Shown: positions 1-64,000 of the stretch, piece by piece
Layout: the number at the start of each line of letters is the position of its first letter
Position numbering within the stretch: the first letter of the stretch is position 1
Source of the DNA: Siphonodentalium dalli
Taxonomy: Eukaryota; Mollusca; Scaphopoda; Gadilida; Siphonodentaliidae
DNA: 64,000 nt
NCBI GenBank assembly: GCA_032622095.1
Contig: CP136061.1
Coordinates: forward strand, 260,804,077 to 260,868,076
Reading direction: 5' to 3'
Notes under the pieces: generated by a model
What the model was told of the DNA's origin: nothing
Databases searched by the model: none
Seen by the model: only the letters and a program-made list of their open reading frames with translations
Made by a program: the position numbers and the translations under genes

Positions 1-227
1 ACGTGTACTTTGTCGGTGCATGCACCGAGCATAAAACATCTTTAAACTAACTTTAATGTGTCATTTTTTGACAAGTAAACCCAGTAAATGGAATTGGATA
101 GTATATATCTCTGCATTTCAGTGTGTTTTGAGTCGGAAAAATTGTGTATTTACTTCGCGAAGCGGGCGTGACGAAAAATTGGGCTAAATTTCGACAGCGA
201 GGTCACCAGAGGTCAAATGACGGGTCG

Positions 228-395
228 TTCTACTATGGGTATAAACTTTTAACACATAAAGTGCCGTTGAAACATTTACACAACAGTAGAAATTTATACC
301 AATAGTAGGAATTGTTATACCCACAGTAGGGTGTAAAGATGAAATTTAAAAACAGGTGTTATACCCACAGTAGCATAGCCAATTATGGTATAAAT
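228..395 (+). repeat. Dispersed repeat with CTACTATGGGTATAAA ends, copy 1
   Basis: This stretch starts GTTCTACTATGGGTATAAAC and is rich in TATACCCACAGTAG motifs, which are near inverse complements of its own start. Related copies occur at 52588-52757 and 53518-53690, which supports a mobile or dispersed family. Confidence 0.65.
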
Positions 396-397
396 AA

Positions 398-500
398 CAT
401 TTCCAACTAGTGCTGTTACAGACATGACATTTCCAAATAGTACTGTGACAGACATGACATTTACAACTAGTACTATGATATACATGACATTTCCAAAGTT
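398..500 (+). repeat. Short tandem repeat, about 30 bp x 3.5
   Basis: Units of the form ACATTTCCAACTAGTACTGT follow one another from 398 to 500 with a few substitutions. The reading frame across them is repetitive and not considered coding. Confidence 0.6.
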
Positions 501-574
501 GTTTAAAGTTTAACCAGAGTCGGCGGAGTGAGATATACATCTCTGCCCTGAATACAAATGTAGCAGTCACTTAC

Positions 575-685
575 CTGTTCTTCGAGACTAGATATAGAGG
601 AGATACTGCTGCTGCCAATCACAGAACCATGAGCCTGGTTGACCATTAGCATGGCGACAACAGCGATGACCAAGAAACTCTTCAT
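575..685 (-). CDS. First coding exon of a small secreted peptide (partial gene)
   Basis: The exon opens with a textbook signal peptide: MKSF, a hydrophobic run LVIAVVAMLMV, then a cleavage-like AHG|SV at about residues 20-21. A serine/isoleucine-rich stretch (GSSSISSISSLEEQ) follows. It ends in phase 0 at GAACAG|GTAAGTG, a strong 5' splice site read on the minus strand, at 575/574. Residues read past 574 are intron and are not part of the protein. The start was chosen because it is the only ATG that puts the hydrophobic core at residues 4-15, and because a TATA box lies upstream. The remaining exons must be left of position 575, probably outside the window. The family is not recognised. The length and composition suit a propeptide leader of a secreted peptide, but no mature sequence is visible. 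Confidence 0.72.
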
Positions 686-764
686 CTTCTCGATATCAAT
701 AGAATTCAGTTGACTTCTGGGTGAACTTCAGATTGAGTTTGGGGCCGAGTTCGTTCCGAAGATT

Positions 765-773
765 CTTTATATA
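765..773 (-). promoter_or_regulatory. TATA box of the secreted-peptide gene
   Basis: Read on the minus strand, TATATAAAG lies about 80-90 bp upstream of the ATG at 685. A CTCAATC initiator-like sequence lies near 731-737. The spacing is somewhat long for the usual 30 bp but plausible. Inferred from sequence only. Confidence 0.5.
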
Positions 774-899
774 ACCAGTTTCTTATCATGAAATCTGCTG
801 ACGTTGGTGTTGAACACGTTGGTGCTATATTGGTATACCCGCGGGAGAAATATAAAAAATATGAGGATTTTATCTCACAATGAGAAATTTGCATTTCGT

Positions 900-2765
900 C
901 CTTGATCACCCCGTGTACGTGGATTCACCAACCCGGGAGGTATCACCAAAACAAGACCATTCAGTTTTAATAAATGAACATATTCTGCCTCAGATGAATA
1001 TTTATCTCCCAGTTGAATGATGATATCCACTATTCAAAACATAATTTCGTAAAGCCGAATTTTCCGTCAATGGGATAGCGACCATAACTTGCTCTCACCC
1101 CGATCAATTTAATGGAAATTCCGGCCCATTTCCGATTTTATCATAAATAGTAGACACTTTCTGACGTTCGGTAGTTCGATTGACACATAAGTATCAGCCA
1201 TTGACGGCGGATAATGCGTGTATCAATGGAAAAATATATGTTTAATTAACAATGAAATTGTCCACCCTACAGTGCGGTTCGCAAAAATACTATCCTCGAC
1301 CAAGTGTGAGTACCCACCATAATTTCTGGCGTCAAAGACGCGGATCTATCTTTGATGAGATGACACCAAACCGGATTTGGGATGTCAAAGATGCGAATTT
1401 CGCATTTTGACCGTTTCTGTTTGCAATTATATCCACATTATCGTTCGGACAGGCCGGCACATGGACAATATTTAGGGTGCGGGCGCGTGTGTGTAAGTGC
1501 GTATTCGTGTATGTGTGTTTGTTTATTATGTTCTAATGTCCTATTAATAGTATAGGCTATACTGGGCTATTCGATAATGTAGGCCCGGAACTGTACAGCG
1601 AATGGTAACATTAAATCAATGTAAATACACAATTTTACCCAGTATTATATCTCATACTATTGTATAGTCAGTGGATTTTGAAAGGTTTGATGTTGTATAT
1701 ATTAAAATAAACTATGAACGGTTATATGTGCGATACTGCTCTGAGGAGAAATTTCTGCTTCTAGAAAAGGTCGCATATTCAATAAATCTCAACTAAATCC
1801 CATTTAACTGTTTAATTACACATATATCAGACGAGTCAAGATAAACAATTCAAATAAAACTACGTTATTTTTCCTTTTCTGTGCGCCCAAAAGTTCAGAG
1901 TTAACTGTTGTTTGAGCCCATGCTTTCAGATTTTCTCTCGTGAGATATATTATAGAGAGAGAGAGTACATCTCTGATCAGAAGTTTATCTTATACTCTGC
2001 AATCATTCTTCCTCGCATAATTCGAGCGTTTGTAAAATACACTATTCAATTTTGCCCAAAATGTAAATGTTATCCGATTTTGTCTATTTTTGGACCCCAT
2101 TTTAATTTTAAGCGCAATGCTATTCCACGACTGCTGATCCATGCTGGGACAAAAATTATCATTAATTTTGCGGTTAGTTCTTCTTATCAAAACTGTCACG
2201 AAATGGGACCGATATCTAAACCTACCTCATAACTAACGTCACTGAATTTACCGATATCTGGTACCCCACGAAAATGCTCGATTATGAAACGTGGGGAACC
2301 CTAATAGATTTTAGTACGAGAATTGTCCCGAAAATGGAATTTATACTTGAAAAATTGTGTTATGTATAATGTATACTCGAAACCGTGCGTATATATTCTT
2401 AAAGTCTTAATATACAAATTAGTGCTTTGAAGCCCGCCGACGATGGGTGCGTTGCCCTTTATAAACTTGATAAACCCATCCGATTAAAATAGCAAACATA
2501 TATCTCCAACATGGCCTATTGGTTTATGAATAACCAACAGCGACCGATTCGGAACAAGCGATATAATCTAACCCTCTTCGTGCGTTATCTTGATGCTCAA
2601 CAATATCACAAGGTGTACAGTCCTGGGGGTATACACGACACTCAGCAGATGTTTTCTGGCATATTGTAGCTTTCTATATATAACGAAATACCCGCAAAAG
2701 ATTACCTGGTACAATTGCTAGTGTGTGAACATCCAAATCTAATGATTTCAGAGGTCCTTTAGGCG
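900..2765. other. Upstream/intergenic stretch without recognisable genes
   Basis: No splice-bounded coding signal or protein motif was seen. It holds a GT-rich microsatellite-like patch near 1480-1530 and a short GA run near 1952-1964. A frame open at 1912-2232 has no recognisable domain and lies in plain AT-rich sequence. Confidence 0.5.
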
Positions 2766-2985
2766 GTTCCAAACGACGGATTTTTGTCGACTCGAATCTA
2801 ATACCAGACCCACAATTGTATTAAATGCGTCAAAAATGCGACGTTTGAAACAATTAGATCCGTGTCAGACACATCACAGACGAATCTCCGTCCAATTCAG
2901 ACGAATCTTCGTCGAAGATGCGTCTGAAATCCGTCTTGGTTTCAAACGACGGATTTTGACGACTCGAATCTAATACATGTGACGA
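2766..2985 (+). repeat. Direct repeat pair around AAACGACGGATTTT
   Basis: About 38 bp beginning TTCCAAACGACGGATTTTTG at 2767 recurs at 2940 (period about 173 bp); both copies run through GACTCGAATCTAATAC. Between them, AGACGAATC motifs recur in both orientations. Probably a degenerate MITE or tandem repeat. Confidence 0.55.
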
Positions 2986-3250
2986 GAGATCCGAAAGTTG
3001 CCGAAGTAACGAATGCAATTGATATGATCATGATATATTAATGGTATAATAATGAGGGGGTTCCCCTTATCTGCGGAAATACCCACATGACGTCATTTGT
3101 CGCACGCTCTCTTTGTTATAAAGAAAGATATATCTTTATAAGCATTGCTTTGGTAATATTGTGCAAATTGTAACTATTTTGGTAGTTTGATTTCTCAACG
3201 AACATGGCATGTCACTGACTCACATCTTATCTATTATATATTTTGAAAGA

Positions 3251-3991
3251 TCTGTGTGTGTGTGTGTGTGTGTGTGTGTATCTATCTGTCTGTCTGTCAG
3301 TAATCGATGGACTCAAATACGGATGAGCCAATTTCGATGAAACTTGGTATGTGGGGGTATTTTCGGGTCAGGACTAACATAGGCCTATTAATTTGTCCGT
3401 GCGAGGTCAACTTTTCACGTGCCGAGGTCAAATCTGTTTTTACGCCGTTTTGCGCTAATATATTTCAGTTCGGTGCTTACAAATCGATTCGAAACAGCGC
3501 GAATAATAACATGCCAGTCATAATAATGACACTATGAGAATCTTTCGTGTTTCCTCTTTCCAACGATATATAATATGTATGTATCCGTTTTAGTTATCTG
3601 CCTCAATTATTAAGAAGAAGTGGTACGATCTTCTATCAGGGTAAAAACAATGCGTAACTTCTATGACGTCGTTAGAGGTCATAAAGTTAGATCACGTTAA
3701 CTCTTAACCTGCCGATGCATTTGACTGTTTCAGACGTCTTGGCGATATCTCGGGCACCGATGGTAATTTATCTTTACGTTGAAACTTGATAATTAATGAG
3801 CGTGTGTATATGAGGCGCGTTTATATACTTCAGTGGAAATCAAATCGGGTTAAAAGGTCAAATCGGGATTTCGACGGGTACTTTTGTTCGGGCAGTGTTT
3901 TGGACGGGTCAAATCGTGAACCCACTTGACCTTGGCCTTCAAAATAGACAATTCAAGGTCAAAGCCCGGACGAAGTCGGGTCACCTTCTAG
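3251..3991 (+). mobile_element. Helitron-like non-autonomous element
   Basis: The left end is TC immediately after an A (3250/3251). It runs into a (GT)n tract, TCTGTCTGTCTGTC, and then a conserved-looking block (CCAATTTCGATGAAACTTGG). The right end is CTAG at 3988-3991 followed by T. Six bases before CTAG is a short hairpin (GCCCG...CGGGT at 3964-3981). A 5' TC, a 3' hairpin plus CTRR and insertion between A and T are the defining Helitron signs. No Rep/helicase coding is present, so it would be non-autonomous (741 bp). It contains TGACCTTGGCC and TTCAAGGTCAAAG motifs near the 3' end. Confidence 0.62.
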
Positions 3992-4010
3992 TAATATATA
4001 TAGTATCAAT

Positions 4011-5236
4011 GATTTATTATAATTCATATATACCGGTATAAGGGGTAGGGGTTGTAGCAACTGATTTATAATAATTCATGTAGACCGATATTCCTTATTG
4101 TAAGGAATAGGGGTGGTATTCTCTGATGTATAATATTTAATATAAACCGGTATTACTTATTATAAGCGGTAGGGGTGGTACCACTGATTTATAATAATTC
4201 ATATATACCGGCACTACGTATTATGAGGGGTATAAGGGCGGTAACCTCTTATTTATAATAATTCATATATTCCGGTATTACTTATTATAAGAGGCAGAGT
4301 GGTAGCCAATGATTTATACTAATTTATATATGCCGGTATTCCTTATTATAATGGGTAGGGTGGTAGCCTCAGATTTATAATAGTTCATATAAACCGGTAT
4401 TACTTATTGTGAGGGGTAGGGAGGGTAGCCTATGATTTATAATAATTCATAGATACCTGTATTCCTCATTATAAAGGATATAGGTGGTAGCCTATGATTT
4501 ATAATAATTAATATATTCCGGTATTCCTTATTATAACAGTCTCTGATTTATACAAATTCTTGTATACCTGTATTTACATGCATGGTATACACATATATGG
4601 CAATTGGTTGCACGATATAACATTTATTTATAGCGCCTATTATAGTATATTATATAACTATATGTACTATATACATCCTCATATATATGTGTACACATAT
4701 TCGCGCTGCAATCGCGCATATATATATACATAATTTATACTGTATTTTAGTATATATATATATATGTATAACATACCGGTATATATAGGCCTATATATAC
4801 CGGTATGTTATACATATATATACTAAAATACAGTATAAATTATGTATATATATATGCGCTACTGCAGCGCGAATATATGTGCTCATGTATATGAGGATGT
4901 ATATAGTACATGCAGGTATATAATATACTATAATAGGCGCTACAAATAAATGTTATATCGTGCAACCAATTTCCATCTATATATGTGTATACCATGCATG
5001 TAAATACCGGAGACTACCACCCCCTACCACTTATAACAAGGATTACCGGAATATATTAATTATTATAAATCATAGGCTACCACTCTATATCCTTTATAAT
5101 AAGGAATACCGGTATATATGAATTATTATAATTCATAGGCTACTATCCATACCCCTCATAATAAGTAATACCGGTTTGTATGAATTATTATAACTCTGAG
5201 GCTACCACTCTGCTAGTTATATTATACCGGATTGAT
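4011..5236. repeat. Giant imperfect palindrome built on an approx. 60 bp tandem repeat
   Basis: From 4011 to about 4560, roughly nine units of about 60 bp (ATTTATAATAATTCATATAT, then ACCGGTATTACTTATTATAA, then GGGGTAGGGGTGGTAGCC) run forward. About 4575-4789 is then mirrored base for base by 4790-5003, with the axis at AGGCCT (4787-4792). From 5010 to 5236 three to four of the same units run in reverse orientation. The core arms differ by only a few substitutions and small indels. There is no coding capacity. The structure abuts the Helitron-like 3' end at 3991. Confidence 0.85.
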
Positions 5237-6640
5237 TTAGTACTGTGTATTAAATGTTAGCTACATTACTAGTATTTTAATTCGCGCAGTACTATTTGTC
5301 GCTCTCCCAATGATGCGCGAATTTAAAACTGAACGAAAAATAATACGACTTCAAAGTTTACCATATATCTATATACGGGGGAAAAAGAATCACACATATA
5401 CCAAAATGAAAGCAGAACAAAACAGGTCACCAAATCCACAAACCGTGTGTGAAGACATGCTTATACACATGTAATCTGAGTTAATTATAATATCACATCA
5501 AGTTTTAAATGTACATGCAGCGAAGTGTTGATATTTTTCTGAAGTCAACAGCCAATACGATGTTTATGTTTACTTCTTCCTACTTCATATCAATGGTGTC
5601 CATAACGATTTAACTATATCAAAATGATTATTTAAGCACCCGTATTCAACAAAATATAAGGCACAAATTGACTGTGGTCTGTTTAATGTACATTTTGTCG
5701 TGTTGGTCTCTAATCTACACATGTACATTAGAGACTGAACCTGTCATCAGATCATGTCTTTTATGAAAAATCGTGGTGCGCGAATTTAATGTGCGCGAAT
5801 TCAGAACTGAGCGAAAAATACAGCGAATTTAACTACGAGTAAGGTATATACATCTTACATAATTGTGTGTTTTATATTTCAAGAAAGGACTATACGCAAT
5901 GGTGTGTATCAACAAAAAAACCATCGCCTCGAAATTGGGTCATAAACGAATGCATTTATGCATATAAATGTCATAAAATAGTACTGTAGCTATATATACA
6001 ATGCAGCATGATTAAATGTCCATAATAGAACAAAATGTTAGCTTTCACCTACATTTACCGGTCATTTCAGACGCTTTAATCGCAGACAATTAAAACAATT
6101 TACGAATATACGATGTATTGTACACTTTTCTCAGAATGCATGTACATGGTTATTTTCAATCATGTTAATTCTGAACTAGAATAGCTTATAAGACTTTGCT
6201 TTTTTGAGACATTTGATTTTCACAGGTCCGATTTCTTAACATGGCTGAATATTAAATCATGACTTATATTTTGTTTAGTGCCAACAAATCACCCCAATGT
6301 GGCATAAATCCGCAACCTCGTCACATCTTTTTTTGTAATTGCGTATTTATGTGTAACGGGAATTACTCTTCGAAATTACCAAATTATAGGTTGTTTTTGT
6401 CTGATAACTTTCATAAATTTTCCCGAAAATAAAATGTCTACCGGCAAAGATAAATACAACAATAAACTACTGTGTTTTGAGATGTGTGCATGTTATATCA
6501 ACTTGTTAGAAGAATGATTTATTATCTAAACGATAGGCTATATTAAGGCATATTTAATTATCGAAGTTAACTCGCATCCAAAACGATCTAAACGATTAAT
6601 AAGGCATTCGCGTCGCTGACATGCGTAGTTTTTCATAACA
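5237..6640. other. AT-rich non-coding stretch with a dispersed repeat
   Basis: No gene is recognised. It contains the dispersed repeat at 5462-5660. It also has two related patches (5310-5350 and 5773-5835) sharing TGCGCGAATTT and GAACTGAGCGAAAAAT. Confidence 0.5.
5462..5660 (+). repeat. Dispersed repeat, copy 1 (second copy 22186-22385)
   Basis: About 200 bp starting CACATGTAATCTGAGTTAAT, through GCCAATACGATGTTTATGTT, to AGCACCCGTATTCA matches 22186-22385 in the same orientation with scattered mismatches. It has no coding potential, and the class is not determined. Confidence 0.75.
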
Positions 6641-6647
6641 GACGTTT

Positions 6648-6724
6648 TTGTCAAGCAGTGAAGCAACCTGCACGGTTGCAACAAGGGCTATGTACGGACT
6701 CTTAAACAAAATATATAAACTTTA
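6648..6724 (+). pseudogene. LINE-A reverse transcriptase ORF, part 1 (split)
   Basis: The frame reads ...ATRAMYGLLNKIYKL, the stretch that in many non-LTR retrotransposons directly precedes LFDxxVLPIxLYGSExWG. That continuation is found on the other side of the inserted element, at 10051. So the ORF was cut by an insertion starting at about 6725. The LINE appears 5'-truncated at about 6645. The piece was never a host gene. Confidence 0.72.
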
Positions 6725-7847
6725 TCGGCCGAATTCTGGACCCTGGTCTAGACCAGGGTTTCATGTAAACTATAGTCTAGACCAGGCTGAAACCACGGTG
6801 ATCGCGATGTGTTACCCAGCTTCGATGCGAGTAAGCTGGGATTATTGGTCAGCACTGGTCCGTATTCTCGTCTTTTTGAAACTCAGGTTTACGTAAACCA
6901 AGGTTTGCCTTCTTATTGTCATTCAAGCCTTTGTCGGTTTGTTCATAATTCGAACCATGTGGTAACGTACAAGTTCTGGTAACAGAAACATAAGTATTTT
7001 TTGGAAGCATTTAACTTGATGTTAACCAAATTGTAATTGTGTTATATTTGTATGTCGTGTAGAGTAAAGATTATAATTATATATGAACTGGACAAGATTT
7101 AATATAATCCATAATTATGTGTGTTATAGGTAATAGTCTGCAACTGAGACCTAGTCCCCCCCTGGTCTGAGATTTTTGTATAAACCGAGACTTGATCCTG
7201 AGACGAGAATAGCGAAGTGTGGTTTCGAGAATATATTTATGGTGCAGAACTCTAATACGGATTATTAGTTTGATTGTAAGCCAGTCATTCACACGATGGT
7301 GAATAGTTTGAGCAATCACAAGCTGGCTTTTAACTGGACATTATAAATGATCTAGTGTAACTGTGTGTTATATAATGTCACCTATCATAACTGTAACAAT
7401 CATGCGTGCGTGTACCCCGGCGATTTGCTGTGGATGAGCATGGGCGACCCGACATAACAGTGAATGGCACATCGGATTTTCATTTTCGTCTTACATCACA
7501 TGGGCGGGATGCGGGGCTTTCCCGGCGTATTCATAACATTGACGTTGGAATGCTTCTTAATGGTGATTACTCGTACGGCCCATTCACGTAGATTATTCCA
7601 GTGTTTTGAACAAGAATAATACTGATGTTTTAAGTAATTTTATTATAAACGTAAAGCAAAAAAAAAAAAAACAGTAAAGAGGATAAAAAAAAAAAATTCA
7701 AAACATTGAAATAAAATGAAAAACAAAACAAAAATAGAAGAAAAACAAAATCAAATTATATAAATTTATGATTCTTTTATTTAAACGCATTTGCCGAAAA
7801 AGAAATACAAGAATGGAGTTTACTATCTTGTGTCCCTAGAAATCTCG

Positions 7848-7960
7848 GGGGCCCCGGTGGTTCAGTCGGTAGAGTGCCAGGTGAATTACACTGTCTCAGT
7901 CCAGTCCGTCCAGCGCTGACGAAGCTGGTTCGAACCCCGTCATAGGGAGGGTGACCGGAA
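7848..7960 (+). repeat. tRNA-derived SINE-like segment
   Basis: It carries an A box, TGGTTCAGTCGG (7858-7869), and a B box, GGTTCGAACCC (7927-7937), the two internal RNA polymerase III promoter elements of tRNA genes. The boxes are about 70 bp apart, too far for a normal intronless tRNA. No clean cloverleaf is seen. A tRNA-derived SINE head is therefore more likely than a tRNA gene. Confidence 0.65.
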
Positions 7961-8689
7961 TCGTGTATCTGGGCAAGTTTGTCAGTTTAGTTTAAACATA
8001 TTTTATTGCCATATAATATATACATGTATATATACATATAACAATTGGGATTGGGGCACAAGTGCCGACACTTAGATTTGTCCCGTTCCCAGATAAACAA
8101 ACAGGGGTTAGAGAGGCACCGACCGAATCGACAAGGCAAATATACATATATTGTTAATGTATTTATAATGTGTATACTATATTAGAGCGGGTTGAACAAC
8201 GGCGGGGCGTTGTATGCAGGACAATAATCTGCAATGTCATATAGTATATCTTTGGTATATAAATTCAGTGAGATCTTGGTTACTGGTTACTGAGGGGGCG
8301 GGCGTGATAAGTACTGGATTAATTGTCTGATGTGTGGTGGGAGTTGTGGCCAGGTCGGGCGGTGCCTCACTAAGCAAAGTATAAAGCGGCAAACAAACAA
8401 ACAAAAATATATTATTTTTTTTCAATTAGTGCAACAAAGAAAATGGTATATTGGGTAACTCCCATACATGTATGTAATTTTGTTTTGTGCTATGTTTTAT
8501 AATAAGTAAGAAGTTTTGTAGTAAGACTGATCCAAGTCCACTGGATTCACGAGAATCATTCTGACAGTGCAATGTATTTATGAACGGCCAAGAACATTTC
8601 AGTATTATCGCGGTCACCAATTAAGGGGTTTCCTATTACTAGGTTTTCAAGGGTTATATTACCAAATTGTATCAAATTATCGAATAGTT

Positions 8690-9180
8690 CCTGTCTTATT
8701 TGTGTATAATGAACACATTCAAAGAAGTAGTGATAAGCATCTTCGATTGGGCTACCACACGCACACGATGGAGATAAAGCTATATTAGTTATTTAATTTG
8801 TCGAGATTAAGATCGCTACAGCAGCATCTGATTCTACAATGAAGAATGTTCAGTGTTCGTTTACCTGTATTATAGTACCTTGGCGGTCTTGGCATTTTCA
8901 CCTCAATAGCATTTTAAAAGGGTCGGTTTTAAACACCTCTGCTCGGGTTTTAATTGATTCCACTCGTTAACACAGGACGGGAAAAATGTTGCGCGGAAAC
9001 TGGGTGACGCTCGAAAGGGAATAAAGTTGGTACCGTTCCTCAAGTTATAATCAGTTGAATCTTCTACGTTCTGTTGTAAGGCTTTTAGTAAATAATTTGG
9101 GGCGTTTCCGTTTGCGATTTTATGAAACAGTGTCATTTGTTTGACGTGTCGGCGTTCAGATAGTGTTTGTCAGTTGCTTT
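8690..9180 (-). pseudogene. LINE-B ORF2 C-terminal remnant
   Basis: On the minus strand the frame reads LSERRHVKQMTLFHKIANG, then APNYLL, then a FFPSCVNEWNQL block. After a frameshift and stops, CACGSPIEDAYHYFFEC follows (about 8765-8715). These are the conserved post-RT segments of CR1/L2/jockey-type non-LTR ORF2 proteins. The copy is 5'-truncated and broken by frameshifts, so it is non-functional. The same C-terminal motif type recurs at 14161-14418. Confidence 0.78.
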
Positions 9181-10048
9181 CCGGGGATCAGTGGTTTCTG
9201 CACGCAATGGGACGATTTCTCGGTGAAATTAGGCCCCTGCGTGGTCTTTCCTCCACCCGTAAAATTGACAACGTCGTGTGTGGCCTAGCGGCTAGATCGA
9301 CGATAAACCCTAACAAATCAAACCAAACCCTAGAAATCTCTGAGAAATTCTTATTATAACGTACATTTTGTTATATCGTCCTTGTTCCAATAATGTCTTA
9401 CCATTTGGATTCTTGGAAATTGGAATGATGGCAACTGAAATGATGGGCGCAATTGTTTTTAGCCCATTATATTTTTGGGTCGAGATCTAAAAGGGCGGTC
9501 TCTGAGACTGATTATTCGGTGCATGGGGAGGTGATATATAAACAATGTATAGCCACGTATAGGCCATGGGTGGTTCTATCGGCGTGAAACAATTTTTTTT
9601 TTTTACTCAACTAAAACATTTACTCAAACCGCTGACATCAAAATAGGTTATCATAATAAATAAACATAATGGTAGGGTCGTGGCGACATGGAAACTTGGG
9701 GTGTCTCACCCCCCCCCCCCCCCCCAACTTTGGATGGAGCGGATTGGAAATATAGACAACACCCCCACCATCCACATGGAGACACTCTAATCACATGCTA
9801 ATAAAGACGACACACCGCACGTGTTCGGTGATAACCCGTTACATTAATGCTCAACTATTCGCGACGTGAACGCAATCATATTGTTCGAGCACCAAGCGTG
9901 CCTTTGTCCGTCGATACACCGATCGTCGTTGATTGAACAATAATCCGCCTAATCTAAATCGAGACCAGGTGGTTTCGCGAGACCAGGTCCAGACATGGAA
10001 CACCGTGATTATTAGGGTGGTCTAGACCAGGGACCAGAATTCGGCCGA

Positions 10049-11180
10049 ATATGTCTATTGACTTGTCACTTAAATTGTTTGATCGTACAGTTTTACCTAT
10101 TATGCTCTACGGAAGTGAGATATGGGGTTTCGAAAATGTTGACTGTCTTGAAAAGATTCATCTCAAGTTTTGTAAGATAATATTAAACATGAAGGCATCG
10201 ACGCCAAATTATATGGTCTGCGGGGAATTAGGACGCTTCCCGATAAGTATACATGTCACAATGAGAATGGTGAGTTATTGGTGAAAACTTTTATCACCAG
10301 AGGGCTGCCGTCTGGCTAAAACCATATATAAGCTAATTGTGGAATTAGATGGTAATGATAATATGTTCACAAAAAAGAGTTTATGTGGCTGAATGAGGTT
10401 CGAGGTGTGATAAAGTGGTGCGGTATACATCTATTGTGGGGTCGCCAAATACCATTGTCACCATCAGAACGAAAACATAAAGAATATAACCTGAATTATC
10501 ATTTCTTTCAACAATGGCATTTTAGTATCTCGGGGTTCAGCAGAGGAAAATTTTATGATGCCATTAAACCTTATCCAAGTTTCAGTAAATATCTAATTCG
10601 CATACCATTTTTTTTTGTCAGAACATTTGACAAAAATCCGAACATCTAATGATAGGTTACCAAACGAAATGTGCAGATGGAAATCTAACAAAAGTGAAAC
10701 TATTGCAAAATATGTGGTGTTTTAGGGGATGAATTCCATTTTGTTTTAAAATGTGCCGTAGTTAAAAGACCTGAGAGAGAAATACATCCCACAATATTAT
10801 TGGAAATATCCCGTTAGAGAGAAATTCCACGATTTACTCACTATATGTAACGTGGCAATACTGAAACGACTTTGCATATTTCTGAAACTTGCATTCAAAC
10901 GGATAAAATAGTAATCTCACATGAAGGAAGCAGTGAAGCTGGAGGTACAGAACATAATGGAAACAGCTAGTATTCCCGTTATGTTTTGTAAATCCTGTTT
11001 CATTGTTAAAAATTTAAATACAACTGCACTGAAATTATTCATAACATTTTATACCCAGTGCCACTTAGCCAGTTCAGTAATATTCATATTTGTATATATA
11101 TTATTGACTAATGTTATATTCATATTATGTACTATGTCATATACCATGTGCTATTGGTGGAACAATAAATCAATCAATAT
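10049..11180 (+). pseudogene. LINE-A ORF2, part 2 and 3' UTR
   Basis: The frame resumes with LSLKLFDRTVLPIMLYGSE, then IWG, then CLEKIHLKFCKIIL and a GELGRFPI block (10051-10284); this is the region after the RT catalytic core. After a frame change come WLNEVRGVIKWCGIHLLWG and a WHFSISG...YDAIKPYPSFSKYL block (10383-10649). Then RTSNDRLPNEMCRW and a CKICG...GDEFHFVLKC zinc-knuckle-like end follow (to about 10770). Several stops and shifts show it is dead. The 3' part ends in AATAAATCAATCAAT near 11165, consistent with a LINE tail. Confidence 0.8.
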
Positions 11181-11217
11181 AGGCCTAATATATATGCATA
11201 TAATTTCATTTGCACGA

Positions 11218-11310
11218 TCCTTCGCATTGTCCTTCGCATTGTCTTTCGCATTGTCCGTCTTCTTACTATTATGCCGGCGTCGTTCTATATATCTTGCATA
11301 TTGTTTTTAT
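11218..11310 (+). repeat. Dispersed short repeat, TCCTTCGCATTG units
   Basis: A 12 bp unit (TCCTTCGCATTG) is repeated three times, then CTATTATGCCGGCGTCGTTC and TATATATCTTGCATATTG. The same block, with one unit, is at 11911-11977. A related piece (TTACTGTTATGACGGGGTCG) is at 22388-22430. Confidence 0.6.
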
Positions 11311-11910
11311 GTGTAACCAATCAGGTAAGTGGGTGTCAGACCAGGTAACACGAGTTCCAGGGTAAGCAACACCAAACCTAGCACACCAGAATGACAGAAA
11401 ACAAGTCAAAGTGAAGCACTGGCAGGTAGACCATAAATGGCCTATTTGTTAGTCAACATAGGTTTTAGTAAGAAAGAAAAACGCCTCAAACATATTCGTT
11501 ATTTTACCCACATAATATTGGCGGAGCAAAAATGTAATGGATGTCAAGAACAAGAGGAGAGTGTCTGCAAAGTATATGAAAGAAAGGGGATATATTAGGG
11601 TCAGGGTCCCAATCACATGCAGACACTGTGTTCTTCGTGTTCTTGGCATAAAATTTTGAGTCGGAGAGCAAAGTCACGGAGCGGCTGGAAATATTTTGAA
11701 AAGTAATTAAGAACGTACAGATCGAAAGAGGGTAATTAAAATCAAAGATACCTAAGAATTTGTAATTTAAGGAAAAAGGTAAAACTTTAAAATTTTAGAA
11801 GACCAAAGAGGTAAAGTTTTTGAAAAGTCAAAAGAAAGATACAACCAATAGGATCTTCCTCAGTTGCAAGTCGCTAACCTGTGCCATATTAAGCATATGA
11901 ACACAAAACT

Positions 11911-11977
11911 TTTCGATCCTTCGCATTGTCCGTCTTCTTACTATTATGCCGGCGTCGTTCTATATATCTTGCATATT
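11911..11977 (+). repeat. Second copy of the TTCGCATTG/GGCGTCGTTC repeat
   Basis: It matches 11244-11306 almost base for base from GATCCTTCGCATTGTCCGTC to CTTGCATATTG. Confidence 0.6.
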
Positions 11978-11979
11978 GG

Positions 11980-13392
11980 CGTCACATTATTTAATCCAAA
12001 TTACAGATTTATCCAGGGTCCCCGGCTAATTTACGAAACAACGTTTACCTTTGTATTTATATTATAATTTGTAAATTAACATATTTGAAATGAAAACCGC
12101 TTAATTAAATACGCTATTGTGCTTAAACGAAAAATAGTTGCCATGATCACAGCCATTTTCCAGCTGTTTTATATCTTTTTGCACAGTAGTGAAACAAACG
12201 CTATAATTAACAATAAAAATAAGTAATTTCTTGAGCTGTATACATTCATATACATCGAAATGTACATTCTAGTTTTGTCTGTATGAAACGGTCACCATTC
12301 ATTATTTCATACGTGTAGGAGATGGCTTAAGATAAGCATTATGATACTGCCAAATCCCATTATAACCATCAATATCTCTCAGCATCATACCGTGAATATT
12401 GTACATTATATTGGTTAAAATAAAATATGTTTAAACTAAACAAACGCTTTTTATTTCCACCATTTCAGGAATAGACTAGCACAGAACGTATGTAATGTTC
12501 CATGTCGTGCAAATTACTTGTTTTGTTTGGTACCAACACACCGTGTTCAAATTTGTATTTGTGGTGACTTCAATGCGTTTGTCTGTGATATAAAATGCTC
12601 GTCGAAAGTTAGTTCAAGTATTTATCGACTATTTCGACACCGGAAACAAATCTGAAGCGAATATTATTAGACGTATTTTGGAGCCAAACAGCCAAGTGGA
12701 ATTAATATTTAATTTTCAATGAATTTCGTTATTTATGCAGAGACAGTATTATATACTTTCTTATGTATATGTCATGTGTGTAAACTAATATTTCGTGTTA
12801 AAGAGGTATTTGACAACATTAGTTAAACAAAACAAAGCATCCAAATAAAATTGTGTTTTATTTGTTGCAATTGATTTATGGGACCCTGAATATATCTTTG
12901 AAGATTGCACGAGACAATTAAATTGGTTGGAAGTTATATAGTGTATCCGTATATCTGTTAAATTATGCATATTCACAAGTCGTTAATGCTAGTAAACGCA
13001 CGCATTTCATATCGGTTTTTCGCAGAACAACAGCTTGATTAAGTCGCGAGAGCCACCAGAAACAGGACACGTTGAAGGTGACAATGCTGAATCTGACACG
13101 TGACACTGCTATATCTGCTGAGTTCACCTGTTGTTCCTCCTTCTTTATGTGACAGTTGCCATAGATTAAAGGAATTCATCGTCCCGATAGAAACGCACAT
13201 ATCGGTTCTTGATATTGGATGTGTTCTACTTAGTCCGCTCATCATTCACGTCTAATGGATAGTCACGGAACGATTCCCAAAGCCAGCAAGAAGTCATAGG
13301 TGTTATTTCACACACATGCTGAGGAAATCACGTGTCTGACAGTTGATCCATGTGACTCAACGAAATGGAATAATATACACGAAATATACACT
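11980..13392. other. Non-coding stretch, including the presumed 5' region of the PAN exon
   Basis: No independent gene is recognised. The last 300 bp probably contain the promoter and 5' UTR of the PAN gene. No convincing TATA box was identified. Confidence 0.4.
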
Positions 13393-13728
13393 ATGGAACG
13401 GATGCCTCCAGATTCGAGGAAAATTAGAGTACACGGATGGTGTTGGTTCTGGGAACAGTTTCAATTCGGACTGTTGTGTGTTTTGCTGCTAAAAGATATC
13501 GGCGCCATATGCAGCGCCCATCCTTTTACATCTCAGGCAGATGGTTTGCTGACTGAAACAAGGCTGACAAATGTCAAGAGATGTGAGACAATGTGTAAGA
13601 GACACGCCGACTGTACAACAGTTGGATATAACGTTAAAACAAAGATGTGCGCTCTCCTGCAGCCAGGGGGTCCGTCAGTGACACGCCCTCAAAGGGAGTG
13701 GTTCTTGCTGGACATCGAAGACAAGACG
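13393..13728 (+). CDS. First coding exon: signal peptide plus PAN/apple domain
   Basis: The start is ATG 13393; ATG 13402 is an equally possible start. A basic N-terminus is followed by a hydrophobic segment (QFGLLCVLLL, residues about 35-44) ending near ICSA, so it is secreted or membrane-anchored. Residues about 50-100 carry a PAN/apple-type pattern: CETMC, then ADCTTVGYN, then MCALL, i.e. C-x3-C-x5-C-x10-C. PAN domains bind proteins or carbohydrates in extracellular proteins. The exon ends at AAGACG|GTAAGA, a good 5' splice site, in phase 0. A longer frame upstream of 13393 has no signal-like start and is probably 5' UTR. The assignment to the same gene as the EGF exons is inferred from strand and domain type only. 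Confidence 0.62.
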
Positions 13729-14084
13729 GTAAGATATCGTTTATTCGTGCTATTATAAAGATCAGAGTAACCTCGGAATTTAGTATATATCAATCACTCC
13801 AAGTGGTCCAATCATATTTGGTACAAGATTAATGCGCGCACATATCAAAATGAAAACTACTCGAAGACCTACTTGTAGATGCATCTAACTTTTTTTTTAA
13901 ACAGAAATGGCCCATTCGGCCTTCCATATTTTGTCTGCGTAATTTAGGATGTATAACATAGGTTGAAAAATAGATGAAATATTGATATACGAATATTTGT
14001 AGGTGTATTTTTGGAGCGCACCGTCATGTGACTATAATGAGATTGGGTACAAAATCGAAAGTAATGACGCATTTAAAAATGCAA

Positions 14085-14680
14085 CACATGGTCATGTCAT
14101 AGTGTTGAAAATATAATCCATTCTAAAATTCGCAACGGTTGCAGTGAACTTCGCTTAGATATGTATGATAACTGTATAGCCGAAAGCCCGGTGTGTAATT
14201 GTGGCACAGAGATCGATGATGCCTTTCACTTCTTTTTCGAATGTCCATTGTTCCGACCGCAAAGAACTAAATTATATGATAGACTAGATGAGTATGCTTT
14301 CACAATAGTAGACGTAAACCACTTCCTCAGAGGCGGCCCAAGCATTCCACAGCATCGAAACCAGCTACTCTTTTACATTGTACAAAAATATATATCAGAA
14401 AGTAAACGTTTCACTTAACGCAGCCTGCTTAACGAAGAAAAATCGTAAACAACTTACGGCACGGCATGGCATGATATCTACAGGAGAGGACCTCAGGACC
14501 GGTATAACATCAATCTCCAGACATCATCATTCTTATTATTACATGTACATTATATCTGTTATTCATCTTGTTTAAACATTTGTGTAAATATTGTCGGGAG
14601 AGGGGCCACCTTAAGTTGTTATAACTTGTCCCCCAATCCCTTGTAAAATGAGTTACAATAAATATGTTTAAACAATAGTG
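14085..14680 (+). pseudogene. LINE fragment, ORF2 C-terminus and 3' UTR
   Basis: The frame contains KIRNGCSELR, then VCNCGTEIDDAFHFFFECPL and FRPQR; it stops at 14416-14418. The CxCG...D..HFFFEC motif is the C-terminal signature also seen in LINE-B. The 3' UTR has ACTTGTCCCCCAATCCC and CAATAAATATGTTTAAAC (14625-14674), which matches the LINE-B 3' UTR. This is a 5'-truncated member of the same family, in the intron or spacer after the PAN exon. Confidence 0.8.
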
Positions 14681-15749
14681 TTGATCCACGTGAGCATCCG
14701 CAAATAATGTGAACGCTGACTCAAATATTAACAAATAGAACGCTTCTAGAGATGTGTTCATGGTTTCCAACTAAATACGAAATCAATTCCACTTTGTAGC
14801 TCATAAAAAAACATATTTTGAGTGATAAATCATTTTTGCTATCGAATTGCCATATGGTTTCGATGCTTTAGTTGGACAATATAAATTAGTTATCTAATTT
14901 TCAATAACATGGACATGAAATTGCTTGAAACCCCATAGTAGCATCAACAAATAATTCAATGAGAATTGATACAAACAAAATCAAAAACGAAGAACGTTTT
15001 TAAAGCTGAAACACATGACCAATATTGTAGATCCGCAGTTGCATCCAAAACTAATTCAATGTGAGTGGGTACTGACAAACTCAAAATAAGAACACTGTTA
15101 AATGTGTTCATGGGTACCAGAATAAATCTGAAATTTATTTGATTTTTTATTTTGATTCTAGTGAAATACAGTTTTTTGAATGACAAATGCTGCATGAGAG
15201 ACGATATCATATCTTTCGATGTTATATTTTAGTATGCATCTGCTTCATATGGTTTAGATATTTTTTATGAACAATATTTTATTAATGTTTCATCAACAAA
15301 TTATATTACTTGGTATGTATATGACTAGCTTATTTTGTATGCTATATTTGGTTTCATCATTTTTAAAGGCTCATGGCGGTGAATTGTTCCGGTATCGAAA
15401 TAGATTGCTACATTTACGAAATACCTTTCTACGAGCATTACGTGTCCCAAAAAGACGCGTTGATGTCATGAAAGATACAAAATTGAACACGATGGCTGGG
15501 TCCCAAACCCCCCACCAGCCATATGTACAGCGTGGAACAGAAAAGAGCGTTATGTGTTAGTCTGGTATGGCAGAAATAAGGAGAGTTTGTTTCACTTACG
15601 TGCGAAAAAAATGAAAACAGCTGTAAATGGCATAAGAAGCCGGTCAACCTAACGTATACCCCCTTCCAATTTACGTAAACAAATTTTGGAAGTTCTCATG
15701 AGCCATGTTCATTGCATTTTGAGTTACTTGTTTTTTCGTAATTCTTCTT
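14681..15749. other. AT-rich spacer
   Basis: No gene is recognised. Two loosely repeated patches sharing GAACGCT/GTGTTCATGG wording occur near 14735-14770 and 15085-15125. Confidence 0.4.
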
Positions 15750-16102
15750 TTAACCCTTTACCCAACAAACCGGCCAAAACCGGCCAAATGAAGCTTCAAC
15801 AGCCTAAAATATGGATATCATTGGAACCGGCTCCTTGGCCACATTGTGATAGTTACAGTTATGCCCTGTGCCAATGCATTCTCTTATATATGCGAGTCGA
15901 CCATAGGTCGCCTCGCATATATAAGAGAACGCAATGGCCTAAAAACACTTTTTACCATTTTTTCTTACATTCTTTAACAATTTTATAATTTTTAATGTGT
16001 TAAGCCAATGCATTCTCTTATATATGCGAGGCGACCTATGGTCGACTCGCATATATAAGAGAATGCATTGGCACAGGGCCCTTCTGTTGGGTAAAGGGTT
16101 AA
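15750..16102 (+). mobile_element. piggyBac-type MITE, copy 1
   Basis: It is bordered by TTAA with inverted ends TTAACCCTTTACCCAACA and its complement. TTAA target duplications and CCC-starting ends are the hallmark of the piggyBac superfamily. Inside are two copies, in opposite orientation, of a 67 bp near-perfect hairpin running from CCAATGCATTCTCTTATATA through GTCGACCATAGGTCGCC to its inverse. A T-rich spacer separates them. There is no coding capacity, so it is mobilised in trans if at all. Confidence 0.82.
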
Positions 16103-16226
16103 TGACAACGTGCAAACATGAGTTATTGTTGTATCAAATCGATTACACTCTAATTTTGTGTTGACAGGCACAGCTACCAGCCCTTCAAACTTAGTATGAG
16201 GCAGTGTTCGATTTAGCCATATATCA

Positions 16227-16515
16227 CATGGGTTACTCGATATGCCTGAATAAGATACATATATAGCATGGGTTACGCGATATTCCTGAAAACAAATACA
16301 TGTATAACACGGGTTACGCGATAAGGTTGAAATGATATACATGTATAATATGGGTTAAGCGATATGCTTAAAATAAGACACATGTGTAACATGGGTTATT
16401 CGATACGCCTGGAACAAGATACACCTATAACATGGGTTACGCGATATGCCTGAAATAAGATACAAGTACAACATGGGTTACTCGATATGTTTGAAATGAA
16501 ATACATACATGTATG
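16227..16515 (+). repeat. Tandem repeat, about 41 bp x 7
   Basis: Units of the form CATGGGTTACGCGATATGCC then TGAAATAAGATACATGTATAA follow one another with 10-25% divergence by eye. Confidence 0.8.
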
Positions 16516-17680
16516 ACCAGGACAATTGCAGATATTTTTTTAGTTTCGGTTGCGCCCTTTTTAAATTTGTTTTATCTCAATAAAACCCTGCATATACATA
16601 TTTGAGTTAAATATGGAATACAGCTATACATGTGAAATTATAATTTACAAGTGATCAAGTAAATTGCATACAAGAAACATAAACCAATTATCGCTATTAA
16701 CATCGACATTTATTATCATGTATTCGCCCTATACGATGCGACGGAGTCGTTTTAATAGCCCTGCATAGAAAATGGCTGAAACAGATAATCCATAAAAATA
16801 TATACATTAGGAACACGCTCGTCCAAGTTCGTGGAAGTGAGAACAATATATATTTATTATAATGATATGTCATTAAAACTCTCTGGCTAAATAATATTTT
16901 ATATATATACTTGTCAGAGAGAGCTCGTGGGGATATGCAACCGTAAGTGGTCAATCGCTGTTCACACAATGGTTTTCCTATTGTCCGAAACTGCATGCAT
17001 AATTTATATTGAGTAACAGTACAAAAATGTAATTGGTTCAATTAAATACTGTTGTTCATGCGTTGTGGAATAAACAAACGTGACATGACATATTGTTTCT
17101 CTTTACCTTCGAGTATTGACGTACAATGCCCTTAATGTGGCTCAGTGGTTTAGTTTGTTAATTTTCGTTTCAACTTCATGATATGTCATTTTTATACACA
17201 GTGAAGCTAAATAACCCGCACTATTAGTAATACATTTAATATAACCCGTCGTAATGTTCTTATATATAAATACAATAAAAATGTATTTTTGTGTTTAAAC
17301 TTTCAAAGCCAACGTTGTGTAATAGCGAAAGGACTAGCAGAGAGATGAATGAATATCAAATGTTATCTCGTATAGGTACATGCATGGAACAACGGATATA
17401 TGATAAATATAACGAATCTCATTCTAGTCAATCGTGTATTTACTAAATACTGGTTGACGAGTTGTTCCCTTAGGAAATGCTCTGATAAAAGTTAAAAAAA
17501 CGGCAATATGCAGTTCGTTGAACTTATTATCTGAACATATCCCTCAAGTGAATGGGAATATTTCTGCACTTTATATGTTTAGCTGTATGTGGCCTGCTAA
17601 TATTTCCTGAACACCAACCCATATGAATAATAACGACCCCGCTCGGCGCGCTTGCGCGCCCGAGCTCGGGTCGTGTATTA
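16516..17680. other. Spacer with a GC-rich hairpin at its right end
   Basis: No gene is recognised. At 17635-17672 a GC-rich inverted repeat (GACCCCGCTCGGCGCGC / GCGCGCCCGAGCTCGGGTC) lies directly next to the 4 kb element that starts at 17681. Confidence 0.45.
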
Positions 17681-18323
17681 GTACAGGCGATCTAGCCGAA
17701 AAATGGGGTCAACCCCAAACTAATTGCAACACAAATGACTTTTAGTTTACTGGATAGTTGAATATGTACTTCATTAGAATATAATTTTTTTAGAAAAATC
17801 TAATTGGGACAAATTTGATAAATTTGTGTTTCCATGGCAACGATGGCTAATAAGCGGGTATTTTTACATTAAATAGTGCTTATAGTGAATAATTTAACAA
17901 CTACCTAAACGTTTACATTGGTTTATGGAAACACTTGTAATAGCCAACATTTCCATATTTCCACGGTGACCTTGATATGTCAAGGTCATGTATAAAGGTC
18001 AAGGTCATTGTTAAAAATCTGGATTTTTATCATATAGCTGTCATATTTTCGACCGTCCTGGTTAGGATTTATTACGAATAGCGATACCCAACACTATTTG
18101 TTAACTCCGGACTGCAGGCTCCATGGGAAGGTTCATTTGAATGGATATCGATATCTTATGGACGTCCGGCTTATACGGACCCTGGCTCATACGGACCTCC
18201 AATTTATTTATATTTTTCTTTATTTAAATAAATTAAAATACTGGCAACATACGTACTAAAGTAACAAAAATGTGAATATAATGAGGCACAACAAAAGTGT
18301 AACAACGTTCCACCAGACGATCA

Positions 18324-18545
18324 TTATTTATACTGGGGCGTACAGCTTGGGGACTGCTGGCAGTAATCCTCATTGACGAGTAGGGTTTGCTTTAACAGAC
18401 AGTCAAGCTTCCCAAGTGTTGCTAACTTCTCACAGGTTCTTGATGGGACGAGATTCACGTGAAACGATTCTGGTAGATAAGAGGTATGGGGACAATGCTT
18501 TGCTTCAAATCGAAGGAGAGTCATGTACCAACAACTCAATAACAT
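18324..18545 (-). CDS. Possible small cysteine-containing ORF (uncertain)
   Basis: A frame of 73 codons has six cysteines in its C-terminal two thirds (spaced blocks CPHTSY, CEKL, LDCLL, DYCQQSPSC) and ends in TAA. No signal peptide, clear splice acceptor or polyadenylation signal was seen, and it lies within a transposon-like segment. It could be a terminal exon or chance; I do not recognise a family. Confidence 0.15.
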   Translation of the reverse strand: MLLSCWYMTLLRFEAKHCPHTSYLPESFHVNLVPSRTCEKLATLGKLDCLLKQTLLVNEDYCQQSPSCTPQYK

Positions 18546-19320
18546 ATAGATTTAAAAAATTGTTACCATTTGGGCGTTCTTTGTAACAAAGATAACACAA
18601 TCATTCCTGAATATTTCATGCAGACACTTATTTTCTTCGGATAGATAGGAAAACCAAAGACCGCTTCAACGACCAAATATATCAGGAACACTTAGCCAGA
18701 TGTTGTATCGATACTGACAGCGTCTGTTTTTTTCTTCTATTAGATGGATCAGCTGCTTGCAACGTCGTGTTTATCGGGTGTAAAGTAACACTGTTTAATA
18801 TTTAATTACACATAAGAGCGTTATACCAAATCCCCCTTATAGTGTCTTCGTCTCTTTTCTTTTGAATGGAATACGGATGCGAACATTTAGGTACTACCAG
18901 TTGAATTGCAGTCGGGAAGCACACATGGATCGATACAACATTCAATTAATTTGACAATAGAGCGTTACTTTATGTCCCATCCTAGTGTCTTCTGAGTAAT
19001 AATGCTTCAAGTACAGTATGTAAATAATACCGTGCGTTATGCTTGTTTAGAATAGAACATTTAGTTGTCAGTTGATTAAGTAACATGTTTAATAACCAAG
19101 TGAATCACACTGTGCTACTTTTATGGAATAGCAGACAATAATGTCCGGGATATATCTGAAAATATAAACTTTTCTACCAAATTTTGTGGACCTTTTGCAC
19201 ACAAGCTTGAGTATTTATTTTCTGAAAACAAATCAGTGTGATGCATTCTAGGTGGACCAAATATGTTTAAATGAAAATTTTGAAAAACTAACACCAAACC
19301 AACCAAAGTTGGTTGAAATT

Positions 19321-19365
19321 GGTCTAGTGGTCTGTGAGAAAAATCCGAACAGACAGACAGACAGA
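19321..19365 (-). mobile_element. Helitron-like 5' end fragment
   Basis: On the minus strand it reads TCTGTCTGTCTGTCTGTTCG after an A, then TTTTTCTCACAGACC and AATTTCAACCAACTTTGG. The start resembles the 5' end at 3251, with the TCTGTC run and the later CAA-TTT-CAACTTTGG type block. No matching 3' end was found. Directly right of it, 19397-19420 (TACAGTAAAACTTCGTTAAG) looks like a pogo/Tigger-type terminus, again without a partner. Confidence 0.35.
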
Positions 19366-21729
19366 TCCTACTCTGTTATGTATATATAGATGATAATACA
19401 GTAAAACTTCGTTAAGTCGACCGTCGGTAACTCGAAAACCCCCACATAAGTCGAAGTCATTGACTGGTCCCGGCTGAGCTTGTGTGAAAAGTCATTTAAA
19501 TAAACATGGTTGTCGAAGGTGGTAAGTCGAACTCCGCTTAAGTCGAAACAAAATTTGGGGCACCAGACAGCTTATATCACTAATTACCATGGTTAAGATG
19601 AAACGCCTTCAGAGTGAAAGCATCTGTGTTGCTCTTTCATATGCCATTGTCTTGAGAATACTAAGATGAACATATGGGGCATTTTGGCGAAGGTCTCAAT
19701 AGACGCGGGGTCGGGGTGTCAAAAATGACCAATTTTGATTTCGATCTGATTATCACCTCAGGATATAAAGTCTCTAGGAGATGGCGATTACAAATTCGCA
19801 AAAATATTCTTTAATCGGATGATACATGGCAAAGTTATGAGCCCATAAACATTAATACTATTGGGCTAGAATGGCTTGTCGCCAATACTCAGTCAAAATG
19901 AAAGCAGTTATGCCACTATTTGATTTGCCATTTTATTTAGAATACTGAGTTGAACACAATTGGTAACTTTGGTCGACGTCGCATCTGGAAAGGGGTCAGG
20001 GAAGGGGTATTATATATGCCACTGTCTTTGTCATTGTTATATTATGAAACACCATATGTTTATCGACGGTAGTCTGATGTCTGAGACATGGAGATATCCA
20101 AATTTCCCGCCGGGAATTTGAAATCTAGTTCTGATTAATATTGTTCAAATTTATGATTCAGACAACCCGTACATTGAAATATTTTAAATGTAGCTCTTTG
20201 GAAGCAGTACTCAGGCCTGCTCTATATTGTGTTTGGTCACATGTCGGGTTTGATGTCGTAGAGCTATTATCATCATTGTGACATGAGCCATTGCAGTTAT
20301 ATAGTTTGCGAGATCCCTGTCTATATCACTTGACATGCCATTAGATGTCACATAACACGGACATATAATAAGATTAATCATTTCATTAAAGTACAGAATC
20401 AACGTTAAGTGTATATATGCCAGTTACCATGGTAGCCAGCTACATGTGTGGTGCATCAATACTTTCCTAGGTGTCATTTTGAGCAGAGAAATGTCAACCA
20501 TCCCTAACTACTCATTGATACATAACTTAGCATGCTGATACAGAAAACTGTTGTCAAACATATCAGACCAAAACAAACACGTCGCTTTCAGGAACCACAC
20601 TCCCCCAATAAGTAAACCACGTACCCCACACATTATGAACCTCCGTCTGAGTTTCAAATACATAACAAGGGAATGTAATATATCGTTTTGTTCAGAATTT
20701 GTATGTCATTATTTATTGTGTTCATATCTCGTGCAATATTACAGAACATTATGCATAAGTGTATATGCTATTGTATTTGCTTTGATGTGAGCAAAACCAA
20801 TGTTATCAACTTTTCCCGAATGACCTTGACCTTTATGTTTGACCTTGACATATACACATAGCAGACGACAGCACATTGTGTTGGACCTTCACCCATATGT
20901 AATGTACATGTATATGAACTAATCTTACCCAGACCAATTATACTTTTAGATATGACCTTTTTACATTTTTTGACAAAAATAGTATCTGTTGCCATGGCAA
21001 CAATAATATCTACATTTTCTTTCCACTTTTGCTCACTACAACAGGGCTAATAATAATGGACAATCCACAAGCTTTCCAACGGTATATAATAATCATTTAT
21101 ATACGAATTTGCATTAAACTCTTTAAATATGGCCCTTTTCCTCCACTGGCCGCTCTCTTATATAACCATGTCTCTGGTCAAAATAATACAGAATTTTGCT
21201 TATTACGAAAGGGTACCACCAACTTTGAAGGTCTATATCTCGGGATTGAGTTGACATTATTGCTAAAACTATTATTCTGCACGAAGCGGTGGTCCTCAAA
21301 ATTATTTTAAATATATTTTCGTCTCTCAATATCTTAAATTTCAATCAAGTGGGTCAAAGTTATATGATAGTATCGGAAAACGCACACATTTTTTTTGCAA
21401 TGACCTTGACCTTTACATATGACCTTGACCTTCCCAAGAGGAGAACTTGATTTCAAAAGTTAGACAACAATGGGTGTTCATACAAACCAACATAATATTT
21501 GAGATAATGGAAATAATTCTCGCCATACATGCAATTTAACACCTAGTTTCCAAACTCAGTTAAAATCACCCCTCGTTGCCATGGAAACAAGAATTTCGCT
21601 ATTTGTCCCAAATATTGTTCTCTAAGATTTGAGTATGTTGCAAATATTGACTTACTCTATATGACGGCAACTTTGCCATTTGTGTTGCAATTAGTTTTGG
21701 GTTAAACCCTAATTCGCCTGTACTATATA

Positions 21730-22185
21730 TGTAACAGGCGGGCGTGCGTACTTGTGACGTCACACATAAATTACAGTATACCGTGAAGCAGAAATTTTTA
21801 TTCAGACAACATTTTCGTGAGAGAATCACGTGACTTCCGGCAGTGGTTTCACAAAATCAGGGAATCAGATATGAAACGAATTTTCTACTTCACAACTTCT
21901 GATGTGTGGCAATGGACAACTGATGTATTTATTTATTTATAAACAGTAAGTTGTTATGCATGTGTCTTACATAGGTTCATATTATATTAGATCAGTTTCA
22001 TTTGTTAACAAAATGAAGGCAGTTACGGCGTAATGACGTCAAAGCGTCATTTGTCTCTGCGGGCCAGAATCCAGACATGACTGAACGTGTCATGTCGTCT
22101 TTGCGGACAACTGATTTCACCTCACTCTACTATATAGTAGCCATATGTGGATTGATGTATTGATTGAGCGTTTAATTCATGCTCA
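21730..22185. other. Spacer
   Basis: No gene or clear repeat was recognised. Confidence 0.4.
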
Positions 22186-22430
22186 TACACATGTAATCTG
22201 AGTTAATTATAATATCACATCAAGTTTTACATTTAAATGCAGCTAAGAGTTGAGTTTTTCTGAAGTCAGCAGCCAATACGATGTTTATGTTTACTACTTC
22301 CCACTTCATATCAATGGTGTTCATTTATAAAGGTTTAACTACATCATAATGATTATGTAAAGCACCCGTATTCATTAAAAATATAATTCTTACTGTTATG
22401 ACGGGGTCGTTCTATATGCCTTGCATATTA
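22186..22430 (+). repeat. Dispersed repeat, copy 2 of 5462-5660, plus GGGTCGTTC block
   Basis: 22186-22385 matches 5462-5660. The adjacent 22388-22430 matches the block at 11262-11306, so these two repeats may be parts of one longer family. Confidence 0.7.
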
Positions 22431-22746
22431 TCATATTATACCATTCAGATGTATTATTACTGAATATGAGAATCTATTTAGGACATAAATAGTTAATGAA
22501 GAACATTCAATACACCATAACCAGCATACTTCCATGACATGAATTGAAATGATATTATGACATGATAAGAAAACCATCGCACTCATTAACTATGCGGAAG
22601 AATCCTCCAAGCGGAAAATTAAAATATTTCCCTTATATCGCAAAGAGGAATGGTTGAAAAATTATATTTGGGTGTAGGTTAAATATAGTTCCTGTTTCGA
22701 AAACGTTACGCTGGTTATGTCGATTACATAGATAATTCAGCTAACC

Positions 22747-22808
22747 GTCGACTCGCATATATAAGAGAATGTATTGGCACAGGGCCCTTCTGTTGGGTAA
22801 AGGGTTAA
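22747..22808 (+). mobile_element. piggyBac-type MITE, right-end fragment
   Basis: Only the last 60 bp remain: half a hairpin arm, CACAGGGCCCTTCTGTTGGG, TAAAGGG and TTAA. Confidence 0.75.
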
Positions 22809-22937
22809 AACTGTTCTGAGTAGCGTAAGGTTTTTCTCGAGTGAGATGCGGAGGATTATTTTACGAGGTGCTAGCCGAGTGAAAATAATCCTCGCATCTC
22901 ACTAGATGAGACAAACCATACGCTACTCAGAATAGTT
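22809..22937. repeat. Foldback (hairpin) element, about 125 bp
   Basis: TTCTGAGTAGCGTA at 22813 is mirrored by TACGCTACTCAGAA ending at about 22932. Inner arms GTGAGATGCGGAGGATTATT and AATAATCCTCGCATCTCAC pair around a short loop (GTGCTAGCC). It sits flush against the TTAA of the MITE fragment. Confidence 0.75.
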
Positions 22938-24004
22938 GACTGTTGTGTTTATTACATTTTCTTTACTAGTTTTTTACGACCCTGACCACAATGAAACACA
23001 CGGTTAGACCTAATACGTTATTAAAGCTACAACATCACCAGCAATTTCGGTTAATAAACGCGCAAGGATACCGAATGACGCAACATTTGACGCCATGACG
23101 CAGTGCTGAACGTTGGATAACATCCTGTGAGTAGGAAAACACGTTCCTACTTCTGGGAGTTGGGATACGATTATATTTTGGCGTAAAAAGTAGATGAAAC
23201 TAGAATAAATCGTATACGTCATTACATATATTTGGTTAATCTATCAAACAGGAGTATCATCCAACAGTGTACTACCGTAATATTTGGGTATCCTTTGTTA
23301 TATTATAGGGTGACTAGTATGGTTTTTAGTTAATTCGGTTACTCCCAATCATTTCAATAGAGAAGTAAAACTAACAGTAAAAACAATTATAACAAACTAC
23401 TGTTTAAACACAACTTGAAAATATTGTCCATAATCTCAAAGCTATTACAAAGTTACACTTGGAAGTCTTTATCAGCCTGTTGTCCCATTATCTGCTTATA
23501 ATACATTTTTTAGAATTAGAAACGCCTCATTTGAGTCAATAATGTGCTGAAAATGAGAGCGATTTACTCACATTGTCGACTCATATTGAGGCGATTCTAA
23601 CCAGATAATGTGCGGACAAGTATCCAAGTAAACCAAATATGATTTCATTATCTGCTTATTTCGTTTAAACTGGTTAACCACGAAACGCAAATAGCATATT
23701 AGTATGTTGAAGATGAATTTGGGGATCAACCTGGACGAAATTGGATACAAGCTGATGTTGGTGTCAAAGCCTCAGGAACAAAATAATCAAAATCCGCAAA
23801 ATTCACTTGGGGAAACTTTGTTATCCAAGATGGCGTCCAACATAGTTGTCTATATTATATAAATTCTCGAAATGGCTGTCAAAATGGCCTCAACGAATAA
23901 AGAAAAATATTGGATAACCACCTAGGAGTAAAAATGCGTATTGGTAATATAAAAGTCTATGTTAAATATCAGGGGTGGGGATTTACTTTTTATGCGTTTA
24001 TAGG
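22938..24004. other. Spacer
   Basis: No gene is recognised. 23478-23640 contains inverted ATTATCTGCTTAT / ATAATGTGC wording. It resembles, in opposite orientation, 40600-40765 (ends AACAGGCTG), so it may be a decayed MITE. Confidence 0.4.
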
Positions 24005-24056
24005 CTAACCCTTTACCCAACAGAACGGCCCTGTGCCAATGCATTCTCTTATATAA
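24005..24056 (-). mobile_element. piggyBac-type MITE, end fragment
   Basis: It reads CTAACCCTTTACCCAACAGA, then CGGCCCTGTGCCAATGCATT and CTCTTATATA: the inverse complement of the usual right end, cut in the middle of the hairpin. The flanking TTAA is mutated to CTAA. Confidence 0.72.
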
Positions 24057-24057
24057 T

Positions 24058-24995
24058 CCCAATACGTGTAAAGCCCCAATTGATTTCTATGAAGACGGAA
24101 GTTTCATGACCCAATAGAGCAAGGAGGAGTACTACAATAAGTAGCGGAGTCGGATGTGCTCGAATTTATATCCCACACAACAGCAACCCACGTTATCAGG
24201 TCAGGCACATCCTGAATTCCACTATTATCAGGTCAGGCACATCCTGAATTCCACTATTAACAGGTCAGGCACATCCTGAATTCCACTATTAACAGGTCAG
24301 GCACCTCCTGAATTCCACTATTAACAGGTCAGGCACATCCTGAATTCCACTATTAACAGGTCAGGCACATCCTGAATTCCACTATTAACAGGTCAGGCAC
24401 ATCCTGAATTCCACTATTAACAGGTCAGGCACATTCTGAATTCCACTATTAACAGGTCAGGCACATCCTGAATTCCACTATTAACAGGTCAGGCACATCC
24501 TGAATTCCACTATTAACTGGTTAAAGCTCACTGAAAATGCACTTCTTCTATTTTCGATTCCTTTTACAAAACTAATGTACTTGTTCTGTGTAGTTGATGG
24601 AATCATATTTTATCGTTGGTCGCTCAAAAATTATCCAGGTTTCAACACCATTAGCTCTTTGAAATCATAAGTGTATGTTTGTCGCTATCAATTCAAACTA
24701 TACCGAATTATGCCACCCAATTATTCGATGTATGTGTATATAGGGGTTATTAGTGTCTCAGTCGGTATACGAACCGTGCTGCAATAGACTGATATAAGCC
24801 GACCAGAATAGTGTGCACACTAAACAAAGAATATATCGTGAATCAGAACACACCAGAATATTTAAATAGCTATATATTCTGAACAAAGTAGTTGAGACCG
24901 ATAGTAAATTGTTTATTTAGATTATTTTAGACATTTAAAACTTTTTTCTCCAGGTTGCAATCCTATAATTTGCATGGTGGCGCCACACCAAACTA
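24058..24995 (+). repeat. Long dispersed repeat, copy 1 (partner 63085-63690)
   Basis: It shares with 63085-63690 the blocks AAGCCCCAATTGATT, ATGTGCTCGAATTTATAT, TTAGCTCTTTGAAATCATAA, GTGCCACCCAATTATT and TTGCAATCCTATAATTT in the same order and orientation. In this copy a 32 bp tandem array (24195-24514) interrupts the match. The class is unknown, and no ORF was recognised. Confidence 0.72.
24195..24514 (+). repeat. Tandem repeat, 32 bp x 10
   Basis: AACAGGTCAGGCACATCCTG followed by AATTCCACTATT is repeated ten times with almost no variation, so it is young or recently homogenised. Confidence 0.93.
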
Positions 24996-26962
24996 AAGTC
25001 AAACGAGAGAGTCCGCCTATCGTACAGCAGCATCACTCCGCTTAATACTGAGATCCGTCCACTCAAAATCGCGGCGACTCGCCGCAAATCGCTGACTTCT
25101 AAACGCGGTGACGTCGCCGCGATTTTAAGTGGAATAACCATTGATACTTTTTCGCCGCGAAGCACCGGCTTTCGTCGCGAATGCTACTAACGCTACAAAT
25201 AGACGATCTTTTGTGTTGGACATTATGTTATGGCATACCTACATGCACATCAGATAAACAGTTCGGTGGTCGTAAAGGTGAGAACGATATACATATATGG
25301 ACTATGAAGTTTACAAAGATATGACCCCAGCCACCTGGACCAATTTCATCCGAATTGTGTGGGGTGGCTCGGGATACCTCGATGGATGGTATAAAGAAGC
25401 TAGTTGTTTTTCTTTAAATTTTGTGTTACATGTAATAATAATTGTTTAAATTGTTTTAATAATAATTGTTTAGATTGTTTTGAAAAGATCAACATGTGCC
25501 AAACCGCGCACTAAGGGGTTTTCGGCCCATATCTCGCAGAATAAAAGCCCCTAAAGGGAGCTTGTTTTAACTAGTGGTAATATATAAAGGAAACGTAAGC
25601 GCCTTTTATCCTTTATGAAATGTCAGATATGTATCCGAGAAACCGTAAATGGGGCAATTGTTCGATCTTATTTTATACGTTTATATACCGATATATATTA
25701 CAGTCATTAAATTCAATATTTGTGAACAGTTATACAGCAGGTATTTCTATCTAAAAGAGAAAACAAATTAAATTTACTTGTATGTTTTTAAATATTTTTT
25801 ATCTAAATGATATAAAATTTAAAAAACGATCAAAATGTTCAAATCTGTGACACGACTTAGTTAGCTGCTTATTTTATGGACAAACGTTTGTCTAAAATAA
25901 GTTAGTCATACTAACATCAGTACAGCTGTTGGTTTTGGTGCATCGATTGAAGGTAATTATAATGCAAAACTTACATGTACTTTCAACATATCCTCGTGAA
26001 TATAGGTTCATATTGGTCCTAAATATTCACATAAGTTCTTATTGGACTTATTCGATTCTGAAATAATCCAATAGTGAGATTATACCCGTTATTCCGTTGA
26101 ATGGCACGGGTCGCAGTGACAACGCATTATAAAGAGCGTGAATCTGGTAAGATGTGTCGATGAAATGAAAAAAGGTTGATTAAATAATGCCAATATGGGT
26201 TCGTATGGCACTAGTCCCATATTGGACTGTTTTACAAACCGCATTTATGTCCATATATAGCTTAAGCTCATTTCGCTCATTAAAATAAGACCGTAATGTG
26301 CTTATTTTCAAGAGCACTGGCTCGTATTGTTATATCTATATAATTTCTTGGAAATAATACAACTATCTCAAATATAATACAAACATATCATTTCTTGACT
26401 GAGGCAGATGATTATTTCGGCTCTGGGCAACCCGCTTGCAAAGTAAACATTTGTCTCGGTCACTAATTGGATACCTTTTGGTACATGTACCCACCCAAAA
26501 ATACTAGATACGCTGATGTCAGAACAATTAGTTTAAAACGCAGCCTGGATTTAGGCGTACGTGATAGAGCAAAAATGATCTCGCACGAGAATATCAGTAA
26601 TTGCTTTAGTCTGTCGACTTGTTATGCTGGCGAAAACTGTAGACTATCGGCACTGTCGATGGCCTGTCGTTGTGGCTTAAGGAATCACTGAACTAAGGCG
26701 ACAGTGTTAACGTTTCGGCCAAGTTCACTGAATTGAAGCCTGCCGGCCATACCAGTGATGTTTACCCAGCTAGATTGACACCAGTTGACCACGAAAATGC
26801 AAGATAAATCATAGGTCATGTGTTTACCTTTTTAAATAAATCGCCAAGTGTACGACAGGGCTATCCCACAGCCAAATTTGATCTGGAAAACCCCAGAATT
26901 ACAGCAGCTAGTTACATAAATTTCCCGATCACAAAAATCCATTCCCCCATTCATTCACCAGT
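24996..26962. other. Spacer
   Basis: No gene is recognised. 25066-25130 is a GC-richer patch with GCGGCGAC/GTCGCCGCG inverted words. 25425-25480 repeats AATAATAATTGTTTA-type sequence. A frame at 26467-26691 is open but has no recognisable domain. Confidence 0.4.
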
Positions 26963-27362
26963 TTAACCCTTTACCCAACAAACCGGCCAAAACCGGCCAA
27001 ATAAAGCTTCAACAGCCTAAAATATCTTGGGTCTGTCTCAATAAAACCATACAAATATGGATATCATTGGAACCGGCTCATTGACCACATTGTGATGGTT
27101 ATAGTTATGCCCTGTGCCAATGCATTCTCTTATATATGCGAGTCGACCATAGGTCGCCTCGCATATATAAGAGAATGCATTGGCCTAAAAAAAATCTTTT
27201 TTTAACACTTTTTACCATTTTTTCTTACATTCTTTAACAATTTTATAATTTTTAATGTGTTAAGCCAATGCATTCTTTTATATATGCGAGGCGACATATG
27301 GTCGACTCGCATATATAAGAGAATGCATTGGCACAGGGCCCTTCTGTTGGGTAAAGGGTTAA
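26963..27362 (+). mobile_element. piggyBac-type MITE, copy 2 (near full length)
   Basis: TTAA-bounded, with both ends (TTAACCCTTTACCCAACA and complement), CGGCCAAAACCGGCCAAAT near the left end, and two hairpins (27117-27183, 27265-27332) in mirror orientation. It is about 400 bp, similar to the copies at 32547 and 53810, and can serve as the reference copy. Confidence 0.85.
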
Positions 27363-27473
27363 ATTATTTAGATATGCGTATTGTGTGATCAGTATTACTT
27401 TAGCACTTATCGCGGCCTAAACAGTATAGCTGGGAACGTGCCACTTGCTACGCCTAGGAAATACTCGTCTACC

Positions 27474-28603
27474 CAGGGATGTGGCTAGAGGGGGGGGGGG
27501 TGTATTGGGGGGTGTCTCACCCCCCAGCAGAGAGCTATATTTTCAATAGTTGGAAATTTCATACCTGCCACAACGAAATTTCACACCAACAATAGGTTGA
27601 AAATGTTCTTGTAGTTTGATTATAAAACAATTTATTGGGGGGGAATTTATTGTTTTTCGACCAATATTTGCATATGTTCCTATTTTTGGTCAAAAATTTT
27701 GACAGAAATGGACATCAGTTGGAAATTTTCCAACCTTAGGGGGGTGAGAGGTTGGAAATTTCCAACACTTGGAAAGCTTGTGTCCTGGTCCCTCCCCCGT
27801 GGCCAGTCAAAAACTTCTAGTTAATTTAAGAAAACAATATTGTCAAACAATTGGTCAACATTGTCATTGGAATTGTCATCAGTTGGAAATTTTCCAACCT
27901 AAGTGGGGGTGTAGGGTTTGAAATTTCCAACAGTAGGAAGGCTTGAGGCTAGTCTAGATGTTAGGATTTTGCGATTTTCTTGTTCAGATTTCAAAATTTT
28001 CGCACACCGGGCCGAACCATGGTCGGCCCGGTGTGTCATTACCCCATCCACAAGGCCAATACAAAACTGCTAATTAGTTTAGTAAAACAATATTTTACTA
28101 CATTTGGTCAAACTTGTAGACATAAATGGTCATCAGTTGAAGAATTTTCCAACCTGAGGGGGAGCATGAGCTTCGAAATTTCCAACACTAGGAAAGCTTC
28201 AGTTGAGGCCAGTCTAGATGCTAGGATTTGCGATTTTCTTGTATATAGTTTTCAAAATTTTCTCACACCGGGCCAAACAACCATGGTCGGCCCAGTGTTT
28301 CCTGGTCTGTTGTCGGTAGCTGCGTGCATTTGTCTGGAATTAGATCACTAGTTGTTTTTTTGGGGGCAATTTTCAGGTTAAAATATCTTAATGTTCTTAT
28401 ACTGGGAAAATAGAAGCATGGCTTATGAATATATAGGAAATTAGGCCTGAGCATGATGTACCGTACAAGGGGGGGGGGGTGCAAATGGAATTATGTAAAA
28501 AGTTGTGTTGGTGTGATTCCGACTCAAAGGGGGGTGCAGTTGGAAATTCCCAAGGTGGACACCCCCCCCCACCCCCAGCGGAGACCCTCTAGCCACATCC
28601 CTG
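27474..28603. mobile_element. hAT-type non-autonomous transposon, 1130 bp
   Basis: The inverted ends CAGGGATGTGGCTAGAGGG (left) and its complement (right) are flanked by CGTCTACC (27466-27473) and CGTCCACC (28604-28611). This is an 8 bp target duplication with one mismatch; 8 bp duplications and CAG-starting ends are typical of hAT transposons. Inside is a tandem duplication of about 250 bp, with GTTGGAAATTTTCCAACCT / GGAAATTTCCAACA words and two copies of a hairpin (CACACCGGGCC...GGCCCGGTGTG; 28001-28033, and a weaker one at 28264-28297). Poly-G and poly-C tracts sit just inside the ends. There is no transposase. Confidence 0.8.
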
Positions 28604-28797
28604 CGTCCACCACTTACTGAGACATGACAATACAAAAATCGAAGACTGACCCTCAATGTGTTTTCTTGAGGACACAATTGTCATTCACGTTGTTGGCGGT
28701 ATAGGATTGTTATATATGACAACTTAAGAAATTGGCAGTTTCCCGGGGACTTGGTATCGACATTTTCCTCTTTTGAAAACAATGATAACTGGTTCAG

Positions 28798-28920
28798 CCA
28801 GTTACAGAGGCGATGAATATCGACATGCAGACGGGGAACCAGTTACAGAGGCGATGGAGATCGAAATGCAGACGGGGAACCAGTTACAGAGGCGATGAAG
28901 ATCGAAATGCAGACGGGGAA
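28798..28920 (+). repeat. Tandem repeat, 41 bp x 3
   Basis: CCAGTTACAGAGGCGATGGA followed by GATCGAAATGCAGACGGGGAA is repeated three times at exactly 41 bp spacing. Confidence 0.9.
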
Positions 28921-30539
28921 CCGCAGTACAGTTCTGCGTGTTGATAACTTCATGCTGATCTCTCCAAGACAAAATCCATATGTGGAACTGTCATGACTGA
29001 CAACCATCCCATTACTTTCGATTCTGAAATACATCTTCAATGGATAAACCCACACGTACGGATTGCAATAATTGGATGGGACATGCCATGACGGGATATT
29101 AATTATTTGGTACAATAAAATGCACTAAAACATAGATCCATTTTGTGCATAAATCGGAACAGCAAGACATTTTCACTAAAGTTTTATTCTGGATCAAGAG
29201 AGATCAGCAACATTGAGTGTCACATATCACATTCACTGAATATGGAATGAGAAGATCCATTAGGAGAAGACTAACAACAAATATAAATACATTACATGCA
29301 TTCAGGTTAAAATATTATCTTCCTTGGAATATAACACAATCAAACAACAAAATACACGTGGACCCTCTCTGGTATCTCTCCCCCACGCCTGCCTTACATG
29401 TACTTTCTGTGTTATATTGAAATATTATTCAGCTATCAAGTTTTTAGTCAATCGAGTTTTTCTTCAAAACAATCTACTTTTACTAGGGGCGGCTGCTGTG
29501 TGAGCGCCTATTCGGACGGGCCTAACTCTCGATAACTTAGCCGTTTAATGGTCGAGTTTCACAAGGGGAAAATATTATGTCCAGTTTATACGACGGTGCT
29601 AACAGCACAATTTATATACATTTATATCGCAAGGTTTCGTGGGAGACCAATCACTAGGTTTAGCTTATTTTGCAGCCCAAAGATACAGACTGCAGCAGCG
29701 GTGAAATCCACATTCCAAAGAAAGAGGACCCTCCCATATGCATGAGTATGTTTATCAATATTTGGCCAGATGTATTCGGTGTGTTAATTATTCCGATCGT
29801 AACATGACTAAATTAATGGCGACATTGGCGCTTAATTCATATAATACACCTAACCGAATCAGGGTCTTGACTGGTATATTTATCTGTTAACAGCGGGCAT
29901 CATGAGACAATAATCGATGCCATGATGAACGCGCAGAAAATGTGTTCAGATGCAAAAGAATCTCAGACACAACGACAAATATACTGGATACATTTCGTAC
30001 CTCCACCCGTCATGTCCAGGGATGACACTGTGTGATTTAGGCACACCGTCGGCTCGGGAGCCAAAGTTAATGGTTGTCACGTGTGCAACAATTGACACAC
30101 ATTGCAGAACCATACCGTGGCTATGAAGTCAAGGATAAATGGCTTGATCATATTCGAGGTATCCGACTCATGAGACCATAGTGTATGAACATTTACTGTG
30201 ATAGCCCGAGCCTTGCGCAGAATAAATTCACTCACTCACGTTTCTCGTTACCCACAATCCACTTTTATATCTTCACGTCGGTATGGTCTAATGTATTTAC
30301 ATATGTTGTAAAATGCCTCACTCCGTCCTCCCCATGATGCTAATCATTTACGTCGTATATATTAAAGCATTAAACTAGGATATAAACTTATTGTTTAACA
30401 AACTAGATAAAAACGCATTAGGTTGTGCTATTTTGGCCCTTCTTATACTCGGATATTGCCCTTTGTTATACCCTGTGGCGAGGTCGGTGATCCACACTTA
30501 CATACCATCAAAATGTGTCACAACTGGCTTCCATTCCAG
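28921..30539. other. Spacer / intron before the EGF cluster
   Basis: No exon with phase-1 borders was recognised. If the PAN exon belongs to this gene, a linker exon should be somewhere between 13.7 and 30.5 kb. Confidence 0.4.
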
Positions 30540-30653
30540 GAACAAACGAATGCCTGTCCGATCCGTGCCAGAACGGAGCGACCTGTCTGGATGGAATTAA
30601 CCACTATAACTGCACATGCGTCGCTGGATATAACGGAACAAATTGTGAGAATG
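30540..30653 (+). CDS. EGF-like exon 1 (PAN-EGF-lectin gene)
   Basis: The acceptor is CTTCCATTCCAG|GA and the donor GAATG|GTAAGTC. The exon is 114 nt, phase 1 to phase 1, the classic shufflable EGF unit. The frame has six cysteines: [35 protein letters not shown] fits the O-glucosylation consensus C-x-S-x-P-C, and CQNGATC fits the O-fucosylation consensus C-x4-S/T-C. Extracellular protein-protein interaction module. Longer frames across this region are artefacts of reading through intron. Confidence 0.85.
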
Positions 30654-30837
30654 GTAAGTCGTTATTAAGTTAATTATTAATAATGCCACCGAATACCACA
30701 ACTATTGGAACATAATTCCAATTTCAGTACACATGAATGTTAAAAGAGGTCAAACCGTTCGTCGTAAAAGTTCGGACGTAATATTGGATATGTACGTATA
30801 CATTTTCAGCATTTTTGCTATTACAACTTCCATCCAG

Positions 30838-30897
30838 TCATTAACGGGTATCACTGCACATGCGTCGCTGGATATAACGGAACACATTGTGAAAGTG
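30838..30897 (+). CDS. Half EGF exon (60 nt, in frame)
   Basis: The acceptor CTTCCATCCAG|TC leads directly into the second half of an EGF domain ([19 protein letters not shown]) and the donor AGTG|GTAAGTC. Compared with EGF exon 1, about 54 nt carrying cysteines 1-3 are missing. The remaining exon is exactly 60 nt and still phase 1 to phase 1, so inclusion would not break the frame, but the domain could not form its normal disulfides. It may be an exon in decay. Confidence 0.5.
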
Positions 30898-31120
30898 GTA
30901 AGTCATTATTATGTTAATTATTACTAATTAAAGTATTAATAATTTCACCCCAATAACACATCTATTGGAGCATAATTCCAATTTCGTTTTACACGTGTGT
31001 TCAATTCGGTTCTATCTTTCATCGTACAAGGCCGGGGTAACATTTTCTTCATGGTGAGGGGCTAGTTTGTATCACTGACTTGTATGCATTTCCGGAAGTG
31101 TAATGTATAAGCTACCCGAA

Positions 31121-31208
31121 AAAAGGGGATGTCTCTCCCACCCGTATGAGAACCGGATCGACCTGCTAAGATGGAATCAACGGTTATAACAATTCATGTC
31201 TCGCACGG
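31121..31208 (+). pseudogene. Degenerate EGF exon
   Basis: GGATGTCTCTCCCACCCGTA, then AACCGGATCGACCTG and GATGGAATCAACGGTTATAA follow the order of the intact EGF exons. Several cysteine codons are lost, there is a frame change, and no splice acceptor remains. Upstream intron wording TTTCCGGAAGTGTAATGTA is shared with the exons at 32349 and 33743, so exon and intron were duplicated together. Confidence 0.7.
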
Positions 31209-31874
31209 AGAAATAATTCCGGTCCACATGACACACGTATCGTTAGTCACAAGCGTTGTGTGTCACTTGGGTGTGTCACATAGTTCAGCGAGTCACTGTG
31301 ACCAAATCTGACCTTAATCGTAGTGACTAAGTTACACGACTAATTGCAAAACTGCCTTAAATTATGTGTAATATTCATTGATTGCTGAACTGAGCTTTAA
31401 TTTCCATTCCATCGCAATTATATTCGATCCATAATTGAGCGAATGTGATTGGAGGACTTAATGTGGATGCAGGAAGACGACCAGATGGCCTGCTACCACC
31501 CAATAATAGTATATATCATGTTTTACTATCAACGTTATATCAATGTTATATTCATGTTCTGATATATATTATTGAATAATCTGATTCTGTTTTTGATTAT
31601 GTGAGAATTTCACCGAACACCACATGCTATGTTATTTGGTAAAACATTATTACGTTATAGACACGGCAGACATCTCAGAAATGAACCAGTTACACAGTCT
31701 ATTATTATATCTCCATATATACCATAATTGGAATACGTGTTTGGAGAATTGACTGAAAGCTTGTCCTACCTTCAACTCGGTCAATGATTCTGGATATACC
31801 ATCTGGTTGATTATTGGAATGAATTATTTGCACAAAATGTTCCACCAAATTACATTTTCACCTTCCCAGTTACT

Positions 31875-32055
31875 ATACGAAAAGTTAGTCATTACGACTC
31901 AATCCTGGTCATATTGACTAACACAGTAGTCTGTCGTTTTGACTAACCACACAATAGGCATTATGACTAACATCACACTAGTCTTTATAAATAAAGTTAA
32001 GCATTAGTCATCCTGAGACAAACTTTTGACTAATTTAATATGTGTCACATTGACT
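31875..32055 (+). repeat. Degenerate GACTAAC-rich tandem repeat
   Basis: The words TTGACTAAC / ATGACTAAC / GTTAGTCAT recur about every 35-45 bp. Related wording appears at 31220-31345. Weakly conserved. Confidence 0.4.
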
Positions 32056-32348
32056 AACTTATTTGCCTCAGTGCGCTAGATATAATGACACAATGAAACT
32101 AAGTATTACAACATTATTATTAATAAGTTCATCCGAGTAATAAATACATATTCCTGTATCTAAAATCATCTGACTGTGTTTCAATACTTGTTTTTAAATC
32201 CCCCCCCCCCCCAGTAGCGTTACTTGCAAAAGGTCGGGTAGTGTGTAAGTGTGTATTGCACTGTGTATTACCTTGTCATCATAACGAGGGTAAGTCTTGT
32301 AATTCTCACTCATTTTCGGAAGTGTAAACTATACAATTTACAGTCCAC

Positions 32349-32462
32349 AAACTAAGGTGTGCATGTCCGACCCGTGCCAGAACGGAGCGACCTGCGTAGA
32401 TGGCATAAACGGTTATAACTGCACATGTGTCGCTGGATATAACGGAATACACTGCGAGAATG
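32349..32462 (+). pseudogene. EGF exon with destroyed 3' splice site
   Basis: The coding part is intact ([31 protein letters not shown]) and, aligned with its neighbours, would be a 114 nt phase 1-1 exon starting AAACTAAGGTG. Where the others have TTCCAG|AAAC, this copy has GTCCAC|AAAC, so the AG is lost. The nearest AG (32342-32343) would give a 119 nt exon that breaks the frame. The donor is the weaker ATG|GTTAGTG. It is probably skipped. Confidence 0.65.
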
Positions 32463-32546
32463 GTTAGTGATGTCTTCACTAAATGGCGTGTCAACGTGAA
32501 ACTATTTCATGTAACTTACTTCTATATTCATATGTTATTTTCGCAT

Positions 32547-32944
32547 TTAACCCTTTACCCAACAGAATGGCCCTGTGCCAATGCATTCTCTTATATATGC
32601 GAGTCGACCATAGGTCGCCTCGCATATATAAGAGAATGCATTGGCTTAACACATTAAAAATTATAAAATTGTTAAAGAATGTAAGAAAAAATGGTAAAAA
32701 GTGTTAAAAAAAGATTTGTTTAGGCCAATGCATTCTCTTATATATGCGAGGCGACCTATGGTCGACTCGCATATATAAGAGAATGCATTGGCACAGGGCA
32801 TAACTGTAACTATCACAATGTGGTCAAGGAGCCGGTTCCAATGATATCCATATTTGTATGGTTCTATTGAGACAGACCCAAGATATTTTAGGCTGTTGAA
32901 GCTTTATTTGGCCGTTTTGGCCGGTTTGTTGGGTAAAGGGTTAA
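32547..32944 (-). mobile_element. piggyBac-type MITE, copy 3
   Basis: A full-length copy in reverse orientation, TTAA at both ends, two mirror hairpins (32577-32643, 32724-32792). It lies in an intron between EGF exons. Confidence 0.85.
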
Positions 32945-33366
32945 GAGCAAATGATATAGTTACGCTGCAGCAAATTATGCAGAATATACAAATAGACATG
33001 TCACATCAATAGCCAGTCTGGAGTAAACTACAAACCCAGTACCCACATATAAAATAGTGAGTGTGATAACTTTTCGTAGAGTATTCATTTCAGAACTCAC
33101 TATTATTATCACCAAGATAAAGGAGTCCAATCAAAACTATTAACGTGGCGCGATATGACGTCATTTTGGGGAATACCGCAAGCATTCCGACAAATGAAAA
33201 GTTGGCGGGGAGACTCAGTATATATCCGTATCAATCTACGTGCGTGTTTAAAAAGACTGATAAATATCATATGCTTTGTATGTAATTTGACATGTCAGAA
33301 AGGACCGATTCGGAATTTATACTGGCTTTGACCTTGTGCAATGCAATTCTATACTTTACATTCCAG

Positions 33367-33480
33367 AAACACAGGAATGTTTTTCAGATCCGTGCCAAAA
33401 CGGAGCGACTTGTGTGGATGGTATTAACGGATATAACTGTACATGCGTCGCTGGTTATAATGGAACACACTGTGAGAATG
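33367..33480 (+). CDS. EGF-like exon (PAN-EGF-lectin gene)
   Basis: The acceptor is TTTACATTCCAG|AA and the donor GAATG|GTAAGTC; 114 nt, phase 1-1. Six cysteines in [29 protein letters not shown]. Both the O-glucose (C-x-S-x-P-C) and O-fucose (C-x4-T-C) consensus sites are present. It is very close to exon 30540-30653, so it arose by tandem exon duplication. Confidence 0.87.
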
Positions 33481-33742
33481 GTAAGTCGTTGATAAGTTAA
33501 TTATTGCAACCATATTATTAATAATTGCACCCCAGCATTAAATCCATATTCCTTTATTTAAAATCGTCTGACAGAGTTTCAATATTTGTATTTCGTTCGT
33601 CCCAATACGTTTCCTCGTAAACGACCATGTGCTGTCAGTGTACGTATGCATTCTATTGGCACATAATTATATTTCATCGTAAGGGCAATTACCCGCTCTC
33701 ATAAGTATTTTCCGGAAGCGTATTTTCTGCTTTACGTTCCAG

Positions 33743-33850
33743 ATATAAAGGAATGTCAGTCCGACCCGTGCCAGAACGGTGCCAACTGCACAGATGGAAT
33801 CAACAGATATGTCTGCACATGTGTCTCTGGATATGTCGGAATACACTGTG
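33743..33850 (+). CDS. Last EGF-like exon before the lectin domain
   Basis: The acceptor is TTTACGTTCCAG|AT and the donor TGTG|GTAAGTG; 108 nt, phase 1-1. Cysteine blocks are [29 protein letters not shown]. The O-glucose site is kept, but the O-fucose site is lost (Asn in place of Ser/Thr before Cys3). Joined to 43008 it gives a Glu codon (G|AA) in frame with the lectin domain. Confidence 0.85.
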
Positions 33851-35244
33851 GTAAGTGTGGTAACTAAACCTCATGATCACAGGATCCCGTTTTATGAAAT
33901 TTTCTTATCAATTCAGTGATATTTATTTTCGCATTTGGTACAAATGTCAAGCTTTTCGAATATCCAAACAGCACACCAATAACACATGATTTATAACCAA
34001 CTCATATACGTGTGCCTGAGAACAAACATACAATTCGTATGAGGTGATGTATGACATTTTGACGAAAAATAGGAAAATTTACTAGGATATGGCCGATCAA
34101 ATTATGGACTGGTGGTCACCCCATGTCCGTTTCACCTCATACAAACTCAGACGAACTTAATACTGGCTCTGCGGCCTCATTTCACTCAGCAGAAAAGTTG
34201 CCAGTGATATAACATCCTTTGAGTCCTGAACATCAAGAACATGTTTTATCTTCACCAATATTACCCTGTATCCCAGAGCTATGTGCATCATGAGCAGTCT
34301 CTTCATCTTGTTCGCCAGTAAACGAATCATACTTGATGGGGTCTCTGGTCGCACCATGATCAACTGTATAATGTTTACCAATCTGAGGTTCATACAGGAC
34401 TGGAGAGATTCCTTTAGTCCGTAGATTTTTTCATAGTTCTAATTCTACCGGATTTAAACACGTGTTGTGCGAATTTGGGATAGCAATCATAGTTTCAGCT
34501 ATATAGATGTCCCTCCGTCATCGCTGGACGGCCATCTTTGGGTATAACAAAACGTTAATTTAGTTTAAGTTTTACAAACATAATTTGATGAGTTAAATAC
34601 TGTTGTGAATCATATATAATCTCTTTGAATTGGGTCATGTAGTTATAAATTAAACCAGTCATGGTAGTTGAACATGGAACTTAATTTGAATTGTTTTGTT
34701 TATACATCTAGCTTTTAACTTTTGAAAACATATGATGGACTTTTTCAAATGCGTGAAACTGATAGGTTAGGGTACTCAGACTCTATGTCAACCGTGCCAA
34801 TGTAGCATTCTACTAACATGGCCGAAAATCTCAAAGGAATCGACCGTACCACTCTATAGAAAACATCGTCTGAACTACGCTCCTTTATAAATATTTTCAT
34901 CTCGATTCGGGACGCAACTATCAGCGATAAACTAACGCAAATGATTTCGCCATCGAGACTCATTGAATTTAATGAATATATAAACATGACTGTGTGTTGT
35001 AAATTTGGATTAATAATCGTAGAATTAACTACATACATTGAGCAAGACTATTCTCCATTTCTCTTTGATAACCCTACCGGAGTGTTTTACATCACTTTAA
35101 GATAATTAAATGACATTGGTCAAAGTTTGAAAAATTAATCTGATTTGTGCGAAAGGCGTTTGCCATGTGACTTTGTCCCTCCTTTGTGTTAAAAATGGAT
35201 TACTCCAAATACAGACACAATGTAAACTTGCGAAACAGTTGATT
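33851..35244. other. Intron, left part
   Basis: Open frames on the minus strand at 34157-34393 and 34745-35038 show no recognised domain or splice context. The sequences near 34470 and 34995 share GTGTTGTGCGAATTTGG / GTGTTGTAAATTTGG wording, suggesting an old repeat of about 530 bp. Confidence 0.4.
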
Positions 35245-35490
35245 GTTTCTCTACCCACTGTATTTACCAGCCTGTTGGTGCTTGTTTCTCTACCCACTGT
35301 ATTTACCAGCCTGTTGGTGCTTGTTTCTCTACCCACTGTATTTACCAGCCTGTTGGTGCTTGTTTCTCTACCCACTGTATTTACCAGCCTGTTGGTGCTT
35401 GTTTCTCTACCCACTGTATTTACCAGCCTGTTGGTGCTTGTTGATGTGGGTACTATATCACTGTATTTACCAGCCTGTTGGTGCTGGTTG
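35245..35490 (+). repeat. Tandem repeat, 39 bp x 5 plus degenerate copies
   Basis: GTTTCTCTACCCACTGTATT then TACCAGCCTGTTGGTGCTT is repeated at exactly 39 bp. Because 39 is a multiple of three and the unit has few stops, it opens repetitive frames on both strands. These are not considered genes. Confidence 0.93.
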
Positions 35491-37211
35491 ATGTGGGTAT
35501 TATATGGTTGAAATAATTGGATACAGCTGATACATCAACTGAACACTTAAATTTTGATGAAGCTTTAATTGGATTTCAGTAAATAAATTATAACTGTTGA
35601 AACTTGTGTTTTAACAGTGACTCATGCTACCAGTTAGCTTCTAATTAAATCATTGGATCAGTCAATATCGTATTCAATAATCATTCCCATTTATTGATAA
35701 ATTAGCATACCATCATCGTTTCCTGCAACCAATACAGATTAACCAGGTAGGAAGTATTACTTTCAACAAAGCATTAAACACTTGATAACAAGGCCCCATG
35801 AGGCCACACAAATGCCCTGGGTGGGTTGAAATATTTGTCCCGGGAGCCCTGATTCGCACATATGGGATGGGGTATCTCCTCCCATTCCATCCTCCGTGGA
35901 GGTTTGGGCCACCAACGTTTCTATCCTGGGTGAAGCACTGAAAGTCTGAAACAGTGTGCAGTTTGTTGGTACTGCGACGAGCTCGGACTGTTCAATCAAG
36001 TTCAATACGTCTCATTCATATATCTATATGTATTCTTTATTTACCTAGTGTTCGTGTGCATGAAAAAAATACGCATGTAGGCTTGGGAACACTTTATATC
36101 ACTAAGAAATGTATTTACCCCCCCCCCTACCCCAAACATATATGCACGCATGGCTGTACCCCATTTGTTCTCTATAAGACGGATTCGTAACTGATAGAAC
36201 GGCATAATTGGTGCGGGAGCGCAATGTGTAGTGCAATATCTGATAAGACGGCGCATCACTCAACAAAACGTTCAGAATTCTTGGTGACGTACATCATGGA
36301 TAATTAACTTCCATTTCCCTTACATGTACATAATCTATAATCGAACCACAGCATAGGTAGTTCATGTTTGACATATGGATATACTGTACAGGTATTGTCT
36401 AGCTGGATTGATGCCAATAGTTTAGTACGAACGGTTATGGTTACCGATTCTTCAGTTCGAGAACTGAGGATATTCATATCACAACATTGATATAAAATAA
36501 CACAATTCCCTACAAAGCGTAGGCGTAAATTTAAATCCAACTGGATAATTGTTTTGTCTTTTCTTTAAATCGAACATATATCTTTGCTACCTGTTGGAAT
36601 ATGGCCGGAGTCATTTTGGTAATACAGTATCATGTTGCGAGAACTTGCATAGTGTAGTACCAAAACATGTTATGGTAGATCGCGTGGAAGTTTTGTGTAT
36701 ACAATAGCAAAGAAAGAGTGAATTTGTGTGAGAAGTCATGTGACGTCATTTCAACAAACGTCATAAGAAATAGTGTATACTTAAGTGCAAATACGGCTTT
36801 AGGGGACCATGTTCTATCTTAGGTTTTCTTTGACCAATCGGCTTGATGTTTGGTGAGTCGACTTTTACGATCCCAGGCCGTGCTCCAAATTTGGGTTATA
36901 TTGGACGCATGGTTGAAACGTAAAAACGCGCCAAAAGCATGACCGGTTTACACACACAAATACACACATACACACGCATACATGTACGGCGGGTTTAATT
37001 TAGATAGCCTATACGCCAGGATACCTCTATTTACTTAAATCTTTGCAAACATCTTATGCAGGAAAAAAATATTTGCAGCCATGACAAGGGACGTAGCTCA
37101 ATCTAAACTCTTTAATACTAAAATATTGAGATTTAAAATGATGAATTTAAATTTGAAAAAGTTAAATAAATACATGTATTAGTATATCACAATTCAACAT
37201 ATCCTCGCGCA
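35491..37211. other. Intron, middle part
   Basis: No gene is recognised. A poly-C patch lies at 36118-36127 and a CA-rich microsatellite-like patch at 36952-36985. Confidence 0.4.
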
Positions 37212-40200
37212 AATACGCTCATAGTCGAGATATACTGTGGAATAGGTATATAATGTGATTATTTCATTCTAAGATACGCTAATAGTCGAGATATACTGTG
37301 GAATAGGTATATAATGTGATTATTTCATTCTAAGATACGCTCATAGTCAAGTGTGGAATAGGTATATAATGTGATTATTTCATTCTGAGATACGCTCATA
37401 GTCGAGATATACTGTGCAATAGGTATATAATGTGATTATTTCATTCTGAGATACGCTCATAGTCGAGATATACTGTGGAATAGGTATATAATGTGATTAT
37501 TTCATTCTGAGATACGCTCATAGTCGAGATATACTGTGGAATAGGTATATAATGTGATTATTTCATTCTGAGATACGCTCATAGTCGATATATACTGTGG
37601 AATAGGTATATAATGTGATTATTTCATTCTGAGATACGCTCATAGTCGAGATATACTGTGGAATAGGTATATAATGTGATTATTTCATTCTGAGATACGC
37701 TCATAGTCGAGATATACTGTGGAATAGTTATATAATGTGATTATTTCATTCTGAGATACGCTCATAGTCGAGATATACTGTGGAATAGGTATATAATGTG
37801 ATTATTTCATTCTGAGATACGCTCATAGTCGAGATATACTGTGGAATAGGTAGATAATGTGATTATTTCATTCTGAGATACGCTCATAGTCGAGATATAC
37901 TGTGGAATAGGTATATAATGTGATTATTTCATTCTGAGATACGCTCATAGTCGAGATATACTGTGGAATAGGTATATAATGTGATTATTTCATTCTGAGA
38001 TACGCTCATAGTCGAGATATACTGTGGAATAGGTATGTAATGTGATTATTTCATTCTGAGATACGCTCATAGTCGAGATATACTGTGGAATATGTATGTA
38101 ATGTGATTATTTCATTCTGAGATACGCTCATAGTCGAGATATACTGTGGAATAGGTATATAATGTGATTATTTCATTCTGAGATACGCTCATAGTCGAGA
38201 TATACTGTGGAATAGGTATATAATGTGATTATTTCATTCTGAAATACGCTCATAGTCGAGATATACTGTGGAATAGGTATATAATGTGATTATTTCATTC
38301 TGAGATACGCTCATAGTCGAGATATACTGTGGAATAGGTATATAATGTGATTATTTCATTCTGAGATACGCTCATAGTCGAGATATACTGTGGAATAGGT
38401 ATATAATGTGATTATTTCATTCTGAGATACGCTCATAGTCGAGATATACTGTGGAATAGGTATATAATGTGATTATTTCATTCTGAGATACGCTCATAGT
38501 CGAGATATACTGTGGAATAGGTATATAATGTGATTATTTCATTCTGAGATACGCTCATAGTCGATATATACTGTGGAATAGGTATATAATGTGATTATTT
38601 CATTCTGAGATACGCTCATAGTCGATATATACTGTGGAATAGGTATATAATGTGATTATTTCATTCTGAGATACGCTCATAGTCGAGATATACTGTGGAA
38701 TAGGTATATAATGTGATTATTTCATTCTAAGATACGATCATAGTCGAGATATACTGTGGAATAGGTATATATTGTGATTATTTCATTCTAAGATACGCTC
38801 ATAGTCGAGATATACTGTGGAATAGGTATATAATGTGATTATTTCATTCTGAGATACGCTCATAGTCGAGATATACTGTGGAATAGGTATATAATGTGAT
38901 TATTTCATTCTGAGATACGCTCATAGTCGAGATATACTGTGGAGTAGGTATATAATGTGATTATTTCATTCTGATATACGCTCATAGTCGAGATATACTG
39001 TGGAATAGGTATATAATGTGATTATTTTATTCTGAGATACGCTCATAATCGAGATATACTGTGGAATAGGTATATAATGTGATTATTTCATTCTAAGATA
39101 CGCTCAAAGTCGAGATATACTGTGGATTAGGTATATAATGTGATTATTTCATTCTAAGATACGCTCATAGTCGAGATATACTGTGGAATAGGTATATAAT
39201 GTGATTATTTCATTCTGAGATACGCTCATAGTCGAGATATACTGTGGAATAGGTATATAATGTTATTATTTCATTCTAAGATACGCTCATAGTCGAGATA
39301 TACTGTGGAATAGGTATATAATGTGATTATTTCATTCTGAGTTACGCTCATAGTCGAGATATACTGTGGAATAGGTATATAATGTGATTATTTCATTCTG
39401 AGATACACTCATAGTCGAGATATACTGTGGAATAGGTATATAATGTGATTATTTCATTCTGAGATACGCTCATAGTCGAGATATACTGTGGAATAGGTAT
39501 ATAATGTGATTATTTCATTCTAAGATACGCTCATAGTCGAGATATACTGTGGAATAGGTATATATTGTGATTATTTCATTCTAAGATACGCTCATAGTCG
39601 AGATATACTGTGGAATAGGTGTATAATGTGATTATTTCATTCTGAGATACGCTCATAGTCGAGATATACTGTGGAATAGGTATATAATGTGATTATTTCA
39701 TTCTGAGATACGCTCATAGTCGAGATATACTGTGGAGTAGATATATAATGTGATTATTTCATTCTGAGATACGCTCATAGTCGAGATATACTGTGGAATA
39801 GGTATATAATGTGATTATTTTATTCTGAGATACGCTCATAATCGAGATATACTGTGGAATAGGTATATAATGTGATTATTTCATTCTGAGATACGCTCAT
39901 AGTCGAGATATACTGTGGAATAGGTATATAATGTGATTATTTCATTCTAAGATACGCTCATAGTCGAGATATACTGTGGAATAGGTATATAATGTGATTA
40001 TTTCATTATGAGATACGCTCATAGTCGAGATATACTGTGGAATAGGTATATAATGTTATTATTTCATTCTAAGATACGCTCATAGTCGAGATATACTGTG
40101 GAATATGTATATAATGTGATTATGTCATTCTAAGATACGCTCATAGTCGAGATATACTGTGTAATAGGTATATAATGTGATTATTTCATTCTAAGATACG

Positions 40201-40507
40201 CTCATAGTCGAGATATACTGTGGAATAGCTATATAATGTGATTATTTCATTCTGAGATACGCTCATAGTCGAGATATACTGTGGAATAGGTATATAATGT
40301 TATTATTTCATTCTAAGATACGCTCATAGTCGAGATATACTGTGGAATATGTATATAATGTGATTATTTCATTCTAAGATACGCTCATAGTCGAGATATA
40401 CTGTGTAATAGGTATATAATGTGATTATTTCATTCTAAGATACGCTCATAGTCGAGATATACTGTGGAATAGGTATATAATGTGATTATTTCATTCTGAG
40501 GTACGCA
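37212..40507 (+). repeat. 61 bp satellite, about 54 monomers, with higher-order structure
   Basis: The monomer is GAGATACGCTCATAGTCGAG, then ATATACTGTGGAATAGGTAT, then ATAATGTGATTATTTCATTCT (61 bp). One monomer (near 37342) lacks about 10 bp. Rare variants recur at exactly 793 bp = 13 x 61: GGAGTAG (38941, 39734), ATATTGTG (38771, 39564), CATAATCGAG (39048, 39841) and TGTTATT (39261, 40054). A further 244 bp = 4 x 61 repeat links 40054 with 40298. The array lies in the intron before the lectin exons. Confidence 0.96.
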
Positions 40508-41205
40508 TATACTGGACTCTTTCCCGTTATTTAGTTTTATGGCGCGGACCCCAATGAAAACATCTGTTAGAGAGCGTACACACGAAAAGTCGTGAGTTGG
40601 CTTATTTGTGTCATTTTGCGCACATAATCTGATCGCCTCATTATGGTTCGATAATGTTACGAAAATGCTCTCATTTTCAGCAGATGATCTACTCAAAATG
40701 AGCAGATTATTTACCTAAGACGAGTTTTATTATAAGCAGACAATGTGCGAGAGAACAGGCTGTATAATTATGACCATTGTACTCTCCCTAGAACCAAACC
40801 ATACTTTCCAAGTTCTGAAAGTTCCATTTGCACCCCATGAGTTCGAATTTGATTGGATCTTTTCCGGTCCAACATATTGAATAGACGCAGGGAAATGTGC
40901 ATGTTTCTTCTAAAACCAACAACTTTAACACATTATACTGGTTTGTTGAAAATAAAACTAACATAACAATATTTACCTATTTGTGCGTGTATTTACTAAC
41001 ACGAGACGCCACCCAAACCCCATGTAGCTACGTCCCTGAGTTATCAATTGAATCTCGCGACCAGTTGTGTGTTATTATTGGAGAAATTCAATTCAATAGG
41101 GCGGGGATGCTACTGGAAACTCCATGCTAAGGTGTCTACCACAACAATGGCCCTCTAGATAACGATGTTTCCTTGTGTTGTTGTTGTTTAAAATTTATAT
41201 TCAAC
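40508..41205. other. Intron stretch with a decayed inverted-repeat element
   Basis: 40595-40765 resembles 23478-23640 in opposite orientation (ATTATAAGCAGACAATGTGC, AACAGGCTG). No gene is recognised. Confidence 0.4.
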
Positions 41206-41211
41206 CAAGTG

Positions 41212-41993
41212 GCCGGATTCGTCATCTCAGGTTTAAACCTGGTCTACGTAAACCTCTAGGTTTAAACCGCCGTGAGTCAGCTAAATCCGTGGTTTAAACC
41301 CGAGACCGCAGGTCTAAGTGACGCATTCGTCATCTCTGGTTTAAACCTGGTCCAGCCAGACCAGCGGTTTAGCAGTAGTGTCTCTGTATCGTCGAGATAA
41401 TTAATCGTACTTTCCTCGTTTTATTGATTGCGAAATTCAATAATAACGACAACGAGCATATTTTGATGGAAATTTATAAGCGAGAAGCACTCACACCTAT
41501 AGAGTGTGTGGGGATAATTTTTTGTCAATTTCGATAGTGTTTTTGTGTTTTATAAGCTTAAACCAGCAACTAAACCATCTAATTCGGCGGTCCAGCTAAA
41601 CCATCTTTATCGAGGCTAAACCTGAGATGACGAATCCGTCTTTTCTTCATCGCGGTTTAGAATTGTCAAGCAATCAGTCACCGTGTGGAGCTGTAAATTA
41701 TCTCGAGTGAGGGCGTGTCTAAGTGGCGGCTGCCGACGGGTGTTATCATGTCACAGTTGATTCATTCGCACGCGACAATTGAGGACGTGTCAGTAAGCAT
41801 TACATCAGCCTGCCTTTTGTTCCACTTGGTAACAGGGTATTATGACTGCATGCTCATATCACCGACTGGAGTTGTCAATCAGCTGGCCACTAAACGACAA
41901 AAACGCCCACTTAGACCCGGTTTGGCTGGACCGCCAATGGGGGTTTAAACCAGGTTTAAACTCGGAGGTTTAAACCGGAGATGACGAATCGGG
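41212..41993. mobile_element. 782 bp MITE with GGTTTAAACC subterminal palindromes
   Basis: It is flanked by CAAGTG on both sides (41206-41211, 41994-41999). The ends are GCCGGATTCGTCATCTCAGG and, inverted, CCCGATTCGTCATCTCCGG, each followed by TTTAAACC palindromes. The same terminal motif occurs twice more inside (41327-41350 direct, 41615-41638 inverted), giving four copies in a nested, symmetric arrangement. There is no recognised transposase; the frame at 41715-41948 is not recognised. The GGTTTAAACC / CTGGTC style of subterminal palindrome resembles the element at 6725-10048. Confidence 0.78.
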
Positions 41994-41999
41994 CAAGTG

Positions 42000-43007
42000 A
42001 GTTTCCTTAGCTGATGTTTGTGATTTAAAGCACACCGTTGTAAATAATCATCGGACCAATTAACTGCTATATGTATAACATCAAAAAAATCTCGAATAGT
42101 GTTTAATGATATACCACCTGAATACCGTCCGTCCAGATAATTTCTCTATCAAAGGCTCGCTAGACTTACCGGGCTTCCTGAATACGACCAGCTATCAAAA
42201 AATGTTCTAACATCCTAAACCCATACTTAATCTTTATTGGATCATATTGGATCGAAATTCTTATTATCGGCTGCTTAATTTACGCCACTAAACGACGTTT
42301 AATAATAATCGAGATGTAATATAATTGCTCGTTATAATTCTGGTGTGGGATAATCCAGTATTACCCCACATATCATATGCCAATATATTATATATACAAA
42401 TTCAGCATCATCTATACATATATAAGCATATTATATAAACCCCAAATCCATGTATGTTACTATACCATATTACCATTATTATTATATATAGCGTATTGGT
42501 GATCGGAATATAAGGAAAATATGAGTGTCCATAAGACAAGCTATCAATCCAGCTTCTCTCTGTGGAGCACAATGGTCAAATGAAGACCAGAACTAATTAA
42601 CATAAAATATGCGGAACATATGTTTTACCACATGTTAAACTCATTATCTGAGTCATAGCACCAAGCTATCTTTCGCAGTAATACAATATTCCTGGATTGA
42701 TATAAATACGAATATATCACTATTCTAGGTTCATTCTCCTTCTGATTCTCATTCTAATTCCTTCCCGGTTTCGATTCGAGTTTGCTGATGCAAGGGGTCC
42801 ATCCGGCGTTAGCCGGGTTGTTATTTATCAACAGTGGACATCTCAATATTTCAGGTCACCAACCGCACATCTCTTCATTTGATATGACAATTAAATGTTA
42901 TCTCCAACAAGACTGTGCCGATTTCATAACCCCACACTGGGGGTTATTGTCTGTGCAACACCCGTGTATACCACATTTTGCATCAAATTGAACTCTTATT
43001 GTTGTAG
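42000..43007. other. Intron immediately before the lectin exon
   Basis: AT-rich and non-coding. It ends in CTCTTATTGTTGTAG, the 3' splice site of the next exon. Confidence 0.5.
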
Positions 43008-43238
43008 AAGGACTTTTGTCGCAGTTGACAAACGTTGCACTAAACAAACAGTCGTGGCAGTCCTCACCAACCGCAAACAATGCAGCCAGGGCCGTCGATG
43101 GAAACACAAGCCCATTGATCAGCTCCGGATCTTGCACAGATACGGACATCGAGATAAACCCATGGTGGATCGTGGACCTAGGAGCAACCTTTACCATATA
43201 CAAAGGGCGGGTGGTCAATAACAAAGGGATTTGTTGCT
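43008..43238 (+). CDS. F-type lectin (FTP, F5/8C-like) domain, N-terminal exon
   Basis: The acceptor is TTGTTGTAG|AA and the donor TTGCT|GTAAGTT; 231 nt, phase 1-1. The frame reads LTNVALNKQSWQSS, then AARAVDGN, SCTDTD, NPWWIVDLGA and VVNNKGICC. This follows the fucolectin/F-type lectin order NVAxxKxAxQSS - AVDGN - SCTHT - PWWxVDLG - NRxDCC. The usual fucose-binding residues are changed: His of CTHT is Asp, and NRxD is NKGI. F-type lectins normally bind L-fucose in innate recognition; binding here may be lost or altered. The exon's last 15 nt and donor are the seed of the adjacent satellite. The upstream ATG at 43016 is internal and not a start. Confidence 0.85.
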
Positions 43239-45722
43239 GTAAGTTATGTTTATATATGGCGGGCTGGTGGTTAAGTGGTTTGTTATGGTGAGTTATGTTT
43301 ATATATGGCGGGCTGGTGGTTAAGTGGTTTGTTATGGTGAGTTATGTTTATATATGGCGGGCTGGTGGTTAAGTGGTTTGTTATGGTGAGTTATGTTTAT
43401 ATATGGTGGTCCAGTGGTTAATAGAGGGGAGTGTTGCTGTAAGTTATGTTTATATATGGCGGGCTGGTGGTTAAGTGGTTTGTTATGGTGAGTTATGTTT
43501 GCATATCGTGGTCCAGTGGTTAATAGAGGGGAGTGTTGCTGCAAGTTATGTTTATATATGGCGGGCTGGTGGTTAAGTGATTTGTTATGGTGAGTTATGT
43601 TTATATATGGCGGGCTGGTGGTTAAGTGGTTTGTTATGGTGAGTTATGTTTATATATGGCGGGCTGGTGGTTAAGTGGTTTGTTATGGTGAGTTATGTTT
43701 GCATATCGTGGTCCAGTGGTTAATAGAGGGGAGTGTTGCTGTGAGTTATGTTTATATATGGCGGGCTGGTGGTTAAGTGGTTTGTTATGGTGAGTTATGT
43801 TGGCATATCGTGGTCCAGTGGTTAATAGAGGGGAGTGTTGCTGTGAGTTATGTTTATATATGGCGGGCTGGTGGTTAAGTGGTTTGTTATGGTGAGTTAT
43901 GTTGGCATATCGTGGTCCAGTGGTTAATAGAGGGGAGTGTTGCTGTGAGTTATGTTTATATATGGCGGGCTGGTGGTTAAGTGGTTTGTTATGGTGAGTT
44001 ATGTTTATATATCGTGGTCCAGTGGTTAATAGAGGGGAGTGTTGCTGTAAGTTATGTTTATATATGGCGGGCTGGTGGTTAAGTGATCTGTTATGGTAAG
44101 TTATGTTTGCATATCGTGGTCCAGTGGTTAATAGAGGGGAGGGTTGCTGTGAGTTATGTTTATATAAGGCGGGCTGGTGGTTAAGTGGTTTGTTATGGTA
44201 AGTTATGTTTATATATGGCGGGTTGGTGGTTAAGTGGTTTGTTATGGTGAGTTATGTTTGCATATCGTGGTCCAGTGGTTAATAGAGGGGAGTGTTGCTG
44301 TGAGTTATGTTTATATATGGCGGGCTGGTGGTTAAGTGGTTTGTTATGGTGAGTTATGTTTATATATGGCGGGCTGGTGGTTAAGTGGTTTGTTATGGTG
44401 AGTTATGTTTATATATGGCGGGCTGGTGGTTAAGTGGTTTGTTATGGTGAGTTATGTTTGCATATCGTGGTCCAGTGGTTAATAGAGGGGAGTGTTGCTG
44501 TGAGTTATGTTTATATATGGCGGGCTGGTGGTTAAGTGGTTTGTTATGGTGAGTTATGTTTGCATATCGTGGTCCAGTGGTTAATAGAGGGGAGTGTTGC
44601 TGTGAGTTATGTTTATATATGGCGGGCTGGTGGTTAAGTGGTTTGTTATGGTGAGTTATGTTTGCATATCGTGGTCCAGTGGTTAATAGAGGGGAGTGTT
44701 GCTGTAAGTTATGTTTATATATGGCGGGCTGGTGGTTAAGTGATTTGTTATGGTGAGTTATGTTTGCATATCGTGGTCCAGTGGTTAATAGAGGGGAGTG
44801 TTGCTGTGAGTTATGTTTATATATGGCGGGCTGGTGGTTAAGTGGTTTGTTATGGTGAGTTATGTTTGCATATCGTGGTCCAGTGGTTAATAGAGGGGAG
44901 GGTTGCTGTGAGTTATGTTTATATATGGCGGGCTGGCGGTTAAGTGGTTTGTTATGGTGAGTTATGTTTGCATATCGTGGTCCAGTGGTTAATAGAGGGG
45001 AGGGTTGCTGTGAGTTATGTTTATATATGGCGGGTTGGTGGTTAAGTGGTTTGTTATGGTGAGTTATGTTTATATATGGCGGGCTGGTGGTTAAGTGGTT
45101 TGTTATGGTGAGTTATGTTTACATATCGTGGTCCAGTGGTTAATAGAGGGGAGTGTTGCTGTAAGTTATGTTTATATATGGCGGGCTGGTGGTTAAGTGG
45201 TTTGTTATGGTGAGTTATGTTTATATATGGCGGGCTGGTGGTTAAGTGGTTTGTTATGGTGAGTTATGTTTATATATGGCGGGCTGGTGGTTAAGTGGTT
45301 TGTTATGGTGAGTTATGTTTGCATATCGTGGTCCAGTGGTTAATAGAGGGGAGGGTTGCTGTAAGTTATGTTTATATATGGCGGGCTGGTGGTTAAGTGG
45401 TTTGTTATGGTGAGTTATGTTTATATATGGCGGGCTGGTGGTTAAGTGATTTTTTATGGTGAGTTATGTTTGCATATCGTGGTCCAGTGGTTAATAGAGG
45501 GGAGTGTTGCTGTGAGTTATGTTTATATATGGCGGGCTGGTGGTTAAGTGGTTTGTTATGGTGAGTTATGTTTACATATCGTGGTCCAGTGGTTAATAGA
45601 GGGGAGTGTTGCTGTAAGTTATGTTTATATATGGCGGGCTGGTGGTTAAGTGGTTTGTTATGGTGAGTTATGTTTGCATATCGTGGTCCAGTGGTTAATA
45701 GAGGGGAGTGTTGCTGTGAGTT
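43239..45722 (+). repeat. Splice-donor satellite: 49/53 bp monomers, about 49 copies
   Basis: There are two related monomers. A (49 bp) is GAGTTATGTTTATATATGGC, then GGGCTGGTGGTTAAGTGG, then TTTGTTATGGT. B (53 bp) is GAGTTATGTTTGCATATCGT, then GGTCCAGTGGTTAATAGAGG, then GGAGTGTTGCTGT. Each junction reads TATG|GTGAGTTATG or TTGCT|GTGAGTTATG or TTGCT|GTAAGTTATG, i.e. a good 5' splice site in the gene's direction. The first monomer starts at the true donor of the lectin exon. The end of B (GGGAGTGTTGCT) resembles the exon end (GGGATTTGTTGCT). A and B alternate irregularly (AB, AAB, AAAB). Confidence 0.95.
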
Positions 45723-47231
45723 ATATTTACTTGTTTTGTGTTTTGAGCTTGATCTAAACTCCTAATGAAGTTAGTACTACAGTAAATGACTGTTAGAAAG
45801 TGTGGAGACGTAAATTGCTCACGAACCCAGGATTAGTGGGGACGAAGCGTTGCAGAGTGCCACTTGACACACACTTTTCCATGTGTTTGTGAAAGTTGAA
45901 TTCTTATTAGCGATATTATACATAAATGGAAGAGTCTTTACATAACATTCGTTTCGCAGTATTCAGGGTCAGCATTTTCATTTAATAATGCTACAAGTAT
46001 TCCTTTCTAAATGGCATTCCCATGACGACACAGTCGCCCCTTGATGACAGTAGTTAGACCTCCTTGTCGCGGTTGTCGAGAACGGAGTGTCCCCCGAAGA
46101 GCGCAGTAAATCTCAATGTATCCCGAGGAGAAGTGCAACAACTGTTTTGTTATCAGATTACTAAATAAATCAATCATTGTCATTCATAATTACAATGTTG
46201 TACTGAGAGATTATGTATAGTTTCATTAACTCCATTTCGTCCTAGGATTTCTGTTCCATAAAAGCCATTACGCTTTTAATAATCAGGTCTTCAATATCGG
46301 TCCTTGCAATGTAAACCAATAAGCCATAGAAACACGTTATCCCTTATACTATTGGACAGATTCAATGTCGCCTTGTGCGCGCAATTTACACGCGATGTTA
46401 ATTTCGGGCTTACGAAAGGCTTTTGGAAAGTTGTGGACTTCATTAAGGTATATCCACAGAATTATGTCACTACTCCCATGTACATCCCCAAACAAAATAA
46501 TTATATGGTGGAATAATAATAACAATGCAGACACCGCTGAGAGGTCTGCTATGAGGGATAAGCGTACAGGATAATTCATTCACGACAAACGTATGTATTA
46601 CGTTGTATGTACACCATCAAGTAACTAACCGAACTCAAGGGATCGACTTAGTGCAACACTGATTTCGAATCATTTTTGTGAAATATAATTTCATATTCTC
46701 CCTCTTTTGTCGAATTCACAAAAGGGCTATATTCATATTGAAGTTATACGTTAAATATTAATATAATAGATTAATTCAGAACCAGATTAACGTTCATGCG
46801 GAGAGTGATATTCACAATAGCACACTCATGATTGTAATTACAGGCGTTCGTAAATAAAATATATGCTCTGCCTTGTTTGTTCAACGTTATAAAGTACCCT
46901 GTCGGAACAGGTCAGAAGTTCCCAAATTTTGTACTGGTGGAATATGATCTCCACGGGTGTTACTGGAGAAGAGATTCATGACACGATATAACAGCTTGGT
47001 TACGACAAACACCACACTATTGTATATTGTCTTCAATATTAAAATATAACTGTACTATTGATTTCAGTACCATTGTCACAGAGGGGAATATAGCTTGGAC
47101 GCAAATAGTCGTACCCATGCACATCTTTATTTCCGATTATAAACAAACGTGAAGTAAACACACACTAAGCCCAGGCGGGCTAACATCGCCACACCTGGGC
47201 CAGAAAAATACGAGCATATGGTTGTTAAATA
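45723..47231. other. Intron stretch
   Basis: No gene or strong repeat was recognised. Frames at 46304-46579 on both strands lack recognisable domains. Confidence 0.4.
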
Positions 47232-47609
47232 TTAACCCTTTACCCAACAAAGCGGCCAAAAACGCCCAAATAAAGCTTCAACGGCCTAAAATATCTTTGG
47301 TCTGTCTCAATAACACCATACAAATATGGATATCATTGGAACCGGTTCATTGAACACATTGTGATGGTTACAGTTATGCCCTGTGCCAATGCATTATCTT
47401 ATATATGCGAGTCGACAATAGGTCGCCTCGCATATATAAGAGAATGCATTGGCCTACATTCTTTAACAATTTTAGAATTTTTTCTTACATTTTTTAACAA
47501 TTTTTATAATATTTTTCTACATTCTTGGACAATTTTATCATTTTTAATATGTGTGAAGCCAATGCATTCTCTTATATATGCGAGGCCGTTCTGTTGGGTA
47601 AAGGGTTAA
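47232..47609 (+). mobile_element. piggyBac-type MITE, copy 4 (right hairpin deleted)
   Basis: Both TTAA ends and the left hairpin (47387-47453) are present. The second hairpin is cut short (TTATATATGCGAGGC runs directly into CGTTCTGTTGGG). It lies in the intron that splits the lectin domain. Confidence 0.8.
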
Positions 47610-48300
47610 AAGGTATCATTCGCAAGTCTCTCCTCTCCAATCCAAAAGTTCCCTCTCTCAGTGTGTAACTCCCCTTCTGACCAATTTGGTTCGTGTTTTA
47701 AACCAATTACTCAAAAGGTGATTATACAGAATTGCTTATCGCCAATTAGACATGGATATTCGGGTAACAAGTCAATTATCTCGATAGCATCCCCTGTTTA
47801 CCAAATATATTATCTCTTGTTTCATATTTTTATAATTGTCATCGAGTCAGAATACATATTCATGTGCAATTCTACATGCACGCATAATCCACTAAAAGCT
47901 AATACTCATGACAGTATTCACACGTGCAGTGTTGCTATATGCTGCACGCTTTACATTACACAAGCTGTTTATCATTTGGAATTTGGAATAAAATGACCAC
48001 CGGGTGTCACTGTGTGACTGTGACGTGGTGTATCTCAATGTGCAATTATACTCAGCATTCATAATCCATTAAATTCAAATAATCCCCAGCAAGCCATATC
48101 GGACTTTCATTATTCACAGGTGGTAATTAGTTGTGTCTGTGTGTAATGTCGTATATGCTGATAGGGTTGGCATTACATAAATCACATATTAGTTAGTATA
48201 ACATTGCAACTGACATTTGCGTTCCAAGAAGAAATTAATTATGCCCTGCTGATATAACTTTGTGACACCAATATTATAAGCAACTGTGTTACAATTTTAG
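47610..48300. other. Intron before the last lectin exon
   Basis: No gene is recognised. It ends in GTGTTACAATTTTAG, the 3' splice site at 48300. Confidence 0.45.
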
Positions 48301-48530
48301 GGCGTCAGCTGCGTAATTTCACAGTCGATGTTTCGGCGACAATGGCGAGCCAGACAGACATGAGTGGATTCTCACAGAGGTGTTTCTACTTCCCCGGGGA
48401 CGCGTCACAAGGTCAATCGATCCAATTCGTTTGTTCGTCCACAACCGTCGGTCGATATGTTCGCGTGCAAATCTGGGATGCTTTGGCTCGGCTCTATATC
48501 TGCGAGGTGCAGATCTATGGCATCGAGTAG
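48301..48530 (+). CDS. F-type lectin domain, C-terminal exon with stop
   Basis: The acceptor is ACAATTTTAG|GG, phase 1, and it joins the previous exon as T|GG (Trp). The frame reads RQLRNFTVDVSATM, then RCFYFPGD, IQFVC and GRYVRVQIWDA, then LYICEVQIYGIE and TAG at 48528. GRYVRVQ...LxxCEVxxYG is the diagnostic end of F-type lectin domains. 230 nt = 2 + 76 codons including stop, so the frame closes exactly. The protein ends right after the domain, with no membrane anchor, so it is secreted. No canonical AATAAA was seen in the following 200 bp. Confidence 0.87.
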
Positions 48531-48839
48531 GCTTATATAATTGAATAAGGTACGGTATACCATCTATCATATACTTCTGATTATGAAGCATATCACTTGT
48601 GGCATGCCGGGGGGAGGGGTACCTATATAAATGTACTAAATAGGCCGACCGGAAACCTGACATAATATATACCCCAATGCCACACGTGAAACTTACTGTT
48701 TCCCAATTTACAAGTGGTAGCGTTATAGTTATACTGAGGGAGTACCACACCATGGACCACTGGTCAACTCACTACATAAGTACCATATCATTAATATGCA
48801 TAAGCTATTTGGTAAGTATACCTACATCTGTACTGGATT

Positions 48840-48995
48840 TGTAACGGTAGCTGACACTGTGACCTCGTGCATGACCTGACCTGTTTGCATATAGGCTAGC
48901 TGGTAGGTACCTGTATCGGGTTGGTAGCGGTAGCTGAAACTATGACCTTCGACCTGGTTCACGACCTGACATTGCTGGTTAAGAATATGCTCGTA
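48840..48995 (+). repeat. Direct repeat, about 113 bp, two diverged copies
   Basis: GTAACGGTAGCTGACACTGT-GACCT...GACCTGAC and GTAGCGGTAGCTGAAACTAT-GACCT...GACCTGAC are separated by GGTAGGTACCTGTA. Further short echoes (GTACAACGACC at 49022 and 49102) follow. 48540-49855 otherwise shows no gene. Confidence 0.55.
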
Positions 48996-49859
48996 TGCAT
49001 GTTATTAGCTGGATTAGTGAAGTACAACGACCAGATCTGACATCTCTGAATGGATGAGTAACATGTCAATCAAGACATCTGACCAGCAGTGGATAGGGCG
49101 GTACAACGACCGGATCGTCGACACTTCATGGCTGGATGACGACATTAATATTCATAAGTAAGCTGATGGACGTAGTACAACTGGGCTGTATAGAGACCTG
49201 GCATTTACCTGAGCATTACCAACAGGCGGACTAGATTGTAACTTACACTGTGAGCATGATAAATACAACACCCAAATCCATATGAGTTGACCAGCCTGAC
49301 AAGAGTAGAGACCAGTATACAATGCTATGATTTATTTACAATGACCAGAATAATATTGTATATTTAAAGCTATGACAACAATATGAACAATCTGTATGAA
49401 CTATATTACGGGAATAAGTATTCCATAAAGCAGGGACGAATACTCGTAAATTACTTCTATTGGTTCGATTATTAATATGACTGAAACCGCATATAATATA
49501 GTAATTGAGCTACCTGTGAGGAATAATAATATGACCTGGATAAACCTGTTATGTATGTCTGATCGTGGAATGGTACTGCAGCATCTACTGATAAAGTATG
49601 GACGTGGTACGTGTACTGGATGCATAGTGTGCATGTGGGCTGACCTGCAACCTGGGCCTCAACCAAGTGCGGACATCCATGTGTCACCAGGCAGCACTGG
49701 AAATGGTTCACCTGGGATGGGCGTAATACCGAGCATCGGCAAAGCAATCGACCAAGTTGTGATGAGTGGTTGTATTGTTGGTTCTGTCTTGATATGCACT
49801 GTACCAGGTATGCATATGGATTGGGACTGTCTGATTGTTACATCTGCCATGATCAGACC

Positions 49860-50111
49860 GAAGTGGTCTATACATTTTCCCGGATATACTATTTATCAAT
49901 AATCTATGCCACAAATAATTGATATTTATCGCTTGAAAAGCTTTTTCAAAGTCTATAAATACACAGAACATCTTACGTTTTTTCAGCCTACATAGTTCGG
50001 TAACAATAGAAATAAGAAATGTGTTATCAACAGTAGAGTAGTCCTTCGTGAATCCACATTGCTTATCGTGTAGCAATCCACATGTGTCAGAATATATGCT
50101 AACTCGGTTAC
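49860..50111 (-). pseudogene. LINE-C reverse transcriptase, C-terminal half of the fragment
   Basis: On the minus strand the frame reads NRVSIYSDTCGLLHDKQCGF, then STVDN and FCVFIDFEKAFQ, then LWHRLL and GKMYR. HxxQxGFxxxxSTxDN and the FxDxxKAF motif (RT motif A, with the catalytic Asp) are standard non-LTR reverse transcriptase features. The frame ends after this; the YxDD region is not present, so the copy is truncated. It continues to the right across a 1 kb insertion. Confidence 0.82.
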
Positions 50112-51100
50112 CGAGGACAGATGAGAACTAGAATGCACTCAGGGAGATGCCAACGTGCGCAAAAATGTAATAAACAATAATTTAAAAAATAATTTTACTT
50201 AATTTATTTTATTTAATTTAATGTTAGCAAAAAAGACAATTACCATTTCTCATTTCATCACAGATAAAAGGCAAATTACTATATTAATCATTTAAGTAAT
50301 TAAAACCAATTCCATGTTGCCGAAAGGATGAGACTTTAATATCGATTACATTTTTTTCAGCGGCATATTTTCATTTTCCGATAGTCAAAGTTGACCAAAG
50401 GATAAATTATAAGAAATAATTAATATTATTTGTGTAAATATTGATAGCAGCCAATATGCAACAATAAATCAATAATTAATCAATAACGATCATTTTATGT
50501 AATAATAAACTCTTCAAACGGTGTTTGTGTCAACAAATGCGTTTTGTTTTGTGTTACGTCATTCGTCGTATTTGACCCGGAACTCGGCTGAAGGTTAGGC
50601 TATTCAGCATATTGCGTCGAATTACGAAATCGCGTTTTGAATGTCTCTCTTTGCTCGCACGATAAAAAGAGGTCTTCGCACGAACCAAAAATGATAAAAC
50701 TTCCCAATTATAAGTAAAAATACCCAAATGAAGGAGTCTATGTAGGTCCCGAAGGAGTCTATAGACTCTTTGATGTAGAGTTCTGATGGAGAAAATGTAG
50801 GTCGATCTATTTTTGTCATAACTCTGACGTATTTTGACCTGGGGAAAAAATCGAAATCGGAGCTCACTACGAGCATGTCAGTTTTAAATATAGAAACAGA
50901 GAATCCCGACAAATGGCGATATCGGCAACAAACAAATAATCGATAACGACACATAAAATAAACATAGCAAAAACGCGGCACGGTAAAAATGTCAGAACGC
51001 CACGAGGTTTTACGTCGTTTTTGGTGACGTCATGGAGTGAAACGGAGTAGGGTGACACCAACCTACGAATCTGTCTGATCGCCATACTGTTGCGCGAGCG
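50112..51100. mobile_element. Approx. 1 kb insertion splitting LINE-C
   Basis: The LINE-C protein stops at ...FSKLIT on the right side and resumes with NRVSIYSD on the left. These are neighbours in related proteins with only about three residues between. The intervening sequence is very AT-rich at 50150-50520, then holds open minus-strand frames (50622-50981, 50867-51103) without recognised domains. End sequences and target duplication could not be defined. Confidence 0.55.
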
Positions 51101-51830
51101 CACGTAATCAACTTACTAAAACAAATAGTTATTGTTATGTCCCTATAATTTAACGGGTTATCATTGGTACCTTTGTTTTGAAATTGGTAATATATATATC
51201 CAGTACAATAAGAGTCTGGTATTACACCAGAATCAAACATACAATTGAAAAAATAAGTAATAACTGGTAACATCTTTATTTTAGATGCTTTTAAATATTC
51301 GTTCAGGATGCACTCGTCGGACGCAGATTTATTATTTCTTAAATGTCGGACGGTTGGGTTCAAAATATTAGTGGTATCTAATCTCTTGGATTGATATCTC
51401 AGATTGGTTTGTATAACATTCACATTGTATCAATGATCCGCGAAGTTCTCTACGCTGATATTCGAATCTCTGTTTAGTTTCTTACCTTTTATGATTTTCC
51501 AAAAAACTCTCGCTGTCACTTTATTTCGTTTATCCATTTCAAGTGTCAAATTTTGCCATAGCTCGCCATCGCTCTGCTTATCCTTTTTTATATTCGCGTT
51601 CACTCTGCCTAAGTTCTACTCTATTTTCGTCAAGGAGATTTTGATGAAATCTTCGTTTAGATTTTGTGTATGCTTTCCGCGCCACGCGACAATCTTCAGT
51701 TGCCCATGCTTTGTTATTATTCTGTTGTTCTTTTACATTTGCGCTCTTAATGTATTATTGAGTTTCTACAGCCGAACGTCTTCTCTTTGTCGAACAAGAT
51801 TGCAGGTAATTAGCGTAAAATTGTAGTGAC
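51101..51830 (-). pseudogene. LINE-C, linker and N-terminal part of RT
   Basis: Minus strand: a linker with NLNEDFIKISLTKIE, then FWKIIKGKKLNRDSNIS and ENFADH. Then LRNNKSASDECILNEYLKAS, FFNCMFDSGVIPDSYC, NPLNYRDITI and CFSKLIT: the typical LKNNKSxGxD ... GxxPxxW ... NYRxI ... SKL order that opens the RT domain. A stop and small shifts show decay. Confidence 0.8.
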
Positions 51831-52109
51831 AATAGCTTTGATTTGTTTATTTCCGCTGATGGATTCCATTTCTCGTACGATCTTATCCACGTTATCTGCG
51901 CTGATATTATTAGCAAGTGCTTATGATTTAGTTGCCATCCAAGGTTTTGGTCTTATACACTCCAGTATAGTGGCTTCAGTGTATGTTCCAACTGTTGGTT
52001 ATCGGATTGTACCTGTTGGGCATTCAGTCTGAATGATAACGCTATATGTAAATTCAAGCTACCAGGAGAACAAACATAGCATAGCATATAGCATAGTAGA
52101 CATATAGAA

Positions 52110-52760
52110 TACACGCATAGTAGCCAAGAATACAAAATTTACACCACGAGTGGAATTGTAGTTTTAACCACGAGCCTTTTGGCGAGTGGTTAAAACCACA
52201 ATACCACGAGTGGTGAAAATGTTGTACTCTCGGCTACTATGCGTGTATTTTATTTATACCATAATTATTATTTTTGTAATTTTGTTCGCGATTTCAACTA
52301 CCCCGCTGTTTACTTTGAGTCTGTACCCTCACACAAAGACACAAACACGATGCCTAAAGGAATGTGCGTCACGCGTAGTGATGCTTACATTAACGCCATG
52401 ACGTCTTCCTGTTTCTGAGCGATCAGTCGCTTGCAATTATCATTCATATGTTTCCTAGTTAATATAGCACTAGCCAGCTACATTTGATTGAAATTCAGGC
52501 AAATTTCCTCATATCTAATTGATATTATGACAACTTCCAATTTTAAATTATTGCGACATAGGAACTATTTTTCTAACTATGATGTAGTTCTACTATGGGT
52601 ATAAACGTTTAGCACACGAAATCACGTTTGAAAATTTACACCCACAGTAGAAATTTATACCCACAGTAGGAAGCTGTATACCCACAGTAGGGTGTAAAGA
52701 TGACATTTACAAAATATGTGTTATACACACAATAGAATATGTAATTATGGTATAAAAGTT
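52110..52760. repeat. Duplicated unit, copy 1 (contains a hairpin MITE)
   Basis: The unit starts ACGCATAGTAGCCAAGAATA; its first 140 bp fold back (TACTCTCGGCTACTATGCGT at 52231-52250) around CCACGAG/GTGG arms. The rest runs through TCACGCGTAGTGATG and GTTCTACTATGGGTATAAAC. 53030-53690 repeats it at about 923 bp spacing. Confidence 0.78.
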
Positions 52761-53029
52761 GTTATCCGCTATCTGACCTGGGCACTTATTATTTATGAGT
52801 ACAGAGCTGGGAACCTATATCACAATTTGCATGATAATGGTAGTTAATTAAGATATCACACAAATGTTATATGAATAATTTTGTTGTGGCCACACACTGT
52901 TAAATTTTGACTATCAGGATGCACAACTAACTGCATTGATATATAAATTCCGATGATAAGAAAGAACTCTGACAACTGCAGAGAGAAGTATCTTAGTTCT
53001 TGTGATATTTGAGAAGAACATGATATCTA

Positions 53030-53690
53030 TAATACACCCATAGTAGCCGAGAATACCACATTTTCACCACAGTGTAATTGTGGTTTTAAACCACGAGCCT
53101 TCTGGCGAGTGTTTAAAACCACAATACCACGAGTGGTTAAAATTGTGTACTCTCGTCTACTATGGGTGTATTTTATTTATGCCTCAATTATTAATTTTGT
53201 CATTTTGTTTAGCGAAATCAACTACCCCGCTGTACACTTTGAAAACGTATCCTCACCCAGAGACACAAACACGACGCTGTAGGGAATGTGAGTCACGCGT
53301 AGTGATGCATACATTTACGTCATGACGTCAATCTGTTTCTGAGCGATCAACTATAGTCACTTGGAATTACCATTCACATGTTTCCCAGTTAATGTAGCAC
53401 TATAGTAGTAAGCTACAGTTGATTGAAATGCAGGCACTCTTCCACATATCTAATTTATACCATGACAGCTTCAAATTTTAAATGAATGTGAAATAGGAAC
53501 TATTTTCTAACTACGATGTAGTTCCACAATGGGTATGCAGGTTTAGCACATGGAATTGCGTTTTAACATTTACACCAACAGCATAAAGTTATACCCACAG
53601 TGGGAAGCTATATAGCCACAGCAGGGTGTAAATATGACGTTTGCAAAATAGATGTTATACATACAATTGAGCAGGCAATTATAGTATAAA
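53030..53690. repeat. Duplicated unit, copy 2
   Basis: Same order of blocks as 52110-52760: ACACCCATAGTAGCCGAGAA, CCACAATACCACGAGTGG, AACTACCCCGCTGT, GTCACGCGTAGTGATGCAT, and the TATACCCACAGTGG-rich tail. Frames opened across both copies (52186-52401, 53080-53325) are similar to each other only because the DNA is duplicated. Confidence 0.78.
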
Positions 53691-53809
53691 ATGAGTTTCA
53701 TCACGCCTCTTCATACTAAAATAATAATTCAATTCATCGAAAGAGGTTTTTTGACCGTCCGAAGAATTTACGACTACTATATGTAATCTAATCGTAATTC
53801 TTATCGGTA

Positions 53810-54209
53810 TTAACCCTTTACCCAACAGAAGGGCCCTGTGCCAATGCATTCACATATATATGCGAGTCGACCATAGGTCGCCTCGCATATATAAGAGAAT
53901 GCATTGGCTTAACACATTAAAAATTATAAAATTGTTAAAGAATGTAAGAAAAAATGGTAAAAAGTGTTAAAAAAAGATTTTTGTTAGGCCAATGCATTCT
54001 CTTATATATGCGAGGCGACCTATGGTCGACTCGCATATATAAGAGAATGCATTGGCACAGGGCATAACTGTAACTATCACAATGTGGTCAAGGAGCCGGT
54101 TCCAATGATATCCATATTTGTATGGTTATATTGAGACAGACCGAAAATATTTTAGGCTGTTGAAGCTTTATTTGGCCGGTTTTGGCCGGTTTGTTGGGTA
54201 AAGGGTTAA
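53810..54209 (-). mobile_element. piggyBac-type MITE, copy 5
   Basis: A full-length reverse-orientation copy with TTAA at both ends and both mirror hairpins (one with a small change, CATTCACATATATATGCGAG). Confidence 0.85.
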
Positions 54210-54685
54210 TTCTTTATGAGAAAGGTCTATATTATGATTACACTAACCATCTGGGTGGTCAACACCACTAAACCTGTATCCATAACTGTTGAATACGATG
54301 TAACACTCCGATTAACTCTTCATTTACTTAATAGATTCTCCAACCCAGTAATCAAAGTGTAAATTAGACATTATATTCTGCATCTGGAGGGATGTTCAAG
54401 AAATATAGGCAGATAAAATACAAGGTCCCAACGCTTAAATATAGCTACGTTATAAGTTGTTGTCGTGCGCATTGGCCCTTCGAATGTCTCCAATCAGTTA
54501 ATCATTTCCACATAGCCACGGGACGGAATTTTGCCAGTAGCATAGAAACTCAGTAGCATTATACAAACGTCACAAAATACTGCCCGGAGTACATTGCACT
54601 CGTTTCTGTATGACTATGATTATGTATTCATAACTCAATATAACAATTTGTTAACACAATTAATATATACTAACAATCAGTTATT
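54210..54685. other. Spacer
   Basis: No gene is recognised. Confidence 0.4.
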
Positions 54686-54745
54686 GGGGACGGCATAACC
54701 CGAAAGGGTGTCTTCCTGCTGTCCCCAAAACCGGAGGAAATAAAG
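54686..54745 (+). repeat. Stem-loop 3' tail of a non-LTR/SINE-type element
   Basis: GGGGACGGCA pairs with TGCTGTCCCC (one mismatch). An inner ACCC-GAAA-GGGT hairpin with a GNRA loop lies between. ACCGGAGGAAATAAAGAAATC, with an AATAAA, follows. This looks like the conserved 3' end of a retroposon in plus orientation; its upstream body is not identified. Confidence 0.5.
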
Positions 54746-55029
54746 AAATCATAGAATTATTTTAATTATTTAAATAAATATAGAATGTTTACATTTGTTT
54801 CGAAAAGAAGAAATATACTAGTAGTATTCGTCCATCGCTCAGCTAATAACATAGCATGTATAATATATCTGTAATCTTTTGAGGAGATGAGGTCATAGGT
54901 TGAGGTTCCAAATTAGATGAAATTGAATAAAATGGTAGGAAATGGGGGATGGTAATCATTTTTAGGGAATCAATATTCAATTATTACTAAATTGGTAAAC
55001 TAAATTAAGACGGATTACTTATTGAACAC

Positions 55030-55823
55030 AGGAGCAATCAGGACATCTATTGTATGTACATTTTGATTTCATTTGGTAAGTAGATAGGATCGTTAGAGAA
55101 AAGTCGTTTTTAAACATTAGTCTTGTTGGCAGCTCTTTAAGTCTAACTTCTAATTGGTTCCATATATTTGGAAAAGTATGTTCTGGTAAATCTTCTGAGA
55201 AAGTATTCCGGATGTTATAATTCGAGTATTATTTTGTAAAATTGTGAAAATGTTTTGAAATGAACTGTGTGTCTAATGGCCATTATTTTCTCGGGAATTT
55301 TAGAAAAATTTGGCAGTATACTAATGGTCTGTAGTTATTAAAATTTGAGTGGTCGCATTTTTTAAATACTGGGATAACTTTTGATATTTTCCTGCTTTCT
55401 GGGAATCTCCCTTCTGCGAATGACTTATTTATTATGTGGTTTTGCTACATCATTTACGCCGTTTTCATGAGTTTGCTGGAAAAATTGTTAATATCAATTT
55501 TATTTATTCTACCTTTAAAGCTGTAAAGATTACTTCCTGTTCATTGGTTTAACATTTTTTTTAAGATGTTTGGGTAGTGATCGGTAAGGTAATCGACGTG
55601 TGATAATTCTGATTGAGGTATATAATTAGATATGCTATGCAATAGATCAACGAAGAATGTATTGACGTACGATGAAATCTATGTTGGGTCCGTAATTCGT
55701 ATACCATCACTAACGAATTCAGATGGTGTTAGGGGGCGATGATTTAATTTTATTGATTACGTTTCGGAGAATATTCCAAGTTGCTTTTATGTTGCCTTTG
55801 TTTTCTTCGAATATGTTCATATA
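55030..55823 (-). pseudogene. LINE-D, linker, RT start and C-terminus (RT core deleted)
   Basis: Minus strand: MNIFEENKGNIKATWNILRN (about 55818-55760). Then GRFPESRKISKVIPVFKKCD and NNYRP, frameshift, ISILPNFSKIPEKI (about 55420-55290). Then directly a C-terminal block, NYNIRNTFSED, FPNIWNQLEVRLKELP, CTYNRCPDCSCVQ and TAA (about 55225-55030). The catalytic RT motifs between SKIPEKI and NYNIR are missing, so the copy has an internal deletion. Upstream endonuclease sequence lies at 60683-61287, beyond the LTR element. Confidence 0.78.
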
Positions 55824-56296
55824 TGTAGAGTAATGATCCCGGATACATACTAAACATAGCTATCTTAACCGATGGGGGGAGACTGGAATATAATCGAACT
55901 ATAAGTGACCCCAACCAAATTGCCAAGGTCATACTCGGAGAGGCCGCGACCTATGAGTTATGCAATACTAGCCACAAAGGAAAGAAGTTCTTATGTAATA
56001 ATTCCCAGTTCACCCATGGGTCAGTACAGACAAAGAGATGCACTAATGACGGCTACCAGTCATTAGCGATATATAAACCAGACATTAATCTACTCTTCAA
56101 TTAGTTTCGGACTTCAGACTAATTGGCAGGCATCAACATCAGGTCGCTAATTAATAAGCGACGCTTTCGGTCGTTCTATGACATCTATGATTGATTCACA
56201 ATTATGTATCATTTACCATCACAAGCTGTTGACCATCCATTGATATTAGATGTGAATAAATGATATACAAGAACCGACTTCATTCTTCCACATAGA
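55824..56296 (+). repeat. 5' LTR (473 bp)
   Basis: It starts TGTAGAGTAATGATCCCGG and ends TTCTTCCACATAGA. It contains GATATATAAACC (possible TATA box, about 56068) and AATAAATGATATAC (about 56255), a possible polyadenylation signal. No mismatch with the 3' LTR was seen. Confidence 0.9.
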
Positions 56297-56384
56297 TGAA
56301 ATGATGCCGTTAGCAGTTCTGCGTCTCACAACTACACAACTTGAAGTCTCGGCCACTAAACGATCAAAACCAAAGAAAAATACA

Positions 56385-56612
56385 GAAGATTGCTGCCAAA
56401 ACAAAGCAAAATACAGAAGATAGCAGCCAACCCAAAAAGAAAAAACCTTATAAAATTGCTACAGAAGATTGCTGCCAAAACAAAGAAAAATACAGAAGAT
56501 AGCAGCCAAACCAAAGAGAAAAAACTTTATAAAATTGCTACAGAACATTGCTGCCAAAACAAAGAAAATACAGAAGATAGCAGCAGAAATAAAGACAACT
56601 TTATAAATTGCT
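56385..56612 (+). repeat. Tandem repeat, 79 bp x 3, in the LTR element leader
   Basis: GAAGATTGCTGCCAAAACAA then AGAAAAATACAGAAGATAGC then CAGCC...AAAATTGCTACA is repeated about three times. The lysine-rich frame across it (56390-56617) is repeat-derived; it occupies the position where gag would be, but has no gag features. Confidence 0.75.
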
Positions 56613-57110
56613 TATGAAGATCGCAGCCAAAAGAAGATAACATAGACGAAAAAGAAGAAGAAAAGACGACATAAACATTTCCAGCATAATCCAAAGACAA
56701 GAACAAAATAGACAATTTGCACTCGACAGTTGTGACAGTCAGTTATTCATTGGATTCGGTGAGTCAAACTTTTTCATTTTTGCCAGATGTGCGTTTTCAC
56801 ACCTTGTTAGAGGCTTGATTATTAACACCCAATTCCACTCTAAAATTTTCGCGTGGTATGGCCCTTGCCCCCAAACAATTTTCAAATCAAACACATTTAA
56901 TTAACTTTCATGGAACCACCGCCACCCGAATCCGTAGAATATTCTAATCAAGATAGTATTTAATCGAACTTTCAATATGGAACGAGAATGCCACCTACAC
57001 GCGGCCAGTAATTCAAACATGCAAGACAAAAATATACCAAATCCCTCATTTCAAATGCCGAGCGCACAAGACACACAGAATACCTATTTCTCAATTTCGC
57101 ATCAGAAGCC

Positions 57111-58052
57111 ATGAATTTTCATGTCTCAGCAACGACTCAATTTTCTCCATATTTTTTAGCTTTCTGCAGACACCCCCAAATAAATATTGACAAGATACTG
57201 ACACCGCGACAGAAATACACGGGTGAATGCCTCATTCAACAGTTACTAGAGAAGCAGCACTTCGCATTTCAATTAGTTAAACAAAATATGAAACAAGTCA
57301 AGACGAAACGAAACGAAAACAGTAAAGGTAAAATACTGGAATTTCCCATAGGTTCCCAGGTCTATGTTAAGAATCACAGACAAACCCATAAACTAGGTAT
57401 GAAATATGATCTATTTTGGGTGATACTTAAACAAACAGGACCAGTTTCATATGTGATTCGTAATCAAATTACAGGCAGTTTATCTAAAAGTCATGCCAAA
57501 CATTTAAAATTAGCGACGACTAAATGGCATACACCACAATTACAGGAGAACCAGAAAGTTCGAAAAAGCAGATTTGTATTCCCACATAAGTCATCAACAC
57601 AAAGCTCCGATGCTGACATATCGAGTAATAGCAACAATTCGGACACCGAAAATGAGAACCACGATACAGCCCCTTTAACACAGTTAATACGACAAAACCG
57701 CGTCATCCGGGACGGATCGGATTCAAATGAACCAGTGCCCCTACCAGAGATGGCACATAAGTTGATAGCATCAAAGCGCGAACATGAAAAACAATCATTT
57801 TCATCAACCGAACCATATAACCCTTATGATATGCTAACGCAAAACGATGAAGCAAAAATGTACAATGCAAGTTCATCAACCGAGCCATACAATCCGTATG
57901 ACATGTCAACCCAACAATTAGTACAACAAAACAAGCGTAAAAGCAAGTCCAGTTGCGACACATATAACATGTCAACCGAAAATTATGATCCTTTCGATAT
58001 AACCACTCAAACCGACAAAAATAGCACAGACGAACAGAGCATGTCGATATAG
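57111..58052 (+). CDS. Integrase C-terminal region of a gypsy-type Pol (fragment)
   Basis: The N-terminal part reads NFHVSATTQFSPYFLAF and CRHPQINID, the end of the integrase catalytic core (TxxSPYxLxFGRxP). A GPVSYVIRN...HAKHLK block (residues about 105-135) is the usual chromatin-side C-terminal domain of Ty3/gypsy integrases. The HHCC zinc domain and most DDE residues are missing upstream, because the frame begins at the core's end. The tail (residues 150-313) is low-complexity and holds three repeats of a TEPYNPYDMSTQ-like peptide. The ATG at 57111 is probably not a native start; the frame stays open about 60 bp upstream. Confidence 0.75.
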   Translation: MNFHVSATTQFSPYFLAFCRHPQINIDKILTPRQKYTGECLIQQLLEKQHFAFQLVKQNMKQVKTKRNENSKGKILEFPIGSQVYVKNHRQTHKLGMKYDLFWVILKQTGPVSYVIRNQITGSLSKSHAKHLKLATTKWHTPQLQENQKVRKSRFVFPHKSSTQSSDADISSNSNNSDTENENHDTAPLTQLIRQNRVIRDGSDSNEPVPLPEMAHKLIASKREHEKQSFSSTEPYNPYDMLTQNDEAKMYNASSSTEPYNPYDMSTQQLVQQNKRKSKSSCDTYNMSTENYDPFDITTQTDKNSTDEQSMSI

Positions 58053-58359
58053 GAAAATAAAATATGTAAACAACTACCATAATTAGATAACATACATAAT
58101 CATAAAAGCAACTAACCTCATACACTCAACTCTATATCCAAAAGCACGAAACGAAAACAGCTCACACATGTATAAACTTTAACTGAATAAAACTCAACAA
58201 CTTAACTCCAGGAACAAACTGACAAAGTAAAAATTACCAATTTCTAACAAAGACGACCAGATCTATACCGCGCGAAATGCAACGAATATTATTGGACAAT
58301 CTCCACCTATCATAAATAAATAGCACCCTGTCGTAAAAACACACAATACAAAGAGAGAA

Positions 58360-58725
58360 TTGTCATCGCGCAAAACCAGGACTGCCAGACCATGTGCAGT
58401 GCATGTAACGCGATATGGCAATCACACACGCACCAAGTGGGTGACATATTTATTTTCACCAACCCGCCCAGATGCACAAAATCGAGGCTTAATTAATCAA
58501 AGAAACCGACCCGAACTATACAAAGTGGGTTGGCCAATAATACAGAAATTTAACGCCATGTACCCGTATATATCACGCACATGGCCCCCTCACAGCAAGG
58601 CAATATTTCATCTCCAGCAAGTTATCACCTGGCGACCAACACGCTTTATTATCGCATCAATCAACAATTCGGGAGACGCGAATAACTTCGACCTCTTCAA
58701 ATTTCAGGCGAATCGCATGCATTAA
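58360..58725 (+). CDS. Unassigned ORF in the 3' part of the LTR element
   Basis: 121 codons, basic, without signal peptide, membrane segment or recognised motif. It lies between integrase and 3' LTR, where gypsy elements sometimes carry a third ORF. It could equally be chance; an open frame at 59425-59754 is similar in quality. Confidence 0.2.
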   Translation: MSSRKTRTARPCAVHVTRYGNHTRTKWVTYLFSPTRPDAQNRGLINQRNRPELYKVGWPIIQKFNAMYPYISRTWPPHSKAIFHLQQVITWRPTRFIIASINNSGDANNFDLFKFQANRMH

Positions 58726-60204
58726 TTTAAATGCTAAATCAAAGCAAGAAACATGAAGCATTTCCACTCATACAAGTTAGATGCCAAGTTCATAATTTGT
58801 CAGACAGTTTTGCCTCATTAGCACTCAGATAATAGCATGTGTCACGACGGACACATATACTAATTAATACGGAATAATTATCACAGACACCGAATAAACA
58901 ATTACGTCATAATGAATCGTGTTAATCACCACAACGGTAATCATACACATAATCACGCGTAGTTACCACCCTGTGTTCAATCCAATGCAATAGCGACGAT
59001 TCATAGCTAAAATTATCGCTGGTCCGGCCGGGTAGAATGTAGACCATTAAATTGATCCCGTACAGAAGTGCAGTCAAAGTCTGATCAACTTTGATTCCAC
59101 ATAGATCAAATGAACTAGTATAGAGGCCAGGAAACGCATCTCAACACATACGCGTAACTACTCTTCATATAAACATATCATGATTCATTATACTCCCAAA
59201 GATAGCTTTACCGGTTCAAGTTATCCAAATAATCACAATTATATACCGCTTGTAAAATATCTTAATCTCAAGTGTCAAAATCGCCCCACGCTACATCGAC
59301 AAATACAATTGTCATATGGCGGGGTATGACAATAACATAGGCTGAAATGAGGGCCTACATTAAGGGACAAGCGCATATATCTCAGTATATAACTTTAATT
59401 GTGATGTAGCAATGCCAAGCATCAATGATGACCGAATCAATCGATATTTTTACCGTACGCGCGCGATGTAAAACTTCAAACCCAAGTACCCAGTTGATAT
59501 CGTACTCCAGTATAAATCATACGACATTATGTGAAAACAAATTTATTTCTATCTCAACCACAAATAAATATCACATGAATGCAAATGGCAGCCCATGTTT
59601 GAAGCAATCGCACAAATCCCAATATTTGTATATACAAAGCACGACGAACAACAGAGCCTACACCCCTCCCTCAATATTTAAACCAATTGAGTCCCACCCG
59701 AATCATTTTAATCATGTAACAGTTCTCCCGATTTTTTTTATCATACAATTTTAATCATTATTGTCCAACCCCATTTCCAAATCATTACAACCGAATGCCT
59801 CCAAAAATACAAGCTTTGCAAACGCACATCTGATCGCAATAACGAAACAGTTTGTCCACAAGCCAGGAGCCGGAAGTGGACATTAGCGCTCGCCAATCGA
59901 GCACATCCATGAACTCTTGAACGAAGTATCGTTCACCCACTGATTGTTCAACATAATTATTATTGCATTACATGTATTCTAATGTCATTTATATTGATAC
60001 CCTTTATATTATCACACTTATGTTACCTCATCATGCCAACCCTCTTCATAATGCATATGGCTTCAACATGTACATAGATATATATATATTCAATTTATAC
60101 AATTTTTGCTGATGACCACACATCGTAACTTATATGCATACCGAAGTATCCAACCCTTAGATTTCAACACCAGTAGTCAAAATCTGAAAATAAGGGGGAC
60201 CTTA

Positions 60205-60677
60205 TGTAGAGTAATGATCCCGGATACATACTAAACATAGCTATCTTAACCGATGGGGGGAGACTGGAATATAATCGAACTATAAGTGACCCCAACCAAA
60301 TTGCCAAGGTCATACTCGGAGAGGCCGCGACCTATGAGTTATGCAATACTAGCCACAAAGGAAAGAAGTTCTTATGTAATAATTCCCAGTTCACCCATGG
60401 GTCAGTACAGACAAAGAGATGCACTAATGACGGCTACCAGTCATTAGCGATATATAAACCAGACATTAATCTACTCTTCAATTAGTTTCGGACTTCAGAC
60501 TAATTGGCAGGCATCAACATCAGGTCGCTAATTAATAAGCGACGCTTTCGGTCGTTCTATGACATCTATGATTGATTCACAATTATGTATCATTTACCAT
60601 CACAAGCTGTTGACCATCCATTGATATTAGATGTGAATAAATGATATACAAGAACCGACTTCATTCTTCCACATAGA
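60205..60677 (+). repeat. 3' LTR (473 bp)
   Basis: Same sequence as 55824-56296 at every position I compared, followed by the ATATA target repeat. Confidence 0.9.
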
Positions 60678-60682
60678 ATATA

Positions 60683-61287
60683 GTGCTTTACTCTTCCGTA
60701 CAACTTTGTTGTATAATATACAAAATATTTTATATGTTGTCGTGTTTGCGTCAGTGGGGTCCTTCGATTTGTTCTTATATAATATGTTTTATAATGCGAA
60801 GAGGTTAGATCTCCTTAGCCATCCAAGGTTTTTGCTTAATGAATCTTTTTGGAATGCGCGTATTGGTGATAGGAAATGCTATTTAGAATTCGTCTGTATA
60901 AGCTGTTATGAATTCATTGTATGCATCGTTTGGGCTCTGTTATAAATGCATTGTATGCATCGTTTGGGCTCGGATAATTGTAAAAGAATTCAAAAGAACT
61001 TGTCATAAGAATTTCCTTGAAAGTATTTATATTGTGTGATGAATATACCATTCGCTCTCGTGTATAATTAATAGTAGACTCTGGAGAATTACCTCCATCC
61101 ATGTAAAACATGCTAAGTGGTCTGAGACGTCGGTAATTATTATTCCTGATTTATTATAAAGTGAGAAATCATTAAAAATAATATTGTCAATGAGGGTAGC
61201 TGTAATTTTTTTTATTCTAGTAGGTCTTGTAATGGCTGGCATGGCTTCAGAGAACAATGTATCGAAGAATTCTTCATACGCGCCCAC
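60683..61287 (-). pseudogene. LINE-D, endonuclease end and linker
   Basis: Minus strand: FFDTLFSEAMPAITRPTRIK, then ATLIDNIIFND, then SGIIITDVSDHLACF. This is the xxPTRxxxxxxTLIDNIFxN ... SDHxP signature of the apurinic-type endonuclease of non-LTR elements. Then, with frameshifts, PITNTRIPKRFIKQKPWMAK and a KVVRKSKALY block lead to the LTR insertion point. A short duplication (GCATTGTATGCATCGTTTGG at 60919-60937 and 60948-60968) is present. Confidence 0.78.
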
Positions 61288-61744
61288 CTCACGCCGTGTG
61301 CCACGTACACCATCATGACCTAAAGCAGGCGCACATACAGGACTTAATGGGACACTGTGGCAGCGCGGGTGGGGGAAGCTGATCGAGCCACAGGCACATG
61401 TGGCAATATGCGGTCGGATTTGAATAAATACGCAGTATTACATTGTGCAAGGTTTGGGCTTCCTTAAGGGTATTGTTCCTGGTATTGTATGTCCATATGG
61501 ACATCGATATAATCCGTAACCCGTAGATTACCCCTTGACAGTTTATATGACTCCAAAACTTTCACAATGTGGGCACAACACGCACGAAAGTGAACATATG
61601 ACATTTGTTGAAAACGAGACGCGACCGCACTCCGTATTCGAAAGGGGGACTTAATGTTAAAACTGATGCTGCATGTTTACTTGACAGTAATATTTCTGTC
61701 CGGCGAAGACAACCGAAGTAATTTTCTAAACTTTCTGTGTCGGG
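61288..61744. other. Spacer
   Basis: No gene is recognised. Confidence 0.4.
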
Positions 61745-61750
61745 GTTATC

Positions 61751-61834
61751 TACGGCAGCGTGGAACCGCCACGATCGTTTATTTTTTCAGAAATCTTAAT
61801 CTGTTTAAACAGATTGTGGTTCCACGCTGCCGTA
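61751..61834. mobile_element. 84 bp miniature inverted-repeat element
   Basis: The inverted ends TACGGCAGCGTGGAACC and their complement are flanked by GTTATC on both sides (61745-61750, 61835-61840). A central palindrome AATCTGTTTAAACAGATT lies at 61796-61813. It is too small to encode anything. Confidence 0.8.
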
Positions 61835-61858
61835 GTTATCTAAATGGATGTTACCTAG

Positions 61859-61929
61859 TTATGTTATAAGCATGGTGTCCGTTATGTTATAAGCATGGTG
61901 TCCGTTATGTTATAAGCATGGTGTCCGTT
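61859..61929 (+). repeat. Tandem repeat, 24 bp x 3
   Basis: GTTATGTTATAAGCATGGTG-TCC is repeated three times almost exactly. Confidence 0.85.
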
Positions 61930-62497
61930 TTATAAGCGAAATAAACTTTACAAGCGCCCGGGAGGTAAATGACCGATTATACACCATATGTTTTCCTTTA
62001 ATATATATTTCTACTCGTGTGCATATATCAGATTTTGTTTAACGTCTAGTTACATATTCTCGAGATATTTAAGACTTCGAAACAGTCCCTTGAGGACGGG
62101 AGTTTCTCAACTGATTAGGAACAAGCAGCACCCCTCAACTTTGTTCCAGGAGCATTTCGGAATCTATGAGATAAAGTTCTGACTAGGATGAACTCGACTC
62201 TTTTGCTAACAGAAAAGAAACTCGCAAATATTGTGGTTGTATTTGTGTTGCGTCCAGTGTATATTCAGCGAGTATCGTATTCCATCATTGCCATATGTTG
62301 AATACCAATTGGACAAAAATCAACATGGTTAACATTGACTTATTTCTCGGAAATATCTGGCGTCAAAAGTTATTTTTTTTGGCATGTTCTCGAGAAATGT
62401 AAGGCTTCAATGTATTCCGCCGATGGCGGGAGGTCCTCGCCTGAACGTCACAGATATAGTACGACAGAACTTAACTTTTTACATTAAAGATTATTCT
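61930..62497. other. Spacer
   Basis: Short echoes of TTCTCGAGA-type wording (62055, 62345, 62388, 62938) suggest an old tandem structure that leads into the repeat at 63085. No gene is recognised. Confidence 0.4.
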
Positions 62498-62873
62498 TTA
62501 ACACATTACCCAACAAAACGGCCGAAAAACGCCCAAATAAAGCTTCAACAGCCTAAAATATCTTCGGTCTGTCTCAATAACACCATACAAATACGGATAT
62601 CATTGGAACCGGTTCATTGACCACATTGTGATGGTTACAGTTATGCCATGTGCCAATGCATTCTCTTATATATGCGAGTCGACCATAGGTCGCCTCGCAT
62701 ATATAAGAGAATGCATTGGCCTAAACACAATCTTTTTTTAACACTTTTTACGATTTTTTCTTATATTCTTTAACAATTTTAGAAGTTTTTCTTACATTTT
62801 TTAACAATTTTTATAATATTTTTCTTTAAGAGAATGCATTTGCACAGGGCCGTTCTGTTGGGTAAAGGGTTAA
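62498..62873 (+). mobile_element. piggyBac-type MITE, copy 6 (right part reduced)
   Basis: The left end is mutated (TTAACACATTACCCAACA), the first hairpin is intact (62653-62719), and only one arm of the second is left. The right end GTTGGGTAAAGGGTTAA is intact. Confidence 0.8.
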
Positions 62874-63084
62874 ACATTATTCTTTAAGGTTAGTGGATTT
62901 TATTTTTCCAAACAATGCCAACACATTTCAAGTGGCGTTTTCTCGAGACTTTTAAGCCCCAATTGAAGTAGTACAAGTTGAACAATTGGTTAACAGTGTA
63001 TTTTTATGCACACAATCTCATGCGTGGGTTCCCTGTCTTAATATCTATCATCAGCAGCTATCAAGTGCGTGACATATTCCCGAG

Positions 63085-63690
63085 ATGTTTACGGCCCCAA
63101 TTGATTCCACTGGAAATTTCACGACTGAATAAGCAAGTAGTACAACCCAAGTATATTCGACGAGAGCAATACAAGACTCCGTGTTATAAGTGCTGTATTG
63201 AATGTGCTCGAATTTATATATGACACAACAAAGACTAGCGTTATTTAAAAATGCTCTTCTATTCCATTTCATGTCGCTAAACATATGTAACTGTCCTTTG
63301 TATTTGATGGAATCACATTGCAGAATCATTAATTTGGTCGTTCAAAACTGATCTAGCATCAAACACCGTTAGCTCTTTGAAATCATAAGTGTATCTTAGT
63401 CAATATCAAGTAAAACTATGCCGAATCGTGCCACCCAATTATTATGTGTGTATTTATAGGGGTCTCCGTGTGTCAGTCGGTAGACTGACATAATATAACT
63501 AAAGAAAGGTTATATTGTGAATCAGAACACACCTGCACATTTGATTAGCTATATATTCTGAAACAAATTGTGGCGATAGATAATACATTGTTTATTTATA
63601 TTCTATTAGACATTTAACACTGAACACTTGTTCTCCAAGTTGCAATCCTATAATTTCCATGGTGGTGCCACACCAAACTAATGTCCAATT
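63085..63690 (+). repeat. Long dispersed repeat, copy 2
   Basis: Collinear with 24058-24995 without the 32 bp tandem array. The shared blocks are listed there. 63691-64000 shows nothing further that is recognisable. Confidence 0.72.
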
Positions 63691-64000
63691 ATTTTTTGAA
63701 CAATTGGATAGTTCACATGCCGTGCACATATTAGCGGTTGTTGCCAGTAAGGAAACTTGATTTAGCATGATCATATTGAATACGCTATTACAATGAGTGT
63801 ATATATAAAGTATAAATGCATGTTTATTCCTCCAAATATGTTAACTTATCCTCATTGTTGATCCTATACTGATCTAAATAGGCAGCTGAACAAAAAATTC
63901 AGAAATTCCGAGTATTGATGAATTAAAATTGGAAAACGGAATACACATAGGAGACCGTTGATACGATAAATTGAAGGATAGACAAGTGATTACACTTACA

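Follow-up and report, generated by a model that had tools for sequence, protein, structure and literature searches.

A tandem array of exon-end and 5' splice-site copies at an F-type lectin exon border in Siphonodentalium dalli

The locus described here is an F-type lectin gene within the window, by which we mean the whole 64,000-nucleotide stretch of Siphonodentalium dalli DNA that was analyzed. On paper the gene is complete, with an exon ending at 43238, an intron that bears a tandem array, and a second exon at 48301-48530. Its features are listed below (exon numbers are those of this analysis, and a slash marks an exon-intron boundary).

43025-43238, forward strand: F-type lectin exon ("exon 1"), from PDB and PF22633 matches and a 3' border common to paralogs
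43239-43247, forward strand: the gene's own 5' splice site, GCT/GTAAGTTAT, from the family's conserved donor place and U1 pairing
43239-45715, forward strand: array of 49 units (30 A, 19 B), each an intron start followed by an exon-end copy, from TRF, the junction list and alignment
43288-43336, forward strand: example A unit, whose end joins the start of the next unit as a stronger donor, ATG/GTGAGTTA, from the junction list and U1 pairing
43488-43540, forward strand: example B unit; past the first 7 bases it runs ATGTTTGCATATCGTGGTCCAGTGGTTAATAGAGGGGAGTGTTGCT, which translates as MFAYRGPVVNRGECC, an F-type lectin exon end, from the junction list and translation
45716-48300, forward strand: last donor copy and the older intron, which aligns colinearly, starting at base 1, with that of the array-less paralog L100, from flank alignments
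48301-48530, forward strand: exon 2, the C-terminal half of the lectin domain, with the stop codon at 48528-48530, from acceptor score and paralog matches

The translation of exon 1 had FBP32 as its best PDB match (7.2e-16), matched lectin 1k12, which we take to be the eel lectin, at 9.7e-9, and matched PF22633 at 1.5e-8, above the cut-off; by sequence it is an F-type lectin domain. The 5' border of this exon (cgcag/TTGACA) was placed by eye. The acceptor of exon 2, TTTTAG/GG, scored 9.1, which among 59 paralog acceptors is above the 25th percentile but below the median, and a protein search with exon 2 gave 135 matches in the same genome, itself counted. Splicing from the first donor would give ...GICCWRQLRNF... 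and read through to the stop codon. In a single comparison with the sister gene L010, dN/dS was 0.49 for exon 1 and 0.45 for exon 2 (198 and 228 bases, respectively), values that do not mark it as plainly dead. The fucose motif of F-type lectins is given as HX24RXDX4(R/K) (PMC5712786), and by eye this protein fails it, with D for H (SCTDT), NKGICC for NRGDCC, and Q at the last basic place. The product thus belongs to the domain family but is probably not a standard fucose binder.

Elsewhere in the window, TRF reports a second large array at 37213-40506, 2.5 kb ahead of the lectin exon, with 54 copies of a 61-bp unit and 96% matches. Open frames at 55829-56104 and 60210-60485 have an identical 91-residue translation and lie 4.4 kb apart, as a recent duplication or a repeat element. 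Judged by eye, 49708-50127 (minus strand) and 57012-58052 (plus strand) presumably hold pieces of a reverse transcriptase and an LTR-retrotransposon integrase.

The array follows directly after the last base of the lectin exon as head-to-tail units of two classes, A (n = 30, 49 bp) and B (n = 19, 53 bp), in mixed order, and TRF recovered it as well. An A+B pair measures 102 bases (34 codons). With the gene's own donor, the 49 copies make 50 donor-like junctions from 43239 to 45716, all in the sense direction; a preliminary description of the locus had counted about 49 sense-oriented donor copies after the lectin exon and was accurate in both respects. It had set the extent at 43208-45722, of which the end is right to within a few bases but the start falls in the copied exon end. 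GT is kept in 48 of the 49 copies and is GC in one (43541). By type, the 50 junctions are 28 ATG/GTGAGTTA, 12 GCT/GTGAGTTA, 7 GCT/GTAAGTTA (own donor included), 2 ATG/GTAAGTTA and 1 GCT/GCAAGTTA. Two open frames run antisense through the array (43634-44251 and 44393-45112, minus strand; 205 and 239 residues) and are probably meaningless. One 255-base piece of the array, folded as RNA in search of a hairpin, did no better than shuffles (z +1.0).

Read from the eighth base, the B unit is MFAYRGPVVNRGECC and the A unit starts MFIYGGLVV; the exon ends of two paralogs read AMFTIYGGLVVNRGGCC (L016) and AMFTIYTGRVVNNRGTCC (L010). Aligning the monomers to the exon end, a check that had been proposed at the outset, gave agreement with the gene's own exon end in 31 of 41 columns for A and 34 of 46 for B, and in neither case were any of 2000 shuffles as good. 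Against the L010 exon end, A agreed in 30 of 42 columns (9 of 2000 shuffles as good) and B in 37 of 46 (0 of 2000), and against that of L016, A agreed in 35 of 42 (0 of 2000) and B in 31 of 46 (2 of 2000). Each unit reproduces an F-type lectin exon border, taking in about 40 bases from the end of the exon and 7-15 from the start of the intron; where one part gives way to the other was judged by eye (34-48 exon bases, 7-15 intron bases). The architecture of the array and the origin of its unit from a lectin exon border are therefore plain at the level of sequence, and the copying of the exon end by B, earlier put at a dozen bases, extends to about 40.

That the array is beyond chance was borne out when its unit was sought throughout the genome. 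A search of the 2.23 Gb with a 151-base piece of the array gave at least 47 matches, 47 of 47 at lectin loci: the window array, array-like stretches by other lectin exons, and three single lectin exon-intron borders (C7:152864622, C1:261073998, and C1:234575977), where the match crosses the junction (E 9e-8 to 4e-6). Another search with array DNA gave at least 81 matches, again all at lectin loci (81 of 81), and those outside arrays were exon-intron borders of other lectins, at C1:230623252, C1:230887895, C1:81027338, and C1:80974913. A dispersed satellite would have its unit at many unrelated loci; no spread beyond lectin loci was seen among the matches listed in these searches, so the term "satellite" used in the preliminary description overstates what the repeat is.

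A search of the genome with exon 1 gave 107 matches, the window included, and the borders of all 107 were inspected (12 as loci of about 3.2 kb, 94 as 980-base pieces, and one separately). A GT donor in the same phase (phase 1) lies near the match end in 107 of 107, with donor choice weighted to that phase; this, with the matching exon 2, upholds the exon border first proposed. Arrays were called where a TRF repeat with a period of 15 or more spanned the donor, which was the case for eight of the 107. The window gene (L009), L014, L019, L020, and L024 have one unit type of 49-55 bp, and other units are found in L026 (50 bp, 2.5 copies), L090 (23 bp, 2 copies), and L096 (66 bp, 9 copies, 97%). 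Copy number varies between lectin paralogs in this one assembly, with 3 downstream donor copies in L014, 3 in L020, 7 in L024, 8 more donors in L096, and 66 complete units in L019, 62 of them good. Because L026, L090, and L096 differ in unit length and edges, we infer at least four origins of donor-spanning arrays in the family.

Other repeats and changes were noted near these borders. L025, a near relative of L026, has by eye a second, diverged border copy that TRF missed. In L015 (C1:7561728), L027 (C1:7210351), and L088 (C1:8291265), repeats of 28-31 bp start 13-101 bases past the donor, and their unit resembles the intron head by eye (GCTAAA..GTCC..AAGG), another type of donor-side array. 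In the closely similar L014 and L020 (C1:80038171 and C1:80134986), the border Cys-Cys is now Ala-Ser or Gly-Ser in the exon, and the downstream array unit still has TGTTGT.

With the same TRF settings, none of 60 exon-2 acceptors lay within an array; besides that of the window gene, these comprised 59 acceptors drawn from the upper portion of the 135 exon-2 matches, four in that stretch being omitted (two with an internal stop, and C9:38620774 and C9:128542069). A preference of arrays for donors over acceptors was considered as a rule and is not established, the two-sided Fisher p being 0.052 for 8 of 107 donors vs. 0 of 60 acceptors, and 0.30 for 4 of 103 vs. 0 of 60 when counted by origin.

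To rank the donors, we used the in-register pairing energy with U1, for which the U1 sequence and the rule of pairing came from general knowledge and not from this species, and a reference of 98 lectin donors (median -8.4 kcal/mol). The gene's own donor pairs at -5.4 kcal/mol and is at least as strong as just 7% of the 98. The GCT-type copies are as weak (-5.4 to -5.5 kcal/mol, with the 12 GCT/GTGAG copies at -5.5), and the 30 ATG-type copies reach -9.1 to -9.2 kcal/mol, which equals or beats 64-68% of the reference. The GTRAGT junctions had been called strong U1 targets, a view that holds for these 30 but not for the GCT-type copies or the own donor. Since 30 of the 49 copies clearly outpair the own donor, use of the first donor is not predicted from U1 pairing alone. 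The median energy of lectin donors was reached by 30 sites in the array and none in the rest of the intron, and by an average of 11 sites (maximum 21) in 100 first-order simulated sequences of array composition. When the junctions were also scored with a position matrix of the 98 lectin donors, following the check proposed in the preliminary description, array sites fell at the 0-10th percentile and the own donor at the 8th, a result that speaks against "strong donors". We set the matrix aside in favor of U1 energies because its exon positions mirror the Cys codons.

The reading frame separates the donors sharply. Only donor 1 of the 50 is both open and in frame and gives a full lectin. Donor 2 is reached without a stop but shifts the frame, with a stop after 21 further residues, and all 48 later donors lie past a stop, as had been anticipated for the use of downstream donors. 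Because the second site alone is stop-free and is off-frame, the variable exon extension suggested earlier is unlikely to be useful in the window; on paper it is possible in L096 (C1:8333155-8334134, minus strand). There the 66-bp unit amounts to 22 codons, and the frame is kept, with no stop, through donors 1-7, so each added unit could give 22 residues. No later donor tested was open and in frame in L014, L019, L020, L024, L026, or L090 (first 900 bases at most). Within the window array, none of 155 AG sites reached the 5th percentile of lectin acceptors, and the units are thus unlikely to serve as cassette exons.

Donor strengths in the paralogs were varied. The other long array, L019, has an own donor at -7.4 and copies at about -11 kcal/mol, and the own donors of L014 (-11.3), L024 (-10.8), and L096 (-9.3 kcal/mol) are strong. 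A T as last exon base, giving the weak T/GTGAGT border, is common to L010-L013, which have no array beside those donors, so the array need not be what brought about the weak T. Selection on donor bases in the L019 array was proposed from a first count of about 13 times less variation (without +3) among units chosen by donor pattern, and was rejected in a recount of units chosen by their non-donor part (62 of 66 complete), where the donor six-mer ranked 15 of 55 windows. GT was kept in 56 of these 62 units.

Several observations bear on the age of the array. The window gene and its nearest paralogs, L010-L013, have an extra codon (VVNNRG, VVNNKG, VINNRG, or VVNTRG) that the B units are without, so B probably preserves an older form of the exon border. 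In L010 exon 1 is clean, and 9.4 kb further downstream come a partial exon copy and an array remnant of about two to three worn units, beside the same flank as the window array (77% identical to the post-array intron of the window over 227 bases). The array seems older than the present exon of the gene; growth out of the gene's own border, as first described, is right as to the border but apparently not as to the exon that now stands there. The partial exon copy, L021 (C1:261083450-261083603), is a second copy of the lectin exon that lies ahead of the L010 remnant, and the layout of L010 looks as if the gene had escaped its array through a new upstream exon.

Post-array flanks and the intron starts of array-less paralogs were compared in 66 pairs with 200 shuffles each. 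The window from its last donor aligns colinearly with the array-less L100 intron from its only donor, with 0 of 200 shuffles as good, a count shared by window-L010, window-L029, L010-L014, L010-L020, and L014-L100. One shuffle was as good for window-L014 and three for window-L020 (weak); the post-array flanks of L019 and L024 did not match that of the window beyond shuffles (72 and 93 of 200, respectively). In 16 of the 66 pairs no more than 2 of the 200 shuffles equaled the real alignment. Chance would account for about one such pair, and among those found L024-L011 matches no expectation. The window-L100, L014-L100, and L010-L014 alignments begin at the first base of the donor, and that of window-L029 begins 51 and 66 bases in, not at the donor. 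The sequence after the last donor is thus the old intron in the window, L010, and L014, and the units were inserted between intron and exon.

An exon tree of 13 sequences (12 paralogs and one outgroup) was poorly resolved, with 6 of 10 inner branches open, and array-bearing and array-less paralogs are intermixed on it (6 changes). No unit-like match at E 1e-3 was found past their own borders in the complete introns of L011, L016, L017, L018, L029, and L100. Given this mixture on an unresolved tree and the lack of remnants in these introns, a single birth with losses is not established, and repeated birth of arrays at the same spot is possible. Short exon/intron similarity at the unit edges (ATGTTTACC in the L010 exon and ATGTTTACA in the L010 flank, by eye) suggests that the array was founded by microhomology-driven duplication.

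We consider it probable that the array is a donor-spanning minisatellite of a lectin exon border, in which the first donor is normally used and the copies are mostly unused and neutral to mildly harmful. The border architecture with a like unit in L014, L020, L024, and L019, along with the L010 remnant, counts for this reading. The array would have arisen in an ancestor of several of the array-bearing paralogs, when a first duplication may have joined short similar ATGTTTAC-like stretches of exon and intron, and could have grown via unequal exchange or slippage. The spliceosome would normally pick the first, exon-joined donor, as that donor alone gives the lectin, and the downstream copies would be intronic U1 targets that mostly go unused. 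Any that were used would yield frameshifted or stopped mRNA, which would place the array between neutral and mildly harmful; the longer it is, the less correct mRNA may be made.

A bolder reading, which we hold to be doubtful, is a recurrent hot spot at the level of the family, located at the exon end of the sugar-site Cys-Cys loop, with at least four minisatellite births and with some arrays functional, whether as U1 landing pads for weak donors or, in L096, as an exon extension set by copy number (22-residue repeats in an immune lectin). We see only a small chance that the window array aids splicing, with donor 1 in use and the intronic U1 sites either defining an exon that has a weak donor or guarding a long intron from premature polyadenylation. 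Such a role would suit the combination of a weak own donor and 30 good U1 targets, and in each of the two longest arrays (window and L019) most copies are stronger than the own donor. Correction of exon skipping is described for a modified U1 that binds the intron 3' of the 5' splice site (PMC4822034), and suppression of polyadenylation by U1 is also reported (PMC3826338). The absence of special conservation at the L019 donor bases argues against it, as do the weak borders of L010-L013, which have no array beside the donor, and the strong own donors of L024 and L096, which have arrays nonetheless.

It is unlikely that the gene has become a pseudogene in decay, with the array as its debris. Key residues of the fucose motif are lost (K for R and I for D, by eye, on the motif of PMC5712786) and the weak own donor confronts stronger decoys, but both exons are open, the acceptor is ordinary, and dN/dS is 0.45-0.49. 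We give very little weight to an exon of tunable length, in which downstream donors are used and longer lectins result: the open, in-frame donors of L096 are what such an exon would look like, but in the window donors 1 and 2 alone precede a stop, with donor 2 off-frame, and the six other arrays tested have no suitable later donor in the stretch covered (900 bases at most). Tandem repeats are plentiful here (38 TRF rows in the window), but a mobile or dispersed satellite landed at the border by chance, or an assembly artefact, is highly improbable for a B unit that translates as a lectin exon end, with related arrays at the same border of other lectins and with A/B order and point variants that change along the array, unlike a simple assembly duplication.

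Work on how one 5' splice site is chosen from several near-identical ones usually relies on artificial minigenes with a few competing sites. The lectin family offers natural versions of one border with 1, 4, 8, 50, and more than 60 donors, including borders where many donors beat the true one in U1 pairing and one in-frame array, and so a test, set up by nature, of which splice site a cell uses when many copies are on offer. As we read it, the donor-spanning minisatellite also shows a route from exon border to minisatellite, and the intron keeps what appears to be an old version of the exon end (NRGECC in the B unit vs. NKGICC in the live exon).

In the human CBS gene, copies of a border repeat reportedly act as alternative donors. 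This 31-bp VNTR, c.1444_1467+7(16_21), consists of 24 exon-end and 7 intron-start bases in tandem at the border (PMC2630376), so the CBS donors are repeated too, and enzyme activity is reported to be lower where repeats are more numerous (PMC2630376, PMC5188458). The lectin array has the same layout, exon end plus intron start with its 5' splice site, head to tail at the border. It differs in having 49 copies of 49 or 53 bp in two unit types, against 16-21 copies of a 31-bp unit in the single gene CBS, and in belonging to a family with like arrays in several paralogs and different units in others. Internal tandem repeats in human segmental-duplication genes likewise vary among paralogs and may hit exon-intron borders and alter gene structure (PMC2812944), but as described there they are mostly longer coding repeats or new introns, whereas the lectin array repeats the donor itself. 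In Pacific oyster F-type lectin genes, intron repeats also adjoin exons and are proposed as drivers of duplication (PMC5712786); the repeats described there, GA/CT microsatellites and a retroposon, lie next to domain exons and do not copy an exon border. We found no report of a donor-spanning array in a lectin gene in the literature searched (titles and abstract openings, with subscription journals thinly covered). The layout itself is already known, human CBS, as described in these reports, being a precise precedent. What is new, within that literature, is the copy number, the decoys with better U1 pairing than the true site, and the presence across a family, together with the apparent repeated birth of such arrays, including the in-frame case.
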